DNA of 64,000 nt from Actinomycetospora corticicola (lineage in GTDB: Bacteria; Actinomycetota; Actinomycetes; Mycobacteriales; Pseudonocardiaceae), in contig NZ_JACCBN010000001.1 of the NCBI RefSeq assembly GCF_013409505.1, forward strand, positions 2,542,001-2,606,000, written 5' to 3'. The notes under the pieces were generated by a model. That model worked only from the letters and a program-made list of their open reading frames with translations. It was not told the origin of the DNA and did no database searches. This document shows, piece by piece, positions 1 through 64,000 of the stretch. Position 1 is the stretch's first letter, and each line of letters opens with the position of its first letter. Made by a program: the position numbers and the translations under genes.

Positions 1-730
1 GCGTGTTCAGCGCCGAGACCCCGGTCCAGACCTTGTAGCGCACCGGGTGCTTCGAGAAGTGCTTGAGCCGCCCGCCGGTGATGTGCCGGCAGGAGTGGCA
101 GGACAGCGTGTAGAGCCACAGCCCGATCACGTTGACCAGCAGGATGAGGTTGCCGAGCCCGATCCCGAACCGTTCGGTGCCGTCGGGGGCGTCGCTCCGG
201 AACGCCACCACCATGTCGTAGGTGTTGATCAGCGAGATCAGGAACGCGAAGTAGAAGAAGTAGCGGTGCGCGTTCTGCAGGATCAACGGGAACCGGGTCT
301 CTCCGGTGTACTTCCCGTGCGGCTCGGAGACGGCGCAGGCGGGCGGCGACATCCAGAACGCCCGGTAGTAGGACTTCCGGTAGTAGTAGCAGGTCAGCCG
401 GAAGCCGAGCAGGAACGGCAGCGACAGCAGCGCGAGCGGGATCCACGGCGGGAACTCCGGCAGGAACGTCCCGAAGTGGCTCGACCCCGGCACGCAGCTC
501 GCCGAGAAGCACGGCGAGTAGAACGGCGAGAGGTAGTGGTACTGGGGCACGTAGTACGCCGATCCCCAGAACGACCGGATCGTCGCGTAGACGACGAACG
601 TGGCCAGCCCGAGGGCGTTCACCAGCGGGGCCAGCCACCAGCGGTCGCGGCGGAGGGTTCTCGCCCGGATGTCCGCCCGGCCGGGGTTGTCGGCCGAAGG
701 CGCTCCGGGGTCGTGCGCTGTGGTGGTCAC
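1..730 (-). CDS. Partial multi-pass membrane protein, possible succinate dehydrogenase-type anchor
   Basis: The frame runs off the left edge, so the C-terminus is missing and 243 codons are visible. The GTG at 730 was chosen because GAGGA lies about 8 nt upstream. Four hydrophobic segments can be seen, at about residues 33-52, 96-113, 154-176 and 190-209. Cysteines and histidines sit at membrane boundaries: C74, C79, C114, C132 and the cluster CHSCRH at 211-216. From memory this resembles the membrane subunit of actinobacterial Sdh1-type complexes, where Cys/His residues bind a membrane-embedded iron-sulfur cluster, but I cannot verify this. A complete, ordinary sdhCAB lies at 47.6-51.0 kb, so this would be a second complex or something else. 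The coding assignment is firm; the function is tentative. Confidence 0.55.
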   Translation of the reverse strand, partial: MTTTAHDPGAPSADNPGRADIRARTLRRDRWWLAPLVNALGLATFVVYATIRSFWGSAYYVPQYHYLSPFYSPCFSASCVPGSSHFGTFLPEFPPWIPLALLSLPFLLGFRLTCYYYRKSYYRAFWMSPPACAVSEPHGKYTGETRFPLILQNAHRYFFYFAFLISLINTYDMVVAFRSDAPDGTERFGIGLGNLILLVNVIGLWLYTLSCHSCRHITGGRLKHFSKHPVRYKVWTGVSALNT

Positions 731-833
731 TGGCACCGGTCCTCGTCGACGGAGCTCGCGCGACGCGCGCGCTGCCGTCGGCGCGGTCGTGGTGGTGACC
801 GCTCGTGGCCGTCGCTGCGCACGGCGTCGCACC

Positions 834-851
834 GTGTGGTGCGCAGCACAC
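834..851. promoter_or_regulatory. Operator-like dyad upstream of the left-edge membrane gene
   Basis: GTGTG and CACAC arms flank a central TGCGCA; 16 of 18 positions are symmetric. It lies about 105 bp upstream of the GTG at 730, in the 211-bp gap before recX. It could be a repressor site; no regulator gene is visible beside it. Confidence 0.35.
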
Positions 852-941
852 TACGACGTGTCATTCCCGGTTGTCGTCCGGGTCACAGGTGATGTTGTGC
901 GTGATCCCGGTCACGACCGGCTGATTCCGGAGGGACGGGCG

Positions 942-1544
942 CTACCGCCGGCCCGCGGCCACCTCGTCGTCGCCCTCGAGGTCGGTCTCCGCCTCGATCT
1001 CGGCGCCCCGGGCGGCCATCTCGGTCTTCACGACCTCGTAGGCCAGCCCCGCGCCGTAGCCCTTGCGGGCCAGCATCCCGACCAGCCGGCGCGCGGCCAC
1101 GGGGGGCTCGACGCGGTCGAGCGAGGGCAGCCGCTTGCGGACCAGCTCGGCAGCCTTCGAGCGCTCGGCCTCGGGGTCGAGCTCGTCGAGGGCCGCGTTG
1201 GCGACCTCGGTCTCGACGCCCTTGTGGCGCAGTTCCTGGGACAGCGCCCGCTTCCCGAGGCCCCGGTGGCGGTGCCGCGAGTCGACCCACTGCTCGGCGA
1301 ACGCGGAGTCGTCGAGGAGGCGGACCTCCTCCAGCCGGTCGAGCACCGTGGCGGCGACCTCGTCGTCGACCTCGCGGCGCGTCAGCTCGGTGGCCAGCTC
1401 GGCGCGGGTGCGGGCCCGGACGCTGAGCAGGTTCAGACAGATGGTCCGGGCGACCGATTCGGGGTCGGCCGCCGGATCGGCGGGACCCTCGAGCTCCGGC
1501 GCCTCCCGGGCCGGGCGCCGCGGGCGTCGCCCGAACCCCGCCAT
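942..1544 (-). CDS. recX: RecX, regulatory protein of RecA
   Basis: RecX binds RecA filaments and restrains recombinase and coprotease activity. The 200-residue protein has a disordered Arg/Pro/Glu-rich N-terminus of about 40 residues, then the three-helix repeat typical of RecX. Recognisable stretches are ARTICLNLLSVRARTRAEL, LDDSAFAEQWVDSR and KGVETEVANAALDEL. The ATG at 1544 overlaps the recA stop as ATGA, so translation is coupled to recA. The recA-recX order is standard in actinobacteria. Expression should follow recA and rise after DNA damage. Confidence 0.95.
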   Translation of the reverse strand: MAGFGRRPRRPAREAPELEGPADPAADPESVARTICLNLLSVRARTRAELATELTRREVDDEVAATVLDRLEEVRLLDDSAFAEQWVDSRHRHRGLGKRALSQELRHKGVETEVANAALDELDPEAERSKAAELVRKRLPSLDRVEPPVAARRLVGMLARKGYGAGLAYEVVKTEMAARGAEIEAETDLEGDDEVAAGRR

Positions 1545-2590
1545 CAGAAGTCGACCGGGGCGGGCGCCGGCTCGGCCACCTCGGCGTCGAGCTTCGGCCC
1601 GATGCCGAGCTTCTCCTTGATGCGCTTCTCGATCTCGCCGGCGACGTCCGGGTTCTCCCGCAGGAACTTGCGGGCGTTCTCCTTGCCCTGGCCGAGCTGG
1701 TCGCCGTCGTAGGTGTACCAGGCGCCCGACTTGCGGACGAAGCCCTGCTCGACGCCGACGTCGATCAGCGAGCCCTCCTTCGAGATGCCGTGGCCGTAGA
1801 TCATGTCGAACTCGGCCTGCTTGAACGGCGGCGCGACCTTGTTCTTCACGACCTTGACGCGCGTCCGGTTGCCGACCGCGTCGGTGCCGTCCTTCAGCGT
1901 CTCGATCCGGCGGATGTCCAGGCGCACCGACGAGTAGAACTTCAGCGCGCGGCCACCGGTGGTGGTCTCCGGCGAGCCGAACATGACGCCGACCTTCTCG
2001 CGCAGTTGGTTGATGAAGATCGCCGTGGTGCCGGAGTGGTTCAGCGCACCGGTGATCTTGCGCAGCGCCTGGCTCATGAGCCGGGCCTGGAGGCCGACGT
2101 GGCTGTCGCCCATGTCGCCCTCGATCTCGGCGCGGGGCACGAGCGCGGCCACCGAGTCGACGACGATGATGTCGAGCGCGTTCGAGCGGATCAGCATGTC
2201 CATGATCTCGAGCGCCTGCTCGCCGGTGTCCGGCTGGGCGACCAGCAGGGCGTCGGTGTCGACGCCGAGCGCCTTGGCGTACTCCGGGTCGAGCGCGTGC
2301 TCGGCGTCGATGAACGCCGCGACGCCGCCCTGCGCCTGCGCCTGGGCGACGGCGTGCAGGGTGACGGTCGTCTTCCCGGAGGACTCCGGGCCGTAGATCT
2401 CGACGACGCGGCCACGCGGCAGACCGCCGACGCCGAGCGCGACGTCCAGGGCGATCGAGCCGGTGGGGATGACGCTGATCGGCGCGCGACCCTCCTCGCC
2501 CAGCCGCATCACCGAGCCCTTGCCGAACTGCTTGTCGATCTGCGCCAGGGCGAGTTCGAGCGCCTTGTCGCGATCCGGGGCCTGAGGCAT
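1544..2590 (-). CDS. recA: RecA recombinase
   Basis: ATP-dependent DNA strand-exchange protein and coprotease for LexA self-cleavage. At 348 residues it has normal RecA length, with no intein. Visible features are the Walker A motif GPESSGKT (residues 67-74), the region around [19 protein letters not shown], and the DNA-binding loop region with [12 protein letters not shown]. The C-terminus is short and acidic ([13 protein letters not shown]). It is followed by recX with a 4-nt overlap and preceded by a DUF3046 gene. The SOS box at 2735-2750 lies about 145 bp upstream of the ATG and implies LexA control. Confidence 0.98.
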
Positions 2591-2675
2591 TCGGGGTTCC
2601 CCCTCGGGACGGGTGTGGTCTTCGGCTCGACGGTAGGACAGGGGTCCGACAACATCGTGCGAGCAGGTCTGCGGC

Positions 2676-2684
2676 TGTGGACAA
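2676..2684. promoter_or_regulatory. DnaA-box-like 9-mer upstream of recA
   Basis: TGTGGACAA reads TTGTCCACA on the minus strand, the form of the DnaA box usual in GC-rich actinobacteria. It lies between the SOS box and the recA start. A second copy is at 10878-10886. A function is not shown. Confidence 0.3.
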
Positions 2685-2734
2685 CGGGGGCGGTCGGTGC
2701 CGGTGTGGACGACCGCCTACGGCGTTCAGACTAG

Positions 2735-2750
2735 ACGAACACGTGTTCGA
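2735..2750. promoter_or_regulatory. LexA (SOS) box of recA
   Basis: ACGAACACGTGTTCGA matches the actinobacterial SOS consensus (TCGAAC, 4 nt, GTTCGA) except at its first base; the inner 14 bp are a perfect palindrome. It lies between the DUF3046 gene and recA, where the damage-inducible recA promoter is found in mycobacteria. Confidence 0.85.
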
Positions 2751-2771
2751 TCCCGGAGGGGGACACGCCGG

Positions 2772-2966
2772 TCATCTGCGGGCGGCCGGGACGTCGAACT
2801 CGGCGCACACCGCGCGCCAGACCTCGCGCGGCTCCTCGCCGTCCTCCAGCGCCTGCTCCACGGTGCGGCCGGCGAGCGCGGAGAACACGTGGTCCCGCGC
2901 GATCGAGGAGGCGCGCACGGCGCCGAACTCGTCCTCCATCAGCTGCCGGAAGTGGGTCAGGCGCAC
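2772..2966 (-). CDS. DUF3046 family protein
   Basis: Small conserved actinobacterial protein of 64 residues and unknown function, normally encoded directly upstream of recA. It begins (GTG) RLTHFRQLMEDEFG and continues with VFSALAGRTVEQALEDGE and REVWRAVCAEFDVP, which is the full domain. The frame is open further upstream, but the domain starts at the GTG at 2966. The Shine-Dalgarno is weak. The neighbourhood DUF3046-recA-recX corresponds to Rv2738c-Rv2737c-Rv2736c of M. tuberculosis. The gene lies outside the SOS-driven unit, because the SOS box is downstream of it. Confidence 0.85.
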   Translation of the reverse strand: MRLTHFRQLMEDEFGAVRASSIARDHVFSALAGRTVEQALEDGEEPREVWRAVCAEFDVPAARR

Positions 2967-3081
2967 ACCCCGAGGGTAGGTGCGTCCGCCGTGCCCGCCC
3001 GACCCGACCCGGCGTCGTGGGCCCCGCGAGGGCGTCCGCGACCCGGCCGGCGAACCCGGGGAGATCGGTAGCCTCGGGGTC

Positions 3082-3216
3082 GTGGATGTCGTGTTCGCCC
3101 AGATCGGGCTGCCCACTCCCGCCGGCTACGAGTGGCTCGGCCCGGTGCTGGCCGTCCTCGGCCTGGTCGCCGCGCTCGTGGTGCTGCTGCGCTGGTGGTT
3201 CTCCCAGCGCCGGTGA
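3082..3216 (+). CDS. Small single-pass membrane protein
   Basis: A 44-residue frame starts at GTG 3082 and ends where lhr begins. It has one hydrophobic segment (about residues 17-36) followed by a short basic tail, RWWFSQRR. No family is recognised. Codon pattern and the compact N-out/basic-C layout favour a real gene over chance. The stop at 3214-3216 directly abuts the GTG proposed for lhr, suggesting coupling. An in-frame extension upstream lacks membrane-protein character and was not used. Confidence 0.5.
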   Translation: MDVVFAQIGLPTPAGYEWLGPVLAVLGLVAALVVLLRWWFSQRR

Positions 3217-6200
3217 GTGTCGGACCCGGCGGGTATGCATGACCTCGTGACCGTTCTCGACCGTTTCTCCCCCGCCACGCGGGACTGGTTCACCGGTGCC
3301 TTCGGTGAACCCACCGCCGCGCAGGCGGGTGCGTGGGACGCGGTCGCGGACGGCGAGCACGCCCTCGTCGTCGCCCCCACCGGCTCGGGCAAGACGCTGG
3401 CCGCCTTCCTCTGGGCGCTCGACCGGTTGGCCTCGGAGCCGCTGCCCGAGGAGCCCACGCGACGGTGCCGGGTCCTCTACGTGTCGCCGATGAAGGCGCT
3501 CACCGTCGACGTCCAGCGCAACCTCCGCTCGCCGCTCGCGGGGCTGCGCCAGGCCACCCACCGCCTCGGGCTCCCGGAACCCGACATCACCGTCGGCTCC
3601 CGCACCGGCGACACCCCGGCCGACGAGCGCCGCGCCTTCAACCGCACCCCGCCCGACGTCCTGGTGACCACCCCGGAGTCACTGTTCCTGCTGCTCACCT
3701 CCGCCGCGCGGGAGTCGTTGCGCGGGGTGGACACGGTGATCGTCGACGAGGTGCACGCGGTCCTGGCCTCGAAGCGCGGGGCGCACCTGGCCCTGTCGCT
3801 GGAGCGCCTCGATGCCCTGCTCGACGCACCGGCCCAGCGGATCGGGCTCTCGGCGACGGTGCGCCCGGTGGAGGAGGTCTCCACCTTCCTCGCGGGCGGG
3901 CGTCCGGTGCGCGTGGTGCAGCCGGAGTCGACGAAGGTCGTCGAGGTCAGCGTCGTCGTCCCGGTCGAGGACATGAGCGCGCTCGACTCGGGGGACAACC
4001 AGAGCGGCCCGGGCGTCGAGGAGGAGGTCGAGGGCTCCGCCGCCGGGGCGGCGCAGCGGGCGTCCATCTGGCCCGCGGTGCAGGAGAAGGTGCTCGACCT
4101 CGTCGAGTCCCACCGCTCCACGATCGTCTTCGCCAACTCCCGCCGGTTGGCCGAGCGGCTCACCGCGCGGATCAACGAGCTCGCCACGGAGCGGGCGGCC
4201 ATGGCCCAGGCGGAGGCCGAGCCGGTCGACCTGGACGACGACCCCGATGTCGACGACTCCGACGACACCTCCGACGACGCCGGTGACGCACCCGTCGTCG
4301 GGAAGGGCCCCTTCCCGGCCGAGGCGGTCGGGCAGTCCGGCGTGGCCGAGCCCGCCGAGGTGATCGTGGCGCGGGCGCACCACGGCTCGATGAGCCGCAC
4401 CCAGCGCACCCTGGTGGAGGAGGCCCTGAAGACGGGGCAGCTGCCGTGTGTCGTGGCGACGTCCAGCCTGGAGCTGGGCATCGACATGGGGGCGGTCGAC
4501 CTCGTGGTGCAGGTCGAGGCGCCGCCGTCGGTGGCCAGCGGGCTGCAGCGGGTGGGACGGGCCGGCCACCAGGTGGGTGCGGTGTCCGAAGGCGTCGTGT
4601 TCCCGAAGTACCGGGGCGACCTCGTCTCCTGCGCGGTCGTGGCCGAGCGGATGGCGGGCGGGAAGATCGAGGCGATGCGCTACCCGCGCAACCCGCTCGA
4701 CGTCCTGGCCCAGCACGTCGTGGCGATGACCGCGATGGAGAACTGGTCGCTGACCGACCTGACCGCGCTCGTCCGGCGGGCGGCCCCGTTCAGCGGACTG
4801 CCCGACTCGGCGGTGGGCTCCGTGCTCGACATGCTCGCGGGCCGCTACCCCAGCGAGGAGTTCGGCGAGCTGCGCCCGCGCATCACGTGGGACCGGGTCA
4901 CCGACGAGCTCGCCGGACGGCCGGGCGCCCAGCGGCTGGCCGTCACCTCCGGCGGCACGATCCCCGACCGCGGGCTGTACACCGTCGTCACCCCCGGCTC
5001 CGGGGAGAACGGCACCGGGGGCTCGCGGGTCGGTGAGCTCGACGAGGAGATGGTCTACGAGTCGCGGGCGGGCGACACGTTCCTGCTCGGCTCCACCACC
5101 TGGCGGGTCCTCGACATCACCCGCGACCGCGTGATCGCCGAGCCCGCCCCCGGCGTGCCCGGACGGATGCCGTTCTGGAAGGGCGACGCACTCGGACGGC
5201 CGCTCGAGCTCGGGCGGGCCCTGGGCGCGTTCGTCCGCGAGATCGCGGGCGCCGACGATGCGGCCGCCCGGGAACGCGCGGCGGCCGCGGGCCTCGACGC
5301 CTGGGCCGTCGACAACCTCGTCGGCTACCTGGGCGAGCAGCGGGAGGCCACGCGGCACGTCCCGAGCGACCGCACGATCGTGGTCGAGCGGTTCCGCGAC
5401 GAGCTGGGCGACTGGCGGATCGTCGTGCACTCCCCCTTCGGCGCCCAGGTCAACGCGCCGTGGGCCCTGGCGATCGCGGCCCGGTTCCGCGAGCAGCGCG
5501 GCCTGGAGGTGTCGGCGGCCTCGGCCGACGACGGGATCGTGCTGCGGCTGCCCGACACCCTCGACGACACGGGCGCCGAGATCCTGCCCGGCGCGGAGGA
5601 CGTCCTGCTCGACCCCGACGAGGTCGACCAGCTGGTCACGGCGGAGGTCAGCGGCTCCGCCCTGTTCGCCGCCCGCTTCCGCGAGTGCGCGGCCCGGTCG
5701 CTGCTGCTCCCCCGCCGCGACCCGACCCGGCGCACGCCGCTCTGGCAGCAGCGGCAGAAGGCCGCCCAGCTGATGAGCGTCGCGTCGAAGTACGAGCAGT
5801 TCCCGGTGGTGCTCGAGACCTACCGGGAGTGTCTGCAGGACGTGTACGACGTGCCCGGCCTGGTCGAGCTGATGCGCGACGTCCGCTCGCGGGCGGTGCA
5901 GGTGGTCGATGTCGCGACCCCGTCGGCGTCGCCGTTCGCGCGGACGCTGATGTTCGGCTACGTGGGGATGTTCCTCTACGAGATGGACGCCCCGCTCGCG
6001 GAGCGGCGGGCCGCGGCCCTCTCGCTGGACTCGACGCTGCTCGCCGAGCTGCTCGGGTCGGAGGCGATCCGGGAGCTGCTCGACGTCGACGTGCTGGCCG
6101 AGGTCGAGTCGGGGCTCCAGCGCACCGACCCCGAACGCCACGTGCGCGACGCCGAGGGCACGGCCGACCTGCTGCGCTTCGTCGGCGACCTCACGACGGC

Positions 6201-7992
6201 GGAGGCCGCGACCCGCGGGGTCCGCGAGGAGTGGTTGGAGTCGCTGGAGTCCGCGCGCCGGGCGCTCCGGGTCAAGATCGCGGGCGAGAACCGCTGGGTG
6301 GCGATCGAGGACGCGGGGCGGCTGCGCGACGCGCTCGGCGCCGGGCTCCCCGTCGGCGTGCCCGAGGCCTTCACCGAGCCGGTCGCCGACCCGCTCGGTG
6401 ACCTCCTCGCCCGCTACGCCCGCACGCGAGGTCCGTTCCCGGCGTCGGCCGCCGCCCGGCGGTTCGGGCTCGGCCCGGCCGTGGTGTCGTCGGTGCTGGA
6501 GCGGATGGCCGGTGCCGGACGCCTCGTCCGCGGTGAGCTGCGGCCGACCGACGCGCCCCCGGTCCCCGGGGACACCGGGGTCCCCGACGGCGGGATCGAC
6601 TTCTGCGACGCCGAGGTCCTGCGGCGCATCCGCCGCGGGTCGCTCGCGCGCCTGCGGGCGGAGGTCGAGCCCGTCGAGCCCGCGGCCCTCGGGCGGTTCC
6701 TGCCGTCCTGGCACGGGATCGGCGGCCGCCGTCGTCGGGCGCCGAGCCCGGACGACGTACTGAACGTGATCGAGCAGCTCGCGGGCGCCCCGGTGCCCGC
6801 GAGCGCCTGGGAGTCGCTGGTGCTGCCGGCGCGGCTGCCCGGGTACACCCCGGCGCTGCTCGACGAGCTGACCAGCGCCGGCGAGGTCACGTGGACCGGG
6901 TGCGGCACGCTCTCCGGGGGGGACGGCTGGCTCGCCGTCGCCCCCGCCGACGTCGCCGACCTCATGCTGCCCGAGCCCGACGAGGGGCTGGTGGAGTCGC
7001 CGCTGCACCGCGCGCTGCTCGAGGCCCTCGACGGCGGGGGCGCGCTGTTCTTCCGGACGCTCTCCGACCGCGCGGGCGCCATCCTCCGCGACGCCGGCGA
7101 GACGATCCCCGACGACCCGACGACGGTCGAGGCGCTCTGGGACCTCGTATGGTCCGGGCACGCCACGAACGACACGCTGGCTCCCGTCCGAGCGCTGGTG
7201 TCGGGGGGCGGAGGACGGTCGAAGGCGGCACACAAGGGTCGGCGGACCCCGTCGCGCGGGCGCTACGCGCGGGTCGGGCGGCCGCAGATGCCGTCGCGCA
7301 CGGGCCCGCCGACCGTCGCGGGCCGCTGGTCGGCCGTCCCGGAGCGTGAGCCGGACGCGACCCGGCGCGCCCAGGCCCGGACCGAGTCGTTCCTGGAACG
7401 TCACGGCGTGCTGACCCGGGGGGCGCTCGACACGGAGCGGGTCACCGGCGGCTTCGCGGGCATCTATCCGGTGCTGCGGGCCATGGAGGAGTCGGGACGC
7501 TGCCGGCGGGGCTACGTCGTCGAGGGGCTCGGGGCGGCGCAGTTCGCGGTGCCGGGCGCGATCGACCGCCTCCGTGCCACCTCCCGCGACGACGACGCCT
7601 CCGCCCGGGGCCAGCAGGCGCTCGTGCTCGCCGCGACCGACCCGGCCCAGCCCTGGGGCGCGGCGCTGGAGTGGCCGCCGACGAAGGCGTCGCAGGACGG
7701 CACCACCGGTCACCGGCCGGGCCGCAAGGCCGGCTCGCTCGTGGTGCTGACCGACGGCGAGCCCACGATCTACGTCGAACGCGGCGGCAAGTCGCTGCTG
7801 TCGTTCACCGACGACCGCGAGCGGCTCACCGAGGCGGCGAACGCCCTCACCGCGGCCGTGCGGGACGGGTCGCTCGGTGGCCTGTCGGTCGAGCGCACGG
7901 ACGGGTCGAGCGCGATGGACGGGGTGCTCGCCGAGGCGCTCGGCGAGGCCGGGTTCCGCAACAGCCCGAAGGGCCTGCGCATCCGGGCGTGA
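3217..7992 (+). CDS. lhr: Lhr-family ATP-dependent helicase
   Basis: Large superfamily 2 helicase (1591 residues) of the Lhr type, a 3'-to-5' DNA translocase linked to repair. The N-terminal helicase domain shows Walker A APTGSGKT (about residue 53), DEVH near residue 177, LSATVR, and the C-lobe motif RVGRAGH. The long C-terminal part contains the Lhr winged-helix and core domains and ends GLRIRA. An acidic, Asp-rich insertion at about residues 338-355 is poorly conserved in kind. Two starts are possible: GTG 3217, which abuts the upstream stop and is used here, or ATG 3235. The Lhr family is common in actinobacteria, often as a single monocistronic gene. Confidence 0.95.
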   Translation: MSDPAGMHDLVTVLDRFSPATRDWFTGAFGEPTAAQAGAWDAVADGEHALVVAPTGSGKTLAAFLWALDRLASEPLPEEPTRRCRVLYVSPMKALTVDVQRNLRSPLAGLRQATHRLGLPEPDITVGSRTGDTPADERRAFNRTPPDVLVTTPESLFLLLTSAARESLRGVDTVIVDEVHAVLASKRGAHLALSLERLDALLDAPAQRIGLSATVRPVEEVSTFLAGGRPVRVVQPESTKVVEVSVVVPVEDMSALDSGDNQSGPGVEEEVEGSAAGAAQRASIWPAVQEKVLDLVESHRSTIVFANSRRLAERLTARINELATERAAMAQAEAEPVDLDDDPDVDDSDDTSDDAGDAPVVGKGPFPAEAVGQSGVAEPAEVIVARAHHGSMSRTQRTLVEEALKTGQLPCVVATSSLELGIDMGAVDLVVQVEAPPSVASGLQRVGRAGHQVGAVSEGVVFPKYRGDLVSCAVVAERMAGGKIEAMRYPRNPLDVLAQHVVAMTAMENWSLTDLTALVRRAAPFSGLPDSAVGSVLDMLAGRYPSEEFGELRPRITWDRVTDELAGRPGAQRLAVTSGGTIPDRGLYTVVTPGSGENGTGGSRVGELDEEMVYESRAGDTFLLGSTTWRVLDITRDRVIAEPAPGVPGRMPFWKGDALGRPLELGRALGAFVREIAGADDAAARERAAAAGLDAWAVDNLVGYLGEQREATRHVPSDRTIVVERFRDELGDWRIVVHSPFGAQVNAPWALAIAARFREQRGLEVSAASADDGIVLRLPDTLDDTGAEILPGAEDVLLDPDEVDQLVTAEVSGSALFAARFRECAARSLLLPRRDPTRRTPLWQQRQKAAQLMSVASKYEQFPVVLETYRECLQDVYDVPGLVELMRDVRSRAVQVVDVATPSASPFARTLMFGYVGMFLYEMDAPLAERRAAALSLDSTLLAELLGSEAIRELLDVDVLAEVESGLQRTDPERHVRDAEGTADLLRFVGDLTTAEAATRGVREEWLESLESARRALRVKIAGENRWVAIEDAGRLRDALGAGLPVGVPEAFTEPVADPLGDLLARYARTRGPFPASAAARRFGLGPAVVSSVLERMAGAGRLVRGELRPTDAPPVPGDTGVPDGGIDFCDAEVLRRIRRGSLARLRAEVEPVEPAALGRFLPSWHGIGGRRRRAPSPDDVLNVIEQLAGAPVPASAWESLVLPARLPGYTPALLDELTSAGEVTWTGCGTLSGGDGWLAVAPADVADLMLPEPDEGLVESPLHRALLEALDGGGALFFRTLSDRAGAILRDAGETIPDDPTTVEALWDLVWSGHATNDTLAPVRALVSGGGGRSKAAHKGRRTPSRGRYARVGRPQMPSRTGPPTVAGRWSAVPEREPDATRRAQARTESFLERHGVLTRGALDTERVTGGFAGIYPVLRAMEESGRCRRGYVVEGLGAAQFAVPGAIDRLRATSRDDDASARGQQALVLAATDPAQPWGAALEWPPTKASQDGTTGHRPGRKAGSLVVLTDGEPTIYVERGGKSLLSFTDDRERLTEAANALTAAVRDGSLGGLSVERTDGSSAMDGVLAEALGEAGFRNSPKGLRIRA

Positions 7993-7998
7993 TGCCGG

Positions 7999-8222
7999 CG
8001 CGAGGGTGACACCAGGCAGCTCCCGGGGCCCGCGGACCTGCCCCACGGACACCTCGCGGCGGGCCGCCATCCCGCTCCACCGCGAGAGTGACACCAGGCA
8101 GGCCGCGCGGTCCGTGGAGCTGCCCCACGTGCACCTCGCGGTCGCATCTGCACCCGGCCCGCCGCGAGGGTGACACCAGGCAGCCTCCGCGGCCCGTGGA
8201 GCTGCCCCACGTGCATCTCGGG
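7999..8222. repeat. Three tandem dyad repeats with an 82-bp period
   Basis: The 314 bp between lhr and the next gene contain no gene but three copies of a 60-61 bp element starting at 7999, 8081 and 8163, exactly 82 bp apart. Each begins CGCGAG-GTGACACCAGGCAG (with G or A after CGCGAG) and ends CTGCCCCACG(T/G)(G/A)CACCTCGCG or a close variant (copy 3 has CATCTCGGG). The arms CGCGAG...GTG and CAC...CTCGCG, and GGCAG and CTGCC, can pair, so each unit folds as an imperfect hairpin. The intervening stretches of about 22 bp have conserved length but unrelated sequence. The first copy could end lhr transcripts. Confidence 0.85.
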
Positions 8223-8306
8223 GCCCGGAGCGGGGAGCGCCGGGCGCGGGGGTGGACCGGGGCAGGCAAGATGGTCGCCGCACGGTCCGGCGAGCAGAGG
8301 AGTCCG

Positions 8307-9251
8307 ATGGCACTGGCGTGTCCGAGCTGCGAGGTCGGAGCAGCGGAGTACGTCGGGATGGCCGACGACGGGCGCAACGAGATGCGCTGCACCACCTGCG
8401 GCCACCACTGGATGCACGGCGCCCGACCGGTGTCACCCCGCGCGGTGGTGCCGAAGCCCGTCAAGACGCCCGCACCCCGGGCCCGCGCGACGAGCGCGAG
8501 GCCCGCCGCCACGCGCGCGGCGACGACGAGCACGCGCCCCGCGCCCGCCCCGGCCGCCGCACCCGTCGTCCGGAGGTTCCCGACCCTCGACGACGTGCCC
8601 GGCGAGTCCCTCCAGCGGCTGGCGGCGCTCAAGGCGGCGTGGCCCCGCCGGCGGCCGCGCACGGACCCCTACGCCGCGGACTTCCGTCGGCTCTACGAGC
8701 TGATGTTCAGCCGCGCCGGGCTCCCGCACGCCGAGCCGGGACAGCTCAAGGACTTCGTCACCGCGGACGTCCTGGCACTGTCGGGCAACACCTCGTCGTT
8801 CTCCCGCGAGTGGCGCAAGCTCGGCGACCGGGACGCCTCCCAGCGGTTCCGCGACGCCATCGAGTACCTGCTCCGCGGGGAGAGCGGCGACGACGAGCAG
8901 TCACCGGACGACCCGCCCCTCGAGGACCGCTTCACGGCGCTGGCCGAGCAGACCAGCCCGCACGCGATGGGGGGCGCCCGGGAGTCGGTGCTGACCCACG
9001 TCCTCGCGGTGGCGCGCCCGGAGCGGTTCCTGCCGATCCTCACCGTCGACGGCGGGTCGGGCGGGGAGGGCAAGCGCGAGATCGTCGCGTCGGTGCTCGG
9101 GGTCGACCTCCCGCCGGTCGACCGCACCCGGCACACCGTCGGCCGGCTGGCCTGCGGGTCGAACGACCTGCTCGTCGACGCGCTCGGCGCCGGGTTCGCC
9201 GACCTCGACGACGCCGCCGCGTTCCTCCTCTGGGCCCACGCTCAGGCCTGA
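8307..9251 (+). CDS. Zinc-ribbon protein of unknown function
   Basis: A 314-residue protein starts at ATG 8307 behind AGAGGAG. The N-terminus is a zinc ribbon (CPSC at 5-8 and CTTC at about 28-31, then GHHW). A low-complexity Ala/Pro/Arg/Thr linker runs to about residue 88. A mostly helical C-terminal domain includes GQLKDFVTADVLALSGNTSSF, ESVLTHVLAVARPERFLPIL and a closing FLLWAHAQA. The ARPERFLP region recalls domains found beside restriction-type nucleases, but I see no catalytic motif and do not assign a function. It converges with the adenine deaminase gene, overlapping its end by 10 nt. Confidence 0.75.
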   Translation: MALACPSCEVGAAEYVGMADDGRNEMRCTTCGHHWMHGARPVSPRAVVPKPVKTPAPRARATSARPAATRAATTSTRPAPAPAAAPVVRRFPTLDDVPGESLQRLAALKAAWPRRRPRTDPYAADFRRLYELMFSRAGLPHAEPGQLKDFVTADVLALSGNTSSFSREWRKLGDRDASQRFRDAIEYLLRGESGDDEQSPDDPPLEDRFTALAEQTSPHAMGGARESVLTHVLAVARPERFLPILTVDGGSGGEGKREIVASVLGVDLPPVDRTRHTVGRLACGSNDLLVDALGAGFADLDDAAAFLLWAHAQA

Positions 9252-10223
9252 GCCCAGGCCGCCACCTCCGCCCGCAGCTCGGCGCGGCGCGCGTCGTCGA
9301 CGAACGCCGCCTCGACGGCGTGGTCGGCGAGCGCGCGCACCTGCGCCCGGTCGAGGCCCAGCGCCTCCGCGACGGCGCGGTGGTTGTCGTCGACGTAGCC
9401 GCCGAAGTAGGCGGGGTCGTCGGAGTGGATGCTGACCGCGAGCCCGGCGTCGAGCATGGCGGGCAGCGGGTGGCCCGCAAGGGTGTCCACGCACCGCAGG
9501 CGGACGTTCGACAGGGGGCACACGCGGCACCGCCTCCTGCGCCAGCCGGGCCACCAGCGCCGGGTCGTCGAGGCTGCGGATGCCGTGGTCGATCCGCTCG
9601 ACCCCGAGCAGGTCGAGCGCCTCCCACACGTACGCGGCGGGGCCCTCCTCCCCCGCGTGGGCCACCAGCCGCAGCCCCTCGGCGCGGGCCCGGGCGTAGA
9701 CCTCGGCGAACAGCGACGGCGGATTCCCGACCTCGGCCGAGTCCAGCCCGATCCCCAGCAGGGGCGTCCCGCTCGCGACCAGCGCGTCGAGCACCGACAT
9801 CGCCTCCTCGACCGGCCGGTCGCGCAGGAAGCACGGGATGAGCCCCGTCGTCATTCCGGCCGGGGCCGCGGCGAGGGCGCCCGCGACCCCCTCCAGCACC
9901 GCCTCGACCGCGACGCCACGGGCGAGGTGGGCCTGCGGGTCGACGAACAGCTCGACGTGGCGCACCCCGGCCGCCGCGGCCCGCGCCAGGTACGCCTGCG
10001 TCATCGCCGCGAAGTCCGCCGGCTCCCGGAGCACCGCCATGTTCGCGTAGTAGAGGTCGAGGAAGTGCTGGAGGTCGTCGAAGGCGTAGCGGGCGCGCAG
10101 GTCCTCGAGGTCGCCGTAGGGCAGGGACACCCGGTTCCGCTCGGCCAGCTCCATGATCAGCTCGGGCTCGAGCGTGCCCTCGACGTGGACGTGCAGCTCG
10201 ACGGCGGGCGGGGTGTCGGTCAT
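9242..10223 (-). pseudogene. Adenine/adenosine deaminase gene with a frameshift
   Basis: The protein resembles the adenine deaminase branch of the adenosine deaminase family (purine salvage, adenine to hypoxanthine): HVHVEGTLEPELI near the start, HAGEEGP and ERIDHGI in the middle. After codon VP at 9525-9530 the frame breaks; the rest of the enzyme (VCPLSNVRL, then HSDDPAYFGGY with the catalytic Asp pair) continues in another frame from 9523 to the stop at 9242. The family expects PLTVCPLSN here, so 5 nt appear deleted (or 1 nt inserted). As written, the product lacks the C-terminal third and its zinc-binding Asp. The ATG at 10223 overlaps the upstream stop as ATGA. It is either a true pseudogene or a sequencing error. 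Confidence 0.85.
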
Positions 10224-10825
10224 GCAGGGGATCCTGGCTCACGGGCCACCGGGTCCATGCAGGCGCTGCCCCGGCGGGCCGGGTCGCAGCCCACGCGGTA
10301 GAGCCGCGCGGCCACCGCGGCGGACGTCCGCGCGAACCGCGCCGCGAGCTCGTCGAGGACCTCGGTGCGGGCGCGCTCCGGATCGGCGGCGATCCACGCC
10401 GCCCGCAGGGCGGCGTCGTCCTCGGTCGACCACGGCAGGCCCCCGTTCGCCGGCCGGGGTGGCTGTGCCGAGCGGAGCGGGACCACCTCACCGCCCGGTC
10501 GGTCCCACGCCTCCGGCCAGTCCTCCCGCCAGCCGAAGCGGAGCCGCTCCTCGAGGTAGGGGTCCTCGTCGGGGTCGGAGCAGGGGTCGGGCTCGGCCGA
10601 CGGCCACAGGGCCGGGTCGATCGGACCGAGGGCGCCGAACTGGTCGTCGGCCCAGGCGGCCCGCAGCAGGGCGTGCAGCCGGCGGGCCGGCAGCGACACC
10701 GTGCGCCCCGGCCCGTCCGGCTCCGCGTCGGCCCCGACGGGCACGATCGCGACGTAGGCCCGGGCGTCGAGGACCTGGATCCGCAGTTCGTGGTCCGCCT
10801 CGCGGACCGTGATCATCTCGCGCAT
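10220..10825 (-). CDS. Protein with C-terminal Myb/SANT-like domain
   Basis: A 201-residue protein from ATG 10825 (MREMITVREADHEL); ATG 10816 is an alternative. The N-terminal half has a beta-rich look with SLPARRLHALLRAAWADDQFG. The C-terminal part (about residues 125-185) begins WSTEDDAALRAAW and continues TEVLDELAARFARTSAAVAARLYRVGCDP, a pattern of Myb/SANT-like helix-turn-helix domains that match tryptophan spacing loosely. It might bind DNA. The stop overlaps the adenine deaminase start by 4 nt, so the two are coupled. No named family is recognised. Confidence 0.65.
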   Translation of the reverse strand: MREMITVREADHELRIQVLDARAYVAIVPVGADAEPDGPGRTVSLPARRLHALLRAAWADDQFGALGPIDPALWPSAEPDPCSDPDEDPYLEERLRFGWREDWPEAWDRPGGEVVPLRSAQPPRPANGGLPWSTEDDAALRAAWIAADPERARTEVLDELAARFARTSAAVAARLYRVGCDPARRGSACMDPVAREPGSPA

Positions 10826-10876
10826 GAGGTCAGGGTCGGGGCATCCCCAGCACCCCGGCAACGACGGCGCCACACC

Positions 10877-10903
10877 CTGTGGACAACCTCGATCCGTCCA
10901 CAG
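10877..10903. terminator. Inverted repeat downstream of the IclR gene
   Basis: CTGTGGAC (10877-10884) and GTCCACAG (10896-10903) are perfect 8-bp arms around an 11-nt loop, 24 bp beyond the IclR stop on the minus strand. No T-run follows, as is usual in actinobacteria. The left arm contains a DnaA-box-like TGTGGACAA (10878-10886), so a protein-binding role is possible instead. Confidence 0.45.
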
Positions 10904-10927
10904 CCGCCCTGCTCCGAACGGCCGGGA

Positions 10928-11725
10928 TCAGTGCTGTCCGGAGGGCTCCACCCAGCCGAGGCGGACCGAGAGCTCCCGGGCCGCCTCCCGCATGTCACCG
11001 ACGATCGCCCGCGCGCGCCGTCGTGGGAGCCGGTACGCCGGGCCCGAGGCGGAGAGCGCGGCGACCACCGAACCGTCGTGCGCCCACACCGGCACCGCGA
11101 CCGCGTGCATGCCGACCTCGAGCTCCTCGAACGAGCGGGCGTAGCCCTCGTCGAGCACCCGCGCCAGCTCCACCCGCAGCGCCGCCGGCTCCGTGATCGT
11201 GGCCTCGGTGAACCGCGGGAGGCGCCGCCGCAGCAGCAACCGCTGATCCGTGTCGTCCATGTGGGCCAGGAGCACCTTGCCGGCCGAGGTCGCGTGCAAC
11301 GGGGTGCGGCGGCCCACCCAGTTCTGGGTGCTCACGCTCGAGGTGCCGAACTCCTGCGCCACGTTGATGGCGGCCTCGCCGTCGGAGACCGCGATGTTGA
11401 CGGTCTCCCCGACGATCTCCGCGAGCGCCTGGCAGGTCGGCTGCCCCAGTCGGGCGAGGTCCATCCGCCCGGTGGTCGCGGCGGCCAGGCGCACGACGCC
11501 GAAGCTCAACGCGTACTTCCCGCGGTCGCCGAGCTGCTCGAGCAGCCCGCGGCGCTGCAGCGCGGAGACCAGGCGCGACGCGGTCGACTTGTGGACGCCG
11601 AGCTCCTCGGCGATCTCGGTGATACCGGCCTCGCCACGGGCCGCGAGGATCTCGAGGATGGAGATCGCCCGGTCGACCGACTGGACTGCGGAACGATCTC
11701 CCCGGTCCCCGTCGGCCCTCGTCAC
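10928..11725 (-). CDS. IclR-family transcriptional regulator
   Basis: A 265-residue regulator from GTG 11725. The N-terminal winged helix-turn-helix (about residues 14-75) reads VQSVDRAISILEILAARGE, ITEIAEELGVHKSTASRLVSAL and RRGLLEQ. The C-terminal effector-binding IclR domain includes RTPLHATSAGKVLLAHM and RSFEELEVGMHAVAVPV. These proteins usually repress catabolic or transport operons next to them and respond to small carboxylic acids. The adjacent divergent gene at 11851 encodes a membrane hydrolase, which may be a target; the aromatic operon at 33 kb is too far away to link by position. Confidence 0.92.
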   Translation of the reverse strand: MTRADGDRGDRSAVQSVDRAISILEILAARGEAGITEIAEELGVHKSTASRLVSALQRRGLLEQLGDRGKYALSFGVVRLAAATTGRMDLARLGQPTCQALAEIVGETVNIAVSDGEAAINVAQEFGTSSVSTQNWVGRRTPLHATSAGKVLLAHMDDTDQRLLLRRRLPRFTEATITEPAALRVELARVLDEGYARSFEELEVGMHAVAVPVWAHDGSVVAALSASGPAYRLPRRRARAIVGDMREAARELSVRLGWVEPSGQH

Positions 11726-11850
11726 GCACGGGAGTGTAACGACCCCGAACGGCGCAGCGCCGGATCGCGACAAACCTGTCGAACCACGGCTGGTCGGCAC
11801 CCGCCTCGACCGGGTCCCACCATTCGGCCGAGCACTCGAGGGTCCAGACT

Positions 11851-13698
11851 GTGGGGGTGCCCAGGGTCGACGCGGACGAACTCGTGACCGACCCGCACCC
11901 GGCGTCGGGAGACCCGGACACCGACACCGGGCCCCTGCACGGCACCCGGCCCCGCCCGCCGGCCGCACACGTCGTGCACCGCGGCCCGGGACCGCTCGAC
12001 CGGCGCGGCCTGCGCTGGCTGCGCGTGGACGCCCTCGGACTGACCGTCGCGGTCGCCTTCGGCTCGCTCGCGATGACGCCGTCGCTGATCCCGCGGGACT
12101 GGATGGTGCAGGGCCTCGCGACGGGACTCTCCGCCGCGGCCGGCTACGGCGTGGGCACCACGCTGTGGTTCCTCATCCGGCGCACCCACGTCGGCCTGCG
12201 GCTCGTCGCCCACGCCCGCGGCTGGGTGCCACGACGGGTGCGGCTGGTCGCGTGGCCGATCCTGCTCGTCGCCTCCGCGGTGGTCGTGGCGATCGCCCTC
12301 GTCGCCGGGGTGCACTGGCAGCGGGAGCTGGCGGTGCTGGTGGGCATGGAGCCGCCGACCCTGCTCGGCTACTCGCGGGCGGTCCCCCTCGGGATCGTCG
12401 TCGCGATCCTGCCGATCGCGCTCGTCCGGCTCGTGCGCCACGCCGACCACGTGCTCGTACGCGGGCTGCGCCGCTACGCCCGGCTGCCGCGGCGGATCGC
12501 CGCCGCCGTGGCGGTCGTGCTGCTCGCCGTGATCCTGTCGGCCTTCCTCAACCAGGTCGTCCTGGGCGGCACCCTCGCCGTCGTCGACCAGGCCTTCTCC
12601 GGCGTGAACGACGAGACCTACCCCGGCTTCGACCAGCCGACGGACCCCCGGCGGTCCGGCTCGCCGGCCTCGCTGGTGCCCTGGCAGACCCTCGGCAAGG
12701 AGGGTCGCCGCTTCGTCGCCGCCGGTCTCGACCCCGCGATCCTGGCCCGCGCCGGCAACCGACCCGCCGTCGAGCCGATCCGCGCCTACGTCGGTCTCGA
12801 GTCGGCCCCGGACGCGCAGAGCCGCGCCGACCTCGCCGTCGCCGAGCTCGACCGCGAGGGCGCCTTCGCCCGACCGGTGGTCGCGGTCATCACGACGACG
12901 GGCACGGGCTGGGTCGACGACCCGGTGTCGAACTCGCTGGAGGCGATGTACGGCGGGAACACCGCCATGGTCGCCACGCAGTACTCCTACCTGCCGAGCT
13001 GGCTGTCGTTCCTGTTCGACGGTCCGCGCGCGGAGGAGGCCGGCCGGCTGCTCATCGACGCGGTCCACGCCCGCATCGAGGCGATCCCGGAGGGTCAGCC
13101 CCGGCCCCGGATGCTCGTGTTCGGCGAGAGCCTCGGGTCGCAGGGGTCGGAGGCGGCCTTCTCCTCGCTCGCCGACGTCCGCGCCAACACCGACGGCGCG
13201 CTGTGGGTCGGCCCGCCGAACTCCAACCGGCTGTGGTCGCAGATCGTCACCCGGCGCGACCCGGGCTCGCCGGAGATCCTGCCGACCTACTCCGACGGCC
13301 TCGTGGTGCGCTTCGCCGCCGACGGGGGCAGCGCCACCGTCGCGCAGACCCCGCCGACGCCGTGGATCACCCCGCACGTCCTCTACCTGCAGCACGCCTC
13401 CGACCCCGTCGTCTGGTGGTCGCCCCGCCTGCTCTGGGAGCGGCCGGACTGGCTCGTCGAGCGCCGCGGCCCCGACGTCCTCGGCGCGATGAGCTGGTAC
13501 CCGGTGATCACCTTCTGGCAGGTGACGATCGACCTGGTCAACGCCGTCGACGTGCCGCCCGGGCACGGCCACGTGTACGCGGGCGAGGTGCTGGACGGCT
13601 GGGCGGCGATCGGCGCCCCCCAGGGCTGGACGGCCGCCGACACCGCGCGGGTCCAGCAGGCCCTCGTCGGCACCTCGGCGAGCACCGCCGCCGGCTGA
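11851..13698 (+). CDS. Alpha/beta-hydrolase family membrane protein (Abhydrolase_9 type)
   Basis: A 615-residue protein. The N-terminal half has several membrane segments (about residues 55-75, 88-108, 130-155, 170-195, 215-235), matching the N-terminal domain of this actinobacterial family. The C-terminal half is an alpha/beta-hydrolase: nucleophile elbow GESLGSQG, a likely acid in HASDPVVWW, and a His in GHGHVYAGE. Substrate is unknown; the catalytic domain should face the outside or the membrane surface. GTG 11851 is the longest start and several downstream GTG/ATG codons are possible. It is divergent from the IclR gene across 125 bp, so shared control is plausible. Confidence 0.85.
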   Translation: MGVPRVDADELVTDPHPASGDPDTDTGPLHGTRPRPPAAHVVHRGPGPLDRRGLRWLRVDALGLTVAVAFGSLAMTPSLIPRDWMVQGLATGLSAAAGYGVGTTLWFLIRRTHVGLRLVAHARGWVPRRVRLVAWPILLVASAVVVAIALVAGVHWQRELAVLVGMEPPTLLGYSRAVPLGIVVAILPIALVRLVRHADHVLVRGLRRYARLPRRIAAAVAVVLLAVILSAFLNQVVLGGTLAVVDQAFSGVNDETYPGFDQPTDPRRSGSPASLVPWQTLGKEGRRFVAAGLDPAILARAGNRPAVEPIRAYVGLESAPDAQSRADLAVAELDREGAFARPVVAVITTTGTGWVDDPVSNSLEAMYGGNTAMVATQYSYLPSWLSFLFDGPRAEEAGRLLIDAVHARIEAIPEGQPRPRMLVFGESLGSQGSEAAFSSLADVRANTDGALWVGPPNSNRLWSQIVTRRDPGSPEILPTYSDGLVVRFAADGGSATVAQTPPTPWITPHVLYLQHASDPVVWWSPRLLWERPDWLVERRGPDVLGAMSWYPVITFWQVTIDLVNAVDVPPGHGHVYAGEVLDGWAAIGAPQGWTAADTARVQQALVGTSASTAAG

Positions 13699-13785
13699 CC
13701 GGGCACGGTGTGCGGCCCCTCACGGCTCGCACACAGGGGCGGATGGCACCGTGGAGGGCGTCCCCCGTCGCCGACCCGAGGTGCC

Positions 13786-14514
13786 ATGACCGTCGCCCTC
13801 CCCGCCGCGCCTGCACGTCGCGTCCCCGCCGTCGTCGTCCTCTCCGCCGTCGTGGCGGCCGTCGCCGTGGTGCTGGTCGCCTGGAACAACCTCCTGGTGC
13901 CGGCCCTGCCCGCCGACCCCGTCGTCCGGATGATCGCCAACGTCGTCGGGGTGCTGGTGCTCGTGCTGGCCGCGCGCGCGGGCGGCCTGACGTGGCGGGA
14001 CCTCGGCCTGTGCCCGACGACGTGGCGGGCCGGGATCCGCTGGGGCGGTGCCGCCGTCGGCGTGGCCGCCCTGGGCTACGCGGCCGCGTTCCTGCTGCCG
14101 GCGACCCGCCCGCTGCTCGAGAACCCCGGCGTGGAGTCCAGCTCGTCCTCCCAGCTCGTGCTCCGGGCGCTGCTGCTCATCCCGGTCGGCACCGTGCTCT
14201 GCGAGGAGCTGGCGTTCCGCGGGGTGCTGCACGGGCTCACCGAACGGGCCTGGGCGGGGCGACTGTGGGCCGGGCGCGGCGTGGTGTTCGCGGTGGCCTC
14301 TGCGTTCGCGGTGTGGCACCTCGCGGGCGCGCTGGCCGCGCCGGTGGGCGGCGTGCCGGTGTTCGGCGTGCTCGTGGTGCTCCTGGTGACCGCGCTGGGC
14401 GGCGTGGTGATGTCGGTGGTGCGCCGCCGGACCGGGTCGCTGTTCGCCTCCATCGGCATCCACCTGGGCACCAACGTCGTCGGGCTCGTCGCGGTCCTGC
14501 TCGCCACCCGCTGA
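13786..14514 (+). CDS. CPBP-family intramembrane metalloprotease
   Basis: A 242-residue membrane protein of the CAAX-protease/bacteriocin-processing (Abi) family. Motifs are CEELAFRGVLHG (EExxxR), the histidine in AFAVWHLAG, and the final motif SIGIHLGTNV. These supply the glutamate and histidine ligands of the active-site metal. About seven or eight hydrophobic segments can be counted. ATG 13786 is preceded by GAGG at 13779; longer in-frame versions are not supported. The substrate is unknown. It follows the hydrolase gene by 87 bp, a gap containing a weak GTGTGCG/CGCACAC dyad. Confidence 0.88.
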   Translation: MTVALPAAPARRVPAVVVLSAVVAAVAVVLVAWNNLLVPALPADPVVRMIANVVGVLVLVLAARAGGLTWRDLGLCPTTWRAGIRWGGAAVGVAALGYAAAFLLPATRPLLENPGVESSSSSQLVLRALLLIPVGTVLCEELAFRGVLHGLTERAWAGRLWAGRGVVFAVASAFAVWHLAGALAAPVGGVPVFGVLVVLLVTALGGVVMSVVRRRTGSLFASIGIHLGTNVVGLVAVLLATR

Positions 14515-14532
14515 GGCGTGACGTAGGGAATA

Positions 14533-14557
14533 TCCGGAACCCGGACGACGTTCCGGA
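14533..14557. promoter_or_regulatory. Perfect dyad 1 upstream of the MFS pump
   Basis: TCCGGAAC and GTTCCGGA are perfect 8-bp arms separated by 9 bp. It lies 51 bp before the MFS start and 9 bp before a second dyad. It could also contribute to termination of the CPBP gene. Confidence 0.5.
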
Positions 14558-14565
14558 CGTCTATC

Positions 14566-14589
14566 GTTTCGTTGCGTAATACACGAAAC
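14566..14589. promoter_or_regulatory. Perfect dyad 2, TetR-like operator of the MFS pump
   Basis: GTTTCGT (14566-14572) and ACGAAAC (14583-14589) are perfect arms around 10 bp of A/T-richer DNA, ending 18 bp before the GTG at 14608. Size, symmetry and place fit a TetR-family operator on an efflux-pump promoter. No TetR gene lies nearby, so the regulator must be encoded elsewhere. Confidence 0.6.
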
Positions 14590-14607
14590 CGGTGGATCGG
14601 AGGACGG

Positions 14608-16320
14608 GTGGCGCAGGCTGACGTCGGAGCTCGGCCGGGAGCATCACCCGCGCTGGTCGTCGCGGTGCTCTCGTCGGTGGGGCTGATCGCCTCGCTGTGC
14701 ATGACGCTGGTGGTGCCGATCGTCCCCCAGCTGCCCGCCCTGCTGTCGACGACGCCGGCGAATGCCTCCTGGGTGATCACGGCGACCCTGCTCGGCGGCG
14801 CGGTCGCGACCCCCATCGCCGGCCGCCTCGGCGACATGATCGGCAAGCGCCGGGTCCTCGTCGCCACCCTCGCCCTGCTCGTCGTCGGCGCGTTGATCTG
14901 CGCCCTGACGTCGTCGCTCGTCCCGGTCCTCGTCGGGCGCTCGCTGCAGGGCGTCGCGGTCAGCGCGGTGCCGCTGGGCATCAGCCTGATGCGCGACGCA
15001 CTGCCCCCGGAGCGACTCGGCTCCGGCATCGCGCTGATGAGTGCGACCCTCGGCATCGGCGGCGGGCTCGGCCTGCCGCTCTCCGCGCTCATCGTGCAGA
15101 TCGCCGACTGGCACGCCCTGTTCTGGACCGCCGCCGCCCTCGGCGCGGCCGGCATCGTGCTGATCCTCGCCGTCATCCCCGAGTCCGCGCAGCGCTCCGG
15201 GGGCCGGTTCGACGCCGTGGGCGCCGTCGCGCTCACGGTCGGTCTGGTGCTCGGCCTCCTCGCGATCTCCAAGGGGGCGGAGTGGGGCTGGGGCAGCGCC
15301 ACCACCCTGGGCTCCGCGATCGGCGCGGTCGTCGTGCTGCTCGCCTGGGGTCTCTGGGAGCTCCGCACGCGCGATCCGATCGTCGACCTGCGCGTCACCG
15401 TCCGCCGCGCCGTGCTCGTGCCCAACCTGGTCTCGGTGCCGGTCGGCGTCGCGATGTTCACCGGCATGGTGACCTTCCCGCAGCTGCTGCAGGCCCCGAC
15501 GTCGTCGGGCTACGGGCTGGGGCTCTCGCTGCTCGCCGCCGGCCTCGTCCTGGCCCCGAACGGCGTCGTCATGATGGTGATGTCCCCGGTCACCGCCCGG
15601 GTCTCGGCCCGCTTCGGGCCCCGCACCTCGCTGCAGCTCGGGCTCGTGATCATCGTGATCGCCTACGCCCTCGGCACGATGCTGCTCTCGCAGCCGTGGC
15701 ACGTGGCGCTGGTGATCTCGCTGGTCGGCGCGGGTGTCGCCCTGGCCTACGGCTCGCTGCCGGACCTGATCATGCGCGCCGTCCCCACCGACAAGACCGC
15801 CGCCGCGAACGGGCTCAACACCCTCATGCGGTCGGTGGGCACGTCGACCGCCTCCGCGGTGGCCGCGGTCGTGCTCTCGGCGATGGTGATCCGGACCCCG
15901 TCGTTCAACGGTCCCTCCCTCGCCGGCCTGCAGACCACGCTCTGGATCGCCGCCGGGTGCGGCCTCGTCGCCCTCGTCGCGACGACGCTGATCCCGGTCC
16001 TGCCGCGCTCCCGGTCGGTCGACTCGACGGTGGTCGAGACCGAGGTCGGACTTCCCGACGACGGGCGTGGTCCCGCCGTGCACGGGCACGTCCGGCTCGC
16101 CGGGGGCGCCCCGGCGTCCGAGGCGCACGTGACGCTGGTGGACCTCCACGGCCGTCAGCTCGCCGTCGTGCCGGTGGAGCCCGACGGGGCCTTCTGCGCC
16201 CCGGTGGACCACCCGGAGACCGTGCTCGTGATCGCGAGCGGGCCGGGTGGACGCCCGACCGCCCAGCACGTGTCGCCCGCCGAGCGCTCGGCGCCGCGGG
16301 ACCTGGTGCTCGCCCGCTAG
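14608..16320 (+). CDS. MFS drug-efflux transporter (DHA2-like) with C-terminal Ig-like domain
   Basis: A 570-residue proton-driven exporter. The MFS core (about residues 12-470) has roughly 14 membrane segments, the motif A region GRLGDMIGKRRVLV, and motif C-like GIGGGLGLPLSALI. After residue about 490 a soluble tail follows: GHVRLAGGAPASEAHVTLVD, then GRQLAVVPVEPDGAFCAPV. This looks like a carboxypeptidase-regulatory/transthyretin-like beta domain, an addition seen on some actinobacterial pumps. GTG 14608 was chosen for the GGAGGA at 14599-14604; an upstream TTG would lie inside the operator. Two perfect dyads precede the gene. The substrate is unknown. Confidence 0.9.
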   Translation: MAQADVGARPGASPALVVAVLSSVGLIASLCMTLVVPIVPQLPALLSTTPANASWVITATLLGGAVATPIAGRLGDMIGKRRVLVATLALLVVGALICALTSSLVPVLVGRSLQGVAVSAVPLGISLMRDALPPERLGSGIALMSATLGIGGGLGLPLSALIVQIADWHALFWTAAALGAAGIVLILAVIPESAQRSGGRFDAVGAVALTVGLVLGLLAISKGAEWGWGSATTLGSAIGAVVVLLAWGLWELRTRDPIVDLRVTVRRAVLVPNLVSVPVGVAMFTGMVTFPQLLQAPTSSGYGLGLSLLAAGLVLAPNGVVMMVMSPVTARVSARFGPRTSLQLGLVIIVIAYALGTMLLSQPWHVALVISLVGAGVALAYGSLPDLIMRAVPTDKTAAANGLNTLMRSVGTSTASAVAAVVLSAMVIRTPSFNGPSLAGLQTTLWIAAGCGLVALVATTLIPVLPRSRSVDSTVVETEVGLPDDGRGPAVHGHVRLAGGAPASEAHVTLVDLHGRQLAVVPVEPDGAFCAPVDHPETVLVIASGPGGRPTAQHVSPAERSAPRDLVLAR

Positions 16321-16376
16321 GAGCCCCGTGGGTCGGGACGGGGGTGGACCCGCCGCAGGCGGGGCATGCTGGGGAC

Positions 16377-17255
16377 ATGCCCGAGGGTGACACCGTGTTC
16401 CTCGCCGGCCGGCGCCTCGACGACGCGCTGGCCGGGAAGGAGCTGACCCGCGGCGAGCTGCGGCACCCGCGGCTCATCGGGCACGACCTCGCGGGGCGGA
16501 CCGTCGAGAACGTGGTCAGCGTCGGCAAGCACCTGTTCACCCGGTTCGACGACGGGCGCAGCCTGCACAGCCACTTCCGCATGGACGGCTCGTGGCACCT
16601 CTACCGGCCCGGCCGCCCATGGCGCGGGGCCGACCACGAGATCCGGGCGATCCTGGCCGTGGAGGACCGGGTGGCGGTCGGGTTCCGGCTGCACGACCTC
16701 GAGTTGCTGCCCACCGACGAGGAGGACCGCTTCGTCGGCCACCTCGGGCCCGACCTGCTCGGCGAGGGCTGGGACGACGCCGCGTCCGACGAGGTGCTCC
16801 GCCGGCTGCGGGCCGACCCCGACCGCGAGCTCGGCACGGCCCTGCTCGACCAGCGGGTGGCCTGCGGGGTCGGCAACCTCTACAAGGCCGAGATCTGCTT
16901 CCTGCTCAAGGTCTCGCCGTGGACGAAGGTCGGCGACCTCTCCGACCGGCAGACCGAGGACGCCGTCAGCTGGTCGCGCAAGCTGCTGCTGCGCAACGCG
17001 TGGCGCCCGGAGCAGTCGACGACCGGTGACCTCGGCGAGGGCGCCCAGCACTGGGTGTTCGAGCGGGGCGGCCGGAACTGCCGCCGGTGCCGGGACGTCG
17101 TGCGGGTGGCCCGGCAGGACGACGGCACGAAGGACGCCGAGGACCGGGTCGCCTACTGGTGCCCGACCTGCCAGCCCGGCCCGCACCCCGACGTGCCGCG
17201 TGTCCGGGGCGGGCGGCGCCCGCAGCAGCAGACGGGTCGACGGGCCCGGTACTGA
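16377..17255 (+). CDS. nei: Endonuclease VIII-type DNA glycosylase (Nei)
   Basis: Base-excision repair enzyme that removes oxidised bases and nicks the abasic site. The product is 292 residues and starts MPEGDTV, giving the Pro2 nucleophile and Glu3 of the Fpg/Nei family after Met removal. The helix-two-turn-helix contains ACGVGNLYKAEICFL. A C-terminal zinc finger is formed by CRRC and CPTC (about residues 236-263), with a basic tail. PEGDT rather than PELPE favours Nei over Fpg (MutM). ATG 16377 follows the MFS stop by 56 bp. It appears to be transcribed alone and converges with the M28 peptidase gene. Confidence 0.92.
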   Translation: MPEGDTVFLAGRRLDDALAGKELTRGELRHPRLIGHDLAGRTVENVVSVGKHLFTRFDDGRSLHSHFRMDGSWHLYRPGRPWRGADHEIRAILAVEDRVAVGFRLHDLELLPTDEEDRFVGHLGPDLLGEGWDDAASDEVLRRLRADPDRELGTALLDQRVACGVGNLYKAEICFLLKVSPWTKVGDLSDRQTEDAVSWSRKLLLRNAWRPEQSTTGDLGEGAQHWVFERGGRNCRRCRDVVRVARQDDGTKDAEDRVAYWCPTCQPGPHPDVPRVRGGRRPQQQTGRRARY

Positions 17256-17268
17256 GCCGCGCCCGGTC

Positions 17269-18738
17269 CTACCGCGGCTGACGCTGCGCGCGGGACGGGA
17301 CGCCGTCGGGGCCGGTGAGGTCGAGGGCGTAGCCGCCGATGACTCCGGCGATCGCGCGGACGTTCCGGTCCAGGGCGACCCGGTCGACGTTGGCCAGGTC
17401 GTCGCGGGCGGTGTGGTAGTTCGGGTCGAACGATTCTCCTCCCCGGCCGCCCCACTGCGCGGCCTGCTCCGGGGACTTGCGCTCCTCGGCGCCGGTGAAC
17501 AGCCCGCCGGCCGGGATCCCGGCGGCGATGAACGGGCCGTAGTCCGACCGGCCGTCGAAGTCGGTGCCCTGGCCCTGCACCCCGACCTGCCCGAGCGCGG
17601 TCAGCATCCGGCGCTCGATCGCGGCCGACCCCGGCGGGCCCGCGGGGGCGCCGACCCGGTCGGAGTCGTCCCCGTCGTAGGCGAAGTAGCCGGCGTTCGG
17701 CGAGCCCACCATGTCGAAGTTGAGCAGCAGCGCGATGTCCCGCTTCCGCTCGACGTCGAGCCCGGCGACGTAGGCCTCGGCCCCCAGCAGCCCCAGCTCC
17801 TCGGCGCCCCACCAGCCGAGGCGCACGGCGTTGGTCACCGCGGGCGCGCCGCCGAGGCGCAGCGCGGTCTCCAGCAGCGCCGCCGACCCGGTGCCGTTGT
17901 CGTTGATGCCCGGCCCCTCGGGGACGCTGTCGAGGTGGGCGCCGGCCATGACGACCTCGTCGGTGCGGCCGGTGGTGGTCTGCGCGATCACGTTGCGGGT
18001 CTGCCGGGTCTCGGTGGTGGTGTCGAGCACGAGGGTGACCGGGCTGCCGCTCCGGGCGAAGAGCGCGTCGCCGTCGGACTTCGTCAGGCCCGCGACGGGG
18101 AGGCGGGCCTCGGCGACCGAGCCCAACGTGCCGTTGAGCGGGCCGTCCTCGGTGTTGGCCACCAGCAGGGCCGCCGCGCCGGCGTCCGCTGCGAGCTGCT
18201 GCTTCTGCGTGAACGGGCAGACCCCGCGGCGAGCGAGGACGACGGCGCCCCGCACGGTCGCCGGGAAGTCGCTCGCCTCGCAGGCCGGGGTCGGGTCGGC
18301 CGGGGCGTCCGGCAGCGCCACCAGCGGAGCGTTCAGGCCGCCGGGTGGGGTGGGCCGGGCGTAGGTCAGGGCCACGACGGCGGGTCCGGGTGCCCCCGCG
18401 ACGGTGAGCGTCTGGGCCCGGGCGTCGAACACGTCGAAGGGGAAGCTCGGCGTCTCGACCTGCCACCCGGCCTGACGGAGGCGGTCGGCCACGTAGTCGA
18501 CGCTCTGCTCGTGGCCCGGGGAGCCGGAGGCGCGGTTGCCGCCGTTGCGTGCGGCGATGTCGGCGAACTGCTGCAGGTGGGCGAAGGCGCCGTCGCCGGT
18601 CACCTCGTTCTCGAGGCGAGCCGGGAGCCCCGCGTCGGGGGTCGGGGGCGCGGCGGCCGTGGGCGCGGTCGTGCCGCCGCAGGCCGCGACCACGAGGACG
18701 ACGAACACCGACACCGCGACCAGCCCCGAGCGCCTCAT
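17269..18738 (-). CDS. Secreted M28-family aminopeptidase lipoprotein
   Basis: A 489-residue exported zinc peptidase. The N-terminus is a lipoprotein signal peptide with lipobox VVAAC (Cys20). A PA (protease-associated) domain spans about residues 135-255. The M28 catalytic domain shows GAHLDSVPEGPGINDNGTGS (His/Asp ligands), WGAEELGLLG (catalytic and ligand Glu), NFDMVGSPN and NYHTARDDL. This is the layout of mycobacterial LpqL-like and Streptomyces aminopeptidases. It likely acts outside the membrane on peptides. It converges with nei, 13 bp away, and is separated from pspA upstream by a terminator hairpin. Confidence 0.92.
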   Translation of the reverse strand: MRRSGLVAVSVFVVLVVAACGGTTAPTAAAPPTPDAGLPARLENEVTGDGAFAHLQQFADIAARNGGNRASGSPGHEQSVDYVADRLRQAGWQVETPSFPFDVFDARAQTLTVAGAPGPAVVALTYARPTPPGGLNAPLVALPDAPADPTPACEASDFPATVRGAVVLARRGVCPFTQKQQLAADAGAAALLVANTEDGPLNGTLGSVAEARLPVAGLTKSDGDALFARSGSPVTLVLDTTTETRQTRNVIAQTTTGRTDEVVMAGAHLDSVPEGPGINDNGTGSAALLETALRLGGAPAVTNAVRLGWWGAEELGLLGAEAYVAGLDVERKRDIALLLNFDMVGSPNAGYFAYDGDDSDRVGAPAGPPGSAAIERRMLTALGQVGVQGQGTDFDGRSDYGPFIAAGIPAGGLFTGAEERKSPEQAAQWGGRGGESFDPNYHTARDDLANVDRVALDRNVRAIAGVIGGYALDLTGPDGVPSRAQRQPR

Positions 18739-18785
18739 CGCCCTGGACTGTAGGGCTGATCGGACACATCGGCACGAAGAGCACG

Positions 18786-18827
18786 AACGGGCCGCCCGTC
18801 ACGGTCTCCCGTGACGAACGGCCCGTC
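18786..18827 (-). terminator. Nested hairpin terminator of pspA
   Basis: Outer arms ACGGGCCG (18787-18794) and CGGCCCGT (18819-18826) enclose inner arms GTCACG (18798-18803) and CGTGAC (18810-18815). It begins 20 bp beyond the pspA stop on the minus strand. No U-tract, as expected in actinobacteria. Confidence 0.75.
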
Positions 18828-18845
18828 CGTGGGTCGAGCCGTGGC

Positions 18846-19670
18846 TCAGTTCTGCTGCGGCGGCGCGTACTGCTGCGTCGGCTGCGCCGGGGCGGGCTGC
18901 GCCGGCTGGGTCTGCCCGGCGGCGGGCTGGCCCTGCGTGACCTGACCGGGGCCCTGCATCGACGCCCGGATCTGGTCCAGACGGCTCTGCCCGGCGAAGT
19001 CGGTCGAGGCCTGCTGAACCTCGAGCATCCGGCCCTGCACGCTGTTCTGCGCGAGCTCCGCCTGACCGAGGGCGGTGGTGTACCGCTTCTCGATCTTGTC
19101 GCGGACCTCGTCCAGGGACGGCGTGTTGCCCGGCGCCGCGACCTCGCTCATCTGGCGCAGCGAGTTCGACACCTGCTCCTGCATCTTGGCCTGCTCGAGC
19201 TGGCTGAGCAGCTTGGTGCGCTCGGACAGCTTCTGCTGCAGGACCATCGCGTTGCGCTCGACGGCCGCCTTGGCCTGCTGCGCCGCGCCGATCGACTGAT
19301 CGTGCAGCGTCTTGAGGTCCTCGACGTTCTGCTCGGCGGTCACCAACTGCGTGGCGAACGCCTGCGCCGACTGCTCGTACTGCGCGGCGGCCTGCTCGTC
19401 GCCCTTGGCGCGAGCCTGGTCCGCCATCGTCAGCGCCTGCCGCGCCGACGACTGCAGCTTCTCGATGTCGCCCAGCTGGCGGTTCAGCTTCATCTCCAGC
19501 TGCCGCTGGTTGCCGATCACCGAGGCCGCCTGCTGCGACAGCGCCTGGTGCTGGCGCTGGGCGTCCTCGATCGCCTGCTGGATCTGCACCTTGGGGTCCG
19601 CGTGCTCGTCGATCTTCGACGAGAACGCTGCCAGGAAGTACTTCCAGGCCTTCACGAAGGGGTTGGCCAT
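18846..19670 (-). CDS. pspA: PspA/IM30-family membrane-stress protein
   Basis: A 274-residue coiled-coil protein that binds stressed inner membrane. The family core, [20 protein letters not shown] followed by long heptad-rich helices ([20 protein letters not shown] and onward to about residue 215), is intact. A Gln/Pro/Ala-rich disordered tail ends [13 protein letters not shown]. In mycobacteria the equivalent gene (Rv2744c, 35-kDa antigen) lies directly downstream of clgR and is ClgR-regulated; the same order here, with a 124-bp gap, suggests the same control. ATG 19670 has GGGAG upstream. Confidence 0.93.
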
Positions 19671-19794
19671 CTGCTCCCGCCCAACTCGTCACCGTCCGCA
19701 CAGGCCGCTGACGCTGACCTGGTCCGTACCCATCGTGTCAGCTCCGCCCGCGGCCTTCCACCGAGGTCCCGCCCCGGCGTGGCGGACGGCCGAC

Positions 19795-20310
19795 TCAGGC
19801 CGCGGATCGCACCGTGTCGGTGCGACCCAGCGTCACCAGTTCGACCAGACGGAGCTCGCCCGTCGGCTCGTCCTCCGCAGCCTCGTCCGTGGTCGCGTCG
19901 ACCCCGTCGACGGTCTCCACCAGGTCCACCACCTCCGCGGCCGGCGGCTCCGCCGCAGCGGCCTCGCCGCCCTCGGCCGGAGCGCCCTCGAAGGCCTCCT
20001 CGACCGCCGAGCGCAGGGCCGGGTCCACGGCGAGGCGCCGCTCGGCCAGCCGCGCCGGACGGCGGGCCTCCGCCGGCGCCGGGCGCATGGTGGCCGCGAC
20101 GTCGTCCAGCAGATCGGGCAGCGGGAGCGCCAGGGCCTCGCAGATCGCCGCCAGCAGCTCGCTCGAGGGCTCCTTGCGGCCGCGCTCGATCTCCGACAGG
20201 TAGCCGAGGCTCACCCGTGCGTCCCGCGAGACGTCCCGCAGGGTCCGCCGACGCTCGGTGCGGGCGCGACGGATCGTGCCGCCGATCGCCTCGCGCAACA
20301 ACAGCGCCAT
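19795..20310 (-). CDS. clgR: ClgR, XRE-type regulator of Clp protease and stress genes
   Basis: A 171-residue activator with an N-terminal Cro/CI helix-turn-helix. The stretch [20 protein letters not shown] followed by [15 protein letters not shown] is diagnostic for ClgR. The C-terminal half is acidic and variable, ending DTVRSAA, which could act as a degron since ClgR is a ClpP substrate in other actinobacteria. ATG 20310 follows GGGAGG with a 7-nt spacer; the longer frame is unnecessary. It sits between pgsA and pspA as in M. tuberculosis (Rv2746c-Rv2745c-Rv2744c). A cinA gene, often found between pgsA and clgR, is absent. Confidence 0.92.
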
Positions 20311-20437
20311 GTGCGCACCTCCCGTGCCGTACCCGCCGTCGGGAACTCGCGGCCCCGAGGAGAGCCCGGCATCGATGACCGTTCCGACCACGGTACCGAC
20401 TCCCGCGCCGCCGTGTCGGGCGCGGCGGAGGCGTTCA

Positions 20438-20457
20438 CCGTGGGCGAACTCCCACGG
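20438..20457 (-). terminator. Hairpin just downstream of pgsA
   Basis: CCGTGGG (20438-20444) and CCCACGG (20451-20457) form a perfect 7-bp stem with a 6-nt loop, 12 bp past the pgsA stop on the minus strand. Confidence 0.6.
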
Positions 20458-20469
20458 CGCGTCGGAGGA

Positions 20470-21060
20470 TCAGTGCAGCGCGGCGCGTCGCAGGCGGACC
20501 GCCTGGGCGACGTAGTCGAGGCCGGTCACCACCGTGACGACCACCGCGAGCAGGAACAACGTGGCCACCCCGGGCGCGGCCCAGGTCGGCAGCGGCATGA
20601 TCGCGAGGCCCAGCGCGAGGGTCTGCAGCACGGTCTTGACCTTGCCTCCGCGACTCGCCGGGATCACCCCGTGGCGCAGCACCCAGAAGCGCAGCAGGGT
20701 CACACCGAGCTCACGGACCGCGATGACGATCGTCACCCACCAGCCCACCTCGCCCAGGACCGACAGCCCGACGAGGGCGGCACCGACCAGCGCCTTGTCG
20801 GCGATCGGGTCGGCGATCTTGCCGAAGTCGGTGACCAGCTCCCACCGGCGGGCGAACTCGCCGTCGAAGGTGTCGGTGACCGACGCCAGGGCGAAGACGC
20901 CGAACGCGGCCCAGCGCCACCCGGCGTCGTGGCCCCCGGCCGTGAAGAGCGCCACCAGGAAGACCGGGACCAGCACCAGCCGCACCACGGTGAGCGCGTT
21001 GGCGATGTTGACCAGCGGAACAGGCTTGCGATCCACCGGACCCACGGCCTGCTGGGTCAC
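20470..21060 (-). CDS. pgsA: CDP-diacylglycerol--glycerol-3-phosphate 3-phosphatidyltransferase
   Basis: Integral membrane enzyme that makes phosphatidylglycerophosphate, the first step toward phosphatidylglycerol and cardiolipin. The 196-residue product carries the full CDP-alcohol phosphotransferase signature: D63-x2-D66-G67-x2-A70-R71-x8-G80-x3-D84-x3-D88, and several membrane segments. [17 protein letters not shown] at the start is typical of PgsA. GTG 21060 overlaps the rimO stop as GTGA, so the two are translationally coupled. A family member could instead be a PgsA3-type paralogue, as for Rv2746c. Confidence 0.93.
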
Positions 21061-22715
21061 CGGGCGCCCGCCGCGGCGGGCTCTCGGTCGACGGTGGGGG
21101 TCAGGATCTCGAGGGCCTCGACGACCAGGTCGACGCCCTCCGAGGCGACCACGAGGCAGCGGACCATCGCCCCGCGCTCCAGGCCCGCGAGGAGCTCCTC
21201 GTCGCCGGTGAGCAGGCACTCCCCGTCGACGTCCGGGCCCTGGTGCGCGGCGCGGCCGATCCAGACGAGGTCGCCGGGCTCCGTGTCCTCGGCCTCGGCC
21301 TCGGCCTCGTCCTCGGGCTCGTCGGGGAGGTCGGTCATCTCCGGCTCGGCGTCGAGTCCGAGCTCGGCGAGGTCGAGGTCCGCGACGTCGGCGAGGTCGG
21401 GGTACGCGGCGGCCGCGGCCTCGGAGAGCTCCTGACGCTCGACCAGGACCTCCACCTCGGTGCCGATCCGGCGGGCGGCGCGGTCGGCGGAGACCACCTC
21501 GACCAGCGAGGTGACGCGCTCGACGCGGGCGGCGACCTCGGCCGGGTCGATCTTGTCGGGCAGGTCGGCGGCCTCGGTGCCGTCCTCGTCGGAGTAGCCG
21601 AACACGCCCACGGCGTCGAGCTCGGCCTCGGAGAGGAACGCCTCGAGCTCGGCCAGGTCCTCCTCGGTCTCGCCGGGGAACCCGACGATGACGTTGGACC
21701 GGATGCCGGCCTCCGGGGCCAGGGCGCGGATCTCGGCGCACAGCGCGAGGAACGACTCCCGCGACCCGAAGCGGCGCATCCGCCGCAGGAGCGGGCCGGA
21801 GGCGTGCTGGAAGGAGAGGTCGAAGTAGTCGGCCACCCGCTCGGTGCGGGCGATCGCGGCGAGCAGCGGCGGGCGGACCTCGGCGGGCTGCAGGTAGGAC
21901 ACGCGGACCCGGCGCAGGCCGGGGACCTCGGCGAGCTCGCCGAGCAGCCGCTCGAGCGCTCCCCCGGCGGCGCCCCGCGCGTCGATGTCCTTGCCGTAGG
22001 AGGTCGAGTTCTCGCTGACCAGCGTCACCTCGGCGACGCCGTGGTCGGCGAGCCAGGCGGCCTCGGCGACGACGTCCTGCGCCGCGCGGGACACGAAGGC
22101 GCCGCGGAAGGACGGGATCGCGCAGAAGGCGCACCGCCGGTCGCAGCCGGAGGCCAGCTTGAGCGGGGCCACCGGGGCGTCGTCGAGGCGCTTGCGGGGG
22201 ACCTCGGGGAGCCAGTCGTGGCCGGGGATGCTGCCGTCACGGACCGCCTCGGGGCGCTTCACCGGGCTGATCGGCAGCAGGGCGCGGCGGTCGGCCGGCT
22301 GGTGCGAGGCGAGCGGGCGGCCCGCCATGACGTCGTCGAGGCGCTCGCCGATCGAGCCGTAGTGGTCGAACCCGAGCACCGCGGTCGCCTCGGGGAGGGC
22401 CTCGGCCAGCTCCGCGCCGTAGCGCTCGGCCATGCAGCCCACGGCGATGACCTTGCTGTCCGGCCCGCCGGCGGCCAGCACGGCGTCGACCGAGTCCTTC
22501 TTGGCCTGCTCGACGAACGTGCAGGTGTTGACGAGGACGACGTCCGCCGTTCCGTCGTCGTCGGCGGAGATCTCCCAGCCCTCGGCGGCGAGCCGCCCGG
22601 CGAGTTCCTCGGAGTCGACGTCGTTGCGCGCGCACCCCAGGGTCACGAGCGCCACACGGCCCCGGGCTTCCTCCTGGGATGCGCCCGCGCGGGTATCCCC
22701 AACACGTTGTGGCAC
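21057..22715 (-). CDS. rimO: RimO, ribosomal protein S12 methylthiotransferase
   Basis: Radical-SAM enzyme that methylthiolates an aspartate of ribosomal protein S12. Order: an N-terminal UPF0004 domain with three cysteines ([30 protein letters not shown]), a radical-SAM core with CDRRCAFC (about residues 190-197) binding the catalytic 4Fe-4S cluster, and a C-terminal TRAM domain. The TRAM region is interrupted by an acidic stretch rich in Asp/Glu (about residues 425-470), longer than in Escherichia coli RimO. GTG 22715 is used; an internal GTG preceded by AGGAGG would remove about 20 residues. It is coupled to pgsA. Confidence 0.93.
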
Positions 22716-22762
22716 CCGTCCAGGGTAGACGCACCCGGACCACCCTCCGGTGCTCCGGTGCC

Positions 22763-22768
22763 TACAGT
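22763..22768 (+). promoter_or_regulatory. Probable -10 element of a leaderless argA transcript
   Basis: TACAGT lies 8 nt before the GTG at 22777, the distance at which transcription would start at the start codon itself. No Shine-Dalgarno is present. No good -35 is visible. Confidence 0.45.
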
Positions 22769-22776
22769 GGCACCCC

Positions 22777-23292
22777 GTGTCATCGTCGCCGTCCGCCCCG
22801 GTCCTGCTGCGCCGTGCCCGGACCGCCGACGTCCGCGGGATCAAGGCGCTCGTCGACTCCTTCGCCGACGACAACATCCTGCTGCGCAAACCGCTGGTCA
22901 CCCTGTACGAGACCGTCCAGGAGTTCCGGGTGGCGGTGCGCGGCCGGGAGGTCGTCGGCTGCGGGGCCCTGCACGTGCTGTGGGAGAACCTGGGCGAGGT
23001 CCGCACCATCGCCGTGCACCCGTCGACCCAGGGCGGTGGCGTCGGCCACACCCTCGTCGACGAGCTGATCGGTGAGGCCCGTGCCCTCGGTCTGGCCAGC
23101 CTGTTCGTGCTGACCTTCGAGGTCGACTTCTTCCTCGCCCACGGGTTCCGCGAGATCGACGGCTCGCCGGTGACCCAGGAGGTCTACCTCGAGATGATGC
23201 AGTCGGCGGACGAGGGCGTCGCGGAGTTCCTCGACCTCGCCTACGTCAAGCCGAACACCCTCGGCAACACGCGGATGCTGCTCGACCTGTAG
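22777..23292 (+). CDS. argA: Short-form N-acetylglutamate synthase (GNAT family)
   Basis: First step of arginine synthesis: acetyl-CoA plus glutamate to N-acetylglutamate. The 171-residue protein is a lone GNAT domain, as in M. tuberculosis Rv2747, without the kinase-like domain of E. coli ArgA. Visible are the acetyl-CoA loop [21 protein letters not shown], the preceding strand LGEVRTIAV, and [21 protein letters not shown] 22777 is proposed from a -10-like TACAGT placed for leaderless initiation; an in-frame ATG at 22750 would add nine residues. The gene stands divergently between rimO and a minus-strand gene, as in the mycobacterial argA-pgsA3-clgR region. Confidence 0.88.
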
Positions 23293-23297
23293 CGGTC

Positions 23298-24614
23298 TCA
23301 GGCGGCCTGCGCGCGTCCGACCTCGGGAGCTTCCGGAGCCTCGGGCGCGGCCTCGGGAGCGATCCCGGAGGCCGTCCCGCCCGTGGGCAGCACGACCCGC
23401 ACCGCGAGCGTCCCGCCGGCGGCGGTCACCTCGACGGTGCCGCCGAGCACGGCGGCCCGGTCGGCGAGGGCGGGCGGGAGGTCCTCGACGGACCGGCCCC
23501 GCGCGGAGGCGACCTCGAGGGAGACGGCGTCGGCGCGGTGCTCCACCGACACGCTCGCGGGGACCGGTCCCGGGCCGGAGGCGACCTCGGCGACCAGGTC
23601 GGTGAGCAGCCGGGCGGCGAGCAGCCCCACCTCGGGCCGGTCGGTGGCGGGTACCCCGCACACCACCACCGAGGGCGGCCGTCCGGCCCGGCGGGCCGCG
23701 CCCTGCTGGGCGTCCGCGACGAGCATGGCGACCCGACCGGTGTCGAGCGACCCGCCCGCGACGACCGGTGGGCGCGGCGTGAGGTCGACCGCGGTGAGGG
23801 CGGGCAGCACCCCGGCGAGGCGGTGCCGGGCGACGCGGACGCGACGGTCCTCCCCGTCCCGGGACGCCAGCACCGCGAGTTCGTGCACGAGGGTGCGGTG
23901 GACGACGGGCGCGAGCCCGAGCCGACCGTGGGCGTCGCAGCGGCCCAGCGCGTCGACCGCCCCGAGCCAGCGGCGCCGACGGGCGGCGGCGGCACGACGA
24001 CGGCGCTGGAGCCCGATGCCCCAGGACGCGGCGAGCACGACCCCGAGCAGGAGGCAGGCCCCGGACTCGGGCGTGGTGCCGGTCGGCAGGTCCACCGCCC
24101 CGGCGACCATCCCGGCCGCGGGTGCGGCCGTCGTCGCGAACGGGGCGGCGACGGCGAGGACGCCGAGCACGACGGCGAGCCCGACGGCGGAGGCGATCGG
24201 CGGGGCGTGGCGGGCGGTGAGGGCGATCGCGACGGCGAGGACGACCACGAGCAGCGGACCGGCCGCCACCGACGCGGGGACCAGGACGGCGACGAGGGCG
24301 AGCAGCGCCAGCACCGCGGCCACCACGACGGTCCCGACGACGAGCCACGGCCAGCGCCCGTGCCCGGGCGGCGTGGCGCCCTCGACCGCCGGCAGCCCGC
24401 CGAGGGCGGCGGCCCGCCCGGCGGCGTCCAGCGCCGCGGCGGCGTGCCCGGGGGCCTCGTCGTCGGGAGCGGTCTCGAGCCGGTGCAGGCGGTCGACGAC
24501 GACGGCCCGGAGGTCCGCGGCGACCCGGTCGCGCTCCCGCGCGACGGCGCCCGCCACGTCCGGCACGTCCGCGCGCACGGCGTGCTCTCCCACGTCACCG
24601 ATCATGTCCGCCAC
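23298..24614 (-). CDS. Histidine-kinase-like membrane protein with degenerate dimerisation helix
   Basis: A 438-residue protein with three visible parts. Residues about 24-50 (ARERDRVAADLRAVVVDRLHRL) resemble the HisKA_3 helix of NarL-type kinases, but the expected His-Asp pair is replaced by Arg-Ala. Residues about 90-205 carry four or five membrane segments. The soluble C-terminus has GLLAARLLTDLVAEVASG and SVSVEHRADAVSLEVASARG, then LADRAAVLGGTVEVTAAGGTLAVRVVLP. That is the strand pattern of an HATPase_c domain without clear N, G1 or G2 boxes. It is probably not a working kinase. It follows ftsK on the same strand after 78 bp. Function unknown. Confidence 0.6.
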   Translation of the reverse strand: MADMIGDVGEHAVRADVPDVAGAVARERDRVAADLRAVVVDRLHRLETAPDDEAPGHAAAALDAAGRAAALGGLPAVEGATPPGHGRWPWLVVGTVVVAAVLALLALVAVLVPASVAAGPLLVVVLAVAIALTARHAPPIASAVGLAVVLGVLAVAAPFATTAAPAAGMVAGAVDLPTGTTPESGACLLLGVVLAASWGIGLQRRRRAAAARRRRWLGAVDALGRCDAHGRLGLAPVVHRTLVHELAVLASRDGEDRRVRVARHRLAGVLPALTAVDLTPRPPVVAGGSLDTGRVAMLVADAQQGAARRAGRPPSVVVCGVPATDRPEVGLLAARLLTDLVAEVASGPGPVPASVSVEHRADAVSLEVASARGRSVEDLPPALADRAAVLGGTVEVTAAGGTLAVRVVLPTGGTASGIAPEAAPEAPEAPEVGRAQAA

Positions 24615-24692
24615 TCCCGACCCCGTCCAGGAACCAGCCGGACGCAGACTGGCAGACCACGCTGTGTGGCCTCGCAGGACACGCGCACCGAT

Positions 24693-27362
24693 TCAGGCGT
24701 CCACCCGATCCGGTTCCCCGCCGCCGGGGAACCCCTCGTCGAGATCGGGCGCGGGCGCCGGCTCGCCGCGGATCGAGGCGAGCAGTTCGGGCAGCTCGTC
24801 GGGCTTGAACAGCACGTCGCGGGCCTTCGAGCCCTCGCTCGGGCCGACGACACCGCGCGTCTCGAGCAGGTCCATGAGCCGGCCGGCCTTGGCGAACCCG
24901 ACGCGCAGCTTGCGCTGCAGCATCGAGGTCGAGCCGAACTGACTGGTGACGATGAGTTCGGCGGCCTGCAACAGGACGTCGAGGTCGTCGCCGATGTCCG
25001 GGTCGATCTCCTTCTTCTCGGCCGCGGCCTCGGTGGTGACGGAGTCGTCGTAGTCCGGGTCGGCCTGGGACTTCGCGAAGTCGACCATCGCCTGGATCTC
25101 GTCGTCGCCGACGAAGGCGCCCTGCAGGCGGTTGGTCTTGCCCGCGCCCATCGGCAGGAAGAGCGCGTCGCCCATGCCGATCAGCTTCTCGGCGCCGGGC
25201 TGGTCGAGGATGACCCGCGAGTCGGTGAGCGAGCTGGTGGCGAACGCGAGCCGCGACGGCACGTTGGTCTTGATCAGACCCGTGACGACGTCGACCGACG
25301 GGCGCTGCGTCGCGAGCACCAGGTGGATGCCGGCCGCACGGGCCTTCTGGGTGATGCGGACGATGGCGTCCTCGACGTCCCGCGGGGCGGTCATCATGAG
25401 GTCGGCGAGCTCGTCGACGATCGCCATGATGTACGGGTAGGGCCGGTAGACCCGCTCCGAGCCGGGCGGCGCGGTGATCTTCCCCGAGCGGACGTGCTCG
25501 TTGAACACGTCGATGTGGCGCACGCGGTTGGCCTGCATGTCCGCGTAGCGCTGCTCCATCTCCTCGACCAGCCACGCCAGGGCGGTCGCGGCCTTCTTGG
25601 GCGAGGTGATGATCGGCGTGATCAGGTGCGGGATGCCCTCGTAGGGCGTCAGCTCGACCATCTTCGGGTCGATGAGGATCATCCGGACCTCGTCCGGCGT
25701 GGCCCGCGCGAGCAGCGAGACCAGCATCGAGTTGACGAAGCTGGACTTACCGGAACCGGTCGACCCCGCGACGAGCAGGTGCGGCATCTTCGCGAGGTTC
25801 GCCAGGACCATCTGGCCCTCGATGTCCTTGCCCAGGCCGATGACCATCGGGTGCGTCTCGCGGCGCGCCGTGTTCGAGGAGAGCACGTCGGCCAGCCGGA
25901 CCATCTCGCGGTCGGAGTTCGGCACCTCGATGCCGACCGCCGACTTCCCGGGGATCGGCGCGAGCAGCCGGACGTTGTCGGTCGCCGCGGCGTAGGCCAG
26001 GTTGCGGTGGAGCTGGGTGATCTTCTCGACCTTCACGCCGTGGCCGAGCTCCACCTCGTACCGCGTGACCGTCGGGCCCCGCACGAAGCCGGTGACCTGC
26101 GCGTCGATCTTGAACTGCTCCAGCACGCCGGTGATCGCGTCGATCATCGCGTCGTTCGCGGCCGACCGGGCCTTGGGCGGGTCGCCCGCGACCAGCAGGT
26201 CCGGCGGCGGCAGGTGGTAGTCCCGCTCGCCCTCGGGCGGCTCGCGGTGGCTGGAGAACGACTGCGCGGCCTGCGGGTCGGTCTCGGAGTCCTCGACCAC
26301 CGGGGGCGTCTCGGGGATCTCCGCCGCGGGTCGCCGCTTCTTCGCGGGCTCCTTCCCGACGGCGGGTGCGGCCGGCGGGGCGGGCTCCGGCGCCTTCTCG
26401 ACGGCGGGCGCCTCGGGTGCGGGGGTCCGGTCGATCGGCTCCGAGAGGTGGTCGCGGTGCCGCGCCGGGTGGGCGTCGGCGTCGAGGTCGTCGGCCGGGT
26501 GTTCGTCGGCCTTCTTCCTCCGGCGCTTCGGCTTCTCGATGACCTCGGTCTCGGCGACGTCGGCGGTCTCCTCGACGTCCTCCGCGCTGCCCCACTCGTC
26601 GTCGTACTCGTCGTCGAACGCCTCGCCGGTGACGAGGCAGCGGACGCGGTGCGGGACGTCGCGGACCGGGGTGCCGGTCAGCACGAGCAGCCCGAACGCG
26701 GCGATCAGCACGAGCACCGGCATGGCGATCCACACCGTGACCCCGGCCGTGAGCGGGTCGGCCAGCCAGGCACCGATCACCCCTCCCCCGGCCTGCCGCC
26801 CGGCGAGGGCCTCGGGGGCGCCGACGGAGAGGTGCCAGGCCCCGAGCACCCCGAGGGTGAGCAGGAGGGCGCCGACCACCGTGCGGGGCCGGGTCTCCGG
26901 GTCGGGGTCGGTGCGCATCAGCAGCACGGCGATCCCGAGCAGGACCACCGGGAGCCCCAGGGCCGTCGAGCCAAGCACGGTGCGGAACGCGATCTGGATG
27001 CCTGCACCGATCGGCCCGCCCGCACCCAGCCACAGCCCGGCGGCCGTGATGAGCGCGAGGACGACCAGCGCGAGGGCGATCCCGTCCCGCCGGTGCGCGG
27101 CGTCGATCTCGCGGCCGCGTCCGATGGTGCGGGCCACCGACCCGAGCCCCCGGGCGGTCAGCGTCCACGCGCCCCGGAGCCCGCGGACGACCGGACCCGG
27201 GCCGCTCCTCCGTGCCGCGGGCCGGCGAGCCGGCGGCTTGCGGGCGGGCGTGCGGCGACCGGACCCGGACCGGGACGGCTGGGCCGTCGCACCGGTGCGC
27301 CCCGGCGTCCGCCCACCGGTGAGCGGGCGGCTGCGCTGCGAACGCGTCTCGGTACGGGCCAT
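24693..27362 (-). CDS. ftsK: FtsK/SpoIIIE-family DNA translocase
   Basis: Membrane-anchored motor that pumps chromosome ends through the division septum. At 889 residues it has a basic N-terminus, four membrane segments (about residues 90-255), a charged Pro/Ala/Lys linker (260-430), the RecA-like motor with Walker A GSTGSGKS (about 532) and Walker [12 protein letters not shown] (about 643), and a C-terminal winged-helix gamma domain for KOPS reading (about 810-880). ATG 27362 opens [13 protein letters not shown]. The synteny ftsK-argA-pgsA-clgR-pspA matches mycobacteria. A 140-bp promoter region separates it from the MFS gene on the same strand. Confidence 0.96.
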
Positions 27363-27502
27363 GGCGGACACGGTAACCGCGGCGCCCCACGCGTCCCGGG
27401 AACCACACGCGTCCGGCCGGGTGTCGGATGACTCGGTCGGTGGGCCCGAGCGGGTCGCTCCGTCACGCGCACGACCCGCACCGACCCGGCGTCGGGAAGG
27501 GC

Positions 27503-28699
27503 TCAGGCGAGACGGGAGGCCCAGCGGCGCACGATCAGCGGCGCCACGCCCGCGACCACGGCGGTGAGCACCCCGAGGGCGAGGACGGCACCGGAGAGTC
27601 CGCCGAGCGGGACGGACACGGCGAGCAGCACCAGCGGGCAGAAGAACTGGCCGATGAACAGGGCGGCGGTCCACATCCCGGTGCCCCGACCGCGCTCGGC
27701 GAAGCCGAGGCCGGAGAGGGCCCAGGTGAGCAGGGTCGGCAGCAGGAGGCCGGTGCCGGCGGAGGCGATCACCGCGCCGACCGCGATCACGGCGACCGAG
27801 GAGGTCAGTCCGACGACGACCAGCCCGACCGCGGCGAGGGCCAGGGCGATCGGCAGCAGCACCCGGGCGCCCCGCCCGGCGACGCGACCGAAGGCGAAGC
27901 CGCCGGCGGCCGTGGCGAGGGAGGCGACGGCGCTGACGAGGCCGATCGTGGCGGTGGAGGTGACCCCGACCGAGGCGAGCACGAGCGAGAGCTCCGCGAT
28001 GGGCGTGTAGAAGACGATGCCGCCGAACAGCGAGACCAGGCACGGGACCGCGATGAGCCGCCACGGGATCGGGGGCAGCGCGGCCGCGGGGGTCCGGCCG
28101 GTGGAACGCACGAACACCGCGACGAGCACCGCGATCACCAGGCTGGAGGCGTAGAGGACGAACGGGGCCCGCCAGCTCACGGCGCCCAGGGCCCCGCCGA
28201 GGCCGAAGAACACGGTGGCGGCGAGGGTCGTCGCGATCGTCTGCCGGGCGAACCAGCGGTCGCGGGCGGTGCCGGCGAACAGGTCGGCGAGCAGGGTGGT
28301 GCAGGCGGTCATGATCGCGGCCTCGCAGATGCCGACCCCGACGCGGCTGGCGACGATCGCCCCGAGCGAGTCCAGGTAGAGCGGCGCGGTGCCGAACAGC
28401 GCGTAGACCACGAGCGCGACGATCAGTACCCGCTTGCGTCCGGCCGCGTCGACCAGTCGGCCGGCGATCGGCGCCAGCAGGCCGATCATCAGGGCGGGCG
28501 CGGTGAGGACGATCGGGACGAGGACCTCGACCCCGCCCGTCGTCGCGAAGGCCTCCATCATCCGCGGCAGCACGGGCGCGAGGAGCACCGAGCCGAGGAT
28601 CGGCAGACAGCTGCCCGCCAGGAGGATCGCCCCCTGTCCGGTCGCCCGCCCCGTCGTCGGGGAGCCCTCCTGCTGCTCCGCGCGTCCCATGACCGTCAC
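27503..28699 (-). CDS. MFS transporter
   Basis: A 398-residue major facilitator exporter with about 12 membrane segments. Motif A appears as [19 protein letters not shown] and a second, weaker copy as [37 protein letters not shown] lies in the middle loop. GTG 28699 follows GGGAGG by 6 nt. The substrate is unknown. It lies downstream of, and on the same strand as, a LysR gene, 84 bp away, and could be its target. A hairpin sits in that gap. Together with the next genes it separates ftsK from rnj, which are close neighbours in mycobacteria. Confidence 0.88.
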
Positions 28700-28769
28700 G
28701 GCCGACCTCCCTGTCGTCCTGTGTGGAGACCGTGATCGGCGCCACCGTCGGGAGTGTCGAGGTGCAGCG

Positions 28770-28790
28770 GGAGTGATCGGAAATCACTCC
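28770..28790. promoter_or_regulatory. Perfect hairpin between LysR and MFS genes
   Basis: GGAGTGAT (28770-28777) and ATCACTCC (28783-28790) surround a CGGAA loop and overlap the LysR stop codon. It may end the LysR transcript or serve as an operator 71 bp before the MFS start. A direct repeat of GGGAGTG lies beside it (28750 and 28769). Confidence 0.5.
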
Positions 28791-29773
28791 GGTTGGGGGC
28801 CACCATCCACGCGGTCGATGGCCGGGAGCCCGGCGCAGACCTCCGCGAGCAGGCCCCGCAGCCACCGGTGGGCGGGGTCGGCGTCGTACATGGGGTGCCA
28901 CCAGAACGCCTCGAGCAGCGGGGTGACCGCGAAGGGGCACGGCAGCACCCGCACCCCGTCGTCGGGACGCAGACGCGCGGCGAGCCGCCCCTGCAGCAGG
29001 GCGACCCGGTCGGTGCCGGCGACCAGGTCGGGGATCGGGAGGAACGACTCGACCACCACCTGCGCGCGCGGCTCGATGCCGTGGGCCCGCAGCTGCTGCG
29101 CGGCCGGGGTGAAGGCGGTGGGCCGGTGGTAGACCGTGACCCACGGCAGAGCGGCCAGGTCGTCGAGGGTGGCGGTCTCCCCCACCCGCCGGTTCGTGTC
29201 CGCGACCAGCAGCACCCAGTGGTCCTCGTACAGGTCGAGGAACGGCAGGTCGTCGACGAAGCCGTGCGGGATGAACAGCCCGTCGACGCCGCGCAGGCGG
29301 TCGGCCGCCCCGACGATGTCCTCCGGTCGGTGCGGGCAGAAGCGCAGCCGGGCGGCCGGGGCGGCGCGCGCGAACGCGGTGGTGAGCGGCGCGCCGAGCA
29401 CGCTGGTGGCGTAGTCGGAGACGAGCAGCGTGAACTCGCGGGTGGTGGCGGCCGGGTCGAAGTCCGGGGCGGCCGAGAAGACCCGCTCGATGCCCGCGAC
29501 CGCGACCTCGGTGCGGTCGACGAGCCGGACCGCCAGCGGGGTCAACTCGTAGCGGTTCCCGACGCGGGTGAGCAGCTCGTCGCCGAAGTGGCGGCGCAGC
29601 CGCGCGAGCGCCGCGCTCACGGCGGGCTGCGAGAGCCCGAGTGCGGCGGCCGCGCGGGTGACGTTGCGCTCGGCGAGCAGGGCGCGCAGCGAGAGCAGCA
29701 GGTTCAGGTCGAGGTTCACCAGCCGCGTGAGGGCCGACCCCTCGACCGCCGGCGGCGCGGACTCGGCACGCAT
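28784..29773 (-). CDS. LysR-family transcriptional regulator
   Basis: A 329-residue regulator. The N-terminal winged helix-turn-helix is [39 protein letters not shown] and [10 protein letters not shown], of the NodD/NahR-like type. The C-terminal periplasmic-binding-like effector domain contains [18 protein letters not shown] and [11 protein letters not shown] 29773 was preferred; an ATG pair 15-21 nt upstream is also in frame. Its likely target is the MFS gene just downstream on the same strand, with control of its own promoter as usual for the family. The inducer is unknown. Confidence 0.9.
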
Positions 29774-29808
29774 CGCACAGGCATACCGCATCACGTGCCG
29801 CGAAGGAC

Positions 29809-30465
29809 CTACTCCGGGGAGGACACCTCACCGCGCACGTGGTCCAGCAGCTCGGGGAGGTCGTGCGCCACGTAGGCCGCGCCCGCCTCGACGAGCTCGT
29901 CGACCGAGAAGCCCCCGGTGCGGACGGCGAGGAACGGCACCCCGGCGCGGACCCCGGCCTGCCCGTCCCACACCGAGTCCCCGACGAGCACCGCGTCGCG
30001 GCTGTTCTCCCGGTCCAGGGCGAGCTCGATGAGGTCCGGGGCGGGCTTGCTCGCCTCGACGTCGCCGGAGGTGACGACGTCGTCGGCGTAGGAGCGCCCG
30101 TCGATCAGGTCGAGGAAGTGCTCGGCGTGCCTGCTGCCGCCCGAGGTGGCGAGGACCAGGCGCAGACCCTGGTCGCGCAGGCCGCGGAGGAGCTGCTCGG
30201 TCTCGGCGAAGGCCGACACCTCGTCGATGAGGGCGTCGAACTCCTCCGAGTGCTCGGAGCGCAGCTCGTCGCCGTGGGCGTCCTCGACCTCCTGGCTCGA
30301 CACGTGCGCGACCAGCTGGTCGCCGCCCATGCCGATGGCCCGGTGCAGGTGCCAGAGGGGGATGGTGACGTCGTGGCGGCGGAACGCCCGGTACCAGGCC
30401 ACCGCGTGGTGGTAGTTGGAGTCGACGAGCGTTCCGTCGACGTCGAGGATGACGGTGTCGGGCAT
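29809..30465 (-). CDS. HAD-superfamily hydrolase (beta-phosphoglucomutase/phosphatase-like)
   Basis: A 218-residue cytosolic phosphatase or phosphomutase. HAD motif I is [13 protein letters not shown] (nucleophile Asp and acid Asp), motif II the Thr/Ser in LATSGGSRH, motif [15 protein letters not shown] and motif [13 protein letters not shown] helical cap lies between motifs I and II, indicating subclass I. No substrate can be deduced. ATG 30465 begins [11 protein letters not shown]; a 16-residue longer frame upstream is not family-like. It stands alone, 35 bp from the LysR gene and divergent from the DUF5709 gene. Confidence 0.9.
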
Positions 30466-30542
30466 GACCCGACGGCTTCCCGACGACGGGTGTCGGTCAA
30501 CCGGGCACATCACCGCGGCCCCCGTCGGGGTAGCCGCGCGCC

Positions 30543-31094
30543 ATGACCCACCCCGACCGTGACGACGATGCCGTTCCCGAGGAGCCCGACCTCGGCTCGG
30601 CCATCCAGCTCGAGAGCGGCGAGACCCTCGACGGGCCGCCCGGCACCGATGCGATGGACGCCCTGACCGTGGCGCCGAACCGCCCCTTCGGCCTCGACGA
30701 CCCCGACACCACCCCCGAGGGTCAGCGCAACCGCGAGACCGTCGACGAGCGGCTGGCGCGCGAGATCCCCGACGACACGGCGGGCCTCGACGGGGTCGCC
30801 GCGGCGCCCGACGCGACCGCGGACGACCTCGGCAGCGAAACCGGTGAGGTGCGCGCCGGTCGGCTCGTCGCCGACGACACCTCCCCCGACAGCCGCGCCA
30901 CCGACGTCCTCGACGCCGACGACGCGGGGATGTCGGGCGGGGTCGCGGCCGCCGAGGAGGCAGCGGTGCACGAGATCGACGAGGACGACCTCACGGCGCC
31001 GGGCGACCGGTCCGCCGAGGGCGCGGGCGACGACCCGGGCGTGGCCGGCCCGCAGGTGCGGCTGACCGACGAGGACCTCGACCCGTCGTCGTGA
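30543..31094 (+). CDS. DUF5709-like acidic protein
   Basis: A 183-residue, strongly acidic, low-complexity protein. Its start, MTHPDRDDDAVPEEPDLGSA followed by IQLESGETLDGP, and the stretch TTPEGQRNRETVDERLAREIPD are typical of the actinobacterial DUF5709 family, whose role is unknown. It contains few hydrophobic residues and no membrane segment, so it is probably cytosolic and partly disordered. ATG 30543 has no strong Shine-Dalgarno. It converges with the DksA-like gene 16 bp away. Confidence 0.75.
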   Translation: MTHPDRDDDAVPEEPDLGSAIQLESGETLDGPPGTDAMDALTVAPNRPFGLDDPDTTPEGQRNRETVDERLAREIPDDTAGLDGVAAAPDATADDLGSETGEVRAGRLVADDTSPDSRATDVLDADDAGMSGGVAAAEEAAVHEIDEDDLTAPGDRSAEGAGDDPGVAGPQVRLTDEDLDPSS

Positions 31095-31110
31095 CGGGCC
31101 CGGTGCGGGC

Positions 31111-31466
31111 TCACCGGGAGGAGCGCTCGAGCTCCTCCTGGTGCTCCCGGCACCGCTCGGCCTGCGGCTTGGCCTCGAGCCGTTCGGCGTCGATCTCCCG
31201 GCCGCAGACCACGCAGCGGCCCCACGTCCCGTCGTCGATCCGGCGCAGGGCCTCGTCGATCTCGGTGATCTGCCGGCGGGTGAAGTCGTCCATGGCGTCG
31301 GCGTCCATGAACTCCTCGACCTCGGTGCCGTAGTCCCCCGGGTGCTGGCCCATGGCGCCCTCCTGCTCCACCGCGGGCTCGGGCTGCTGCTCGCGGTTGA
31401 CTCGCCGACCTCGACGAGGCGTCGGCGCTCCTCGGTCAGCGTGCGGCGGGCCTCTTCGGCGTCCAT
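31111..31466 (-). pseudogene. DksA/TraR-type zinc-finger gene with an apparent 1-nt frameshift
   Basis: Translation should begin at ATG 31466 behind a strong AGGAAGG (31474-31480), giving MDAEEARRTLTEERRRLVEV, the normal N-terminal coiled coil. Near 31401-31403 the frame breaks; the remainder (VNREQQPEPAVEQEGAMGQ, then DYGTEVEEFMDADAMDDF, and the zinc finger CVVCGREIDAERLEAKPQAE closing with CREH) lies in another frame to the stop at 31111. Adding one base restores a normal 118-residue protein. Family members bind the RNA-polymerase secondary channel or act as general regulators. As written only a shortened protein from an internal GTG or ATG could be made. Possible sequencing error. Confidence 0.8.
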
Positions 31467-31683
31467 GCGAGATCCTTCCTGACGGCGGGCGAGGGCCCCG
31501 GATACCAGGGGCGGGGCCCGGCCACACGCCCTCTCCCGGGCGTTCCCGAAAGCGGTCCCGATGCGCCCCCGGACGGATGGTTGGAACACCGATGACGGGG
31601 TTATCCGGCGCCCGGGTCCACGAGGCGGCCTCGTCCGCCGGGCCGCGCCGCTCGGTCGCACCCTCCAGGAGAGCGGGAGCCCC

Positions 31684-33051
31684 GTGCCCGACGTGAGTCC
31701 CATCGACCTCTGCCTCGGCCGTGCCGCGGACGACCCCTGCGACCACCCCGGCGAGATCGTCGGCCGCTACCGGCTCGGTCCCCTGCTGCGACGCTCGCCC
31801 GGCTGTTGCTCCCACCGCGCGACCGATCGTCTGCTGCGGCGTTCGGTGTCGGTGACGCTCGTCGACGGGCTCGGATCGTCGGAGGACCTCACGCTGCCGA
31901 CGCAGTCCTGGCACGGCCGGTCGCCGGAGGTCGCCGAGCTCTACGACGGCGGTTCCTGGCACGGGCATCGCTTCCTCGTCACCCAGCACCCCGACTCGCC
32001 CACGCTCGCCGAGACCGCCCCACCCGACGGGCTGTCGGCCGACGAGGTCCGCGACCTCGGCGTCGCCGTCGCCGTCGCGCTCGCACCCCTGCACCGTCGG
32101 GGCCACGCCCACGGGGGGCTCGGGGCCGGCACGGTCTCGTGGTCGGCCCGGGGCGCCGCGTTCTCCGACGTGGGCCTGCTGCCCTGGCTCGCGCGCTGGT
32201 CCGACATGGGCCTCACCGCGCCGCACCCGGCGCCCGAACGGGACGTGACCCCCGCGACCGACGTCTACGCGCTCGGGCAGCTGCTCGGCGAGCTCGCCCC
32301 GCCGCGCGTCCCCGGCCCGCTCCGGGAGCTGCTCACGGCCATGACGGCCGCCGACCCCGTCGATCGGCCGACCGTCGACGCGGTCGCGGAGCGCCTGGTC
32401 GCGCTGCCCGATGCCCGACGACGGGTCGGCGGTCTCGTCGCCCGCGGCCGGCAGCTGGCCGTCGCCGCCGTGGCGGCCGTGCTGCTCGCGACCGGCGTCG
32501 GTGTCGGGGTGGTGATCAACGGGGCCGGCGCGGGCAGCTCGACCGCCTACGCGTCCGACGTGGGGCCGACCCGGGTCCCGGGGGTGCCGCTGCCCCCGGC
32601 CGCGGCGCTCGTGCTGCCGCCGGACGAACCGGTCGGGTCGGTTGCGGCGCCGGTGGAGGCCGATGCGGCACCGGTCGAGGCCGCACCGGTCGAGGCGGCG
32701 CCGGTCCCCCGGGCGGGCGCGGGCGGATCGATGGCGCGGAGGGCTCCCACCGCGCGGCCGTCCACGAGCCGGTCGGAGGACCGGCCCGGAGACGCCGACG
32801 ACCGGCAGAACCGTTCGGACCGGGGTGACCCGGGAAAGGGCGACTCCGACGCGGGCGAGCCGAACAAGAGCGAGCCGGACGAGAGCGACCGCAGCCGGTC
32901 GGACGACCAGGACCGGTCGTCGACGACCGAGGACCGGCGCTCGGCGAACCGTGACTCGGGCCCGGTCCGGAAGGACCGGGGCATGAAGCGAGATCGCGGC
33001 TCGCACGACGACGGCCACTCGCGCGACCGCGACCGCGACCGGTCGGCCTAG
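31684..33051 (+). CDS. Transmembrane pseudokinase (Ser/Thr-kinase-like)
   Basis: A 455-residue protein from GTG 31684 behind AGGAGAGCGGGAG. Residues about 18-250 align in order with an actinobacterial PknB-type kinase: GRYRLGPLLRRSPG at the loop, SVSVTLVDG where the ATP-binding Lys should be, HGGLGAGTV in place of HRDLKPxN, FSDVG for DFG, and the conserved TDVYALGQLLGEL. The glycine loop, catalytic Lys, HRD Asp and DFG are thus all changed. A membrane segment (about 257-280) leads to an outer tail with PVEA repeats and a long Asp/Arg/Ser-rich C-terminus. Likely a non-catalytic binding or scaffold protein. Confidence 0.75.
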   Translation: MPDVSPIDLCLGRAADDPCDHPGEIVGRYRLGPLLRRSPGCCSHRATDRLLRRSVSVTLVDGLGSSEDLTLPTQSWHGRSPEVAELYDGGSWHGHRFLVTQHPDSPTLAETAPPDGLSADEVRDLGVAVAVALAPLHRRGHAHGGLGAGTVSWSARGAAFSDVGLLPWLARWSDMGLTAPHPAPERDVTPATDVYALGQLLGELAPPRVPGPLRELLTAMTAADPVDRPTVDAVAERLVALPDARRRVGGLVARGRQLAVAAVAAVLLATGVGVGVVINGAGAGSSTAYASDVGPTRVPGVPLPPAAALVLPPDEPVGSVAAPVEADAAPVEAAPVEAAPVPRAGAGGSMARRAPTARPSTSRSEDRPGDADDRQNRSDRGDPGKGDSDAGEPNKSEPDESDRSRSDDQDRSSTTEDRRSANRDSGPVRKDRGMKRDRGSHDDGHSRDRDRDRSA

Positions 33052-33137
33052 GCCCGCCCGCCCCTGACCAGCGGGGATCGGCCCCGTGGATGCCCACCAT
33101 CAGCAGTTCGGCCTTCCGGCCCTCCCGGGCTGCCCGC

Positions 33138-33163
33138 AGAGTCGTGTGCACCACACCGACTCT
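33138..33163. promoter_or_regulatory. Long dyad in front of the aromatic operon
   Basis: AGAGTCGTGTG (33138-33148) and CACACCGACTCT (33152-33163) are complementary except for one extra base. The dyad ends 15 bp before the ATG of the first operon gene and overlaps where a repressor would block transcription or initiation. Confidence 0.55.
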
Positions 33164-33178
33164 CACCGCGGAGGGCCC

Positions 33179-34111
33179 ATGATCAGGCTGGGGACGTTCT
33201 CGCGTCCCGGGGAGGACCGCCGGTTCGCCGGGCTCCTCACCGAGGCGGACACGGTGGTCGACCTCGACACCACCACGGCGGCCCTGCTCGCCGACTGGGA
33301 CCGCGCGCTGCCGGCCCTCGACGCCCGGGCGCACGAGGACGGGACGCCGCTCGCCGAGCTCCGGGTGCACGCGCCGGTCGAGCCCGGGCAGATCCTGCAG
33401 TCGGGCGCGAACTACCGCACGCACGTCATCGACCTCGCCGCCGCCCACCACGCCGAGCGCGGCACGCGGCCGGACGCGGAGATCCGGGCCGAGGTCGCCG
33501 AGCTCATGGACCGCCGGGCCGCCGAGGGCACGCCGTACCTGTTCGTCGGCCTGCCGAGCGCGGTCACGGGCCCGTCCGACGACGTCACCGTCCCCGCGTG
33601 GACCCAGCAGTTCGACTGGGAGCTCGAGCTCGCCGCCGTCATCGGGCGCGAGGCGTTCCGGGTCGGCCGCGAGGACGCCCTCGACCACGTCGCCGCGTAC
33701 ACGATCGCCAACGACCTCACCGCCCGCGACCACGTCTTCCGGCGCGACATGCCCGAGATCGGCACCGACTGGTTCCGCGCCAAGAACGGCCCGGGCTTCA
33801 CCCCACTCGGCCCGTGGCTGGTCCCCGCCCGCGACGTCGACCCGTCCGACCTGCGCATCCGCCTCGACCTCGACGGCGAGACCATGCAGGACGAGACCAC
33901 GAAGGACATGCTCTTCGACGTCGCGGCCCTCGTCGCGGCCGCCGCGGAGATCACGCCGCTGCGCCCGGGCGACCTCGTCCTCACCGGCAGCCCCGCCGGC
34001 AACGGCATGGCCCGCGGCCGCCTGCTGCGCGCGGGCGACGTGATGACCGGCTCGATCACCGGCGCCGGCGTCGACCTCGGCACGCAGCGCACCCGGGTGG
34101 TGGCCCCGTGA
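33179..34111 (+). CDS. Fumarylacetoacetate hydrolase-family protein (1)
   Basis: A 310-residue enzyme of the FAH fold, which hydrolyses C-C bonds of, or isomerises/decarboxylates, keto-enol acids from ring cleavage. The metal site is visible in FDWELELAAVIGREAF, with supporting motifs TIANDLTARDHVFRR, AKNGPGFTPLGPWLVP and LRPGDLVLTGSPAGNG. ATG 33179 follows GGAGGGCCC. It is the first of six co-directional genes; its stop overlaps the cyclase start as GTGA. A substrate from meta-cleavage of an aromatic ring is likely from the neighbours, not from this sequence alone. Confidence 0.88.
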   Translation: MIRLGTFSRPGEDRRFAGLLTEADTVVDLDTTTAALLADWDRALPALDARAHEDGTPLAELRVHAPVEPGQILQSGANYRTHVIDLAAAHHAERGTRPDAEIRAEVAELMDRRAAEGTPYLFVGLPSAVTGPSDDVTVPAWTQQFDWELELAAVIGREAFRVGREDALDHVAAYTIANDLTARDHVFRRDMPEIGTDWFRAKNGPGFTPLGPWLVPARDVDPSDLRIRLDLDGETMQDETTKDMLFDVAALVAAAAEITPLRPGDLVLTGSPAGNGMARGRLLRAGDVMTGSITGAGVDLGTQRTRVVAP

Positions 34112-35112
34112 CCACCACCGCGCCCCTCACCGACCGCTCCGCCGTCCTCGCCGCCGGGCACGACCCGGCGAAGCCCGAGGAGGCCGTCGCCGCCGTCGTC
34201 GCCCGCGTCTCCCGCTGGGGCCGCTGGGGCGCCGACGACGTCCTCGGCTCGCTCAACCTGCTCACCCCGGCCAAGCGCCTCGAAGGAGCGGCGTGCGTGC
34301 GCACCGGTGGGACGTACTCGCTGTCGCAGCCGTTCGACGAGGCCGGCCCGCAGCACGGCTGGAAGAAGCGCACCAACCCGGTGCACACCATGCTCGGCAC
34401 CGGCCACGAGGCCCTCGACGGCGAGTTCCCGCACGGCATCGGCGGCGCGGACGACGTCATCGCGATGCCGCTGCAGTGCTCCACCCAGTGGGACGGCCTC
34501 GGCCACATCTTCGACCACGGCAAGGCCTGGAACGGTCGCGACGCCGCGGAGACGGTCCGGGTCGAGGGCGACCGCGTCACGGGCATCGAGACCGCCGCCG
34601 CGCACCTCGCCGGTCGGGGCGTCCTGCTCGACGTCGGGCGCGTGCTCGGCGACGAGCGGGGCGAGCTCCCCGACTCCTTCCCGATCACCGCCGACGACCT
34701 CGAGACCACCCGGGTCGCGCACGGTGTCGACGTCCGGCCCGGTGACATCGTCTGCGTCCGCACCGGGCAGTACGCCCGCACCCGCCGGGAGGGCTGGGGC
34801 GGCTACGCGGGCGGACCCGCCCCGGGCCTGTCGTTCACGACGCTGGACTGGCTGCACGACACCGACATCGCCGCGATCGCCACCGACACCTGGGGCGTCG
34901 AGGTACGGCCGAACGAGTTCGACATGTCGTTCCAGCCGCTGCACCAGGTCGCGATCCCGCACCTCGGCCTGTTCCTCGGCGAGATGTGGGACCTCGACGG
35001 GCTCGCCGCGGCCTGCGCCGCCGACGGGCGATACGAGTTCTTCCTGACGGCGGCCCCGCTGCGGATCACCGGCGCCGTCGGCTCCCCCGTCAACCCGATC
35101 GCGGTGCGCTGA
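34108..35112 (+). CDS. Cyclase-family metal hydrolase
   Basis: A 334-residue member of the cyclase/kynurenine-formamidase-like family, metal-dependent amide or ester hydrolases. The region QCSTQWDGLGHIFDHG replaces the more usual HxGTHxDxPxH; this STQWDxLxH version is common in actinobacterial members. DVRPGDIVCVRTGQYAR and TDTWGVEVRPNEFD are also typical. GTG 34108 overlaps the previous stop by 4 nt, and the stop shares a base with the next ATG. In the operon it could open a lactone or formamide formed from an aromatic substrate. Confidence 0.85.
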   Translation: MTTTAPLTDRSAVLAAGHDPAKPEEAVAAVVARVSRWGRWGADDVLGSLNLLTPAKRLEGAACVRTGGTYSLSQPFDEAGPQHGWKKRTNPVHTMLGTGHEALDGEFPHGIGGADDVIAMPLQCSTQWDGLGHIFDHGKAWNGRDAAETVRVEGDRVTGIETAAAHLAGRGVLLDVGRVLGDERGELPDSFPITADDLETTRVAHGVDVRPGDIVCVRTGQYARTRREGWGGYAGGPAPGLSFTTLDWLHDTDIAAIATDTWGVEVRPNEFDMSFQPLHQVAIPHLGLFLGEMWDLDGLAAACAADGRYEFFLTAAPLRITGAVGSPVNPIAVR

Positions 35113-36245
35113 TGGCCGCCCCCGGGCACGTCCTCGTCGTCGGTGGCGGCGCCGCCGGCACCGCCACCGCGATCCTGCTGGCCCGCGCCGGCGTGACCGT
35201 CGACCTCGTGGAGGCCGGTACCGAGATCGGGCGCTCCGGCTCCGGGATCACCCTGCAGGGCAACGCGCTGCGCGTGTTCCGCGACCTCGGCGTCCTCGAC
35301 GACGTCCTCGCCGCGGGCTACGCCTTCGACGTCCTCGGCCTGCGCACCCCGGACGGCACCGTCATCGCCGAGTTCCCGGATGCGAAGACGGGCGGCGACG
35401 ACCTCCCGGCCACCGTCGGGATGCCGCGTGGCGAGATGGCGCGGCTCCTCGCGGAGCGGGCCGCCGCGGTCGGTGCGAAGGTCCGCACCGCCACCCGTCT
35501 GGAGAGCGTCACCCCCGACGGCCACGTCACCCTCTCCGACGGGACCACGCAGGCCTACGACCTCGTCGTCGGCGCGGACGGGGTCAACTCCGGGGTCCGG
35601 GTCCAGCTCGGCATCGACACCCGTCCGGAGCCGCTCGGTATGGGCATCTGGCGGGTCTTCACCAGCCGCCCGGCGAGCATCACCCGTACCGACCTCACCT
35701 ACGGCGGGGCCGCCTACATCGCGGGCTACTGCCCCACCGGCGACGACTCGATCTACGCCTACCTGGTGGAGGACGCCACCGACCGGACCGGCCTGGCCCC
35801 CGACGAGCAGCTCGCCACGATGCGCGAGCTCGCCGGGCACTACGGCGGCCCGTGGACCGAGATCCGGGACCGCATGACCGACGCGAGCCGCGTCAACTAC
35901 ACCTGGTTCACCCACCACCTCGTGGACGGACCGTGGCACCGGGGGCGCGTCGTGCTCGCGGGCGACGCCGCGCACTCCTGCCCGCCCACCCTCGCCCAGG
36001 GCGCGGCCATGGCGCTCGAGGACGCGACCGTGCTCGTCGAGGAACTGCTCGCCCACGACGACCTCGAGGCCGCGCTCGCGGCCTACACCACCCGCCGTCG
36101 GGAACGCGCCGGGACGGTGGTGGCCAACTCGGTGCAGCTCGCGCACTGGCTGCTCGCCCACGAGCCCCCGCCGCAGGCCGGCGGCACCGCCGACGTCCCC
36201 GGGCTGATGGCCCGCACCTCCGCGCTGCTCGCGCAGCGCCCGTAG
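35112..36245 (+). CDS. FAD-dependent aromatic monooxygenase
   Basis: A 377-residue group A flavoprotein hydroxylase (salicylate/6-hydroxynicotinate hydroxylase type). The FAD-binding GxGxxG motif is VVGGGAAGTATAILLARAG near the N-terminus, the DG motif is DLVVGADGVNSGVR, and the GD motif is VVLAGDAAHSCPPTLAQGAA. These proteins use NAD(P)H and oxygen to add a hydroxyl to an activated ring. ATG 35112 shares one base with the cyclase stop (TGATG). Next to an extradiol dioxygenase it probably prepares a catechol- or hydroquinone-like substrate for ring opening. Confidence 0.92.
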   Translation: MAAPGHVLVVGGGAAGTATAILLARAGVTVDLVEAGTEIGRSGSGITLQGNALRVFRDLGVLDDVLAAGYAFDVLGLRTPDGTVIAEFPDAKTGGDDLPATVGMPRGEMARLLAERAAAVGAKVRTATRLESVTPDGHVTLSDGTTQAYDLVVGADGVNSGVRVQLGIDTRPEPLGMGIWRVFTSRPASITRTDLTYGGAAYIAGYCPTGDDSIYAYLVEDATDRTGLAPDEQLATMRELAGHYGGPWTEIRDRMTDASRVNYTWFTHHLVDGPWHRGRVVLAGDAAHSCPPTLAQGAAMALEDATVLVEELLAHDDLEAALAAYTTRRRERAGTVVANSVQLAHWLLAHEPPPQAGGTADVPGLMARTSALLAQRP

Positions 36246-36258
36246 ACCGAGGACCGAC

Positions 36259-37194
36259 ATGGACCGCCTGATCACCCACCTCCGGCACGTCGACCTCGGC
36301 GTGCCCGACTTCGACCGCCAGCTCGCCTTCTACCGCGACCTCTGGCAGCTCGCGCCCGAGACCACCGACACCGGCATCGCGTTCCTCGCGGCGCAGGGCT
36401 CGCCCGAGCAGTACCAGGTGCGGCTGCGCGCCGACGCCGAGAAGCGGGTCGACCTCATCGCGTTCGGCGCCGAGACCCCCGCCGACGTCGACGCGCTCGC
36501 CGAGAAGCTCGGCCGCGAGGGCGTCACCCTCGTCTCCACGCCGGACAAGCTCCGGACGCCGGGCAGGGGCTACGGCTTCCGGTTCTTCGACCTCGAGGGC
36601 CGGACGATCGAGGTCTCCGCGGACGTCGCGCTCCGGGCGCACCGGAAGATCGAGGAGGGCGAGTCGGTTCCGGTCAAGCTCTCCCACGTGGTGATCAACT
36701 CGCCGCAGCCGGAGGCGCTCGTCGCCTGGTACGACCGTCACCTCGACTTCAGGCTCTCCGACACCCTCTTCTCGCCGCACATGGGCGAGATGATGTATTT
36801 CCTGCGCTGCAACCCCCAGCACCACTCGCTCGCGATCGCACGCTGCCCGCACGTGTCGCTGCACCACGCGTCGTTCGAACTCCGCGGGATCGACGAGTAC
36901 ATGCGCGGCACGGGGCGGCTGCTGCGCGCCGGCGTCGAGAAGGTGTGGGGCCCGGGCCGGCACCTGGCCGGGAACAACACGTTCTCCTACTTCCTCGACC
37001 CGCAGGGCAACACCGTCGAGTACACGACCGAGCTCGAGTGCCTCGACGAGGACACCTGGCACCCGTCGCTGCACGACTTCACCGACCCGATGGTCTCCGA
37101 CCAGTGGGGCACCGCGAATCCGATGAGTGAGTTCGTCGCGAAGAAGTCGTTCAACGACCCCGACCGCGGCGTCTTCGTCGCTCCCCCGGTCTGA
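36259..37194 (+). CDS. Type I extradiol ring-cleavage dioxygenase (VOC family)
   Basis: A 311-residue, two-domain vicinal-oxygen-chelate protein. The iron ligands of the C-terminal domain are visible: His in KLSHVVINS, His in VSLHHASFELRG and Glu in GNTVEYTTELE. The N-terminal module (LRHVDLGVPDFDRQLAFYRD) lacks metal ligands, as in 2,3-dihydroxybiphenyl dioxygenase-like enzymes. ATG 36259 follows GAGGACCGAC 13 bp after the monooxygenase stop; the stop shares a base with the next ATG. It should cleave the ring beside a hydroxyl of the monooxygenase product. Confidence 0.92.
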   Translation: MDRLITHLRHVDLGVPDFDRQLAFYRDLWQLAPETTDTGIAFLAAQGSPEQYQVRLRADAEKRVDLIAFGAETPADVDALAEKLGREGVTLVSTPDKLRTPGRGYGFRFFDLEGRTIEVSADVALRAHRKIEEGESVPVKLSHVVINSPQPEALVAWYDRHLDFRLSDTLFSPHMGEMMYFLRCNPQHHSLAIARCPHVSLHHASFELRGIDEYMRGTGRLLRAGVEKVWGPGRHLAGNNTFSYFLDPQGNTVEYTTELECLDEDTWHPSLHDFTDPMVSDQWGTANPMSEFVAKKSFNDPDRGVFVAPPV

Positions 37195-38180
37195 TGCGGA
37201 TCGCCAGCGTTCTCCTTCCCGACGCCGGGTCGGTGCGGGTCGGGCGCGTCGTCGACGACGTGGTGCACGTCCTCGATGCCTCGGACTCCGTCCTCGACCT
37301 GCTCCGGGCAGGCACCCTGCTCGAGGCCGGAGCCGACGCGCTGTCGGCCCGCGCCGTGCCGCTGGACTCGGTGCGTCTCCTCGCCCCGCTGCAGCCCCCG
37401 ACCGTCCGCGACTTCGTGACCTTCGAGGAGCACGTCGAGGGCATGCGGCAGCTCGCGGGCGTCCCGGACGCCTGGTATGCCGCGCCCGCGTTCTACTTCT
37501 CCAACCCCTACGCGACGCTCGGCCCGGCCGACGACGTGCCGATGCCCCCGGGGTCGGCCGTGCTCGACTTCGAGCTCGAGGTCGCCGCCGTGATCGGCCG
37601 CGGCGGACGGGACCTCACCCCGGAACAGGGGACGGCCGCGATCGCGGGGTTCACGATCATGAACGACTGGTCGGCACGGGACCTGCAGGCCGCCGAGATG
37701 CAGGTCGGGCTCGGACCGGCGAAGGGCAAGGACACCGCGACCACCCTCGGGCCGTGGCTGGTCACGGCCGACGAGTTCACCGACCTCGACCTGGCGCTGG
37801 AGGCGCGGGTCGACGGTCGGGTCGTCGGGACCGACCGGCTGTCGAACATGGCCTGGACCTTCGGGGACCTCGTCGCCTACGCCTCGCGGGGCACCGAGGT
37901 ACGGCCCGGGGACGTGCTCGGCTCGGGCACCTGCGGGCACGGCGGCTGCCTCGGCGAGCTGTGGGGCCGCGGAGCGTCGCACGACGAGCTGCCGCCGCTG
38001 CGGCCGGGCAGCGTGGTGTCGCTGTCGGTCGAGGGCATCGGCACGCTCACCAGCCGGGTCGTTCCAGGGGTCGCGCCGACCCCGATCCCGCCCGCCTCAC
38101 GTCGTGGCAGCAAAGCGTCGTTGCTGTCGCCCAGTGACAGCAACGACGCTTTCCTGCCACCGGAGAGGGCGCACCGATGA
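37194..38180 (+). CDS. Fumarylacetoacetate hydrolase-family protein (2) with a repeat-encoded tail
   Basis: A 328-residue FAH-fold protein. Metal-binding EVAAVIG follows LDFELEV, with MNDWSARDLQAAEM, KGKDTATTLGPWLV and GDVLGSGTCGHGGCLGELW further on. It probably acts on the ring-cleavage product. The last about 25 residues, after VVPGVAPTPIPP, do not look like the family; codons 38104-38160 are a 57-bp hairpin repeat, giving SKASLLSPSDSNDAFLP. The tail seems to be an acquired extension reaching to the next gene, whose ATG (38177) overlaps this stop. Confidence 0.87.
   Translation: MRIASVLLPDAGSVRVGRVVDDVVHVLDASDSVLDLLRAGTLLEAGADALSARAVPLDSVRLLAPLQPPTVRDFVTFEEHVEGMRQLAGVPDAWYAAPAFYFSNPYATLGPADDVPMPPGSAVLDFELEVAAVIGRGGRDLTPEQGTAAIAGFTIMNDWSARDLQAAEMQVGLGPAKGKDTATTLGPWLVTADEFTDLDLALEARVDGRVVGTDRLSNMAWTFGDLVAYASRGTEVRPGDVLGSGTCGHGGCLGELWGRGASHDELPPLRPGSVVSLSVEGIGTLTSRVVPGVAPTPIPPASRRGSKASLLSPSDSNDAFLPPERAHR
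38104..38160. repeat. 57-bp near-perfect hairpin inside the 3' end of a CDS
   Basis: Arms 38104-38128 and 38136-38160 are 25 nt each and match at 24 positions around a 7-nt loop (GCCCAGT). The core is AGCGTCGTTGCTGTC / GACAGCAACGACGCT. It lies wholly within the second FAH-family CDS and 17 bp before the next ATG. It looks like a REP-type element. Confidence 0.85.
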
Positions 38181-39187
38181 GCCCCACGACCGACGTCCAC
38201 GCCCACCTGCTCGTGCCCGGCGCCGAGGCGCTGGTGGCGGACCGACCGCAGCTGGGCGCCGCGCGGGCCGCCGAGGGCCGGGCCGCCGGGGAGGCGAGCA
38301 GCCGCGTCAACCGCGAGCAGATCGCCGCGCTCGGACCCGCCCTCACCCGGCTCGACCACCGGCTCGCCGCGATGGACGCGGCCGGCGTCGAGCGGCAGCT
38401 GGTCAGCCCCATGCCGATCCACCACCCGTGGGCCGACCGGGACCTCGCGCTCGCCTACGCGGACGCCGTGAACACCGGCGTGCTCGAGCACTGCGCCGGC
38501 GCCCCCGACCGCCTCCTCGGGCTCGGCACCGCCCCGCTGCAGCACCCCGACCTGGCCGTCGACGTCCTCCGGGCGGCCGTCCGCGACGGGCTGCGCGGCG
38601 TCGAGGTCTCCACCCACGTGGCGGGACCCGACGCCCGTCGTCGGGAACTCGACGACCCCGACCTCGCGGGGTTCTGGGCCGCCGCCGCCGAGCTCGAGGC
38701 GGTCGTCTTCGTGCACCCGTGGGGCTGCACGCTCGGCGAGCGGCTGGACGTCGGCTACCTGTCGAACGCCGTCGGGAACCCCGTCGAGACGACCGTCGCC
38801 CTCTCCCGGCTGGTCGCGGCGGGCCTTCCCGACGACGGGGTGCGGCTGCTCGCCGCGCACGGCGGCGGCTTCTTCCCCTACGGCACCGCCCGGCAGGACC
38901 ACGCCTGGCACGCCCGTCCGGGTGACCGGGCCGCGCCGGCGCCGCCGAGCACGGCGCTGCGCCGGATGTGGTTCGACGGGCTGGTCTACACCCCGGAGGC
39001 GCTGCGCCACCTGGTGGCCGTGGCGGGGGCGGACCGGGTGGTGCTCGGCACCGACTACCCGTTCGACATGGCCGTGACCGACCCGCTGGACCGCCTCGCC
39101 GCCGCCGGGCTGGACCCGGCCGACGCCGACCGCATCCGCGGTGGGAACGCCGCCGACCTGCTGGCGCCCGCGGGGGTGGAGGTCTAG
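38177..39187 (+). CDS. Amidohydrolase, ACMSD-like decarboxylase
   Basis: A 336-residue TIM-barrel metal enzyme of the amidohydrolase-2 family, which includes aminocarboxymuconate-semialdehyde and 5-carboxyvanillate decarboxylases. Metal ligands are visible as TDVHAHLLVP at the start, FVHPWGC, LLAAHGGGFFPY and the final Asp in LGTDYPFDM. ATG 38177 overlaps the FAH stop (ATGA). As last gene of the operon it could decarboxylate a semialdehyde made by the extradiol dioxygenase. It converges on a methyltransferase gene with a 4-nt overlap. Confidence 0.9.
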   Translation: MSPTTDVHAHLLVPGAEALVADRPQLGAARAAEGRAAGEASSRVNREQIAALGPALTRLDHRLAAMDAAGVERQLVSPMPIHHPWADRDLALAYADAVNTGVLEHCAGAPDRLLGLGTAPLQHPDLAVDVLRAAVRDGLRGVEVSTHVAGPDARRRELDDPDLAGFWAAAAELEAVVFVHPWGCTLGERLDVGYLSNAVGNPVETTVALSRLVAAGLPDDGVRLLAAHGGGFFPYGTARQDHAWHARPGDRAAPAPPSTALRRMWFDGLVYTPEALRHLVAVAGADRVVLGTDYPFDMAVTDPLDRLAAAGLDPADADRIRGGNAADLLAPAGVEV

Positions 39188-39933
39188 CGGCGGGCCACCA
39201 GGAAGATCCGGCGGAACGGGAACCAGGTCGACCCGTCCGCGTTCGCCGGGTACGCCTCGCGCAGCCGGGGCGCGAGCAGCTCGACGTAGTCGCGGTACGC
39301 GGCGTCGGACAGGGCGTCGCGCACCGGGCGCAGGGCGGTGCCGGAGATCCAGTGCAGCACCGGGTCCTCGCCGGTGAGCCGCTGCAGATAGGTCGTCTCC
39401 CAGACGTCGAGGGCGGCGGCGCCGGCGAGGTCCTCGGCGTACTGCGCGGGCTCGGCGACGGTGGCGGCGTCGCGCAGGTCCACGTCGAACCGGTCGGCGA
39501 CCTCCCGGGCCAGCACGTGCGACGGCGCGGCGAAGTTGCCGGGCACCTGGACCGCGAGCCACCCGGCGTCGGGAAGGGCCTCGAGCCACCGCCGGAGCAG
39601 CGCGCGGTGCCCGGGGACCCACTGGAGCACCGCGTTGCAGACGACGACGTCCCCCTCGGGACGCCAGTCCGAGACGTCCTGCTGCATCGCGTCGACGCCC
39701 CGCTCGCGGGCGGCGGCGACCATGGCGGGCGAGGAGTCGAACGCCGTCACCCGGGCGTCCGGCCAGCGCGCGGCGAGCACCTGCGTCAGGTGCCCCGGTC
39801 CGCAGCCGGCGTCGACGACGTGGCGCGGGGCCGTGGCGCCGACGCGGGCGAGGAGGTCGGCGAACGGACGGGAGCGGTGGTCGTCGAAGTCGAGGTACAG
39901 GGCCGGGTCCCAGGACGTCGCCACGGGGGTCAC
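39184..39933 (-). CDS. tam: Trans-aconitate 2-methyltransferase-like protein
   Basis: A 249-residue SAM-dependent methyltransferase. Motif I is VVDAGCGPGHLTQVLA, motif II AFDSSPAMVAAARERG, and EGDVVVCNAVLQWVPGH follows. LYLDFDDHRSRPFADLLARV at the N-terminus and NADGSTWFPFRRIFLVARR at the end are characteristic of Tam, which methylates spontaneously formed trans-aconitate and so removes an aconitase inhibitor. GTG 39933 overlaps the upstream membrane-protein stop as GTGA; a second GTG three codons later is possible. Confidence 0.9.
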   Translation of the reverse strand: MTPVATSWDPALYLDFDDHRSRPFADLLARVGATAPRHVVDAGCGPGHLTQVLAARWPDARVTAFDSSPAMVAAARERGVDAMQQDVSDWRPEGDVVVCNAVLQWVPGHRALLRRWLEALPDAGWLAVQVPGNFAAPSHVLAREVADRFDVDLRDAATVAEPAQYAEDLAGAAALDVWETTYLQRLTGEDPVLHWISGTALRPVRDALSDAAYRDYVELLAPRLREAYPANADGSTWFPFRRIFLVARR

Positions 39934-40538
39934 GCTACGCCCGCGATGATCAGCACGAGCCCGGTCACGCCCGCGCCCAGCAGCCCGCCGACGACCACCT
40001 GCGCGAGCGTGTGTGCGGTGAGCCGCAACCGCGCCCAGCCCACCACCGGCACCGCGAGCCACGCGAGCGCCCACCAGCCGCCACCCAGCAGCGTCAGCAC
40101 GGCCGCCGCGGCCGACACGACGGCGACGTGGAAGCTGACCTTCCACCAGAGCGTCACGGTCGTGGCGACCACCATCGTCGTGAGCACCGCGACCTGCAGC
40201 GCGACGATCGCGCGGGGGGCGCCGGCGACCGCCAGCACGCCGACGCCCACCAGCACCGACAGCGCCGCGAGCCCGAGCGGGACCGCGCGTTGCTCGCGCC
40301 GGGAGAGGTGGTGGTCGGTGTAGCGGCCGCGGCGGACGCCGAGGTCGACGATCGCGGCCGGGATCACCACCGTGAAGACCATGCCGAGCAGCGACCACGC
40401 GATCCCGGTCGGCCCGGCCGCGAGGGCGCCGACGACGGGGTAGAGCACGGCGAGCAGCAGGGTCGGCGAGGACACCGTGCTCACCCGCGTGGCGGCGATG
40501 GTCACCCGCACAGTGTCGACCACGCGCTCGCGGACCAC
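39930..40538 (-). CDS. PAP2-like membrane protein
   Basis: A 202-residue protein with six membrane segments. Remnants of the PAP2 phosphatase signature can be seen: RGRYTDHHLSRREQR, the Ser-Phe-His in KVSFHVAVVSA (where PSGH is expected) and RLRLTAHTLAQVVVGGLLG (for SRxxxxxHxxxDxxxG). Several key residues differ (Gln instead of the last Asp), so activity as a lipid phosphatase is uncertain. The start is unclear; GTG 40538 gives the longest product and GTG 40505 is more typical in length. Coupled to tam by a GTGA overlap. Confidence 0.7.
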   Translation of the reverse strand: MVRERVVDTVRVTIAATRVSTVSSPTLLLAVLYPVVGALAAGPTGIAWSLLGMVFTVVIPAAIVDLGVRRGRYTDHHLSRREQRAVPLGLAALSVLVGVGVLAVAGAPRAIVALQVAVLTTMVVATTVTLWWKVSFHVAVVSAAAAVLTLLGGGWWALAWLAVPVVGWARLRLTAHTLAQVVVGGLLGAGVTGLVLIIAGVA

Positions 40539-40580
40539 CGCGCGCGACCCGGTGGGGTACGACGCACGCGCACTTCACCC

Positions 40581-40616
40581 GATCGTGGGCTCACGGATCG
40601 ACGTGTCGTCGCGACA
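40581..40616. promoter_or_regulatory. Two short dyads in the promoter of the Methyltransf_19 gene
   Basis: GATCGTG and CACGGATC (40583-40599 region, imperfect) are followed by TGTCG-TCG-CGACA (40604-40616). They lie 31-66 bp before the ATG at 40647, in the 108-bp space divergent from the PAP2-like gene. Operators are plausible. Confidence 0.3.
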
Positions 40617-40646
40617 TCGTGAGAGAGCGCGTCCGAAGGAGTGACC

Positions 40647-41498
40647 ATGCAGGTCGAGTACTACCCCGCACCGCCGCCGCCCGGTCCCCCGGCGACCGTC
40701 GCGGGGCTCCCGCACGACGCGGGCCTCGAACTCGACACGATCGCCGCCACCGCGGCCGACCTCGAGCTGCCCAACTTCGCGCGCACGGTCGACGCCCTGC
40801 TCGGCGGGAGCGCCAACTTCGCGGTCGACCGGGAGACCGTGGCGGCGATCGTGCGGCTCGACCCGCTCGCGGAGACGAAGGCCCGCGGGGTGCGCGGCTT
40901 CGCCCGGCGCGTCGTGCGGACGGCGCACGCCCGGGGCATCGACCAGTTCCTCGACCTGGGGTGCGGCATCCCGTCGGTGCACTCGGTGCACGGCGTCGCC
41001 CACACGCTCGACCCCGACGCGCGGGTGGCCTACGTCGACCTCGACCCCGTCGTCGTCGCGCACGCCCGGGAGCTGGTCGCCGACCTGCCCGGCGTCAGCG
41101 TCACGTGGGGCGACCTGCGTGCCCCCGCCTGCGTCGCCGCGGCCCCGGGCATCGCCGGGCACCTCGACCTGTCCCGTCCCGTCGCGCTGCTCGTCTGCGG
41201 CGCGCTGCAGTTCGTCCACGACGACATCGCGGCCGTCCTCGCCGGCTGGCAGGAGCTGCTCGCCCCGGGCAGCCTCCTCGCCGCGACGCACGGCGTCTCG
41301 ACGCACCCGGACACCGTGCCCACCCTGGACGCGCTCTACAGCCGGGGGCTCGCGGGCCTGACCCTGCGCACCACCGAGCAGGTGGGCGAGGCGTTCGCGA
41401 GCCTGGGGCCGACCGCCGACGTGGCGGACTGGCCGGTCCGGGGCGCCGGCGGACGCCTCCCGTTGGGCATCCTCGGGGCCGTCGGGGTCGTGGAGTAG
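40647..41498 (+). CDS. SAM-dependent methyltransferase, Methyltransf_19 (DUF574) family
   Basis: A 283-residue protein of a family expanded in actinobacteria. Diagnostic stretches are PNFARTVDALLGGSANFAVD, GVRGFARRVVRTAHARGIDQ and the SAM loop FLDLGCGIPSVHSVH, then VAYVDLDPVVVAHARELV. The substrate is unknown for the family. ATG 40647 follows AAGGAG by 6 nt; a GTG two codons earlier is less well placed. The gene is divergent from the PAP2-like gene across 108 bp holding two small dyads, and is followed by a Nudix gene 26 bp downstream. Confidence 0.88.
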   Translation: MQVEYYPAPPPPGPPATVAGLPHDAGLELDTIAATAADLELPNFARTVDALLGGSANFAVDRETVAAIVRLDPLAETKARGVRGFARRVVRTAHARGIDQFLDLGCGIPSVHSVHGVAHTLDPDARVAYVDLDPVVVAHARELVADLPGVSVTWGDLRAPACVAAAPGIAGHLDLSRPVALLVCGALQFVHDDIAAVLAGWQELLAPGSLLAATHGVSTHPDTVPTLDALYSRGLAGLTLRTTEQVGEAFASLGPTADVADWPVRGAGGRLPLGILGAVGVVE

Positions 41499-41524
41499 CC
41501 GGTCGAGGCGGTAGGAAGGCCCCC

Positions 41525-41893
41525 ATGAGCCGGGCCAACCACCTCGTCCTGGCGGTGGTGCTCGCCCGGCCCGGGGTGCTGCTGCTGCACCGGCCCGGCG
41601 AGACCCCGCCCGCCGTCCTGCCGGGCGGGCGCCCGGAGGCCCGCGAGTCCGCCGGGGCGACCGCCGAACGGGGCTGCCTGGAGGAGACGCGGGTGCGCAT
41701 CCGCGCGGGCGCGGTGCTCGGGCGGGACGTCGTCGACGGGATCGCGACCACCTACGTGGCCGCGCGACCCGTCGTCGAGCCGCCGGAGGGCCAGGTCGCC
41801 GTGAGCCTGCACGTCGCCTGGTACCGCCCGGAGCAGGTCGACCTGGTGCTGCCGGACCTGCCGTCGTTCGTGCGGGGTGCCTTCGGCCTGTGA
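41525..41893 (+). CDS. Small Nudix-family hydrolase
   Basis: A 122-residue single-domain protein. The Nudix box is GGRPEARESAGATAERGCLE followed by E, giving G-x5-E-x7-x-x-U-x-E-E-x-x-U; the canonical Arg-Glu is Arg-Gly here, a deviation that may lower activity, while the two metal-binding Glu are kept. LARPGVLLLHRPGETPPAVL at the N-terminus is typical. The substrate (nucleoside diphosphate derivative) is unknown. ATG 41525 was chosen; the gene ends inside a bidirectional hairpin shared with rnj. Confidence 0.8.
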   Translation: MSRANHLVLAVVLARPGVLLLHRPGETPPAVLPGGRPEARESAGATAERGCLEETRVRIRAGAVLGRDVVDGIATTYVAARPVVEPPEGQVAVSLHVAWYRPEQVDLVLPDLPSFVRGAFGL

Positions 41894-41932
41894 GTACTTC
41901 TCCGTGTGGGAGCACGGAAGAGTACTCACAGG
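41887..41932. terminator. Bidirectional hairpin between the Nudix gene and rnj
   Basis: Arms 41887-41906 and 41913-41932 (20 nt each, 2 mismatches) surround the loop TGGGAG. The left arm contains ACTTCTCCGTG. It covers the Nudix stop codon and lies 13 bp from the convergent rnj stop, so it can serve both genes. Confidence 0.8.
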
Positions 41933-41944
41933 CGCGCAGCGCAC

Positions 41945-43768
41945 CTACACGGGCAGCACCGTCGGCACGATCATCGGGCGGCGGCGGTAGGTCTCGCCGA
42001 CCCACTTGCCGACCACCCGGCGCACGGCCTGGGCGATGCGGTGGGTGTCGGTGATGCCCTCGGCCTCGGTGCGGGAGAGCTCCATCTCGACCAGCGAGAC
42101 GACGTTCTCCAGCGCCTTCGGGTCGTCGGAGAACCCGCGGCCCGAGATGCGCGGCGGCGCGACGGCCCGCCCGGTGGCGGCCTCGACGGCGACGGTGATC
42201 GAGATGAACCCGCCCTCGCCGAGCACCAGCCGGTCGGAGAGCGTCGTCTCGCCGACGTCGCCGACCTGGTTGCCGTCGACGTAGACGTGCCCGACCTCGA
42301 CACGGCCCGCGATGGCGGCCTTCTTCTCCACCAGGTCGACGACCACGCCGTCCTCGGCGATGACGACCCGCTCGGCCGGCACGCCCGTCCGTCGCGCGAT
42401 CGCGGCGTTCGCCCGCAGGTGGCGCCACTCGCCGTGCACCGGCATGACGTTGCGCGGACGCAGCGCGTTGTAGAGGAAGAGCAGCTCACCGGCGCTCGCG
42501 TGGCCGGAGACGTGCACCTTCGCGACACCGGAGTGGATCACCTCGGCGCCGAGCCGGGTGAGGCCGTTGATCACGGCGAACACCGCGGTCTCGTTGCCCG
42601 GGATCAGCGACGACAGCAGGACCACCGTGTCGCCCGGGGTGATCGTGATCTGCCGGTGCTCGCCGCGGGCCATCCGGCCGAGCGCCGACAACGGCTCGCC
42701 CTGCGACCCGGTCGACACGAGCACCACGTCGCGCTCGGGCATCGCCAGCGCGTCGTCGAGGTCCACCAGCAGGCCCTCGGGGATGTCGAGCAGCCCGAGG
42801 TCCGCGGCGATCCCCATGTTGCGCACCATCGAGCGGCCGGTGAAGCACACCTTGCGCCGGTGGGCCTGCGCGGCGGTGAGCACCTGCTGGACGCGGTGCA
42901 CGTGGCTCGCGAAGCAGGCGACGATGAGCCGGCTGGGGGCCTTGCGGAACACGTCGTCGATCACCGGGGCGATGTCGCGCTCCGGGGTGACGAAGCCCGG
43001 GACCTCAGCATTCGTGGAGTCCACGAGCAGCAGGTCCACGCCCTCGTCGCCGAGGCGGGAGAAGCCGGCGAGGTCGGTCAGCCGCCCGTCGAGGGGCAGC
43101 TGGTCGAGCTTGATGTCCCCGGTGTGCAGCACGGTGCCGCCCGGGGTGCGGACGGCCACGGCGAGCGCGTCGGGGATCGAGTGGTTGACGGCGAAGAACT
43201 CGCAGTCGAACGTCCCGTAGTGGCTGCGCTCGCCCTCCCGCACCTCGAGCAGGTGCGGCGTCAGACGGTGCTCGCGACACTTCGCCGCGACCAGCGCGAG
43301 GGTGAAGCGCGACCCGACGATCAGCAGGTCGGGCTTCTGGCGCAGCAGGAAGGGCACCGCGCCGATGTGGTCCTCGTGCCCGTGGGTGAGCACGAGGGCG
43401 TCGACGTCGTCGAGGCGGTCCTCGATGGCGCGGAAGTCGGGCAGGATGAGGTCGACGCCGGGCGAGTCCTCCGAGGGGAAGAGCACGCCGCAGTCGACGA
43501 TCAGCAGCCGACCGCCGTACTCCAGGACGGTCATGTTGCGGCCGACCTCGCCGACGCCCCCGAGCGCGACGACGCGCAGGGCGCCCGCGGCGAGGGGCTT
43601 CGGCAGGGCGTCCGGCGCGGGGACCGACTGGGTCGGGGTCCCGGTGCCGCCGCAGTCGTGCTGGTGACCCTGCTGGCCCTGCTGCTGGCCCTGCGGCTTC
43701 GGGTCCTGCTGCTGCTGTTGCTGCTGGCCGCCGCCGTTGCGGCGACGCTGTGCGGTCGATCGGCTCAC
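41945..43768 (-). CDS. rnj: Ribonuclease J
   Basis: Zinc-dependent exo/endoribonuclease of RNA decay and rRNA processing. The 607-residue protein has a 50-residue Gln-rich low-complexity N-terminus (a run of seven Gln, then QGQQQGQQGHQH). The metallo-beta-lactamase domain follows with ALGGVGEVGRNM, LTHGHEDHIGA (about residue 127), LHTGDIKLD and FASHVHRVQQV, a beta-CASP domain with STGSQGEPLSALGRMA, and the C-terminal domain after GHASAGELLFLYNALRP and PVHGEWRHL. In mycobacteria rnj lies near thyX, dapA and ftsK; here dapA is absent and about 14 kb of accessory DNA separates rnj from ftsK. Confidence 0.96.
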   Translation of the reverse strand: MSRSTAQRRRNGGGQQQQQQQDPKPQGQQQGQQGHQHDCGGTGTPTQSVPAPDALPKPLAAGALRVVALGGVGEVGRNMTVLEYGGRLLIVDCGVLFPSEDSPGVDLILPDFRAIEDRLDDVDALVLTHGHEDHIGAVPFLLRQKPDLLIVGSRFTLALVAAKCREHRLTPHLLEVREGERSHYGTFDCEFFAVNHSIPDALAVAVRTPGGTVLHTGDIKLDQLPLDGRLTDLAGFSRLGDEGVDLLLVDSTNAEVPGFVTPERDIAPVIDDVFRKAPSRLIVACFASHVHRVQQVLTAAQAHRRKVCFTGRSMVRNMGIAADLGLLDIPEGLLVDLDDALAMPERDVVLVSTGSQGEPLSALGRMARGEHRQITITPGDTVVLLSSLIPGNETAVFAVINGLTRLGAEVIHSGVAKVHVSGHASAGELLFLYNALRPRNVMPVHGEWRHLRANAAIARRTGVPAERVVIAEDGVVVDLVEKKAAIAGRVEVGHVYVDGNQVGDVGETTLSDRLVLGEGGFISITVAVEAATGRAVAPPRISGRGFSDDPKALENVVSLVEMELSRTEAEGITDTHRIAQAVRRVVGKWVGETYRRRPMIVPTVLPV

Positions 43769-44064
43769 CGGGCAGCTCCGGTGCGGTTCACGTGGGAGAT
43801 GGGTTCCTCCTGGTCAGGGGGCGGCTCCCGGCGGTCGTCGGCGACGCCGGATGCGCGGGCAGCCGCCCGCGGTGCGGCCGCTCGGCGGCCGCGGGAAGTC
43901 TCGATGGGCGATGGGCGACGTCGCGCCTCGTCGGCCGCCTCGGGCCGGGGTCCACGGTCGTGCTCATGCCACACCCACCGTACCGCGCCCCGGCGCGCCG
44001 TGCGTGACCTCGGTCCGGTCGCCGCGCCGTCGGAGTCCGTGGTGCCACGCGGCGCGACCCGACG
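43769..44064. other. 296-bp upstream region of rnj with a strong hairpin
   Basis: No convincing gene is visible; short frames on both strands are Arg/Pro-rich and lack family features. A GC-only hairpin at 43867-43894 has arms CCGCGG-TGCGGCCG and CGGCCGCGG, about 100 bp upstream of the rnj start. GATGGGC occurs twice at 43903-43916. If transcribed as leader it could be an RNase J self-control target, which is an inference. Confidence 0.4.
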
Positions 44065-44697
44065 TCAGAGGCCGCGGTCGGTGCCCTTCACCGCGGCCAC
44101 GTCGGCGGGCTCGCCGGAGAACGACACCACGGCCTGCTCGCGGCCGGCGCTGAACAGCAGGAGCTCGCCGGGCTCACCGACGATGGTCACCGTGCGGGGT
44201 CCGCTCTTCGCCGCGTGCTCCGCGCCGTCCGGGCGCTGGAGCGTGACGCCGACCGGGCTCGACCGGTACGCCAGGCGCCCGAGCAGCCCGAGCTGGGACC
44301 ACAGGATCCACTCCCGTGCCTCGTCGGCGGGGCGCGGCGACCAGTCCTCCTGGGCGCGCCGGACGTCCTCGTGGTGGATGAAGTACTCCTGCACGTCGAC
44401 GCCGACGAGGAACGGCAGCGCCATCGGGCTCCACAGCGGGGGCCCGCTGCGGATCGCCGCGATGTTCGTGCCGTAGTCCTGCGCGGCCGCCCGGTTCTGC
44501 ACGCGCCGGGTCCAGAACGACAGCGGCTTGATCAGGATGCCGGGCGCCGCGTCGGGGCGGCGCTCGCGGATCACCAGGTGGGCGAGCAGGTCACGCGTGG
44601 TCCAGTCCCCGCACAGGGTCGGCGCGTCGGGGCCCTCGCGCAGCAGCGAGTCGGCGAGGGCGTTGCGCTCGGCGGCCGCGACTGATGCTCCACTCAT
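44065..44697 (-). CDS. TIGR03085-family metal-binding (DinB/MDMPI-like) protein
   Basis: A 210-residue actinobacterial protein with a maleylpyruvate-isomerase/DinB-like four-helix N-terminal fold: AAAERNALADSLLREGPDAP, then TLCGDWTTRDLLAHLVIRER and QEYFIHHEDVRRAQEDW. The histidines of LLAHLV and IHHEDV would bind a metal. The C-terminus is a small alpha/beta domain (TVTIVGEPGELLLFSAGRE). Family members are often encoded close to thyX, dapA or rnj, as here. Exact biochemical role is unknown. ATG 44697. Confidence 0.88.
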   Translation of the reverse strand: MSGASVAAAERNALADSLLREGPDAPTLCGDWTTRDLLAHLVIRERRPDAAPGILIKPLSFWTRRVQNRAAAQDYGTNIAAIRSGPPLWSPMALPFLVGVDVQEYFIHHEDVRRAQEDWSPRPADEAREWILWSQLGLLGRLAYRSSPVGVTLQRPDGAEHAAKSGPRTVTIVGEPGELLLFSAGREQAVVSFSGEPADVAAVKGTDRGL

Positions 44698-44727
44698 GCG
44701 CGTTCCCTACCCGGTCCGCGGGGCGGT

Positions 44728-45480
44728 CTACCCCTCGGCGACGAAGGGGCTGGACGCCACGCGCGACCCGCCGGGCAGTTCGCTGATCACGAAGTCGGCG
44801 AACACGTTCGGCACCGCGGCCTGCAGCGCCTCGAGGCACAGGATCGCGAGGTCGCGGATCTCGACGTCCGCGTGCTCCGAGGCCCGCATCGCGATGAAGT
44901 GCCGCCAGGCGCGGTAGTTGCCGGTGACGACGATCCGCGTCTCCGTGGCGTTCGGCAGCACCGCGCGGGCCGCCTGCCGGGCCTGCTTGCGGCGCAGCGT
45001 GCGGTTCGGCTCGTCGGCGAACCGCTCCTCGAGCCCCGCCAGCAGCTTCTCGTACGACGCGAGGGCCGCGGCCGAGGCCTCCTCGAACAGCGCGTGCAGC
45101 TCGGGGTCGTCCGCGATCACCGCAGGCTCGACCATGGCGGCGTCGGACTCGGGCACGTAGCGCTGCGAGAGCTGGGAGTACGAGAAGTGCCGGTGGCGGA
45201 TCAGCTCGTGGGTGAGGCTGCGCGACATCCCGGTGAGGTAGAAGCTCACCGTCCCGTGCTCGAGCACCGACAGGTGGCCCACCTCGAGGATGTGCCGCAG
45301 GTAGCCCGCGTTCGTGGCCGTCGCCGGGTTCGGCTTGCTCCACGACTGGTAGCAGGCACGCCCCGCGAACTCCGCCAGCGCCTGGCCGCCGTCGGTGTCG
45401 GTCTCCCACGGCACGTCGGCGGGCGGGATGAACTCGGTCTTGGCGATCAACTGCACCCGGGGCGTCACGGTCTGGGCCAC
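44728..45480 (-). CDS. thyX: ThyX, flavin-dependent thymidylate synthase
   Basis: Makes dTMP from dUMP with FAD, NADPH and methylene-tetrahydrofolate. The 250-residue product carries the ThyX motif R95-H-R97-x7-S105 in [14 protein letters not shown], and [19 protein letters not shown], where FAD and dUMP bind. GTG 45480 lies six bases after a -10-like TACCGT (complement of 45487-45492), with no Shine-Dalgarno, so a leaderless transcript is likely. The gene is divergent from the YrhK-like gene across only 43 bp. Confidence 0.96.
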
Positions 45481-45486
45481 GGACCC

Positions 45487-45518
45487 ACGGTAACCGGCGC
45501 CCCCGACCGGCCGTTACC
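45487..45518. promoter_or_regulatory. Compact divergent promoter of thyX and the YrhK-like gene
   Basis: GGTAAC (45489-45494) and GTTACC (45513-45518) are perfect arms 18 bp apart. The left arm on the minus strand forms TACCGT, a -10 for leaderless thyX; the right arm forms TACCCG close to ATG 45524 for the plus-strand gene. -35 elements are not clear. Confidence 0.45.
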
Positions 45519-45523
45519 CGCAC

Positions 45524-45853
45524 ATGGCGACGCCCCCGGTGCCCGACGATCCGAACGACCCGAACATCACGCTCTCCCTCGGAGGGCGTGAGATCACCAT
45601 CCGCGATCGCTACGAGACGGCGAGCATCGTCAACGACGTCCTCATCGCGATCGAGTTCTTCGTCGGCTCGTTCTTCTTCTTCTCCTGGTTCGAGGAGATC
45701 GCACCCAAGGACGTCGGGGTGTGGCTGTTCGTGGTCGGCAGTGCCCAACTGATGATCCGACCGGCGATCCGCCTCGCCCGCCGTGTCTCGCTCCGCCGCA
45801 TGGCGGCCTCCTCGGGCTCCCAGCGCTACCACGCGGACTCCCAGGACTTCTGA
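45524..45853 (+). CDS. YrhK-like small membrane protein
   Basis: A 109-residue protein with two membrane segments (about residues 37-56 and 64-82) separated by a short loop, matching the YrhK domain: RDRYETASIVNDVLIAIEFF, VGSFFFFSWFEEIAPKDVG and LFVVGSAQLMIRPAIRLAR. Function is unknown for the family. ATG 45524 has no Shine-Dalgarno and may be the first base of its mRNA. The stop codon lies within the 18-bp palindrome that controls the next gene. Confidence 0.8.
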   Translation: MATPPVPDDPNDPNITLSLGGREITIRDRYETASIVNDVLIAIEFFVGSFFFFSWFEEIAPKDVGVWLFVVGSAQLMIRPAIRLARRVSLRRMAASSGSQRYHADSQDF

Positions 45854-45869
45854 CACCACGCGTGGTGTC
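45852..45869. promoter_or_regulatory. 18-bp perfect palindrome, probable RHH operator
   Basis: GACACCACGCGTGGTGTC is fully symmetric. Further half-sites follow downstream: GCGGTGTC at 45893-45900 and GTGGTGTC at 45904-45911, then GTGGTG at 45915-45920. They overlap the promoter of the RHH-domain gene at 45924, as expected for self-repression. Confidence 0.7.
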
Positions 45870-45887
45870 CTCCGACAGCGGAACTGC

Positions 45888-45916
45888 TTGCTGCGGTGTC
45901 GCGGTGGTGTCACTGT
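45888..45916 (+). promoter_or_regulatory. Promoter for a leaderless RHH/DUF4097 transcript
   Basis: TTGCTG (45888-45893) and CACTGT (45911-45916) are spaced by exactly 17 bp, and the -10 ends 7 bp before ATG 45924. There is no Shine-Dalgarno, so transcription should begin at the ATG. GTGGTGTC half-sites overlap both elements. Confidence 0.55.
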
Positions 45917-45923
45917 GGTGCGC

Positions 45924-46571
45924 ATGGACCTCACGCCCTACGTCACCGCGCTGCGGGACGACCTCGCCACCGCGGCCTCCGTGGGCGACGAGCAGACCGC
46001 CCGGGCCGGCACCGCGCTGGCCGGCGCCCTCGAGCCCGCCGTCCGCCTCGCCCTGCAGACCGCGCTGTCCGACCTCACCGCCGAGATCTCCGAGAAGCTC
46101 GACGACCGCTCCGTCTCGCTGCGCCTGCGCGGCCGCGAGGTGGAGGTGGTCGTCGACCGGGACGGCGACCCCGGCCCCGGGGCGGAGCAGCCGTCCGGCT
46201 TCTTCGCCGGGCCGTCGTCGAGCCCGTTCGCGGGGCCCGGCCGCGGCGCCGACATGGGGGACATCTCCCGCATGACGCTGCGCCTGGTCGACCAGATCAA
46301 GGGTCAGGCCGAGCAGGCCGCCGCGGCCCAGGGGATGTCGCTGAACTCCTGGATCTCGCAGGCCGTCCAGGGCGCGCTGCGCGACAACCTGGGCGACCGG
46401 TCACGGCGGCGGTGGGAGGGCTCGTGGGATCCGCAGCGGCGCTCCGAGGAGCCGCCGGCCCCGCCGACGCCCACGGAGGAGCCCCGCGAGAAGCCCACGC
46501 CGCCCGCCCCCGACGACCGCCCCGGCCGTGACGAGGGCGGCTCGGGGGTCTCCGGGTGGGTGCGCGGATGA
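45924..46571 (+). CDS. Ribbon-helix-helix (HicB/Arc-like) DNA-binding protein
   Basis: A 215-residue protein. The N-terminal about 90 residues are helical (LTPYVTALRDDLATAASVGD and ALQTALSDLTAEISEKL). Residues about 113-155 form an Arc/HicB-type ribbon-helix-helix: ISRMTLRLVDQIKGQAEQAA followed by GMSLNSWISQAVQGALRDNL. A charged, proline-rich tail follows. Similar proteins are named HicB-family antitoxins, but no HicA toxin is present; the next gene, overlapping by 4 nt (ATGA), encodes a DUF4097 protein. The palindrome array upstream suggests it represses its own transcript. Confidence 0.8.
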   Translation: MDLTPYVTALRDDLATAASVGDEQTARAGTALAGALEPAVRLALQTALSDLTAEISEKLDDRSVSLRLRGREVEVVVDRDGDPGPGAEQPSGFFAGPSSSPFAGPGRGADMGDISRMTLRLVDQIKGQAEQAAAAQGMSLNSWISQAVQGALRDNLGDRSRRRWEGSWDPQRRSEEPPAPPTPTEEPREKPTPPAPDDRPGRDEGGSGVSGWVRG

Positions 46572-47503
46572 GCGCGCCGGAGGGGACCCGCCGGGAGGAC
46601 TTCCCGACGACGGGCCCGGCCGGGCTGGTCGTCGAGATCGACGCCGGACGCGTGGACGTCCGGCTGGACTCCGCGGCGGCGGTGACCGTCGAGGTCGTCG
46701 CCGACCGCGAGGGCGCTCCGGGGTGGGTGCAGGGCCTCGCCGGGCTGGTCGACGCCGCGGGCGGGCTCGAGCGCCGCTTCGGGTTCGACCTGAGCACGGT
46801 GGCGGGCCTCGGGGTCCGCCGCGACGAGTCGCCCGAGGAGCGGGCCGCGCGCGCGGTCGCGGAGACCACGGTCGACTTCTCCGACGGCACGCTGCACGTG
46901 CGCTCGCCCCGGGAGGTCGCGCTGCGCACCGTCCCGCTGACGGTCACCGTGCACGCCCCGGAGTCGTCCGCGGTGACGGTGCGGGCGGGCGCGGCCCCGG
47001 TGGACGTCGCCGGCGTGCCCGGCCCCGTCGAGGTCGCCACCACCGGCACGGTCTCGCTCGCCCGCGTCGCCGCTCGGTCCCGGGTCAAGTGCGGGGCCGG
47101 GGACGTCACCGTGGGGCGGGTCGAGGGCGCGCTGAAGGTCACCGGCGGCGCCGGCGACGTGGTCCTCGACGAGGTACACGCCGGCGTCGAGGTCGTCACC
47201 GGCAGCGGATCGGTGACGGCCGGCCGTGTGACCGCCGACCTCGCGGTGCGCTGCGGGAGCGGTGACATCACCGTCCGGGACGCCTCCTCGGGCGACCTCG
47301 ACCTCACCACGGGCGCTGGATCGGTCCGCGTGGGCGTCCACGCCGGTGTCGACGCCTCGGTCGACCTCCGCTCCGCGGCGGGCACGGCCTCGTCCGACCT
47401 GGCGGTGACACCCGACCGCCACCACGACCCGTCGTCGGGAACGGTGCGCATCCGCGGCCGCGCCGCGGCGGGCGACACCCGGGTCGTCCGCGCCGGCGCC
47501 TGA
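46568..47503 (+). CDS. DUF4097-family beta-helix/adhesin-like protein
   Basis: A 311-residue protein with a repetitive beta-strand pattern typical of DUF4097: VEIDAGRVDVRLDSAAAVTV, then GAGDVTVGRVEGALKVTGG, AGDVVLDEVHAGVEVVTGSG, SVTAGRVTADLAVRCGSG and DITVRDASSGDLDLTTGAG. Strands recur about every 17-20 residues. No signal peptide is evident, so it is probably cytosolic. The function is unknown; this family is often paired with small DNA-binding regulators, and here is translationally coupled to one. Confidence 0.85.
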   Translation: MSAPEGTRREDFPTTGPAGLVVEIDAGRVDVRLDSAAAVTVEVVADREGAPGWVQGLAGLVDAAGGLERRFGFDLSTVAGLGVRRDESPEERAARAVAETTVDFSDGTLHVRSPREVALRTVPLTVTVHAPESSAVTVRAGAAPVDVAGVPGPVEVATTGTVSLARVAARSRVKCGAGDVTVGRVEGALKVTGGAGDVVLDEVHAGVEVVTGSGSVTAGRVTADLAVRCGSGDITVRDASSGDLDLTTGAGSVRVGVHAGVDASVDLRSAAGTASSDLAVTPDRHHDPSSGTVRIRGRAAAGDTRVVRAGA

Positions 47504-47508
47504 ACGCA

Positions 47509-47553
47509 CGAACGGCACCCTCGCAACTTCTCCGTGCGCGAGAGTGCCGTTCG
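47509..47553. terminator. Bidirectional hairpin between the DUF4097 gene and sdhB
   Basis: CGAACGGCACCCTCGC (47509-47524) and GCGAGAGTGCCGTTCG (47538-47553) pair with one mismatch; the loop carries ACTTCTCCGTG. Flanking TGAACG and CGTTCA extend the symmetry. It starts 6 bp after the DUF4097 stop and ends 17 bp from the sdhB stop. Confidence 0.85.
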
Positions 47554-47569
47554 TTCAGGGCGGGTCGAG

Positions 47570-48321
47570 CTAGTCCGCGCGCGCCCCCGCGAGGGTGGCG
47601 CCGAGGACATCGTGGTTGAGCTGCGAGATCGACGCCAGCGGGATGCCCTTGGGGCAGACCTCCGCGCAGGCGCCGACGTTGGTGCAGCCACCGAAGTCGA
47701 GCTCGTCCTGCTTCGCCAGCATGTTGATCGCGCGGGTCTGGCGCTCGGGCTGGCCCTGGGGCAGCAGTCCGAGGTGCGTGACCTTGGCCGAGGTGAACAG
47801 CATCGAGCTGCCGTTCGGGCACGCCGCGACGCAGGCGCCGCAGCCGATGCAGGTCGCGGCGTCGAACGCGTCGTCCGCCGAGACCTTGTCGACCGGGGTC
47901 GCGTGCGCCTCGGGCGCCGAGCCGGTGTTGACGCTGACGTAGCCGCCGGCCTGGATGATCTGGTCGAAGGCCGACCGGTCGGTCACCAGGTCCTTGATCA
48001 CCGGGAAGGCCCGGGCCCGCCACGGCTCGACGTCGATCGTGTCGCCGTCCTTGAAGTGCCGCATGTGCAGCTGGCACGTCGTGGTGTTCTTCTGCGGGCC
48101 GTGCGGGGTCCCGTTGATGACCATGGCGCACGAGCCGCAGATGCCCTCTCGGCAGTCGTGGTCGAACGAGACCGGGTCCTCGCCCTGGAGGATCAGCTTC
48201 TCGTTCAGCACGTCGAGCATCTCGAGGAAGGACATGTCCTCCTCGACGTCGTCGAGCTTGTACTTCGCCATCTTGCCCTTGGCGTCGGCGTTCTTCTGCC
48301 GCCAGACGCGCAGCGTGATTC

Positions 48322-48325
<4 letters not shown>
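47570..48325 (-). CDS. sdhB: Succinate dehydrogenase iron-sulfur subunit
   Basis: Electron-transfer subunit of complex II, 251 residues, peripheral to the inner membrane. The 2Fe-2S ligands are in [19 protein letters not shown], the 4Fe-4S ligands in [14 protein letters not shown], and the 3Fe-4S region includes [17 protein letters not shown]. The N-terminal part is a plant-ferredoxin-like fold ([17 protein letters not shown]). GTG 48325 overlaps the sdhA stop as GTGA. The order sdhC-sdhA-sdhB and the two-subunit-plus-one-anchor layout fit the b558-type enzyme. Confidence 0.96.
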
Positions 48326-50304
<1,979 letters not shown>

Positions 50305-50307
50305 GCC

Positions 50308-50997
50308 TCACCTCACCAGACCGAACATGACGGACACCGGGATGATCGCGAACCCGACGGCCACGACGACGCCGACGACGATCGAGAACGACTTCAACGC
50401 GTGCTGCTTGACGGCGCTGTTGCCGCCCAACGTCTGGATGCCCGACCAGAGACCGTGGCTGATGTGGAAGCTCAGGGCGACCATCGCGAGGATGTAGAAG
50501 ATCGCGACGATCGGCCGGTCGAAGCTCGCCACCAGGCGGCCGTAGGCGCCGCCCGCCGGGTCCGGGTTCACCGTGCCGGTGGTCAGGTCGAGGATGTGCC
50601 AGATCACGAACAGCGCGATGATCACGCCGCCCCACCGCATGGTGCGGGCGGCGTAGCTGCCCTGGTGTCCCTTGTGCTGGTACCCGACCGGGCGCGCGCG
50701 CTTCGCCTTGTACCAGAGGCTGAATGCCGCGGCCATGTGCAGCGCGACGGACGCGAGCAGGACGACGCGGATGATCCAGAGCACGCCCGAGTAGCCGAAG
50801 ATGTCGGCGCCGAGTGTGCGCAGGTGTTCGGAGTACGCGTCGAACGTCTCCTGCCCGAAGAAGATCTTCAGGTTACCGATCATGTGAGCGATGACGAACA
50901 GCAAGAAGATCACGCCCGTCACGGCCATGACGAACTTCTTGCCGACCGACGATCCCCACGTCCTCGTGACGATGTTCCGCTGCTGGGTCAGGACCAC
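50308..50997 (-). CDS. sdhC: Succinate dehydrogenase cytochrome b558 subunit
   Basis: Single membrane anchor of the SdhCAB complex, 229 residues with five membrane helices. It matches the sdhC b558 family: KFVMAVTGVIFLLFVIAHMI, then LWIIRVVLLASVALHMAAAF, MRWGGVIIALFVIWHILDLT and ALSFHISHGLWSGIQTLGG. The four histidines in AHMIG, LHMAA, WHILD and SHGLW are the expected ligands of two haems. The predicted start at 50997 is GTG-type (MVLTQQRNIV). It is divergent from a LysR gene across 77 bp. Confidence 0.95.
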   Translation of the reverse strand: MVLTQQRNIVTRTWGSSVGKKFVMAVTGVIFLLFVIAHMIGNLKIFFGQETFDAYSEHLRTLGADIFGYSGVLWIIRVVLLASVALHMAAAFSLWYKAKRARPVGYQHKGHQGSYAARTMRWGGVIIALFVIWHILDLTTGTVNPDPAGGAYGRLVASFDRPIVAIFYILAMVALSFHISHGLWSGIQTLGGNSAVKQHALKSFSIVVGVVVAVGFAIIPVSVMFGLVR

Positions 50998-51023
50998 GGC
51001 GACACGCTAAGCCCGGGAACACG

Positions 51024-51048
51024 CCGACGGCCAATGCATGCAAGTCGG
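51024..51048. promoter_or_regulatory. Dyad in the sdhC-LysR intergenic region
   Basis: CCGAC and GTCGG (51024-51028, 51044-51048) flank the palindrome TGCATGCA (51035-51042). It is 27 bp from both start codons, a typical place for a LysR-type binding site. Confidence 0.5.
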
Positions 51049-51074
51049 TTCAGCGATGTACTTAAGCTATCGAG

Positions 51075-52085
51075 GTGACCCTCAAACAGCTCATCTACTT
51101 CCTCGCTGTGGCGGACACGGGACGGTTCGTGCAGGCAGCGGCGGATGTGCGCATCGCGCAGCCCACGCTGAGCCGACAGGTGCAGGCCCTGGAAGATGAT
51201 CTCGGTGAGACCTTGTTCACGCGGGGTAGGGATCACGTCACACTCACATCGGCGGGCGAGACCCTGCTGCCCCTCGCGCGGCGCATCGTCGCCGACGTCG
51301 AGACCGCCCGGCTGGAGATCGCCGAGCTCGCCAACCTGCGTCGCGGCCGCCTGCGGCTGGGGGCCACGCCGTCGCTGTGCGTGAGCGTCGTGGCCGACGT
51401 CCTCGCGGTCTTCCACGACTCCTACCCGGGGGTCTCGCTGCAGATCTCCGAGGGCGGCTCGCAGGACCTGGTCGCCGACCTGGAGGACGGCCAGCTCGAC
51501 CTCGCCCTGGTGATCCACCAGCCCGACCGCCCGACGCCGGGTCCGGCCGGCTCCGGCGCACCGCGCGGCCGGATCGGGGCGACGGGGACGGGCAGCGCCC
51601 TGGGCCTGACCCCGGTGCTGCGCGAGGAGCTCGTGGCGATCTCCGCGACGGCGGGCAGCACCCCGCTGGACGAGGTGCTGGGCGACCACGCCGGGATCGC
51701 CGAGATCGCCCGGCACCCGCTGGTGCTCAACCGGCCCGGCTACGAGCTGCGCGAGGCCGTGCTGTCGGCGTGCGCGGCGGCGGGGGTGACGCCGCGCATC
51801 GCCGTCGAGGGTGGCGAGATGGACGCGGTGCTGCGGATGGTGGAGCGGGGCCTCGGCGTGGCGATCGTGCCGAGCCTCGTGCTCGCCGGCCGGACCGGGC
51901 TGCACACCACCCGGCTCGACGGCACCGGCTGGACGCACCGCACGATCGTGCTGGCGCACCGCACCGACGTCGCGCCCACGCGCGCGGCCGAGGCCTTCCG
52001 CGAGACCCTGCTCGCGGTCCTGGCCCGCACCTCGCGCACCGGCGGTCTCCCGCCGGGTGTCCGCTTCATCCATCCGTCGTCCTAG
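51075..52085 (+). CDS. LysR-family transcriptional regulator, divergent from sdhCAB
   Basis: A 336-residue regulator from GTG 51075. The helix-turn-helix is QLIYFLAVADTGRFVQAAAD followed by VRIAQPTLSRQVQALEDDLG and ETLFTRG. The effector domain includes RRGRLRLGATPSLCVSVVAD and VEGGEMDAVLRMVERGLGVA, matching the CynR/CysB/GltC-like pattern. The region at about residues 155-180 is unusually Pro/Gly-rich (PTPGPAGSGAPRGR). Position opposite sdhCAB and the shared dyad suggest it controls the complex II operon in response to carbon or redox state; that is an inference. Confidence 0.92.
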   Translation: MTLKQLIYFLAVADTGRFVQAAADVRIAQPTLSRQVQALEDDLGETLFTRGRDHVTLTSAGETLLPLARRIVADVETARLEIAELANLRRGRLRLGATPSLCVSVVADVLAVFHDSYPGVSLQISEGGSQDLVADLEDGQLDLALVIHQPDRPTPGPAGSGAPRGRIGATGTGSALGLTPVLREELVAISATAGSTPLDEVLGDHAGIAEIARHPLVLNRPGYELREAVLSACAAAGVTPRIAVEGGEMDAVLRMVERGLGVAIVPSLVLAGRTGLHTTRLDGTGWTHRTIVLAHRTDVAPTRAAEAFRETLLAVLARTSRTGGLPPGVRFIHPSS

Positions 52086-52160
52086 GTCCCTCGTTCCTGA
52101 CGGCGGGTACCCGCGTCCGCGCAGGCTGCACGCGGCGTCTTCACGCGCCGCCGGGGCCGG

Positions 52161-52949
52161 TCAGCGGGCCGGCGTCGGCAGCACCACCCGCAGCAGTCCG
52201 GCCGCGCGGGCCCCGGCCCGGACCACCTCCACCGCTCCCCCGGCCCCGGTGCGCTCCCCCTCGGCGTGCGCGAGCGCGTCGAGGGCCGGGCCCGCGGCGT
52301 CGGCCGATCCGAACTGGAACGGGACCTGCGTGAGGTAGCAGGCCACGGCCGCGGTCTTGCGCCCGAGCTCCGCCGCGACGTCCACGGCGACCTCCGCCCC
52401 GTCGACGTGCGCCATCGCCGGCGCGTCCGGCCGGCGCACCACGTAGGGCGTGTCCCGCCACCAGGCACACCGGTCGGGGTCCACGAGCGCCGCCACCACC
52501 GCCGAGACCCACTGGTGGTCGACGTGGTCGCCGAGCGCCTGCGGGGCGAGCACCAGGTCCGCGCCCGCCAGCACCGGCGTCAGCGCCTCGACGAGCGGCC
52601 GGCCCACGACGTCCCCGCCCCGGCGTCCGGCGAAGAGCGCCGCGGCGTCGTCGTAGCCCCGGTGCGGCGCCTCCAGCAGGCCCAGGTGCCGCGGCGAGGC
52701 ACCCAGGACGCCGAGGGCCCCGCGGTCCTCGGCCCGCCGCAGCGCCATGTAGTCGACGTCCGCGGCCAGCCCCTTGTCGAGCTGGGTGGACAGGGCGAAC
52801 GGGGTCGCGACCGCCGGGTCGACCGAGCCGGTGAAGCAGGTGACCACGGTGACCTCGGAGACGTCGGGCGCCTCCGCCAGCCGCGCGAGGGTGCCGCCGA
52901 CGGAGAACACGGCGTCGTCGAGGTGCGGGCTGACCGCCACGGCCCTCAC
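52161..52949 (-). CDS. PIG-L-family deacetylase
   Basis: A 262-residue zinc-dependent N-deacetylase of the family that includes MshB and BshB. The metal motif is SPHLDDAVFSVGG (HxDD, at about residues 7-19) and the second ligand motif is GDHVDHQWV. ALRRAEDRGALGVLG is the usual following helix. It is the last of nine coupled minus-strand genes; GTG 52949 overlaps the glycosyltransferase stop (GTGA). By analogy it would remove an acetyl group from an N-acetylamino sugar attached by the glycosyltransferase. The substrate is unknown. Confidence 0.9.
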   Translation of the reverse strand: MRAVAVSPHLDDAVFSVGGTLARLAEAPDVSEVTVVTCFTGSVDPAVATPFALSTQLDKGLAADVDYMALRRAEDRGALGVLGASPRHLGLLEAPHRGYDDAAALFAGRRGGDVVGRPLVEALTPVLAGADLVLAPQALGDHVDHQWVSAVVAALVDPDRCAWWRDTPYVVRRPDAPAMAHVDGAEVAVDVAAELGRKTAAVACYLTQVPFQFGSADAAGPALDALAHAEGERTGAGGAVEVVRAGARAAGLLRVVLPTPAR

Positions 52950-54190
52950 AGCAGGTGGGGCGCCGCGCGGAACCGGCAGGACGGGTCCACGGGCGGGTCG
53001 GGGATCGCGGGGACCGGCACGTCGCGGACGACGTCGTAGACGTCGGTGACCCGGTCGGCGATGACCGGCCACGACCACACGGCGCGGACCTCCTCGAGCG
53101 CGCGGCCGGCCATGCCGACCCGCAGCACCCCGTCGTCGAGAACGCGTGCGATGCCGGCGGCGAGGGCGGCCGGGTCCTTGGCCGGCACGAGCACGCCGTT
53201 GTCGTCCGGGCGCACGCAGTCGCGCACCCCGACGACGTCGGTGGTCACCACCGGCAGCCCGGAGGCCATCGCCTCGAGGATCGTGTTGGAGAAGCCCTCG
53301 GCGTAGGTGGGGCTGACGAAGACGTCGCCGCGCCCGTACACCTCGTGGGCCCGCTCGTAGGGCGTGTAGCCGAGCTGGTCGACGTGCTCGTCGAGCCCGA
53401 GCTCGGTCACGCGCTCGGCGACGAGGGCGGTGTCCGGCCCGATCCCGGACACGACGAGCCGGACCTCCCGCCCGCCGTCGAGCAGCCAGCGGTGGGCCTC
53501 GAGCAGGTCGAGCACGCCCTTCCGGGCGTCGACGCGACCGTGGTAGAGCAGCGTCGGGGGTTCGCGGAGCGCCCCCGGCTCGTGGGCGGGGGTGAACCGT
53601 TCGGTGTCGGTGGCGCCGGAGACGATCGTCCAGCGGGCCGGGTCCACCTCGTGGCGGGCCGACACCTCGGCCGCGAACGACGGCGAGCCGATCACGAGCG
53701 CGGGCGCATGTGTGAACACGGCGCGGACCAGCTCGCGGTGGGTGTCGCAGCAGGTCCCCACCCAGTGCCCGTCGCCGCCCTGCACGCTCACGACGGCGGG
53801 CAGCCCGAGGTCGTGCGCGGCGCGCAGCACCGCCAGCCCGTTGGGGTAGGCGTACTGGGCGTGCAGCACGTCGAAGGGCCGCTCGGCGTGCAGGCGCGCG
53901 ACCGTGGCGCGCATGGTCTCGACGTCGGCCTCGAAGTCGGCGGGACGACCTGCGGCGACCTCCTGCTCGCCGTGCGCCTCCAGGGCGACCACCTCGACGC
54001 CGTCGGGCACGCGCTCGGGCGGGGGCGGCCCGCCGCCGTACACCGCGCGCCCGGCCGGGTCGCCCCGGTACTGGGAGACCATCGTGACGTCGTGGCCGGC
54101 GCGTACCAGGTGGCGCAGCAGGTTCTCGGCGTAGGCGCTCATGCCCGACACGGCGGGCCAGTAGCGGCGGGAGACGAAACAGATCCTCAC
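52946..54190 (-). CDS. GT4-family glycosyltransferase
   Basis: A 414-residue retaining glycosyltransferase of GT-B fold. N-terminal acceptor lobe: CFVSRRYWPAVSGMSAYAEN and LLRHLVRAGHDVTMVS. C-terminal nucleotide-sugar lobe: TLLYHGRVDARKGVLDLLEA, GYTPYERAHEVYGRGDVFV and the E-x7-E motif in YAEGFSNTILEAMASGLPVV. MshA and BshA of thiol biosynthesis belong to the same family. GTG 54190 overlaps the isomerase stop and its own stop overlaps the deacetylase start. In context it probably links an amino sugar to an inositol-like or modified acceptor. Confidence 0.93.
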   Translation of the reverse strand: MRICFVSRRYWPAVSGMSAYAENLLRHLVRAGHDVTMVSQYRGDPAGRAVYGGGPPPPERVPDGVEVVALEAHGEQEVAAGRPADFEADVETMRATVARLHAERPFDVLHAQYAYPNGLAVLRAAHDLGLPAVVSVQGGDGHWVGTCCDTHRELVRAVFTHAPALVIGSPSFAAEVSARHEVDPARWTIVSGATDTERFTPAHEPGALREPPTLLYHGRVDARKGVLDLLEAHRWLLDGGREVRLVVSGIGPDTALVAERVTELGLDEHVDQLGYTPYERAHEVYGRGDVFVSPTYAEGFSNTILEAMASGLPVVTTDVVGVRDCVRPDDNGVLVPAKDPAALAAGIARVLDDGVLRVGMAGRALEEVRAVWSWPVIADRVTDVYDVVRDVPVPAIPDPPVDPSCRFRAAPHLL

Positions 54191-55053
54191 GGGGCCTCCA
54201 GGGCGCGCAGCGTCGCGATGGCCTCCGGCACGAGCCGGTCGGCGCGGTGGGAGTCGCGGGAGAGCTCGAGGCTGACCAGCCCGCGGTGGTCGACCGCGCG
54301 CAGCGCCGACACGACCGCGCCGAGGTCCATGTCGCCCTCGCCGGGCGCCCGGTGGTCGTGCACCCCGCGCGGCATGTCCTCGACCGCGACCGCGCCGAGC
54401 TGGGGCGCGAACGCCCGGACGGCGTCGGCGGGTGCCCAGCGGCCCGAGACGATGCAGTGGCCGGTGTCGAGCGCCAGCGCGACGTCCGGGATCTCGGCCT
54501 GCAGCGCCGACCAGTCGTCGAGGTCGTCCACGAGCATGCCGGGCTCCGGCTCCACCGCCACGGTGACGCCCCGACCCCGCGCGTACTCGGTGACGGCGGC
54601 GACCCCGAACAGGAGCTGCCGCCACGCCTCGTCGCGGTCGAGGCCGGGCGCGAGGACGCCGGCCCAGAACGACACGGCCTCGCTCCCGAGGTCGGCGGCC
54701 ACGTCGACGCACAGCCGCAGGAACGCCACCCGTCGCGCCCGGTCGGCGGCGTCCGCGCTGACCAGCGTCGGGTGGTGCTTGCGACGTGGGTCGAGCAGGA
54801 ACCGGGCGCCGGTCTCGACGACACTGCCCAGCCCGAGTCCGCGGAGCCGGTCGGCGAGGGCCGCGGTGCGGCGCGCCAGCTCGGGCGCGAACGGGTCGTG
54901 GTGGGCGACGTCCAGGGTCAGCGCGACCCCGGCGTACCCGTGGTCGGCGAGCAGCTCGAGGGCGTCGTCGAGCCGGTGGGAGGACAGGCCGTTGGTGTTG
55001 TAGGCCCAGCGCAGGCCGCCTCGATGGTCCGGCTCCGCTTCGCTGCGTGTCAC
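54187..55053 (-). CDS. Sugar-phosphate isomerase/epimerase-like TIM-barrel protein
   Basis: A 288-residue protein of the xylose-isomerase-like TIM-barrel family, which includes IolE, IolI and EboE. Metal-binding candidates are visible in VAVEPEPGMLV, ALALDTGHCIVSG, VAVEDMPRG with HDHRAPGEGDMD, and VSLELSRDSHRAD. The first strand is RWAYNTNGLSSHRLDDALEL. The reaction is unknown: isomerisation, epimerisation or dehydration of a sugar or cyclitol would all fit. GTG 55053 overlaps the YcaO stop and its stop overlaps the glycosyltransferase start, both as GTGA. Confidence 0.88.
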   Translation of the reverse strand: MTRSEAEPDHRGGLRWAYNTNGLSSHRLDDALELLADHGYAGVALTLDVAHHDPFAPELARRTAALADRLRGLGLGSVVETGARFLLDPRRKHHPTLVSADAADRARRVAFLRLCVDVAADLGSEAVSFWAGVLAPGLDRDEAWRQLLFGVAAVTEYARGRGVTVAVEPEPGMLVDDLDDWSALQAEIPDVALALDTGHCIVSGRWAPADAVRAFAPQLGAVAVEDMPRGVHDHRAPGEGDMDLGAVVSALRAVDHRGLVSLELSRDSHRADRLVPEAIATLRALEAP

Positions 55054-56606
55054 GCGAACGTCACGTCCTCTCCCGCGGCGACGCGCCCGACGGCGTGCCG
55101 GGTCGGCTCGCGGTAGAGGGGGTAGAGGTCGCCGACGACCCGGTCGACGCGGTCGCGGTCGAGCCACGCGCGGTCGCTGCCGCGCTCGTCGCCGAGCCGC
55201 GCCGCCTCGTCGTCGGGAAGGAGCACCGGCAGCGCCCCGGCGTGCGGAGGGTCGCCGAGCCCGACGAGGCCGAAGGCCGGGTCGTGGGCGTCGGCCGCCC
55301 GGTCCAGCAGGCGGTCCACCCCGCGACGCCCGATGCGCCCGTAGGACATCGTCTCGACCTCGAGACCGGGCACGATCACCTTGACCGCACAGGCGCGGTC
55401 CACCCCGGTCGAGCTCCGCTCCGCTGCGTCTCCCCCGGTGTCCGCCAGGACCGCGAGCACGTCGAAGTCCGCCAGCCGACCCATGAGGTCGTCGAGCAGC
55501 GCGACCGGCCCGCCGACCGCGGTGGTGGGCAGCTCGTCGAACCGCACCCGCGTGTGCTCCGCGAGGACGGGCTCGAGCAGATCGCGCAGCTCGTCGGCGC
55601 CGCGGGCGGTCCAGTCCTGCATCGCCCGGAACGCCCGGGCCTCCTGCGGCGGCAGCGGCGTGGCGAGTTCGCGGTCCCAGTAGGAGTCGGGCGCGAACGG
55701 GCGGACTCCTGCGAGGTCGGCGTGGGCGAAGGTCTTGCGCACCCGCGCGGAGCAGAACTCGAGCAGCGCCTTCTGCAGGGCCACCTCCCGGTCGGGGTGG
55801 GCGGCCTCGCCGCACGCCGTCAGGGCGATCGGGTGCGGCGGCTCCCCGGCGACGTCGTGGCCGACCACGTGCAGGTCGGTGACGCCGAACGCGGTCGACG
55901 CGAGCTTCGGCACCACCCGGATCCCCACGTGGCGCAGGTGCGCGAGCAGCTCCCGGGTGTCGGGGTCGCGGACCAGCTCGTCGTCGGGCCCCGTGTCGAG
56001 GACGACGCCGCGGTCCAGGGCCCGGAAGGCGGTGCTGTTCCCGTCGCGCTGGAGCAGCTCCCCGAGGGCGTGCGCCAGGGCCCGCTCGACGGTGTCCCCG
56101 GCGCCGCAGCCGTTGGTGATGACGGTGGTGAGCCGCTCCGCCGGGTCCTGCCAGGGCAGGTCCACCGGGTAGGCGGCGGCGAACTCGGCCGGGACCAGCA
56201 CCGTCTCCCCGGTGCGGACGCGGACCGCGGGCAGCCACCAGCGCCCGGCGTCGGGGTCGTAGGCGGAGCCGGCGGGCAGCGTCAGGCGCAGCGGGTCCAC
56301 CACCGCGTCCGGCCCGAGGCGGGCCCGCAGCGCGGAGTAGGAGTCGCGGGTGCGCTCCAGGCCCCGCAGGTGCACCGAGAGCAGCATCTCCTCGGCCAGC
56401 TCGGCGCGGGCCGCGACCCGGGCGCGCCCGACGGCGAGCCCGTAACCGAACGACCCGGAGCGCGGCCAGACCCCGGTCGGGTCGGCGAAGTCGGCGGCGA
56501 CCACGTGGACGCCGGTGCGGTCGAGGCCGCGCAGCTCGATCTCGTCGGTCTCCCCCGTGGGGAGCGCGTCGGTGTAGGCCCGCGCCACGTCGTCCAGGAC
56601 CGTCAC
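55050..56606 (-). CDS. YcaO-family ATP-dependent enzyme
   Basis: A 518-residue YcaO protein. These enzymes phosphorylate an amide oxygen with ATP and let a nucleophile (Cys/Ser side chain, sulfide, amine) attack. ATP-site patterns are ARVAARAELAEEML (ExxE), NGCGAGDTVERALAHALGEL with LQRD, and ALQKALLEFCSARVR. The strand VKVIVPGLEVETMSYGRIG near residue 440 is typical. No proline-rich C-terminus of azoline cyclodehydratases is present, and no precursor peptide, E1-like or TfuA partner is nearby. It sits in the sugar/cyclitol operon, so a small-molecule amide may be the substrate. GTG 56606. Confidence 0.85.
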   Translation of the reverse strand: MTVLDDVARAYTDALPTGETDEIELRGLDRTGVHVVAADFADPTGVWPRSGSFGYGLAVGRARVAARAELAEEMLLSVHLRGLERTRDSYSALRARLGPDAVVDPLRLTLPAGSAYDPDAGRWWLPAVRVRTGETVLVPAEFAAAYPVDLPWQDPAERLTTVITNGCGAGDTVERALAHALGELLQRDGNSTAFRALDRGVVLDTGPDDELVRDPDTRELLAHLRHVGIRVVPKLASTAFGVTDLHVVGHDVAGEPPHPIALTACGEAAHPDREVALQKALLEFCSARVRKTFAHADLAGVRPFAPDSYWDRELATPLPPQEARAFRAMQDWTARGADELRDLLEPVLAEHTRVRFDELPTTAVGGPVALLDDLMGRLADFDVLAVLADTGGDAAERSSTGVDRACAVKVIVPGLEVETMSYGRIGRRGVDRLLDRAADAHDPAFGLVGLGDPPHAGALPVLLPDDEAARLGDERGSDRAWLDRDRVDRVVGDLYPLYREPTRHAVGRVAAGEDVTFA

Positions 56607-57433
56607 GCGAGCTCCTCCAGCGGGATCGGCCCGGCCACCGGCTGCGCGGAGAGCAGCCGGTCGTAGAGCGCGAGGACGTGGGCGGTGGTGACGCCCTCGA
56701 CGAACTCGAACGGGGTGGCCACGGCGTCGAAGTCCAGCTCGCCGATGACCTTGTACGCGTCCCGGATCTCCTGGTGGGAGAGCGGGATCTGGGCGTGGAA
56801 GGCCTTGTGCGCCGACAGCCCGGTGGCCCGGCCGTCGGCGTCCAGCGACGCCTTGAGCATGTCCCCGCAGAACAACACCCGGCGCCGCTCGTCGTGCAGC
56901 ACCATGTGGCCGTCGAAGTGCCCGCCGGTGCGGTGGGCGACGAGGCCGGGGGCGAACTCGTGGCGGTCGTCGAGCGGCCACGTGACGCGGAACGCCTTGG
57001 TCCACTCGAGGTCGCGGACCCCGATCGCCATGACCGGCGGGTCGAGCGCGTCCTGCAGCTGGAACAGCGCGCCGTACCCGTGCACGTGGCTCGCCGCGAG
57101 CGCCGCCAGGCCGCCGCGACGACGGATCTCGGCGAGCCCGTCGTCGGGATAGAAGCCGGCGCCCTCCCAGCCGATCAGGCCGGCGTCCGTCTCGATCACC
57201 CATCCGCAGGTGCCGAGCCCGACCTGCGGCTCGCACCAGAACCCGGTGATGCCCGGGCGCACCTCGGCCCACCGGGCCGCGCGGCCCCGGGCGATCTCGT
57301 CGAGCGGCCGGAAGTCCCAGCCGTCGTCGGGCAGGGCGTTGCGGACGTCGGTGCAGACCGGGCACGACGGCGGGGTGGCGAACCAGCGCTGCCAGTGGCC
57401 GCAGTTGGTACAGGTCCAGGGGCTCAGGGGCAC
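56603..57433 (-). CDS. Metallo-beta-lactamase-fold protein with N-terminal zinc ribbon and altered active site
   Basis: A 276-residue protein. Residues 8-27 form a rubredoxin/zinc-ribbon unit (CTNC and CPVC). The rest is an MBL fold: TCGWVIETDAGLIGWEGAGF, a metal motif reading SHVHGYGALFQ where THxHxDH is expected, GGHFDGHMVLHD for the later His, and VLFCGDMLKAS for the Asp. The third and fourth residues of HxHxDH are Tyr and Gly, so at most one complete metal site remains. GTG 57433 overlaps the oxidoreductase stop by 10 nt. Its role, perhaps hydrolysis or redox/metal handling in the pathway, is unknown. Confidence 0.82.
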   Translation of the reverse strand: MPLSPWTCTNCGHWQRWFATPPSCPVCTDVRNALPDDGWDFRPLDEIARGRAARWAEVRPGITGFWCEPQVGLGTCGWVIETDAGLIGWEGAGFYPDDGLAEIRRRGGLAALAASHVHGYGALFQLQDALDPPVMAIGVRDLEWTKAFRVTWPLDDRHEFAPGLVAHRTGGHFDGHMVLHDERRRVLFCGDMLKASLDADGRATGLSAHKAFHAQIPLSHQEIRDAYKVIGELDFDAVATPFEFVEGVTTAHVLALYDRLLSAQPVAGPIPLEELA

Positions 57434-58443
57434 GGTGCCTCCAGTGCGGTGCCGGGGGTGAGGGCGTCCAGGAGCAGTTCGTGGAGCGCGAGGTCGCGCG
57501 CGAGCGGATAGGGCCAGGGCCGCTCACCACGCACGGCGGCGCCGAACGCGACGATCTGCCGCTCGAAGGGCCCTCCCGCGTCGAAGGCGACCGCCTCGGC
57601 CGCCCCGGTGGTCGCGTCGAGGAACGTGAGCGTCCCGCCCGCGACCTGCCCGAGGGTGTTCTCCGCGACGAGCTGCCCGCGGGTGCCGACGAGCTCGAGC
57701 CGGCGGCGGGGCAGGGCGTCGGGCAGGGCGAAGCTGACGTGCGCGTCGAACAACGTGCCCGACGCGGTGGCCCCGACGAGCACGGCGCCGTCGTCGGCCG
57801 CGGGGTCGGCGTAGGGGTGGACCCGGCGGCGGGTGACGGCGGTGAGCGTGACGACGTCCTCCCCGAGCAGCGTGCCGGCGAGGTCCAGCCCGTGCGGGGC
57901 CAGGTCGATCGCCGCACCGCCCCCGGCGAGAGCCGTGTCCACCCGCCAGTTCGCGTCGTCCCGCGCGTGCGGGGGCGTCCACGCGGGCGGCAGCCAGCAG
58001 CCGTAGACGATCCGCACGGCGGTGACCGTGCCGAGGCGGCCCTCCGCCACGAGGTCCGCGATCGTCCGGTGCGCCGGGTGGAAACGCTGGTCGAACGCGG
58101 TGGCCACGAGTCCGTCGCCCGCGGCCTCGACCATCACGCGCGCGTCGGCGACGGTGTGCGCCATCGGCTTCTCGCACAGCACCGGCACGCCCGCCGCGGC
58201 GACCGCGCGGACCACGGGCAGGTGCGCGTGGTTCGGGGTCGCCACGTAGACCGCGTCCGGGCCCTTGCCGAGCAGCACGTCGAGGTCGTCGGTGGCCGCG
58301 ACCCCGTCGGGCAGGCCGCCGAGCGCGGCCGGGTCCCGGTCGCAGACCGCCACGAGGTGGGCGTCGGGGTCGGCAGCGATGGCGGGGAGCACGTGGTCGC
58401 GGGCCACCCAGCCCAGCCCGACCACGCCCCACCCGGTGCTCAC
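57424..58443 (-). CDS. Gfo/Idh/MocA-family oxidoreductase
   Basis: A 339-residue NAD(P)-dependent dehydrogenase of the family that oxidises sugars and inositols. The Rossmann motif is WGVVGLGWVARDHVLPAI, the EKP motif VLCEKPMAHT, and the catalytic region AAIDLAPHGLDLAGTLLGED. The C-terminal beta-sheet domain contains RRRLELVGTRGQLVAENTLG. With an inositol-phosphate synthase at the head of the operon, oxidation of an inositol hydroxyl is a natural guess. GTG 58443 overlaps the methyltransferase stop (GTGA). Confidence 0.92.
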   Translation of the reverse strand: MSTGWGVVGLGWVARDHVLPAIAADPDAHLVAVCDRDPAALGGLPDGVAATDDLDVLLGKGPDAVYVATPNHAHLPVVRAVAAAGVPVLCEKPMAHTVADARVMVEAAGDGLVATAFDQRFHPAHRTIADLVAEGRLGTVTAVRIVYGCWLPPAWTPPHARDDANWRVDTALAGGGAAIDLAPHGLDLAGTLLGEDVVTLTAVTRRRVHPYADPAADDGAVLVGATASGTLFDAHVSFALPDALPRRRLELVGTRGQLVAENTLGQVAGGTLTFLDATTGAAEAVAFDAGGPFERQIVAFGAAVRGERPWPYPLARDLALHELLLDALTPGTALEAPCP

Positions 58444-59576
58444 CAGCGCCCCGGCAGGTCGACCAGCACCCGGCGGCGCACGGCCTCGTCGTGCTCGATG
58501 TGCGCGGGCAATCGCTCCGGCAGGTAGGTCGCGGCGCGCCCGCCGTACTCGTCGCCCCAGCGCGGGTTCGGCCACTCCCGCACCCCGTCGCGGTAGAGCG
58601 GGTTGGGGTGCAGCCGCGCGCCCGGCGCGGGGCGCAGCAGGCTCTCCCGCGGGGGCGCGCCGGCCCGGTCGAGCGCGAGCGCCACGGCCTCGGTCGCGTC
58701 GAGGTCCGTCCCGACGGCGGGTCGCGCGGGTCGGGGTGCCAGCGCGGCGGCCGTCAGCTCCTCCTCGGTGTACGTCGCGGCGCCCGGGAGCATCGCCGCC
58801 CACTCCGCGGGACGGCGTGGGTGCCCGGCGGCCCCGAGCGGGTGCCCGGCGTTGTGGCAGTGCGCCGCCAGCACGGCGCCGCCCGGTCCGGCGAGCTCGG
58901 CGGCCCGCTGCAGCACGTCGGCGGGGTCCGGCAGGAAGTACAGGGTGTCGTGACAGGAGACCCAGGCGTCACCGTCGGCCTCCAGGGGCCACGGCGAGCG
59001 GAGGTCCGCGCAGACGAGGCGCACGTCCGCGTCGGTCGGGAGCACGAACCGGCGGGCCAGCCAGAGCTTGGCGAACACGATGTCGATCCCGGTCGCCCCG
59101 GCGCACTCCCCCGGCTCCGCGACGAGGCGGCGCAGCAGGTGCCCGGCCCCGCACGCGAGGTCGACCACCGGCCGGCCCGCGGGCGGGTGGGTGGCCACGA
59201 GGGCGGTGACCGCGAGCCCGGACGGGTCGTGGTCGCGGTGCAGGAAGTAGTCGCCGACCCGCCCCAGTCCGAGGGCGGCGGCCGCGTCCCGCAGCGTCGT
59301 CGCCGGGTCGGCGGCGGACTCGTACACCGCGGCGAGCCGCTCCGGGGGCGGGGGCGCCTCGTCCCACCAGTCGTCGCTGTCGGCGAGCAGCACCGCCGCG
59401 GCGTCGGCGACGCGCCCGTCGTCGAGCGCGGCGAGGACGCGTTCCACCACGGTCGCGCGGCCGGTGCGCAGGAACGGGATGCCGTCGAGCACGGGCCAGC
59501 GCCGCGCGCCGTCGGTGAGCGAGTGCAGCGTGTCCGGCGTGAGCGGCCGCCGGGAGACCGGGTCGCGGAGCGTCAC
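58440..59576 (-). CDS. Trm112-like domain fused to a SAM methyltransferase
   Basis: A 378-residue protein. The first about 40 residues (DPVSRRPLTPDTLHSLTDGA and RRWPVLDGIPFL) look like the small Trm112/UPF0434 domain, but the zinc cysteines are missing. After a helical linker, the class I methyltransferase core shows VVDLACGAGHLLRRLVAEPG, GIDIVFAKLWLARRF and DAWVSCHDTLYFLPDPADVL. The C-terminal stretch is Pro/Arg-rich. It probably methylates an intermediate of this pathway; the target atom is unknown. GTG 59576 overlaps the HD gene stop by 4 nt. Confidence 0.85.
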   Translation of the reverse strand: MTLRDPVSRRPLTPDTLHSLTDGARRWPVLDGIPFLRTGRATVVERVLAALDDGRVADAAAVLLADSDDWWDEAPPPPERLAAVYESAADPATTLRDAAAALGLGRVGDYFLHRDHDPSGLAVTALVATHPPAGRPVVDLACGAGHLLRRLVAEPGECAGATGIDIVFAKLWLARRFVLPTDADVRLVCADLRSPWPLEADGDAWVSCHDTLYFLPDPADVLQRAAELAGPGGAVLAAHCHNAGHPLGAAGHPRRPAEWAAMLPGAATYTEEELTAAALAPRPARPAVGTDLDATEAVALALDRAGAPPRESLLRPAPGARLHPNPLYRDGVREWPNPRWGDEYGGRAATYLPERLPAHIEHDEAVRRRVLVDLPGRW

Positions 59577-60472
59577 GGCAGCAGGCCCGCCTCGGCGAGC
59601 ACCGCGTCGTGGTAGGCCGAGACCGGGGACACGTGGACGAGCTCGAGGTCGACCAGCGCGTCCGACGCGACGAACGCCGCGGCCCGGGCGTGGTGGTGGA
59701 CCTGCAGCACCCGGTCGAGCACGTCGGCCGCGTGGAAGGCGCGCCCGAGCGGGGTGTCGGCGTCGGCGCGGGCGACGAGCAGGAGGCGGATCCGGTCCGC
59801 GAGCGCCGTGGGCAGCGTGGCGAGCTCGCGCTCGGTCAGCCGCTCGATCACCGGCTCGAGGTGGTCGCCGAGCAGGATCTCGCCGGCGAACCCGGCGTCG
59901 GGCAGGGCGACGTTGTGCAGGTGGTGGGCGAGCCCGAGGAGGAACGCCTCGCCGAGGTCGGCGCCGACGGACCCCGCGAGCAGCGCGCCGTAGACCGCCA
60001 CCGCCCAGCAGTGCTCGCCGTGGTCCTCCGGGGGTTCGACGATCAGCCGGGGCCGCCCGGGGGCGGTGGCACCCGCGCGCGGTTGATCGACCAGCGTCCC
60101 GGCGAAGGCGGGCGCCTGCGCCGGGTCACCGGTCGGGTCGGGCGCGCCCGCGAGCCGGGCCCGCAGGTCCGGGGGCAGGGCGGAGCCCACCTCGTCGATC
60201 GCGCGCGCCCGCACCTCGCGGGCGTCCGCGGCGGAGAGCCCGGCGTCCCGGAGCACCGCGCCGTCCAGCCCGGCCAGACGTGCCCCGGCCACGGCCGCGG
60301 CGCACTCGGCCTCGGCGACGGTCGTGGGGTCCTCCCCCGCGACGAGCGCCGACCAGGCCCGCAGGAAGGCGTGGTCGGCGAGGGAGCCGGGGCGGCCCGC
60401 GACGTGGACGCGCTTGAGGTCGCCGATCTCCCGGAAAGCCCCGACGAGCTGCCCGGGCCCCGCGGTGTCCAT
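59573..60472 (-). CDS. HD-domain protein
   Basis: A 299-residue, mostly helical protein. HD-type metal ligands are suggested by GEHCWAVAVYGALLAGSVG, FLLGLAHHLHNVALPDAGF, and a later AFHAADVLDRVLQVHHHA. These match HD phosphohydrolases and, loosely, myo-inositol oxygenase, which is also an HD fold. The N-terminal part (MDTAGPGQLVGAFREIGDL) is not recognised. ATG 60472 shares one base with the stop of the inositol-phosphate synthase gene, so it probably acts on that product: dephosphorylation or oxidation are both possible. Confidence 0.8.
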   Translation of the reverse strand: MDTAGPGQLVGAFREIGDLKRVHVAGRPGSLADHAFLRAWSALVAGEDPTTVAEAECAAAVAGARLAGLDGAVLRDAGLSAADAREVRARAIDEVGSALPPDLRARLAGAPDPTGDPAQAPAFAGTLVDQPRAGATAPGRPRLIVEPPEDHGEHCWAVAVYGALLAGSVGADLGEAFLLGLAHHLHNVALPDAGFAGEILLGDHLEPVIERLTERELATLPTALADRIRLLLVARADADTPLGRAFHAADVLDRVLQVHHHARAAAFVASDALVDLELVHVSPVSAYHDAVLAEAGLLP

Positions 60473-61650
60473 CAGTGGTCGAGCCACGCGCGCAGGACCT
60501 GCTCCTGGCGGTACAACGCGTGCTCGGGCTCGCCCCCGTCGCGGGTGATGGGCTGCTTGAAGAAGTAGCCGAGCTGCTCCTGGGCCCCGCCCTCGCCGCG
60601 GCGCGCGGCCTCGTCGACCAGGCGCGCCAGCTCGAGGACCAGGGGTGCCGCGAGGATCGAGTCCCGGCACAGGAAGTCGACCTTGACCTGCATCCGCTGA
60701 CCGAGGAAGCCGGTCAGGTCGATGTTGTCCCAGGCCTCCTTCTGGTCCCCGCGCGGCCGGTAGTAGTCGATCCGGACGACGTGGTCCTCGACCTCGTAGC
60801 CGAGACACTGGTCGAGCACCGTGCCCTTGGTCTGCAGCTTGCTCGACAGCGAGTCGGCGTCCTCGAGGATCTGGCCGTCGCGGTTGCCGAGGATGTTGGT
60901 CGAGTACCAGCCGTCCACGTGCAGCGACCGCGACCGGAAGGCGGGCGCGAGGACCGTCTTCATCATCGTCTGGCCGGTCTTGCCGTCCTTGCCCGAGACC
61001 GGGACGCCGCGCTGGTGGGCCAGCTCGAGCAGGGCCGGGATGTCCGCCGAGGCGCTCGGCGTGAAGTTGACGTACGGCGAGTCCGAGGTGATCGCCGCGT
61101 AGGCGTAGACCATGCTCGGGCTGATCACCGGGTCGTCGGCGTCGATGGCCGCCTCGAAGGCCTCCGGCGTCTGCAACGCGGGCAGCGTGAGGTCCGGCCA
61201 GCGCTCGGTCGAGGCGAGGTTGACCACGACGACGCGGTCGAGGCCCTCAGCCGCGCGGAAGCGCTCGATGTCCGACCGGACGTGGTCGACGCGTCCGCGG
61301 ACCGACGAGATCGGGATGACGTTCGCCCCGACGGCGTTGCGGCAGTACTCCGGGTCGGCGACCGCCGGCCACGGGGCCACCGCCGCGAGTCCCGCCCCCG
61401 CCGCCTCCACCACCCGGGGCTCGAGCACCCCGTGCAGGTGGGCGGCCTTGGCCAGGTCGTCCCCGTCGAGGTCCCAGCCCCCGAACGTCAACGACGTGTA
61501 GGGCACGAGCGAGGTGACGTCGGCGAACGGCAGGCCCTCGTAGCCGCACGCCCCGATCTTCAGGAGCTCGATCCCGGCGATGGCCGTGGTGGCGACCGCG
61601 CCCCCGACCCCGACGACGGCCACCCCGACCTTGCGCTGCTCGTCCGACAC
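60472..61650 (-). CDS. INO1-like inositol-3-phosphate synthase
   Basis: A 392-residue NAD-dependent synthase that should convert glucose-6-phosphate to inositol-3-phosphate. VAVVGVGGAVATTAIAGIEL binds NAD; NFTPSASADIPALLELA, SGKDGKTGQTMMKTVLAP, STNILGNRDGQILED, YYRPRGDQKEAWDNIDLTGF and LCRDSILAAPLVLEL follow the eukaryote-like INO1 pattern. This differs from the housekeeping actinobacterial Ino1 (Rv0046c type), so it is probably a pathway-specific paralogue. GTG 61650 has AGGAGG (61657-61662) at 6 nt, the only strong ribosome-binding site of the nine-gene unit, marking it as the operon head. Confidence 0.88.
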   Translation of the reverse strand: MSDEQRKVGVAVVGVGGAVATTAIAGIELLKIGACGYEGLPFADVTSLVPYTSLTFGGWDLDGDDLAKAAHLHGVLEPRVVEAAGAGLAAVAPWPAVADPEYCRNAVGANVIPISSVRGRVDHVRSDIERFRAAEGLDRVVVVNLASTERWPDLTLPALQTPEAFEAAIDADDPVISPSMVYAYAAITSDSPYVNFTPSASADIPALLELAHQRGVPVSGKDGKTGQTMMKTVLAPAFRSRSLHVDGWYSTNILGNRDGQILEDADSLSSKLQTKGTVLDQCLGYEVEDHVVRIDYYRPRGDQKEAWDNIDLTGFLGQRMQVKVDFLCRDSILAAPLVLELARLVDEAARRGEGGAQEQLGYFFKQPITRDGGEPEHALYRQEQVLRAWLDH

Positions 61651-61679
61651 CCGAGACCTCCTCGTAGCAGGCGCGACCC

Positions 61680-61725
61680 GGGGAGCACCCGCGGACCGAC
61701 GGGATGTGCTCCCCGCCCGATCGGG
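61680..61725. promoter_or_regulatory. Dyads in the divergent promoter of the nine-gene operon
   Basis: GGGGAGCA (61680-61687) and TGCTCCCC (61707-61714) are perfect arms 19 bp apart, directly followed by the palindrome CCCGATCGGG (61716-61725). They lie 30-75 bp upstream of the INO1-like gene and about 80-130 bp from the epimerase start. Confidence 0.5.
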
Positions 61726-61807
61726 ACCCGCAAACGGCGGTTCTCCCCCCGCGTGGCGTCGGCGACCCGGGCGCGTGTCCGGCCCGGTCGGTCGGGTAGC
61801 CGCGCGG

Positions 61808-62803
61808 GTGCATCTCCTCGTCCTCGGCGGTGGCGGCTTCCTCGGCCGCCACGTCGCCGCCGCCGGTCTCCACGCCGGCCACGACGTCACCGTGCTCTCG
61901 CGCGGCGGCTCCGCCCCGGTCGACGGGGTCGAGGCGCTGACCGGCGACCGGCAGGGTGACCTGTCCGCGCTGGACGGCCGCCGCTTCGACGCCGTCCTCG
62001 ACACGTTCTCCGACCCCGACGCCGTGGCCCGCACCGCCGCACTGCTCTCCGGCGCCGCCGGGGCCTACGGCTACGTGTCCGGGATGAGCGTGTACCACCC
62101 CGACGGCCCGGCCGTGCCGGGCGCGGGCGACCCCGTGCGGCGACCCGGGGACGCGGACGACGTGCTGCAGGAGCGGTCGCTGGACAAGCTGGGCGCGGAG
62201 TCCGCGGTGGCCGAGCACTTCGACGGGCCGGCCCCGGTGTTCCGGGTGGGGATCATGGTCGGCCCGTTCGACCCCACCGACCGGTTCACCTGGTGGCCGG
62301 TCCGCCTGGCCCGGGCGCTCGCCGGGGACGCCGACCGGACCGTCCTCGCGCCGGGCGACCCGGACCGCGTCGTCCAGTACAGCGACGCGCGGGACATCGC
62401 CGCCTTCGTGGTGTCCGCGCTCGACCGCCGGCTGACCGGGGTGTTCGACACCGTGGGGCCGGGGCGGGCGCAGCCCCTGTCGGCGGTGCTCGACGAGTGC
62501 CTGAGCGCGGTGGGTGGCGCACCGGGCGACGTCTCGTGGGCGTGGGCGGACGAGGCGTATCTCCGGAACGGGCTGCGCGACGTCCCCGAGGAGGAGCGGC
62601 CCCTGTGGTTCCCCGAGGACCAGATCCCCCAGGACGCGATCGACTCCTCCGCCGCGATCGCCGCGGGCCTCCGGTTCCGGCCCGCCGCCGAGACCGCCCG
62701 CGACGTCCTCGCGCAGGTCCGCTCCGAGGGGCGCGCCGAGCTGGCGGCGGGTCTGGACGACGACCGGGAGCGGGCGCTCGTGGCGGGGCGGTCGGAGCTC
62801 TAG
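61808..62803 (+). CDS. NAD-dependent epimerase/dehydratase-family protein
   Basis: A 331-residue short-chain dehydrogenase-like protein of the extended type. The dinucleotide motif is LLVLGGGGFLGRHVAAAGLH, the substrate-site strand is GAYGYVSGMSVYH (Ser and Tyr of the active site, with Lys in SLDKLGAESAV), and FRVGIMVGPFDPTDRFTWWP is typical of isoflavone-reductase/epimerase relatives. GTG 61808 has no clear Shine-Dalgarno. It is divergent from the INO1-like operon across 157 bp, so it may take part in the same pathway; that is positional evidence only. Confidence 0.88.
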   Translation: MHLLVLGGGGFLGRHVAAAGLHAGHDVTVLSRGGSAPVDGVEALTGDRQGDLSALDGRRFDAVLDTFSDPDAVARTAALLSGAAGAYGYVSGMSVYHPDGPAVPGAGDPVRRPGDADDVLQERSLDKLGAESAVAEHFDGPAPVFRVGIMVGPFDPTDRFTWWPVRLARALAGDADRTVLAPGDPDRVVQYSDARDIAAFVVSALDRRLTGVFDTVGPGRAQPLSAVLDECLSAVGGAPGDVSWAWADEAYLRNGLRDVPEEERPLWFPEDQIPQDAIDSSAAIAAGLRFRPAAETARDVLAQVRSEGRAELAAGLDDDRERALVAGRSEL

Positions 62804-64000
62804 GCGGGTTGCGTCGCCGGGTGGACCAGCGCCCGGCTCAGCGCCGGGGCGAGCGGCCCGCCCTCCACGACGACGTCGCCCACCCCGAGCCAGTCGGCCA
62901 TGTCGCGCAGGGCGCCCGCGAGCTCCGCCGCCACGCGGGACTCGCCCGCGCCGCGCTCGGCGCACTCCGGCTCGGCGAACGCGGCGGGGACGCGCAGGAC
63001 GCCCGCCGCCCGGTCGGTCTTCAGGTCGACCCGGCCCACCAGCTGCCCGTCGAGCAGGAACGGGAAGACGTAATAGCCGTGCGTGCGCTGCTCGGCGGGC
63101 GTGTAGATCCCGATCCGGTAGGTGAAGTCGAACATGCGCTCGGTGCGGGGCCGGAACCAGATGAGCGGGTCGAACGGAGCCAGCAGCGCCCGCCCCGTGA
63201 CCCGACGGGGCACTCGCGTGCCCGGCAGCCGGTAGGCGGGCGCCCCCCACCCGGCGACCTCGACCTCCTCCAGCTCCCCCGCGTCGACCAGCTCCGTGAC
63301 GGCCACGCGGCTCTCCGCGGGCGGGAGCCGGTAGTGGTCGCGCAGGTCGGGCTCCGTGGCCACCCCGTGCGCCGCCGCCGCGCGCAGGGTGAGCGCCCGC
63401 ATCGACTCCGCCCGGTCGGGGTGCCGGGCGAACACCTCGGGCGGGATGACGTCCTCGCTCACCGCGTAGGCGCGGCGGAAGCCGCGCCGCGTCCCCGTCG
63501 TCAGGACCCCGGTGGCGAAGAGGTGCTCGCAGGCGACCTTGACGTCGGAGCGGTGCCACCAGCCGCCGTGGGCGCGGGCGCGGCGCTCCCCGCCGTCGCC
63601 GAGGACCGCCTCGACCTCGCGCGCCTCGAGCGGGCCGTGCGCGGCGACCGCGTCGTGCACGGCGTCGAGGATGTCGGGCCGGTGGTCCATGGCGTTGCCG
63701 AGCCAGCGACTGGTGCGCGCGGTGTTGTCACGCATCCGCCACCGCAGCAACGGCCAGTCCTCCACCGGGACCAGGCTCGCCTCGTGCGCCCAGAACTCGA
63801 CGAACGCGCGCCGCCGGCGGTCGGCCGCCGTCTGCGGCCAGGCGAGCGCGTCGAGCACGTCCCGGTCGTAGCTCCCGAGCCGGGCGAACACCGGCGCGTA
63901 GTGCGCGCGGACGGCGACGTTCACCGAGTCGAGCTGGAGCAGCCCGAGGTGGCGGACGAGGCGGGTGAGCCCGCCCCGGTTCGGTGACCCCGGGCGCGGT
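62800..64000 (-). CDS. YcaQ/AlkX-type DNA glycosylase, truncated at the right edge
   Basis: The reading frame enters from beyond the right edge, so the N-terminus is missing; 400 codons are visible. It belongs to the HTH_42 winged-helix family that includes YcaQ, which unhooks interstrand DNA crosslinks. LLQLDSVNVAVRAHYAPVFA, at the edge, holds the Q-x-D catalytic motif (QLD). Further stretches are EFWAHEASLVPVEDWPLLRW, RALLAPFDPLIWFRPRTERM and FDFTYRIGIYTPAEQRTHGY with YVFPFLLDGQLVGRVDLKTD. The stop overlaps the convergent epimerase stop by 4 nt. Confidence 0.88.
   Translation of the reverse strand, partial: PRPGSPNRGGLTRLVRHLGLLQLDSVNVAVRAHYAPVFARLGSYDRDVLDALAWPQTAADRRRRAFVEFWAHEASLVPVEDWPLLRWRMRDNTARTSRWLGNAMDHRPDILDAVHDAVAAHGPLEAREVEAVLGDGGERRARAHGGWWHRSDVKVACEHLFATGVLTTGTRRGFRRAYAVSEDVIPPEVFARHPDRAESMRALTLRAAAAHGVATEPDLRDHYRLPPAESRVAVTELVDAGELEEVEVAGWGAPAYRLPGTRVPRRVTGRALLAPFDPLIWFRPRTERMFDFTYRIGIYTPAEQRTHGYYVFPFLLDGQLVGRVDLKTDRAAGVLRVPAAFAEPECAERGAGESRVAAELAGALRDMADWLGVGDVVVEGGPLAPALSRALVHPATQPA

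Follow-up and report, generated by a model that had tools for sequence, protein, structure and literature searches.

We report an operon of nine minus-strand genes in Actinomycetospora corticicola that, on balance, appears to encode a conserved, cytoplasmic, non-RiPP pathway to an amino-sugar glycoside of an oxidised cyclitol; we infer every reaction, the reaction order, and the product. In keeping with the original prediction, the literature searched contains neither a description of a pathway with this exact nine-gene set nor a characterised cluster that matches it. With its order kept across several phyla and 1869 relatives of its HD-domain protein among the 7996 candidates scored in one search, the nine-gene pathway would be a common piece of bacterial metabolism.

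Operon layout and conservation

The genes occupy positions 52161-61650 of the window, the whole 64,000-nucleotide stretch of DNA analysed, to which all coordinates in Table 1 refer. Reading frames and Pfam bear out the original description of nine overlapping minus-strand genes of the families first named, all nine scoring above the gathering score. From INO1 to PIG-L, neighbouring genes share 1, 4, 4, 10, 4, 4, 4, and 4 bases at their eight junctions, although an alternative PIG-L start at 52940 is possible and would leave a five-base gap instead of an overlap. The ribosome-binding site first noted at the operon head is there, as AGGAGG six bases upstream of the INO1 GTG.

Table 1. Genes of the operon, in the direction of reading
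Product	Position	Strand	Features
INO1-like inositol-phosphate synthase (INO1)	61650-60472	-	392 aa; first gene; GTG start; PF07994 212 bits, PF01658 114 bits
HD-domain protein (HD)	60472-59573	-	299 aa; ATG start; Pfam HD_3
SAM methyltransferase (MT)	59576-58440	-	378 aa; optional member; Methyltransf_25 38.3 bits
Gfo/Idh/MocA oxidoreductase (Gfo/Idh)	58443-57424	-	339 aa; Pfam GFO_IDH_MocA
Metallo-beta-lactamase fold protein (MBL)	57433-56603	-	276 aa; N-terminal zinc ribbon; Pfam Lactamase_B
Stand-alone YcaO	56606-55050	-	518 aa; Pfam PF02624 143 bits
Xylose-isomerase-like TIM barrel (TIM)	55053-54187	-	288 aa; AP_endonuc_2 119 bits
GT4 glycosyltransferase (GT4)	54190-52946	-	414 aa; Pfam GT4 domains
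PIG-L family de-N-acetylase (PIG-L)	52949-52161	-	262 aa; last gene; Pfam PIG-L 52.6 bits

Named genomes yielded 292 YcaO loci, the best 80 of which were used to assess conservation; other cluster genes are present at 63 of these 80. Sixteen of the 63 were omitted from the synteny count for their short flanks; among the remaining 47, all nine genes were found at 32 loci and the canonical order at 45, so that the nine genes are indeed kept together in other genomes. The recurrence of order and strand at 45 of 47 loci indicates that the arrangement is not due to chance. Left uncounted in the synteny table are genes more than 9.5 kb away from YcaO (a limit that takes out HD and MT of locus L064), opposite-strand TIM matches (L044 and L045), and one Gfo match (L075). 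Genes in the loci were called with a simple in-house ORF caller that produced some antisense calls, and our conclusions use tblastn matches instead. The hosts, whose phylum labels were assigned by hand from record titles, belong to the Actinomycetes, Rubrobacteria, Alphaproteobacteria, Myxococcota, Chloroflexota, Planctomycetota, and Verrucomicrobiota, and synteny across these seven phyla or classes suggests a widely useful accessory trait.

HD, Gfo/Idh, YcaO, GT4, and PIG-L form a near-constant core, to which MT is a dispensable and MBL a movable addition. Among the 47 loci, HD and Gfo go uncounted only in L064, and GT4 and PIG-L only there and in six Actinomycetospora loci; in A. lemnae, the single one of those six that was checked, about 16 kb of one contig separates TIM, GT4, and PIG-L from YcaO. 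YcaO loci of the Methylobacterium group are without MBL, of which a full-length copy lies elsewhere in 6/6 genomes. Where the cluster has no MT, no full-length counterpart was detected in 6/6 genomes, which gave two weak partial matches; the enzyme for the methylation step originally proposed is optional.

YcaO lies outside the cluster at 17 of the 80 loci (for instance in Klenkia, Aureimonas, and Microvirga), and cluster-type GT4 and INO1 were absent from all nine of these genomes that were checked. Several of the 17 outside-cluster YcaO genes are near importer-type ABC genes. The YcaO of L064 may be of this outside kind, since it is separated by 7 kb from an INO1-HD-MT run and the cluster-type GT4 is on another contig; this ambiguous locus was kept in both the 63 and the 47. 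Flanking genes recognised by Pfam (MdoG, GT2, UDG, epimerase, SLT, histidine kinase, glutaminase, IclR, and others) are not common to the groups, and upstream alignments contain short conserved blocks within groups, with no shared nameable promoter element across genera.

Conserved residues and a putative INO1/TIM module

Truncated, mis-started, or unrelated rows were removed before invariance was counted (2 for INO1, 8 for HD, 1 for MT, 3 for Gfo, 2 for MBL, 4 for TIM, 3 for GT4, and 1 for PIG-L). The catalytic-region residues of INO1, whose nearest solved relative is the inositol-3-phosphate synthase 7nwr (295 bits), are invariant in 50 rows, as are E91, K92, P93, D180, and H184 of Gfo/Idh in 60 rows, the zinc-ribbon residues C8, C11, C24, and C27 of MBL in 52 rows, and C147, C148, C325, and C405 together with the C-terminal H412, L413, and L414 of GT4 in 51 rows. 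H9, D11, and D12 of PIG-L are invariant and H145 is nearly so (52 rows). The cluster YcaO has a YcaO superfamily domain with conserved ATP-site-type residues: E69, E72, E183, E267, E283, R288, and R290, which we take to be ATP-binding, are invariant in 17 rows, with E69 nearly so in 81 rows that include 17 from outside the cluster.

The Pfam match of HD is the weakest of the nine (26.4 bits; cut-off 22.5), and its metal motif is altered, HD reading HH (D to H); the metal-ligand pattern of MBL is altered as well, without the D of HxHxDH. Given these changed patterns, either HD or MBL may not work as an ordinary hydrolase. HD is probably YfbR/HDDC2/OxsA-like, as these phosphohydrolases are its best structural matches listed, at scores for which the tool cautions that a match may reflect helical likeness alone. 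A MIOX-like di-iron oxygenase is a less probable reading of HD; the 50 matches listed include no MIOX.

A new element of this analysis is that INO1 and TIM appear to form a portable module. The actinobacterial EBO operon carries a related INO1 (38-45% identity to that of the cluster), and a TIM to which the cluster TIM is 46-49% identical is present in 5 of 6 EBO stretches. Among 25 non-cluster INO1 loci, the best-scoring of their kind and not a random draw, 24 adjoin a SCO3242-type UbiA gene and 22 adjoin TIM. Cluster INO1 forms its own group in the INO1 tree (50 versus 26 rows; split 100/100), which is midpoint-rooted, carries a long-branch warning for L160, and omits seven EBO-side loci, six of them repeating others and one (L153) not. 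Queries with UbiA/EboC, EboA, EboB, EboE, and EboF gave no match in cluster loci L154-L157 (tblastn E <= 1e-6), nor did Ebo models among the nine window genes. The EboD form of the EBO operon has been proposed to make a cyclitol compound (PMC5133447), and in Nostoc the sunscreen scytonemin depends on the EBO operon (PMC6282210); the INO1/TIM module offers a handle on the unsolved chemistry of that operon.

In only two of the loci examined, L042 and L084, does a DHQ-synthase-like gene occupy the place of INO1, with TIM missing. Their cyclases score 483 and 546 bits against NF004852 (3-dehydroquinate synthase; cut-off 333) and may belong to the EboD clade or act in the shikimate pathway. This swap, known from two MAG loci, is clean in L084 only, since the L042 genome has INO1 and TIM on another contig. 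PMC5133447 describes the product of this cyclase type as free of phosphate, and since HD is kept beside such cyclases in both loci, the suggested dephosphorylation of inositol phosphate by HD is doubtful. An L084-type cyclase was not found in Actinomycetota at E <= 1e-60 in a search of 346 genomes run without a positive control; used as a protein query, the L084 cyclase matched a large family whose members are mostly unnamed. L048 has TIM and no INO1 match in its genome, and four Kineococcus genomes gave weak INO1 matches only. TIM travels with INO1 and may have its role in cyclitol supply rather than in later tailoring.

The proposed pathway and its alternatives

In the pathway that we favour, INO1 would convert glucose 6-phosphate into inositol phosphate, from which TIM, by phosphate removal, isomerisation, or dehydration, would yield a cyclitol equivalent to the product of the DHQ-synthase-like cyclase in the two relatives. 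Gfo/Idh would turn a hydroxyl of the ring into a ketone or enolone, MT, in the clusters that have it, would O-methylate the oxidised cyclitol, GT4 would attach an N-acetylhexosamine, and PIG-L would free its amine. YcaO with ATP would phosphorylate a carbonyl or enolate, at which an amine, probably that exposed by PIG-L, would condense, with HD and MBL as putative hydrolytic helpers, the former probably acting on a phosphorylated intermediate. Against this pathway stand the unusual action of a YcaO on a non-peptide, for which we infer both carbonyl and nucleophile, the altered HD and MBL metal sites, the structural match of HD in a low-confidence range, the derivation of the cyclase swap from two MAG loci, one of them clean, the possible shikimate role of both cyclases, and the missing or weak INO1 matches in L048 and Kineococcus. 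The step order, the amide modification, and the pseudosaccharide character given in the original prediction are putative.

A gadusol-like UV-protective product is plausible. In mycosporine synthesis, an ATP-grasp enzyme performs the ATP-driven amine addition, and the cluster YcaO could take that part after oxidation, enolisation, and usually O-methylation have turned the cyclitol into a cyclohexenone. The product would then be a UV-absorbing compound of the gadusol or mycosporine kind, a reading that we hold to be somewhat unlikely. Many listed hosts belong to genera known from deserts, rocks, leaves, or lichens, such as Geodermatophilus, Modestobacter, Methylobacterium, and Skermanella, an apparent habitat pattern drawn from the best-scoring listed matches only; other hosts, which speak against the reading, are Streptomyces, Micromonospora, Corallococcus, and an Erythrobacter MAG. 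The nine genes include no exporter, which favours it, and the combination of cyclase (a place held by INO1/TIM or the DHQ-synthase-like cyclase), oxidoreductase, and methyltransferase mirrors the gadusol logic of EEVS and MT-Ox set out in PMC4426668, yet some loci are without MT. Pfam found no sedoheptulose-phosphate cyclase, ATP-grasp, or MT-Ox among the nine genes. A new class of photoprotectant, namely a glucosaminyl-cyclitol enaminone from inositol phosphate rather than sedoheptulose phosphate, in which YcaO activates a small-molecule enolone and the sugar amine closes the chromophore, is rather unlikely; if it exists, bacteria from deserts, leaves, and lichens that belong to several phyla would share a photoprotectant built on an interchangeable cyclase module common to the EBO operon, and the cluster YcaO would be, to our knowledge, the first acting on neither peptide nor protein. 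A link to methylobamine was dropped, as the available portion of PMC9664959 gives no biosynthetic genes.

The original prediction likened INO1 and the GT4/PIG-L pair to early mycothiol logic, and this likeness is supported. We nevertheless consider it quite improbable that the product is a mycothiol-like redox or cofactor glycoside, in which an MshA/MshB-like pair would make GlcN-inositol for acylation or condensation by YcaO. The three proteins fit the early steps, but score far below the mycothiol cut-offs: 37.1 of 638 bits for INO1 (TIGR03450), 75.2 of 462.5 for GT4 (MshA model), and 18 of 224 for PIG-L. Neither a cysteine ligase nor an acetyltransferase was matched among the nine. The host's mycothiol INO1 is encoded elsewhere (G000 C1:4504069-4505118, 695 bits), as are MshA and MshC, both over cut-off. 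These scores and the separate host genes indicate that the cluster is not the mycothiol pathway.

Kasugamycin is an aminocyclitol glycoside with an amidine, and an antibiotic-type compound of this sort would employ the inositol synthase, glycosyltransferase, and deacetylase. YcaO amidine chemistry is known in other systems (PMC8442711 and PMC11002830). The nine genes include none for an aminotransferase, resistance, or export, and the synteny across seven phyla or classes points to an accessory trait of wide use, which makes such a product very unlikely.

Equally improbable is that the operon makes a RiPP or modifies proteins, with YcaO acting on a peptide whose gene lies elsewhere and the sugar enzymes decorating that peptide, although described YcaO enzymes mostly target peptides or proteins (as PMC8442711 also indicates) and the closest solved relative is the MJ1094 YcaO (90 bits). 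Against it, a search of 691 small ORFs of 20-110 aa, lying no more than 1.5 kb from an end of one of 36 loci, yielded no RiPP precursor and one cross-genus match pair, judged spurious, though it was blind to fast-evolving or distant precursors; most gene junctions leave no space for a precursor ORF; and no E1-like, Ocin-ThiF, TfuA, or RRE partner was found among the nine genes by Pfam alone, which weak RRE folds could escape. A 2021 study of stand-alone actinobacterial YcaO proteins reports no evidence for non-RiPP modifications by them in the phylum (PMC8442711); the operon makes such a role directly testable.

Comparison with known systems

The cluster has the YcaO fold and ATP-site residues in common with stand-alone YcaO enzymes of the MJ1094/McrA and streptamidine types, but here YcaO sits among sugar and cyclitol enzymes with no precursor found nearby. 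Inositol catabolism (IolG, IolE) likewise uses the Gfo/Idh and TIM families; however, the cluster proteins score below cut-off against IolG (85.5 of 355 bits) and IolE (27.3 of 290 bits), and Pfam recognised no further catabolic family among the nine. The actinobacterial EBO operon comprises SCO3242-type UbiA, EboA, EboB-like, EboE, and EboF-like genes. Compared with mycothiol synthesis (Ino1, MshA, MshB, MshC, MshD), the cluster adds Gfo, MT, TIM, HD, MBL, and YcaO. With the gadusol and mycosporine-like amino acid pathways it shares a cyclase, an oxidoreductase, and a methyltransferase working on a cyclitol, as well as an ATP-using condensing enzyme, whereas INO1 stands in for sedoheptulose-phosphate cyclase, Gfo/Idh and MT for MT-Ox, and YcaO for ATP-grasp, and GT4 and PIG-L are added.

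Gene content and conservation of the cluster

The nine overlapping minus-strand genes predicted from the sequence, encoding an INO1-like synthase, an HD protein, a methyltransferase (MT), a Gfo/Idh oxidoreductase (Gfo), an MBL protein, YcaO, a TIM-barrel protein (TIM), GT4, and PIG-L, were confirmed in the 6.17-Mb, single-contig genome of Actinomycetospora corticicola, with Pfam support for all nine family names, overlaps of 1, 4, 4, 10, 4, 4, 4, and 4 bases, and the expected strong ribosome-binding site at the operon head (AGGAGG, six bases 5′ of the first gene's GTG). The cluster is followed downstream by a LysR gene and by genes for succinate dehydrogenase; tRNA and Rfam searches of the whole window, the latter at the gathering score, were both negative. 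In GT4, C147, C148, C325, C405, and a C-terminal HLL are invariant in 51 rows across phyla, a pattern that appears unusual for a glycosyltransferase and possibly marks a metal site.

Features of the cluster, its surroundings, and YcaO relatives elsewhere
Feature	Source	Coordinates	Strand	Remark
Nine-gene cluster	window	61650 down to 52161	−	
GT4 gene	window	52946-54190	−	
Epimerase-family gene	window	61580-62803 (frame)		divergent, upstream of cluster; Pfam
AlkZ-like DNA glycosylase gene	window	62803-63924	−	adjoins divergent epimerase-family gene
Extra YcaO paralogue	L060	4956-6635		
Extra YcaO paralogue	L084	13341-15023		
Extra YcaO paralogues	L063, L066			
Outside-cluster YcaO loci	L047, L050, L051, L055, L057, L059, L062, L065, L067, L070, L071, L074, L075, L076, L083, L089, L092			

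Of 7992 candidates scored against YcaO, 1762 were relatives at E ≤ 0.001, and the closest named proteins were from Actinomycetospora. Scanning a single genome for each species gave 292 YcaO loci, and among the best 80 of these, 63 had further cluster genes (tblastn); by labels assigned from record titles, they belong to Actinomycetes (36), Alphaproteobacteria (18), Myxococcota (4), Rubrobacteria (2), Planctomycetota, Chloroflexota, and Verrucomicrobiota (1 each). Synteny was counted in those 47 of the 63 loci whose flanks span 5.5 kb or more before YcaO and 4.5 kb or more after it. Co-occurrence of all nine families in other genomes was borne out by 32 complete loci (23 Actinomycetes, 8 Alphaproteobacteria, and 1 Rubrobacteria), and the genes present kept the canonical order and strand in 45 of the 47 (exceptions, L064 and L082). 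INO1 was present in 44 loci, HD in 46, MT in 44, Gfo in 46, MBL in 42, YcaO in 47, TIM in 38, and GT4 and PIG-L in 40 each. The ten-base Gfo/MBL overlap recurred in 11 Actinomycetes, 5 Alphaproteobacteria, 3 Myxococcota, and 1 Planctomycetota. Distribution of the YcaO gene in the host's own genus is patchy, with 12 of 18 genomes (host counted) carrying it, and cluster-type INO1 occurred in 5 of 296 sampled genomes of the host's class, the four non-host genomes each carrying all nine genes.

Judged by the apparent losses, MT is optional, and HD, Gfo, YcaO, GT4, and PIG-L form a near-constant core. Six Actinomycetospora loci end after YcaO; in A. lemnae, the one checked, TIM, GT4, and PIG-L (77%, 83%, and 61% identical) sit approximately 16 kb away from YcaO, on its contig. 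MBL is missing between Gfo and YcaO in six Methylobacterium-group clusters, and all six genomes encode a full-length copy elsewhere (46% to 47% identical); in the five examined, this zinc-ribbon MBL gene is distant from the YcaO locus and near an apparent RND-type efflux pump gene, judged by eye, in four (L188-L191) and approximately 0.6 kb after PIG-L in the fifth (L192). No full-length MT was found in any of the six genomes with MT-less clusters, two of which gave weak partial matches.

The INO1/TIM module and EBO operons

In an Isosphaeraceae (L042) and a Verrucomicrobiota (L084) metagenome-assembled genome, the gene joined to HD encodes a DHQ-synthase-like cyclase, and the cluster lacks TIM. 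Both cyclases score above the threshold of a model called 3-dehydroquinate synthase, and a shikimate role is possible; EboD proteins, too, are usually annotated as 3-dehydroquinate synthase, according to PMC5133447. In the L084 genome, INO1 gave only a weak match (1e-10), and TIM gave none at E ≤ 1e-6. L042 is the weaker case of a cyclase swap, since another contig of that genome carries INO1 (39%) and TIM (45%) with a UbiA-like gene. In four Kineococcus genomes, no INO1 match was better than E 8e-11; TIM was found at 38% to 39% in three of them, and in L044 and L045 it adjoins HD and is encoded on the opposite strand. Locus L048 has TIM without INO1. These few loci suggest that INO1 and TIM are a portable unit whose place a single cyclase can take and which can be lost in part.

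INO1 was detected at E ≤ 1e-40 in 72 of the 296 class genomes, and 67 of the 72 lack the cluster type. Among the 25 best-scoring short non-cluster INO1 loci, an SCO3242-type UbiA gene adjoins in 24 and a TIM barrel in 22, one of the three TIM-less loci being cut by a contig end. Actinobacterial EBO operons (L123-L147, L148-L153) carry INO1, usually with a TIM barrel. In six longer stretches (L148-L153), five of which derive from the 25, models were passed for SCO3242 prenyltransferase (L148, L153), the EboA domain (L148), and EboE (L148, L150); other genes we take, from likeness, to be EboB and EboF. The TIM is 46% to 49% identical to that of the window in five of the six; L150 has neither UbiA nor TIM. 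The INO1 proteins of the cluster and of EBO operons form two clean groups. Neither the L042 nor the L084 cyclase had a match in these stretches, and no EboD-like cyclase was seen in the actinobacterial EBO operons. The TIM barrel may explain the "hybrid" xylose-isomerase/EboA proteins mentioned in PMC5133447.

Mycothiol, peptide, and UV-protection readings

The cluster is not the mycothiol pathway: against the mycothiol cut-offs, INO1 reaches 37 of 638 bits, GT4 75 of 462.5, and PIG-L 18 of 224, and the host carries separate mycothiol INO1, MshA, and MshC genes, each above cut-off. It is probably not a RiPP cluster either: 691 small ORFs from the flanks of 36 loci revealed no shared precursor peptide, and their sole cross-genus match, one pair, was judged spurious. 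The closest solved structure to YcaO is the archaeal MJ1094 YcaO (90 bits).

Close YcaO relatives outside the cluster form a second group, with members in Klenkia, Aureimonas, and Microvirga, among others; several of them have importer-type ABC genes nearby, and the group would represent a different use of YcaO. Myxococcota and Verrucomicrobiota clusters also contain extra YcaO paralogues; of the two scanned, L060 fits a McrA-type model best and L084 second best.

UV protection by the product is a plausible but less likely reading. Many Geodermatophilus, Modestobacter, and Methylobacterium appear among the best 120 HD relatives listed, and the host names are suggestive of deserts, rocks, leaves, and lichens; this reading stays a rival, because the habitat link consists of names in best-scoring rows.

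Comparison with known cyclitol pathways

The original prediction held the pathway to be apparently undescribed, and the open-licence literature searched yielded no description of YcaO together with other cluster families among the papers listed; YcaO occurred in none of the 30 of 54 entries listed by one search, and the sole paper with YcaO among the 12 of 364 listed by another concerns Bacillus SigB. Gene content, synteny, folds, and residues are what the analysis shows, and the reactions we infer. Gfo and MT could together do what the gadusol methyltransferase-oxidoreductase does, and YcaO could supply an ATP-driven addition of an amine. Gadusol, according to PMC4426668, is made by a cyclase and one methyltransferase-oxidoreductase, with oxidation, enolisation, and methylation postulated. 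In the EBO reports, EboD is placed near EEVS and DDGS, with a cyclitol product suggested (PMC5133447), and scytonemin in Nostoc needs ebo genes (PMC6282210).
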